From NCBI GenBank assembly GCA_003649445.1, contig QMRV01000077.1:1-8415 (forward strand): DNA of 8,415 nucleotides, read 5' to 3'. The notes beneath the pieces are model-generated. The model saw nothing but the letters and a program-made list of their open reading frames with translations, was not told the origin of the DNA and ran no database searches. Shown in pieces: positions 1 to 8,415 of this stretch (position 1 is the stretch's first letter; each line of letters begins with the position of its first letter). The position numbers and the translations under genes were made by a program. This DNA is from Thermoprotei archaeon. Lineage in GTDB: Archaea > Thermoproteota > Thermoprotei > Thermofilales > B15-G2.

Positions 1-612
1 GTCGATGCAATCACAGACTTTTACTCCAAGGGGGCTGGGGAAGTAGACTTCGTAGAAGCTGATTTTGCCCGAGATTTTCCTTACTTCGAGGACTCGAATA
101 AAGCCCTTTTCAATTAACCTAGACTTCGCTTTAATAAAGTCTTTTTGCCGCGGAAAATGGTTTTCAGTAAAATATTCTACGAGGATCTTGTAGAAGACTT
201 CTTTCTCGAGGCGCGTAAGCCTCTCCCACTTCCTTAAAGCCTGCTCTCGGCTAATTTTCCGCAAGTTCTCCAGCCCTAAGCCTATTCTAGGAGCCCCCTG
301 TATCACAGGAAGCTTCGGTTTCTGCGCTTCATCAGACTCTAGTTCCCTGAGCTTTTCTTCAAGGCGATTAGTTTCAGCGTCCAGTCTCTTCAACTTGTAT
401 TCGATAATGTCGAGTGCTTCGAGTACTGTTAGCTTCGATGAGTATTTTAGTGGAGCATAGCGCTCAACAATCTCAAGTACTTTTCTACGAACCTCTTCTA
501 GCTCTTTCTTTAAGAGCTTGTTTTCCTCTAGGAGGCTTTGATAGAGTTCTTCGAGTTGCTTAGCGTATAGTTTAGCCTGTTCTGCTTCCTCAGTTTTCTT
601 CCGCCAAAACAT
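1..612 (-). CDS. Coiled-coil protein with C-terminal winged-helix-like region (3' partial)
   Basis: The frame is open from an ATG at 612-610 to the window edge: 204 residues with no stop, so the C-terminus is missing. Residues about 5-50 and 70-96 are Glu/Lys/Leu-rich with heptad-like spacing and should form coiled coils. A Pro/Gly-rich linker (about 97-115) follows. Residues about 128-195 read as helix-helix-helix then two strands, beginning RLTRLEKEVFYKILVEYF and continuing through FIKAKSRLIEKGFIRVLEVR to KISFYEVYF, which fits a winged-helix DNA-binding fold. The start lies one base after the stop of the 80-residue gene, with no clear ribosome binding site of its own, so translation is probably coupled in one transcript. 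I do not recognise a named family. A role as a dimeric DNA-binding regulator or as a structural partner of DNA is inferred from architecture only. The coding call is firm; the fold is moderately sure. Confidence 0.85.
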   Translation of the reverse strand, partial: MFWRKKTEEAEQAKLYAKQLEELYQSLLEENKLLKKELEEVRRKVLEIVERYAPLKYSSKLTVLEALDIIEYKLKRLDAETNRLEEKLRELESDEAQKPKLPVIQGAPRIGLGLENLRKISREQALRKWERLTRLEKEVFYKILVEYFTENHFPRQKDFIKAKSRLIEKGFIRVLEVRKISGKISFYEVYFPSPLGVKVCDCID

Positions 613-613
613 T

Positions 614-856
614 TTAGCTTAGGAAGTTTTCGTCTGGTATGCTCTTCAGTACTCTGATTGCGCCGTAGTCTTTAAGCTTCCTCAGTATACGCTGTAGTTC
701 ACTGCTTTCTTTCTTGAAGACACCTAGCCAGCCGAGCTTACCTGTTTTTACTCTAAGCTCTACGACATCACCTAAGTCAATAACTTGGTACAACACATAC
801 CTAGCGTACCTAACACACTCCTCAATATCCTCCCACTTTTCAACAACAAACACCAC
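614..856 (-). CDS. Small conserved-looking alpha/beta protein, 80 residues, unknown function
   Basis: The reading frame starts with GTG (856-854, next codon also GTG) and ends with TAA at 616-614. A GGTGAG ribosome binding site lies at 867-862, five bases before the first GTG, and favours that start. The protein is soluble with no membrane segment. It has an acidic helix (about residues 8-27, including EDIEECVRYARYVLYQVI), two strands around DVVELRVKT and LGWLGVF, a basic helix (about 51-65) and a last strand AIRVLKSI. I do not recognise the family. It is the first gene of the minus-strand unit with the coiled-coil/winged-helix gene, so the two products probably work together. A plus-strand frame over the same bases (714-941) is low-complexity Ser/Thr and is treated as a shadow. 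Confidence 0.72.
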   Translation of the reverse strand: MVFVVEKWEDIEECVRYARYVLYQVIDLGDVVELRVKTGKLGWLGVFKKESSELQRILRKLKDYGAIRVLKSIPDENFLS

Positions 857-861
857 TCAAG

Positions 862-867
862 CTCACC
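862..867 (-). promoter_or_regulatory. Ribosome binding site (GGTGAG) for the 80-residue gene
   Basis: On the minus strand GGTGAG lies five bases before the GTG at 856. It matches the archaeal anti-Shine-Dalgarno sequence well. It decides between the two adjacent GTG codons in favour of the first. Confidence 0.55.
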
Positions 868-880
868 AAGAAACAGCACG

Positions 881-893
881 CATATATATTTCA
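881..893 (-). promoter_or_regulatory. BRE/TATA-like promoter element for the minus-strand two-gene unit
   Basis: The minus strand reads TGAAATATATATG here, a purine-rich BRE-like start followed by an archaeal TATA box. Its centre is about 30 bases before the GTG start. Transcription would begin close to the start codon, giving a very short leader. That sits awkwardly with the ribosome binding site at 867-862, so a second promoter further upstream is possible. Confidence 0.5.
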
Positions 894-1011
894 GCACTTC
901 GCGATATCCCTAGTCGCTTAGAAAAATTCGGCGCTTATTGAATAGACGGCTCACAACGATACAAATACACTTAGTTGCGCATTTAACTGCACAGTGCTTT
1001 GAAGAAACATT

Positions 1012-1021
1012 GAAAAATTTA
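1012..1021 (+). promoter_or_regulatory. BRE/TATA-like promoter element for the 498-residue membrane protein
   Basis: GAAAAATTTA lies about 20-27 bases before two in-frame ATG codons (1038 and 1044). No ribosome binding site precedes either. This is the usual arrangement for a leaderless archaeal transcript and slightly favours the second ATG. The bases between here and the opposite promoter (894-1011) show no gene, only short imperfect symmetries. Confidence 0.45.
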
Positions 1022-1037
1022 GCTATTAAATAGAAAG

Positions 1038-2534
1038 ATGGAGATGGACTTGCCGCTCGTAATGGTATGGCTGTGCTCGCTCGATCTAGGTAAGCTCTTG
1101 AACTTGAAAAGGGCTGTCGAGAAGATACTGACATCAGGTTTAGCAGAAGCCGCTCTCCTTTATGATAGCTCAGGTAAGCCGCATATGAAGCCGGAGTCAG
1201 TAGAGTCTCAAAGAAGCGGCGTGCTTAGGTTGATGAGCAGGGAGGATATGAGGTTGTTCCTTGAAGAGTACAGGAAAAGGTGCCGCTTTGCTAGGCTAAA
1301 GCTTCGGGGGTTTAAAGTGACACTTCCCGAGATAGAGATCAAGAAGACGTTGAACGTAGATGTCTACTTAATGCTTCACAGAACAGGATTCGCTGTACTT
1401 AGCTTTTGGCTCTACCTAGATAGAATTCCCTCATTGGAGAAGCTGATAAAGCTAGAGAATCCCTTCCGCCCCATCTATGTTAGAGGATTGTGGAGCGGGC
1501 TCATAGAGCACCTTAAGATCAATAGAGTCATAAAGGAAGAAAATAGAGAGGTCGAAGCGCTAGGTAAAGGTTTTTTTGTCTTAACAATAGAAAAAATACG
1601 GAACATTTACTGGTCCTTCATATTCTCTAAGCTACAGAACGGTCAATCGCCAAGAAGTCTAGAGGCCAAAGTTAGATACCCTTTCTTGGGCATTTACAGA
1701 GTCGTTGCATTAATAGGTATAGAAGGCCTGTTAGAACATTACGTGAAAGAGCATGAGAAAGTGCTTCATGGAATAATATCGATGGAGGATTTCTGGGACT
1801 CTGTTCGAAAGCCGTGGATCGAAGAGTCTCTAAGTGTGAACCTTGCGTGGCGAGAAGGGTGGGGCGTATACATAGGTAGCGCCGGAGCACTAATGATAAT
1901 CACTAAGGAGGCGATGGAGCTGATCAGAGACTTGCTGAGAGCGAAACTTGAGCACGAAATCCCACATATTGTTTTGGGATGGAGCGAGCGTGGCCCATTT
2001 GCGGCTACACTTGACAGAAAGAAAGTTTCCGAGAAGCTCGTAGAGCGTGTTTGGAAAGATCAGCAGATCTCGATAATCTTAGATCTTTTTGTAGTTGTAG
2101 AGCTTTTATGCCTTCAGAGTATCATGCTAAGGGCATATGAGTACATTTTGAGCGAAAAAATGCCTAAAAGTATAAGGAGGCTCGCCCAAGTTAAGAGGGA
2201 ACTACTGGAGGTTATAGAGGAGGTTCTAAATGTCAGAGTGTGGCAACCTAGAACAGCCGCTGTATGGGTTGAGCACGGCAAGAAGGTCATAGGGATTGAT
2301 GTCCTTTATAGCTCGGTTAAGGAGAAGCTTAGCATTCTAGAGAGCAGACTTAGAACCCTCTACGACCACGCGCTTAACACCTTAATGCTGGCTCTAACAC
2401 TATTCCTAGGCATTCCACAGGTTATAGAGCTTCTACTCCGCTTTGGCATCTCCTCTGTGGTCTGGCTCAGCCTAGTCGTAGTAATCTTCGTAATGATGGT
2501 TATCGCTATCGCATATTACGCAAAAATACTGTAG
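1038..2534 (+). CDS. Membrane-anchored protein with two C-terminal transmembrane helices, unknown function
   Basis: The frame runs from ATG 1038 (ATG 1044 is an equally good leaderless start) to TAG 2532-2534, 498 residues. There is no signal peptide. The first ~440 residues are a mixed soluble part, including a strand-rich stretch about 90-130 (VDVYLMLHRTGFAVLSFWLY). A long helical part follows: about 340-395 (VVVELLCLQSIMLRAYEYIL, then KRELLEVIEEVLNVRVW) and 415-445 (a stalk ending ESRLRTLYDHALN). Two hydrophobic helices close the protein, about 446-468 and 473-494, joined by a very short turn (RFGIS). This order resembles CorA-type channels and Rmd1/DUF155 proteins, but the CorA GMN loop motif is absent, so I do not call it a magnesium channel. 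The gene is divergent from the 80-residue gene and converges on the ATPase gene. A membrane partner for the ATPase is possible but inferred only from proximity. Coding is very sure; function is unknown. Confidence 0.9.
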   Translation: MEMDLPLVMVWLCSLDLGKLLNLKRAVEKILTSGLAEAALLYDSSGKPHMKPESVESQRSGVLRLMSREDMRLFLEEYRKRCRFARLKLRGFKVTLPEIEIKKTLNVDVYLMLHRTGFAVLSFWLYLDRIPSLEKLIKLENPFRPIYVRGLWSGLIEHLKINRVIKEENREVEALGKGFFVLTIEKIRNIYWSFIFSKLQNGQSPRSLEAKVRYPFLGIYRVVALIGIEGLLEHYVKEHEKVLHGIISMEDFWDSVRKPWIEESLSVNLAWREGWGVYIGSAGALMIITKEAMELIRDLLRAKLEHEIPHIVLGWSERGPFAATLDRKKVSEKLVERVWKDQQISIILDLFVVVELLCLQSIMLRAYEYILSEKMPKSIRRLAQVKRELLEVIEEVLNVRVWQPRTAAVWVEHGKKVIGIDVLYSSVKEKLSILESRLRTLYDHALNTLMLALTLFLGIPQVIELLLRFGISSVVWLSLVVVIFVMMVIAIAYYAKIL

Positions 2535-2554
2535 CACAGTGTAATACAATTACA
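2528..2554 (+). repeat. Two abutting small inverted repeats at the end of the membrane-protein gene
   Basis: ACTGT-AGC-ACAGT (2528-2540) overlaps the TAG stop and is immediately followed by TGTAAT-ACA-ATTACA (2540-2554). Both are perfect with three-base spacers. The stems are short and AT-rich, so they may be weak transcript-end hairpins, a protein-binding site, or chance. Confidence 0.35.
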
Positions 2555-2864
2555 GTCATGATATAAAGCATAAATTCACTAAAAGACTGTGATGCTGAAG
2601 AGGCGGTTAAAACAGGGAAAGTCTTGTGGACTGCCTATGGGAACCGTGATTACAGCAAAAGGATTTTGAGAACTAACTCCTGTGCGAGCCTCGTGATTTT
2701 TGTCTGCTGTTCTTTCCTCTTTCTCTTGAGTGATAGAGTAGTGCCCGGTATAGCGCGAATATTATTGTGATAAACGCGACTATTATCTGGGCTCAAGTGT
2801 TCAGAACTCTTTAAGTAAAATATTGTAGTGTAGATGAGAGTTTTTCAAAACCTAGGACATATCG
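2535..2864. other. Intergenic gap between converging genes; no intact gene seen
   Basis: No frame with a normal start and good coding character was found on either strand. The gap holds the small inverted repeats next to the membrane-protein stop and a plus-strand pyrimidine-rich tract (about 2696-2726) that could end the plus-strand transcript. A minus-strand stretch (2792-2673) would encode a hydrophobic segment (IIVAFITIIFALYRALLY) followed by a basic tail and a TAG stop. That stretch has no ATG, GTG or TTG start and an in-frame TGA directly before it, so it is at best a remnant. Confidence 0.5.
2696..2726 (+). terminator. Pyrimidine-rich tract, possible archaeal terminator
   Basis: The plus strand is almost all T and C here, with several T runs, and lies about 160 bases after the stop of the 498-residue gene. 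Archaeal RNA polymerase stops at T-rich tracts without needing a hairpin. The distance from the stop and the interruptions make this a weak call. Confidence 0.25.
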
Positions 2865-5800
2865 CTACTTGTGACTTTGAACTAAGTTGTTTATTTCTTG
2901 GTCTGTTGGTGGTTTTGTTTCTATGTAGTCCCATTTGATTAAGACTGGTTCTGTTTCTGTGAGGTTTGTTGTACGCATTTTTCTTACTATGCTCCATCCT
3001 ACTGGCAGTCTTGTTAGGAAGCGTTTGACTTCACGGTGGTCTAGTCTAGAGTCTCTTGCAAGCATTTCAGTTGTCATTGTTACGTCTGGCTTGTCTCTAG
3101 TCTCAGATACTAGCTTAAAGACCGCTAAGAAGCCGCAGTTTTTCCGGACACCGTCTCCCAGTATTGAGGGGTACTGTGCTATCATTACAAGGTACTGGTT
3201 ATATCCTGCGCTTTCACTAGCTATTCTATCAAAAATATTTTCAGTAATATTAAGCATACCCGCTATTTGTGAACGCTTAATGTCGAAAGCTATTTGATGA
3301 GCTTCCTCAAGTACTATTAGCTCCGGTATACTTGAGGCTCCGTTGAATTTTCTGTAGAGGAAGCAGGCTATAGCTAGTAGTCCTAGCAGGAAGGGTTTAT
3401 GGATGTCTGCTAGTTCTCCTGCCTCAATAACAGTTACACCCTTTTCTTCTAGTAGTTCGCCTATGTCGATGCTTTCTTGGCTGCAGAAAAGTTTCTTGAA
3501 TTTTCCTCTAGTATAGAACTTCAGTCTATCCAATGTCTTCTGATATATGTCTAGTACATCGAATGGTGTGCGCCTATCTCTGCGCAGTTCATCGAGCTCT
3601 CTGCCCACTGCCTCGTATAGTTCTAGTAGAGTAGGCGGCTGTGCTGACGGATCATCGTATAGTCCGTGTGCTTCGTAGAGTTCGTCTAGCTTGCTCCATA
3701 TCAGGGAGTAGCTTCTGGGTCCGAGTCCGTAGGTTACGGAGAACCATAGTGTAGCTATGTCTCTCCATGTCTCGACATCTACTCCTCGCGGAGGCTTGAG
3801 TGGATTAAATTTCAGCGGATAGAATTTATCTGAGTATAGTGTGTAGAAGCGGCAGGGCTTGCAGAGTACTAGTAGTCTTCTCCAGTCCTTTTTCCAGTCG
3901 AGTACAAGTGCTCTCGCACCAATACTGTTTACTAGCCTAGACACGAAGACTAGAGCCGCGTTTGTTTTACCCGACCTAGTTATACCTAAAAACAGCGCGT
4001 GCAGTAGTTCTTTTCGATCTATGCCATATCTTATTGAGATCAGCTGTCCTGTTTCATGGCTTAGTACGTAGCCGAATTCTACGTCGTAGCTTCTCGGAGG
4101 AGGAGTGCGGAACTCCGGTATGTTTTCTACAATATTTTCTAGTCCGGGAGCTTCTAGCCTAGGAGGATGCGTCAGAGAAGCCAGCTCTGTGCAAGTATAG
4201 ATGTTGATGTAGCGGTACGGCTCTAGAGCAAAGCCTCCTTTCCTCAAATCAAAGCTGAATGTTCTAGCACACTGCAGTAGCCTGTAGTCTGCATCAACTA
4301 CTCTGAGAGGATGCGGAATCAGTTTTGTTGGAGCATAGGCTCCTATCAGCAGGGCTTTAGCAGCAAGCACGGTTGTTTCATCAGGTGCCGCTAGTACTGC
4401 TTGGACGTAGAAGCCTCCCTGAGAAACCATTTCGCTGTACCTCTGGCTCTCCAGCACTAGTAGCTGGTAGGCTGTTTTCCTGACTTCATCCGAGCGTATC
4501 CGTGAGTAAGAGTAGTAGATTGAAGGCCATATTCCGGCGACAACTGACTCTGCTTCGCTGTGCGCGAGTCCTCTCGACTCTGCCTCAGATACTACTTCAC
4601 TAGAAGCCTCTGTTTCACTGTACTGCCTAGAGCGAGAAACCGTATCCGAGGACCCCCTAGTGTAGCCTTCAGTAACCATAGTAGAGTCTGTTACCGTCTT
4701 CCCTCTGCTCACGCTAGTAAAGTGGCTGCGGGCTACTGTGTGTGATCGGCTCCATCCCTTTGTCTCCGAGCTACTTGAGGTATGGGATACTGTTGTGCCA
4801 GATGTAGTGGAGACTTGTTTGTAGTCGCTGGAGTACCATGTAACTGAAGGCGCTAGCGGAGTAGTCTTGGTGGCTGGAGGCAGAGACTTCGAGACAAGTA
4901 CTGGTTCTCCGCTTTTAGTGGCTATTTCAATGTTCTTGACATCTGTTTTCAGCTCTTCTCTCCTCTCGTAGCCTCTTTCTCCTCCTTCGTAGTAGCCGTA
5001 GGCGGGAACAGTTATTTTAACGCCTGTAGCCAGAACGTTTCCGCTGAACTTCGGGTTTCCTTTGAATCCTACTCCGCCTGCTTTCTCGTGGTATCCTTCC
5101 CATACGCCGATTGTCCGCTCGCCGCTCTGACTTACTTTATAGCTGTGTGGAACTAAGTACTCTTTTGCTTCTCCTAGCGGAGTAGTTTTTGTTGGAGCTG
5201 GCTTAGAGTATATTTTGCCCTCTACTCTAGTGACTGAAGAAGAGCTTGAAGTAGAGTGTGTTACAGAAGACCCATGCGTCTTCGAGGCGAACACTGATTT
5301 AGTGAAGCTTTCTGTAGTAGAAGACCCTTTTGTAATAGTTGTCGAAGTACTGGTGCTGTGTCCGCGTGAAACTGCTTTACTAGAAGCTTCTGAAACTGTG
5401 TGCGCCTGTCCCTCGCTGACTCCCCTGCTTACGCTTCTACTGCTTTCGCTTCCTTTGCTCTCCGACCCTGCTATTGACTCAGATAGTCCTTTAGTGAGAG
5501 TAAAGCCGACTGGTATTGATAGCCCGAAGCCTATACTAATGTTCTCCTGGTAGTCGCTGTACTTTGAAGCCAGCTCGAGTACTCGGCGAAACATGGCTAC
5601 AAGCTTTACGGGCTCTACTGGCTCAGCTAAAACAATGTAAACGAATTCTCTGTCTAATAGTCCTCGCACAAGCTCCTCGATCATCTCAATTATCTTTACG
5701 CCTACACGAAAGCCTAATTCACGTGGACTAACCGCGTAGCTGTCTCGCGGCTCAGGAACCCCGAGTATAGCTAAACCGTGTTTACTCTGCATTAATCGGA

Positions 5801-6209
5801 GAATTTCGTAGACTTCTTCTCTAGACAAAAAACGGTATTCTGCTTGCCGGTAGCTTCCACTAAGAGAAGCGAGCAGTGCCTCAAAACACTCTTTAGAAAG
5901 CTTTACTGCTTCTCCTTCAGTCAGCGACGTGACTGCAATGCCGTAGCACCATATTAAGCCGAGGCGCCTAGAATTACACGCCAGCAAAACGAGGCGAGCT
6001 TCCGGCAAAACTCTAGTCGAGCCAACAAAATCTCTATGAATCTCTAGAGCAGTCTCTATTTGCGCATATTCACGCGGATTACGACAAAGCCTAACAAGCC
6101 TAACAACACGAAAATACTGAACACCACCATACTCAAGCACATACTCCAAATAATCCAAAACACCGTCGTGTACCTTAACCCTAATATCGACTACTTTCAC
6201 ACAATACAT
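2865..6209 (-). CDS. HerA/VirB4-type ATPase with a large serine-rich insertion
   Basis: This is a P-loop ATPase of the HerA/FtsK/VirB4 group, motors that form hexameric rings and pump DNA or drive secretion. Residue numbers count from an in-frame ATG at 6353; subtract 48 for the ATG at 6209 chosen here. Walker A GITRSGKT is at 790-797, Walker B LIVLEEAH around 1012-1019 with the paired Glu typical of HerA, and the sensor-like MIAQYPSILGDGVRKN has its Gln at 1060. A basic stretch FLTRLPVGWSIVRKMR lies near the C-terminus. The first ~290 residues and about 604-700 look like VirB4/HerA-type accessory domains. Between them is a large insertion: Ser/Thr-rich arm 291-376, core about 394-492, second arm 515-603. 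No membrane helix is evident. The stop is TAG 2867-2865. I chose ATG 6209 because the longer starts (6311, 6353) run into the divergent gene's control region and have no ribosome binding site or promoter. The 6353 start would give 1162 residues, the 6209 start 1114. The ATPase call is firm. Whether it serves conjugation-like transfer, DNA repair or defence cannot be told. No HAS-barrel or NurA-like neighbour is seen, so it is probably not the HerA repair enzyme itself. Confidence 0.93.
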   Translation of the reverse strand: MYCVKVVDIRVKVHDGVLDYLEYVLEYGGVQYFRVVRLVRLCRNPREYAQIETALEIHRDFVGSTRVLPEARLVLLACNSRRLGLIWCYGIAVTSLTEGEAVKLSKECFEALLASLSGSYRQAEYRFLSREEVYEILRLMQSKHGLAILGVPEPRDSYAVSPRELGFRVGVKIIEMIEELVRGLLDREFVYIVLAEPVEPVKLVAMFRRVLELASKYSDYQENISIGFGLSIPVGFTLTKGLSESIAGSESKGSESSRSVSRGVSEGQAHTVSEASSKAVSRGHSTSTSTTITKGSSTTESFTKSVFASKTHGSSVTHSTSSSSSVTRVEGKIYSKPAPTKTTPLGEAKEYLVPHSYKVSQSGERTIGVWEGYHEKAGGVGFKGNPKFSGNVLATGVKITVPAYGYYEGGERGYERREELKTDVKNIEIATKSGEPVLVSKSLPPATKTTPLAPSVTWYSSDYKQVSTTSGTTVSHTSSSSETKGWSRSHTVARSHFTSVSRGKTVTDSTMVTEGYTRGSSDTVSRSRQYSETEASSEVVSEAESRGLAHSEAESVVAGIWPSIYYSYSRIRSDEVRKTAYQLLVLESQRYSEMVSQGGFYVQAVLAAPDETTVLAAKALLIGAYAPTKLIPHPLRVVDADYRLLQCARTFSFDLRKGGFALEPYRYINIYTCTELASLTHPPRLEAPGLENIVENIPEFRTPPPRSYDVEFGYVLSHETGQLISIRYGIDRKELLHALFLGITRSGKTNAALVFVSRLVNSIGARALVLDWKKDWRRLLVLCKPCRFYTLYSDKFYPLKFNPLKPPRGVDVETWRDIATLWFSVTYGLGPRSYSLIWSKLDELYEAHGLYDDPSAQPPTLLELYEAVGRELDELRRDRRTPFDVLDIYQKTLDRLKFYTRGKFKKLFCSQESIDIGELLEEKGVTVIEAGELADIHKPFLLGLLAIACFLYRKFNGASSIPELIVLEEAHQIAFDIKRSQIAGMLNITENIFDRIASESAGYNQYLVMIAQYPSILGDGVRKNCGFLAVFKLVSETRDKPDVTMTTEMLARDSRLDHREVKRFLTRLPVGWSIVRKMRTTNLTETEPVLIKWDYIETKPPTDQEINNLVQSHK
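4854..4865 (-). repeat. Direct repeat, copy 2 (codes TKTTPL)
   Basis: TAGCGGAGTAGT (plus-strand reading) is identical to the copy at 5175-5186, 321 bases (107 codons) away and in frame. On the coding strand both give TKTTPL, here as PATKTTPL at residues 493-500 (numbered from ATG 6353). Similarity continues a few codons beyond the exact match. Confidence 0.6.
5175..5186 (-). repeat. Direct repeat, copy 1 (codes TKTTPL)
   Basis: This is the partner of the repeat at 4854-4865. It encodes PTKTTPL at residues 387-393 (numbered from ATG 6353), at the junction of the first serine-rich arm and the glycine-rich core. Confidence 0.6.
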
Positions 6210-6241
6210 TTTCTTAAAAATACTCAGAGCTTTCTCTTCGA

Positions 6242-6255
6242 GTAAATACTTATTT
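6242..6255 (-). promoter_or_regulatory. Possible TATA element for the ATPase gene
   Basis: The minus strand reads AAATAAGTATTTAC, AT-rich with a purine-rich lead, about 40 bases before ATG 6209. Transcription would start near 6221, leaving a leader of about 12 bases. This supports the 6209 start over the longer frame, but the match to a TATA box is only fair. Confidence 0.35.
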
Positions 6256-6304
6256 CTTTTAGTCTTACTGTAAATGTAGTTAGAATAGTTGGCGGACGGT
6301 AATT

Positions 6305-6322
6305 GTCTCATAAAATTGAGAC
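6305..6322. promoter_or_regulatory. Palindrome in the divergent control region, possible operator
   Basis: GTCTCA-TAAAAT-TGAGAC is a perfect inverted repeat with six-base arms and an AT-rich six-base spacer, ending 21 bases before the ATG of the first paralog. The spacer itself (CATAAAATTG) could act as a TATA-like element for the plus-strand genes. The position and symmetry suit a dimeric regulator controlling one or both divergent transcripts. It could also form a small hairpin in a leader RNA. Confidence 0.5.
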
Positions 6323-6328
6323 TAGATT

Positions 6329-6335
6329 GGGGGGT
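6329..6335 (+). promoter_or_regulatory. Shine-Dalgarno-like site for the first paralog
   Basis: GGGGGGT lies eight bases before ATG 6344 and matches the consensus GGAGGT with one mismatch. It supports translation from 6344 on a leadered transcript. It also argues that these bases are a control region rather than the start of the ATPase gene on the other strand. Confidence 0.5.
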
Positions 6336-6343
6336 AGAAGAAT

Positions 6344-7432
6344 ATGAGAACATATGATGATTTAGAAGGTTTTATTGATTATACGAGTGAGAAAGAGTGG
6401 GAAAATTATATTAGGAGTACTGTAATTCCATTATGGAAGTATTCATGGTTGCTCAAAGAGTTTTTTGAAGAACTGAAAAGAGAATTTGACAACTTACCCT
6501 TAAGTGAAGTAAAGAAAGAAGATTTGCCTTTACTCCTAGGAGGTGTAAAGCTTTTAAGTGAAGAAATATATTCTCGAAATAGTTTAGCTAAATTCTACTG
6601 TAGGTTCTTTGGTTTAAGAATAAAGGATTTAAAATCTTGGATAATCCAGCAACAGTATGGAGAGAATTTAGTAGAGACTACTGTTGAAGTTGTAGAAACA
6701 GGTTTCATTGAATTCGTTAAAGAGGTTTTCGATATTCTCGACTACGCTCTTCAAAAACAGACTTTAGTTCTTGATTATGAAGAACCTCAGCTTAACTATG
6801 AAGAACTTAAAAGAAATCCGGGTAAAGTTAAAGAATTGATTAAAAACTGGTATCAAGCACTATTGAACATTACTCTGAACTATAATTATGGAACATTTTT
6901 CCTTTGTTCTATAAATCAAGTAACCTACAAGTTCATGAAAGCTGCTTACCCCAGAATAGACCAAATTCTCGATTTTCTCAAAAACGAATTCGGCTTAACG
7001 GAACTAGACTGGAATAATCCCATTAACCCAGAAACCCAAACATACAAAGACTATACAATCTACTGCTTTCCTGAATACAATCCTAGAAAACCCGGTAAAT
7101 CCTTTGGAGGAGCAATCTGTAGACTCAATGAAATTATATGGATTAACTTTTCTTACTCAATGAGTACTAAAGAAGCTTTGAGTATGCTTTTCAATAAAGT
7201 ACCAGATCTCAAAAAAGAATATGAGGAAAGAATCATATCAAAACTTCCTGAAAAATATTACTCAACAATCTACTTTAGAGGTATTATAGCTTCAGAAAGT
7301 CTTTCAGGAATAGAGGTAAGCAGAAAAACTCTTATGGAGATGCTAGATGAAAATATGCCATGGCTTTTCACAAATTTAATAAAAATACACAGTGTATATG
7401 AAAATGGTTTCAGATTTACTTGTATTGGGTGA
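6344..7432 (+). CDS. Unknown protein, first of two tandem paralogs
   Basis: ATG 6344 to TGA 7430-7432, 362 residues, preceded by a Shine-Dalgarno-like site. The protein is soluble and largely helical, rich in Glu, Lys, Tyr and Trp, with no signal peptide or membrane helix. Motifs shared with the next gene are YDD near the N-terminus, EKEWENYIR (17-24 region), LLGGV at 64-68, NSLAKFY at 79-85, a NYGTFF stretch near 181-186, KAAYP at 199-203 and LNEIIW at 261-266. The C-terminal ~95 residues differ between the two. No nuclease, protease, kinase or DNA-binding motif is visible. It is divergent from the ATPase gene and five bases upstream of its paralog, so it is the first gene of an operon. AT content is clearly higher than in the ATPase gene and codons favour AGA, GAA and ATA, which suggests separate acquisition. 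Coding is certain; function is unknown. Confidence 0.92.
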   Translation: MRTYDDLEGFIDYTSEKEWENYIRSTVIPLWKYSWLLKEFFEELKREFDNLPLSEVKKEDLPLLLGGVKLLSEEIYSRNSLAKFYCRFFGLRIKDLKSWIIQQQYGENLVETTVEVVETGFIEFVKEVFDILDYALQKQTLVLDYEEPQLNYEELKRNPGKVKELIKNWYQALLNITLNYNYGTFFLCSINQVTYKFMKAAYPRIDQILDFLKNEFGLTELDWNNPINPETQTYKDYTIYCFPEYNPRKPGKSFGGAICRLNEIIWINFSYSMSTKEALSMLFNKVPDLKKEYEERIISKLPEKYYSTIYFRGIIASESLSGIEVSRKTLMEMLDENMPWLFTNLIKIHSVYENGFRFTCIG

Positions 7433-7434
7433 GG
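7427..7434 (+). promoter_or_regulatory. Ribosome binding site (GGGTGAGG) overlapping the stop of the first paralog
   Basis: The site contains the TGA stop of the upstream gene and ends three bases before ATG 7438. It is a strong archaeal-type site and indicates coupled translation of the two paralogs. Confidence 0.65.
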
Positions 7435-7437
7435 AAA

Positions 7438-8415
7438 ATGGAGAGTTATGATGAAATTATAGGATTTAATTATGTTGATGAAAATGAGTGGATAAATTGG
7501 ATTAGAGAAAAGCTTCTGCCTTTATATAAGCAGCTTTCTATTATCTTGAAACTAAGAGAATATTTAGAGAATATTCTTAAAACAAATTTCAAAGACGCTC
7601 TAAGTAAACAATCTATTAAGGAAATACTATTGGGTGGCGTGACAGAAGAAGGAGAATATAGTGCTAATAGTCTCGCTAAACTTTATAAAGATGCACTAGG
7701 AGTCTCAATTAATCCTAAAGAGTGGATTGCTTACTGTAAAGCTGGATTAGATCCTGCAGAAAATGGCATTAAATGCATGTTTGAGGATACATTTTTCCTA
7801 GCATTTGTGAATGAAATAAAGGAATTAGTTGAAAGAGTTCTTTTTAGAGTTGGAATAGAGCCTCAGACAATAGAAGATAGAGAAATTGAAGAAATAGTCG
7901 ATTTTCCTGAAAAACTTTTAGAAATAATTAGAGAGCTTTACAAATCTATAGTAAGTATTTCTGCTAACCATGACTACCACATGTTTTTTATACTAAACAC
8001 ACGCTGTATACCAAGGTTCTTTATCGAGAAAGCCTACCCTAAATTAAGGGAAAATTTTGAAAAAGTCTCAAAAATACTTGAATTAGAAGAAAAATTTGTT
8101 CCAAATGTTAGCGATGAAAAAATTAGAATTAATTATACATTAATTGGACATAAAGAAAACGGCTTAGCCTCTATTCTTTTCGAGCTAAATGAGAAAATAT
8201 GGGGAAAAATACCACAAGTCAAAATATTTGAAAACGTAGGTATAATTGTTCGAGACTTAAAAACCGAATACTACAACAACGCTAAGCAAGCACTCGAAAA
8301 AATAGGATGGAAAAAACCAGATTATATTCGATTAAGTGATCCTCCAGGAACTAAGCATGTCAGAGGATACTCGGGTCCCTGGTACTATACCTATTATATT
8401 GAAGGTATAATGATA
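7438..8415 (+). CDS. Unknown protein, second tandem paralog (3' partial)
   Basis: ATG 7438 opens a frame of 326 codons with no stop before the window end, so the C-terminus is missing. It follows the first paralog by five bases with a strong ribosome binding site. It shares the order and spacing of the family: YDE at 4-6, ENEWINWIR at about 15-23, LLGGV at 64-68 (the same residue numbers as in the first copy), NSLAKLY at 77-83, DYHMFF near 179-184, KAYP at 188-191 and LNEKIW at 240-245. Outside these blocks the copies have diverged strongly, so the duplication is old or the pair was inherited together. The visible C-terminal part (about 250-326) has no counterpart I can align, ending in an aromatic stretch (GYSGPWYYTYYIEG). 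There is no membrane helix and no recognised catalytic motif. AT-rich like its partner. It may act with the first copy as a heteromer (inference). Confidence 0.9.
   Translation, partial: MESYDEIIGFNYVDENEWINWIREKLLPLYKQLSIILKLREYLENILKTNFKDALSKQSIKEILLGGVTEEGEYSANSLAKLYKDALGVSINPKEWIAYCKAGLDPAENGIKCMFEDTFFLAFVNEIKELVERVLFRVGIEPQTIEDREIEEIVDFPEKLLEIIRELYKSIVSISANHDYHMFFILNTRCIPRFFIEKAYPKLRENFEKVSKILELEEKFVPNVSDEKIRINYTLIGHKENGLASILFELNEKIWGKIPQVKIFENVGIIVRDLKTEYYNNAKQALEKIGWKKPDYIRLSDPPGTKHVRGYSGPWYYTYYIEGIMI

What the first reader, a model, noticed from the sequence alone, without database searches (positions are those of the whole stretch)
4545..5483. Mirror-like Ser-rich arm / core / Ser-rich arm insertion in a HerA/VirB4-type ATPase
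Two arms of nearly equal length (86 and 89 residues), each very rich in Ser and Thr, flank a roughly 100-residue Gly/Tyr-rich core, with TKTTPL at both edges of the core. The outer ends of both arms share Glu/Arg/Ser units (SESKGSESS, SEAESRG) and the inner ends share runs of Ser with Thr (THSTSSSSS, SHTSSSSE). This pseudo-symmetry fits an antiparallel stalk carrying a small tip domain away from the motor ring, perhaps to reach a membrane, a pore or a substrate. Ser-rich stretches in related ATPases are known. The core and its bracketing repeat are what I do not recognise.
Basis: partly seen in the sequence, partly recalled or inferred. Interest (0 to 1): 0.7.

Follow-up and report, generated by a model that had tools for sequence, protein, structure and literature searches.

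The report
Giant Ser-rich hairpin on motor protein
A motor protein of the DNA-pump kind, probably from an archaeon, carries two very long serine-rich stretches that look like the two matched legs of one giant hairpin, a feature shared with bacterial relatives and sometimes encoded near pilus genes; it may be a stalk or tube through which the motor works.

Summary
The ORF at 2865-6353(-), probably starting at 6209, is a HerA/DUF87-type ATPase related to NCBIfam 'serine-rich protein' NF033849. In both arms every second residue is Ser/Thr/Gly/Ala, which points to long beta-strands, not disordered linkers. In 130 relatives the arms are nearly equal (42 representatives: 40 within 10% asymmetry, median 1.2%; arm 1 from 91 to 358 residues) although the segmentation model has no symmetry term; inserts rotated as a control were followed in 205 of 210 trials. 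The small face keeps one phase from both ends in 130 of 130. So the arms most likely form one antiparallel beta-hairpin. Here it bears a ~137-residue tip domain, recognisable in three relatives; 35 of 42 representatives have a tip of 23 residues or fewer. Type IV filament (Tad-like) genes lie beside the gene in two bacterial plasmids, 16-21 kb away in a third, and about 11 kb upstream on one archaeal contig.

The parts
2865..6209 (-). Ser-rich-arm HerA/DUF87-type ATPase gene, likely start Met49 (6209); the ORF as listed opens at 6353
   Evidence: ORF; relatives begin near the position of Met49; MYCVKVV at 6209; DUF87 24.1 bits against cut-off 23.2; NF033849 E=1.4e-163
5499..6209 (-). N-terminal region before the hairpin (residues 49-285)
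   Evidence: conserved with relatives; coordinates
5226..5498 (-). arm 1, residues 286-376, ascending strand of the hairpin
   Evidence: alternation, S/T/G/A 96% on one face against 30% on the other; segmentation
4815..5225 (-). tip domain ('core'), residues 377-513, no known family
   Evidence: no Pfam hit here, best PDB sequence hit E 0.38; similar cores in P0005, P0007, L022, 0 of 500 shuffles in each of five pairs compared (the stretches include some arm)
5175..5192 (-). first TKTTPL bracket
4854..4871 (-). second TKTTPL bracket
4533..4814 (-). arm 2, residues 514-607, descending strand of the hairpin
   Evidence: alternation, 89% against 21%; segmentation
4089..4532 (-). conserved region between hairpin and motor (residues 608-755)
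2868..4088 (-). HerA/DUF87-type motor domain (residues 756-1162)
3963..3986 (-). Walker A, GITRSGKT (residue 790)
   Evidence: motif name recalled
3300..3320 (-). Walker B, LIVLEEA (residue 1012)
   Evidence: motif name recalled
1..612 (-). coiled-coil-like protein (cut by the window end; winged-helix C terminus is my reading); a relative also lies downstream of the armed ATPase in L001 and L002
   Evidence: BLASTP E=9e-13 to the 342-aa protein of L001

Best explanation
One giant antiparallel beta-hairpin is inserted in the N-terminal half of a HerA/DUF87 (FtsK-HerA superfamily) motor. Each arm is a long strand with one face of Ser/Gly/Thr/Ala and one mixed face, and the two pair from base to tip. 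Shown by sequence: alternation, near-equal lengths, locked phase, fixed place in the protein. Inferred: the motor works as a hexamer like its relatives, so six hairpins (12 strands) come together as a long tube or stalk, with the small uncharged face turned to a narrow lumen or packed core and the mixed face to solvent. Inferred further: it serves a type IV filament (Tad-like) machine carried by mobile elements, and guides the substrate, most likely DNA, between motor and envelope. My estimates: paired beta-hairpin about 0.9; hexameric tube or closed barrel about 0.45; partner of a type IV filament machine about 0.7 (lowered from 0.75 on checking: the archaeal filament genes are 11 kb off, with genes on both strands between); DNA as cargo about 0.4 (two of three plasmids are typed non-mobilizable).
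For: Period-2 alternation in both arms; the phase counted from each end is the same in 130 of 130 relatives and the inner 40 residues of each arm agree with its base (P0050's tip set by hand there). Small face pooled: S 51, G 29, T 9, N 6, A 3%. Near-equal arms with no symmetry term: 40 of 42 representatives within 10%, median 1.2%, median absolute difference 4 residues. Trained on 8 representatives of the window's own group, the model gives 33 of the 34 others within 10% and 34 of 34 within 20%; rotated inserts: 205 of 210 followed, 0 called central. Independent contrasts r 0.967 without P0050. Context: Tad-type genes next to the gene in pB6464 and pRUMAL01, 16-21 kb away on the other strand in the Pontibacillus plasmid, and PF00437, PF00482 and small N-terminal-TM proteins upstream on the contig of L001. 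The polytopic partner protein has matches, some partial, on six contigs of one MAG. An annotated ssb gene is near in all three plasmids. Precedent: PAPI-1, where a type IV pilus is essential for DNA transfer alongside few T4SS homologues, VirB4 among them (PMC12857230, passages only).
Against: No structure could be predicted. Equal-height composition agrees only weakly. No pilus gene or relaxase was recognised in the window (six ORFs), and its genome is not held. The filament context rests on three plasmids and one archaeal contig, where the filament genes end about 11 kb before the ATPase with genes on both strands between; the contigs of L002 and L003 show no PF00482 match. PLSDB types pB6464 and the Pontibacillus plasmid as non-mobilizable, pRUMAL01 as mobilizable. 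Motor-domain matches to padloc are to HerA models.
Confidence: 0.48

Rival explanations
1. The hairpin is real but each subunit's hairpin stays separate, as a stalk that presents the tip domain; no tube forms.
For: Equal arms and phase lock need only pairing within one chain; the window and six other representatives of 42 have a tip of 54 residues or more, which suits a presenting stalk.
Against: A lone two-stranded ribbon of 90-360 residues would expose both faces, yet one face is almost free of large or charged residues, which suggests that it is enclosed. Inference.
Confidence: 0.25
2. The arms pair and then stack face to face by their Ser/Gly faces, giving a silk-like bundle or a plug, not a hollow tube.
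For: The small face (S/G/T/N/A) would suit tight sheet packing as well as a lumen.
Against: No direct test; a ring-shaped motor favours a ring of hairpins. Inference.
Confidence: 0.15
3. The arms are low-complexity disordered linkers of no fixed pairing.
For: High Ser content; length varies between relatives.
Against: Alternation, near-equal arms and locked phase at both ends are not expected of linkers.
Confidence: 0.04
4. The protein is a HerA-type motor of an antiphage defence system, and the arms serve that role.
For: Motor-domain matches to seven padloc HerA models, best E=4.3e-8, and for P0043 to DndH and mads_8 models; the window's 332-aa neighbour weakly matches a type IIG restriction model (13.4 bits, E=0.003); HerA chains among the PDB matches (their defence role is recalled); two distant plasmid relatives, one with csm6 and DUF2357 genes nearby, show short alternating runs.
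Against: The padloc matches cover only about 80-130 residues of the motor domain; filament genes, not effectors, recur near the armed relatives examined.
Confidence: 0.1

Closest known systems
NCBIfam NF033849 ser_rich_anae_1 ('serine-rich protein')
   Same: E=1.4e-163 with two matched stretches; its members on pB6464 and pRUMAL01 have the same two-arm layout
   Different: 546 bits against a cut-off of 650; the name and description seen say nothing of a hairpin or of filament genes
HerA / DUF87 motors (FtsK-HerA superfamily)
   Same: DUF87 over its gathering score; Walker A and B conserved; HerA-type chains among the PDB profile hits
   Different: Those PDB chains have 562-696 residues; none is known to me to carry such an insertion
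CedD, DNA-import ATPase of the Sulfolobales Ced system
   Same: 47.8 bits to NF053655, E=8.4e-13; a HerA/VirB4-like ATPase needed for DNA import in a system with pili (PMC11868833, passages only)
   Different: Far below the cut-off of 600; CedD has a TM domain, the window protein's highest 19-residue hydropathy is 1.72; a word search of that paper found no 'serine' or 'hairpin'
PAPI-1 transfer system (type IV pilus with VirB4- and VirD4-like ATPases)
   Same: Precedent for a type IV pilus acting in DNA transfer with FtsK-HerA family ATPases (PMC12857230, passages only)
   Different: Sequence relation to the armed ATPase was not tested
Beta-barrel pore-forming proteins (recalled)
   Same: Works-like only: paired hairpins from ring subunits making a polar-lined tube
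   Different: No sequence relation sought; there the ring is not an ATPase and the hairpins are shorter (recalled)

Membership tests
HerA/DUF87 motor (FtsK-HerA superfamily) | DUF87 profile above the curated cut-off | tested here: met
   24.1 against 23.2 bits
HerA/DUF87 motor (FtsK-HerA superfamily) | conserved Walker A and Walker B | tested here: met
   GITRSGKT and LIVLEEA; G795, K796, D819 invariant and E1016, E1017 nearly invariant in the alignments
HerA/DUF87 motor (FtsK-HerA superfamily) | hexameric ring that pumps DNA | not testable with these tools
   structure prediction unavailable
NF033849 ser_rich_anae_1 | score above the curated cut-off of 650 | tested here: not met
   546 bits; two plasmid proteins are over it
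NF033849 ser_rich_anae_1 | two Ser-rich arms between N-terminal region and motor (my description, not the curators') | tested here: met
VirB4 of type IV secretion | match to a VirB4 Pfam family | tested here: not met
   only DUF87 at E up to 0.1; relatives P0002 and P0003 carry a precomputed PF19044, by recall a TraG-type P-loop family
VirB4 of type IV secretion | neighbouring VirB6, VirD4 or relaxase genes | tested here: inconclusive
   none recognised by Pfam in six ORFs of the window, which is only 8.4 kb
CedD | score above the NF053655 cut-off of 600 | tested here: not met
   47.8 bits
Component of a type IV filament (Tad-like) machine | encoded with secretion ATPase, T2SSF platform and pilins | tested here: inconclusive
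   adjacent in 2 plasmid relatives, 16-21 kb away in a third, about 11 kb upstream on 1 archaeal contig; not seen in the window

The most novel reading that the evidence does not exclude
A HerA-type DNA pump that builds its own conduit: twelve paired strands from six subunits form a Ser/Gly-lined beta-barrel tube some 25 to 100 nm long (length set by arm length and tuned between species), coupled to a Tad-like type IV filament machine of mobile elements in archaea and bacteria: a transfer apparatus without the usual type IV secretion channel.
Probability: 0.25. Interest if true: 0.92.

Novelty: new variant of a known kind. Interest (0 to 1): 0.72.

Why it matters
If right, a large family now labelled only 'serine-rich protein' has a well-defined and extreme architecture: the longest paired beta-hairpin predicted from sequence that I know of (recall), with arms kept nearly equal over a fourfold range of length. 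It would give a testable model of how a cytoplasmic DNA-pump motor meets a filament machine, and a molecular-ruler question (why does arm length vary?) that a few structures could answer.

Tried and rejected
Disordered linkers, recent DNA repeats and beta-solenoids were considered. Linkers fail on phase and length; recent DNA repeats on mixed Ser codon families and the near absence of tandem arrays. Solenoids would need turns; turns that keep the phase are not excluded by my tests, which compare only the outer and inner 40 residues of each arm. In the coarser scan several relatives show arms broken into two runs of equal phase.

First tip finder (alternation only): 35 of 42 within 10%, 40 of 42 within 20%, Pearson 0.41 and Spearman 0.66 on all 42; P0027 and P0040 failed. 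A composition-only tip finder put the tip within 0.4-0.6 of the insert in 38 of 42, but arm-length correlation was only 0.29 (Spearman 0.51). An earlier regex-anchored segmentation missed anchors in 36 of 134 and misplaced others; discarded. Leaving rows out after seeing the result is post hoc; the untouched counts are given. A membrane-inserting tip was considered: the tip is Gly- and hydrophobic-enriched, but the finder selects for that, so it is no evidence.

Searches that led nowhere: the window's genome is not held; a single-sequence scan of genome contigs and four scans of viral contigs found no relative; phage records none; the core matched nothing convincing in PDB sequences. Four of the 12 PDB profile hits lie on the Ser-rich part and look like chance. 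Caps: searches scored only about 8000 candidates each, and 120 of the 301 proteins were listed. Of 11 plasmid records, 9 coding sequences were examined for arms. Of 134 proteins 4 (P0008, P0051, P0075, P0114) lacked an anchor and were left out. Nine paper searches listed nothing that by title or abstract start describes this hairpin; only passages of five papers were read.

Full report
What the gene is. The finding lies in an ORF on the minus strand, 2865-6353, 1162 codons. Relatives start at about Met49, so the gene probably starts at 6209. Pfam finds DUF87 just over its gathering score. NCBIfam finds 'serine-rich protein' NF033849, E=1.4e-163 but below its cut-off (546 against 650 bits), and weakly CedD and HerA. 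A profile from 34 sequences finds HerA-type chains in the PDB by the motor domain only. Walker A and B are present. The source organism is not told; the closest named relatives are archaeal MAGs, so I take it as probably archaeal.

Relatives. A protein search gave ten relatives beside the window's own entry, at 23-63% identity in their best local alignment, and a second search two more. A search with the Alkaliphilus protein gave 301, of which 120 were listed. An alignment scan of genome contigs gave three loci: two of a Thermoprotei MAG and one of a Methanomethylicota MAG. In 398 genomes drawn from the phylum of G001, 4 had a match at E up to 1e-20, two of them the genomes already known.

The arms alternate. 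In both arms, not in the core, the class S/T/G/A shows positive correlation at every even lag and negative at every odd lag from 1 to 12, |z| 2.4 to 5.0; Ser alone shows it weakly. In the window the running phase is the same from residue 271 to about 376 and from about 512 to 607. Over 42 representatives the small face is S 51, G 29, T 9, N 6, A 3%, the other face a broad mix led by T, E, V, Q; in the eight of the window's group E and R lead it. In 130 of 130 proteins the phase counted from each end is the same, and the inner 40 residues of each arm agree with its base (P0050's tip was set by hand there). These proteins are related, so the 130 are not independent trials.

The arms are nearly equal. 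I fixed the ends with profile matches to the flanking conserved regions in 130 of 134 proteins and let a three-segment model, with no preference for the middle, place the tip. Asymmetry is the difference of the arms over their sum. In 42 representatives (under 80% identity in the motor domain) 40 are within 10% and 41 within 20%, median 1.2%; of all 130, 127 and 129. The median absolute difference is 4 residues, arm 2 being longer by a median of 3. Examples: 91/94 in the window, 137/138, 269/271, 121/121, 358/361. A uniform tip position would put one in ten within 10%. Two controls: when inserts were rotated so that the tip lay off centre, the model followed it in 205 of 210 trials and never called the middle; and a model trained on the 8 representatives of the window's group gave 33 of the 34 others within 10% and all 34 within 20%. 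Those 34 are mostly unnamed metagenome proteins; named ones are from Alkaliphilus and Ruminococcus plasmids and one MAG labelled Woesearchaeota. Independent contrasts on a motor-domain tree give r=0.967 without P0050 and -0.217 with its wrong segmentation. Near-equal length plus locked phase is what an antiparallel pair of strands, in register from base to tip, would require.

The tip. In 35 of 42 representatives the tip is 10-23 residues (10 is the model's minimum), in 7 it is 54-165. The window, P0005, P0007 and L022 have similar larger tips (five of six pairs compared, 0 of 500 shuffles as good in each; the stretches include some arm), flanked in the window and P0007 by P-x-T-x-T-x-P-like brackets. 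It has no Pfam match and no convincing PDB sequence match.

Arms or none. Of nine plasmid relatives examined, two have two long runs (L004, L005); L025 has one 169-residue run in which I read a central tip by eye; two have shorter runs (L026: 42; L027: 53 and 40); four have no arm-like run, only isolated runs of at most 27 residues or none (L006, L007, L028, L029).

Neighbourhood. In Alkaliphilus pB6464 and Ruminococcus albus pRUMAL01 the gene is followed by a CpaB-like protein (RcpC, 25.8 and 18.5 bits, both below the cut-off of 28.8), a ParA/CpaE-like ATPase, a CpaF-type ATPase, two T2SSF proteins, a small pilin or pilin-like protein and an A24 peptidase, in the same order. In the Pontibacillus plasmid a similar cluster lies 16-21 kb away on the other strand. 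On the archaeal contig of L001 a secretion ATPase (PF00437) and a double T2SSF protein (PF00482) end at 7058, then come about 4.6 kb with genes on both strands, then small proteins with an N-terminal hydrophobic segment from 11630, a polytopic protein and the armed ATPase at 18040. Seven genes from that last run, the polytopic one included, have counterparts in L003 and six in L002. The polytopic protein has matches on six contigs of that MAG, some partial, which suggests mobile elements. PLSDB types pRUMAL01 as mobilizable and the other two plasmids as non-mobilizable. The window itself shows none of the filament genes; it shares the downstream coiled-coil-like protein with L001.

How it most likely works. 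Shown by sequence: two matched alternating stretches at a fixed place in a HerA-type motor. Inferred: a hexamer brings six hairpins together, and the small uncharged face lines a narrow lumen or packs inside while the mixed face meets solvent. At 0.27-0.33 nm per residue (textbook values) arms of 91 to 358 residues would give about 25 to 118 nm. The filament neighbours suggest that the motor serves a Tad-like machine; a precedent for a type IV pilus in DNA transfer with VirB4-type ATPases is PAPI-1. DNA as cargo is a guess from the motor family, the mobile setting and nearby ssb genes, which large plasmids may carry for replication anyway.

Limits. No structure or oligomer was predicted. The context counts are small, and MAG contigs can be misbinned. 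Nine paper searches listed nothing that describes this hairpin, in an open-licence library only, judged by titles and abstract starts.

Noticed in passing
window 6344-7432 and 7420-8415 (+): Two adjacent paralogous proteins of unknown function (30% identical over 214 residues) in a more AT-rich stretch (GC about 0.32), divergent from the ATPase; only weak family matches.
   Followed up: partly
window 1038-2534 (+): 498-aa protein with hydrophobic segments near residues 346, 449 and 474 and no family match.
   Followed up: partly
L001:19316-20626, L003:11125-12327: A protein with a TFIIB-type zinc ribbon is encoded downstream of the armed ATPase in two archaeal loci (45% identical; PF08271 in L001), perhaps an element-borne transcription factor.
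   Followed up: partly
L026:4777-7764 and L027:4612-7755: Distant relatives on Photobacterium and Acinetobacter plasmids show short alternating Ser/Gly/Thr runs (42; 53 and 40 residues), perhaps short versions of the hairpin in another system.
   Followed up: no
L002:9001-12396: The match in one of the two Thermoprotei loci spans an in-frame TAG, so that copy may be broken or misassembled.
   Followed up: no
P0009 (protein): Glycine recurs every 6 residues in the arms (correlation 0.31-0.41 at lags 6, 12, 18, 24), more sharply than in the seven others compared there.
   Followed up: no
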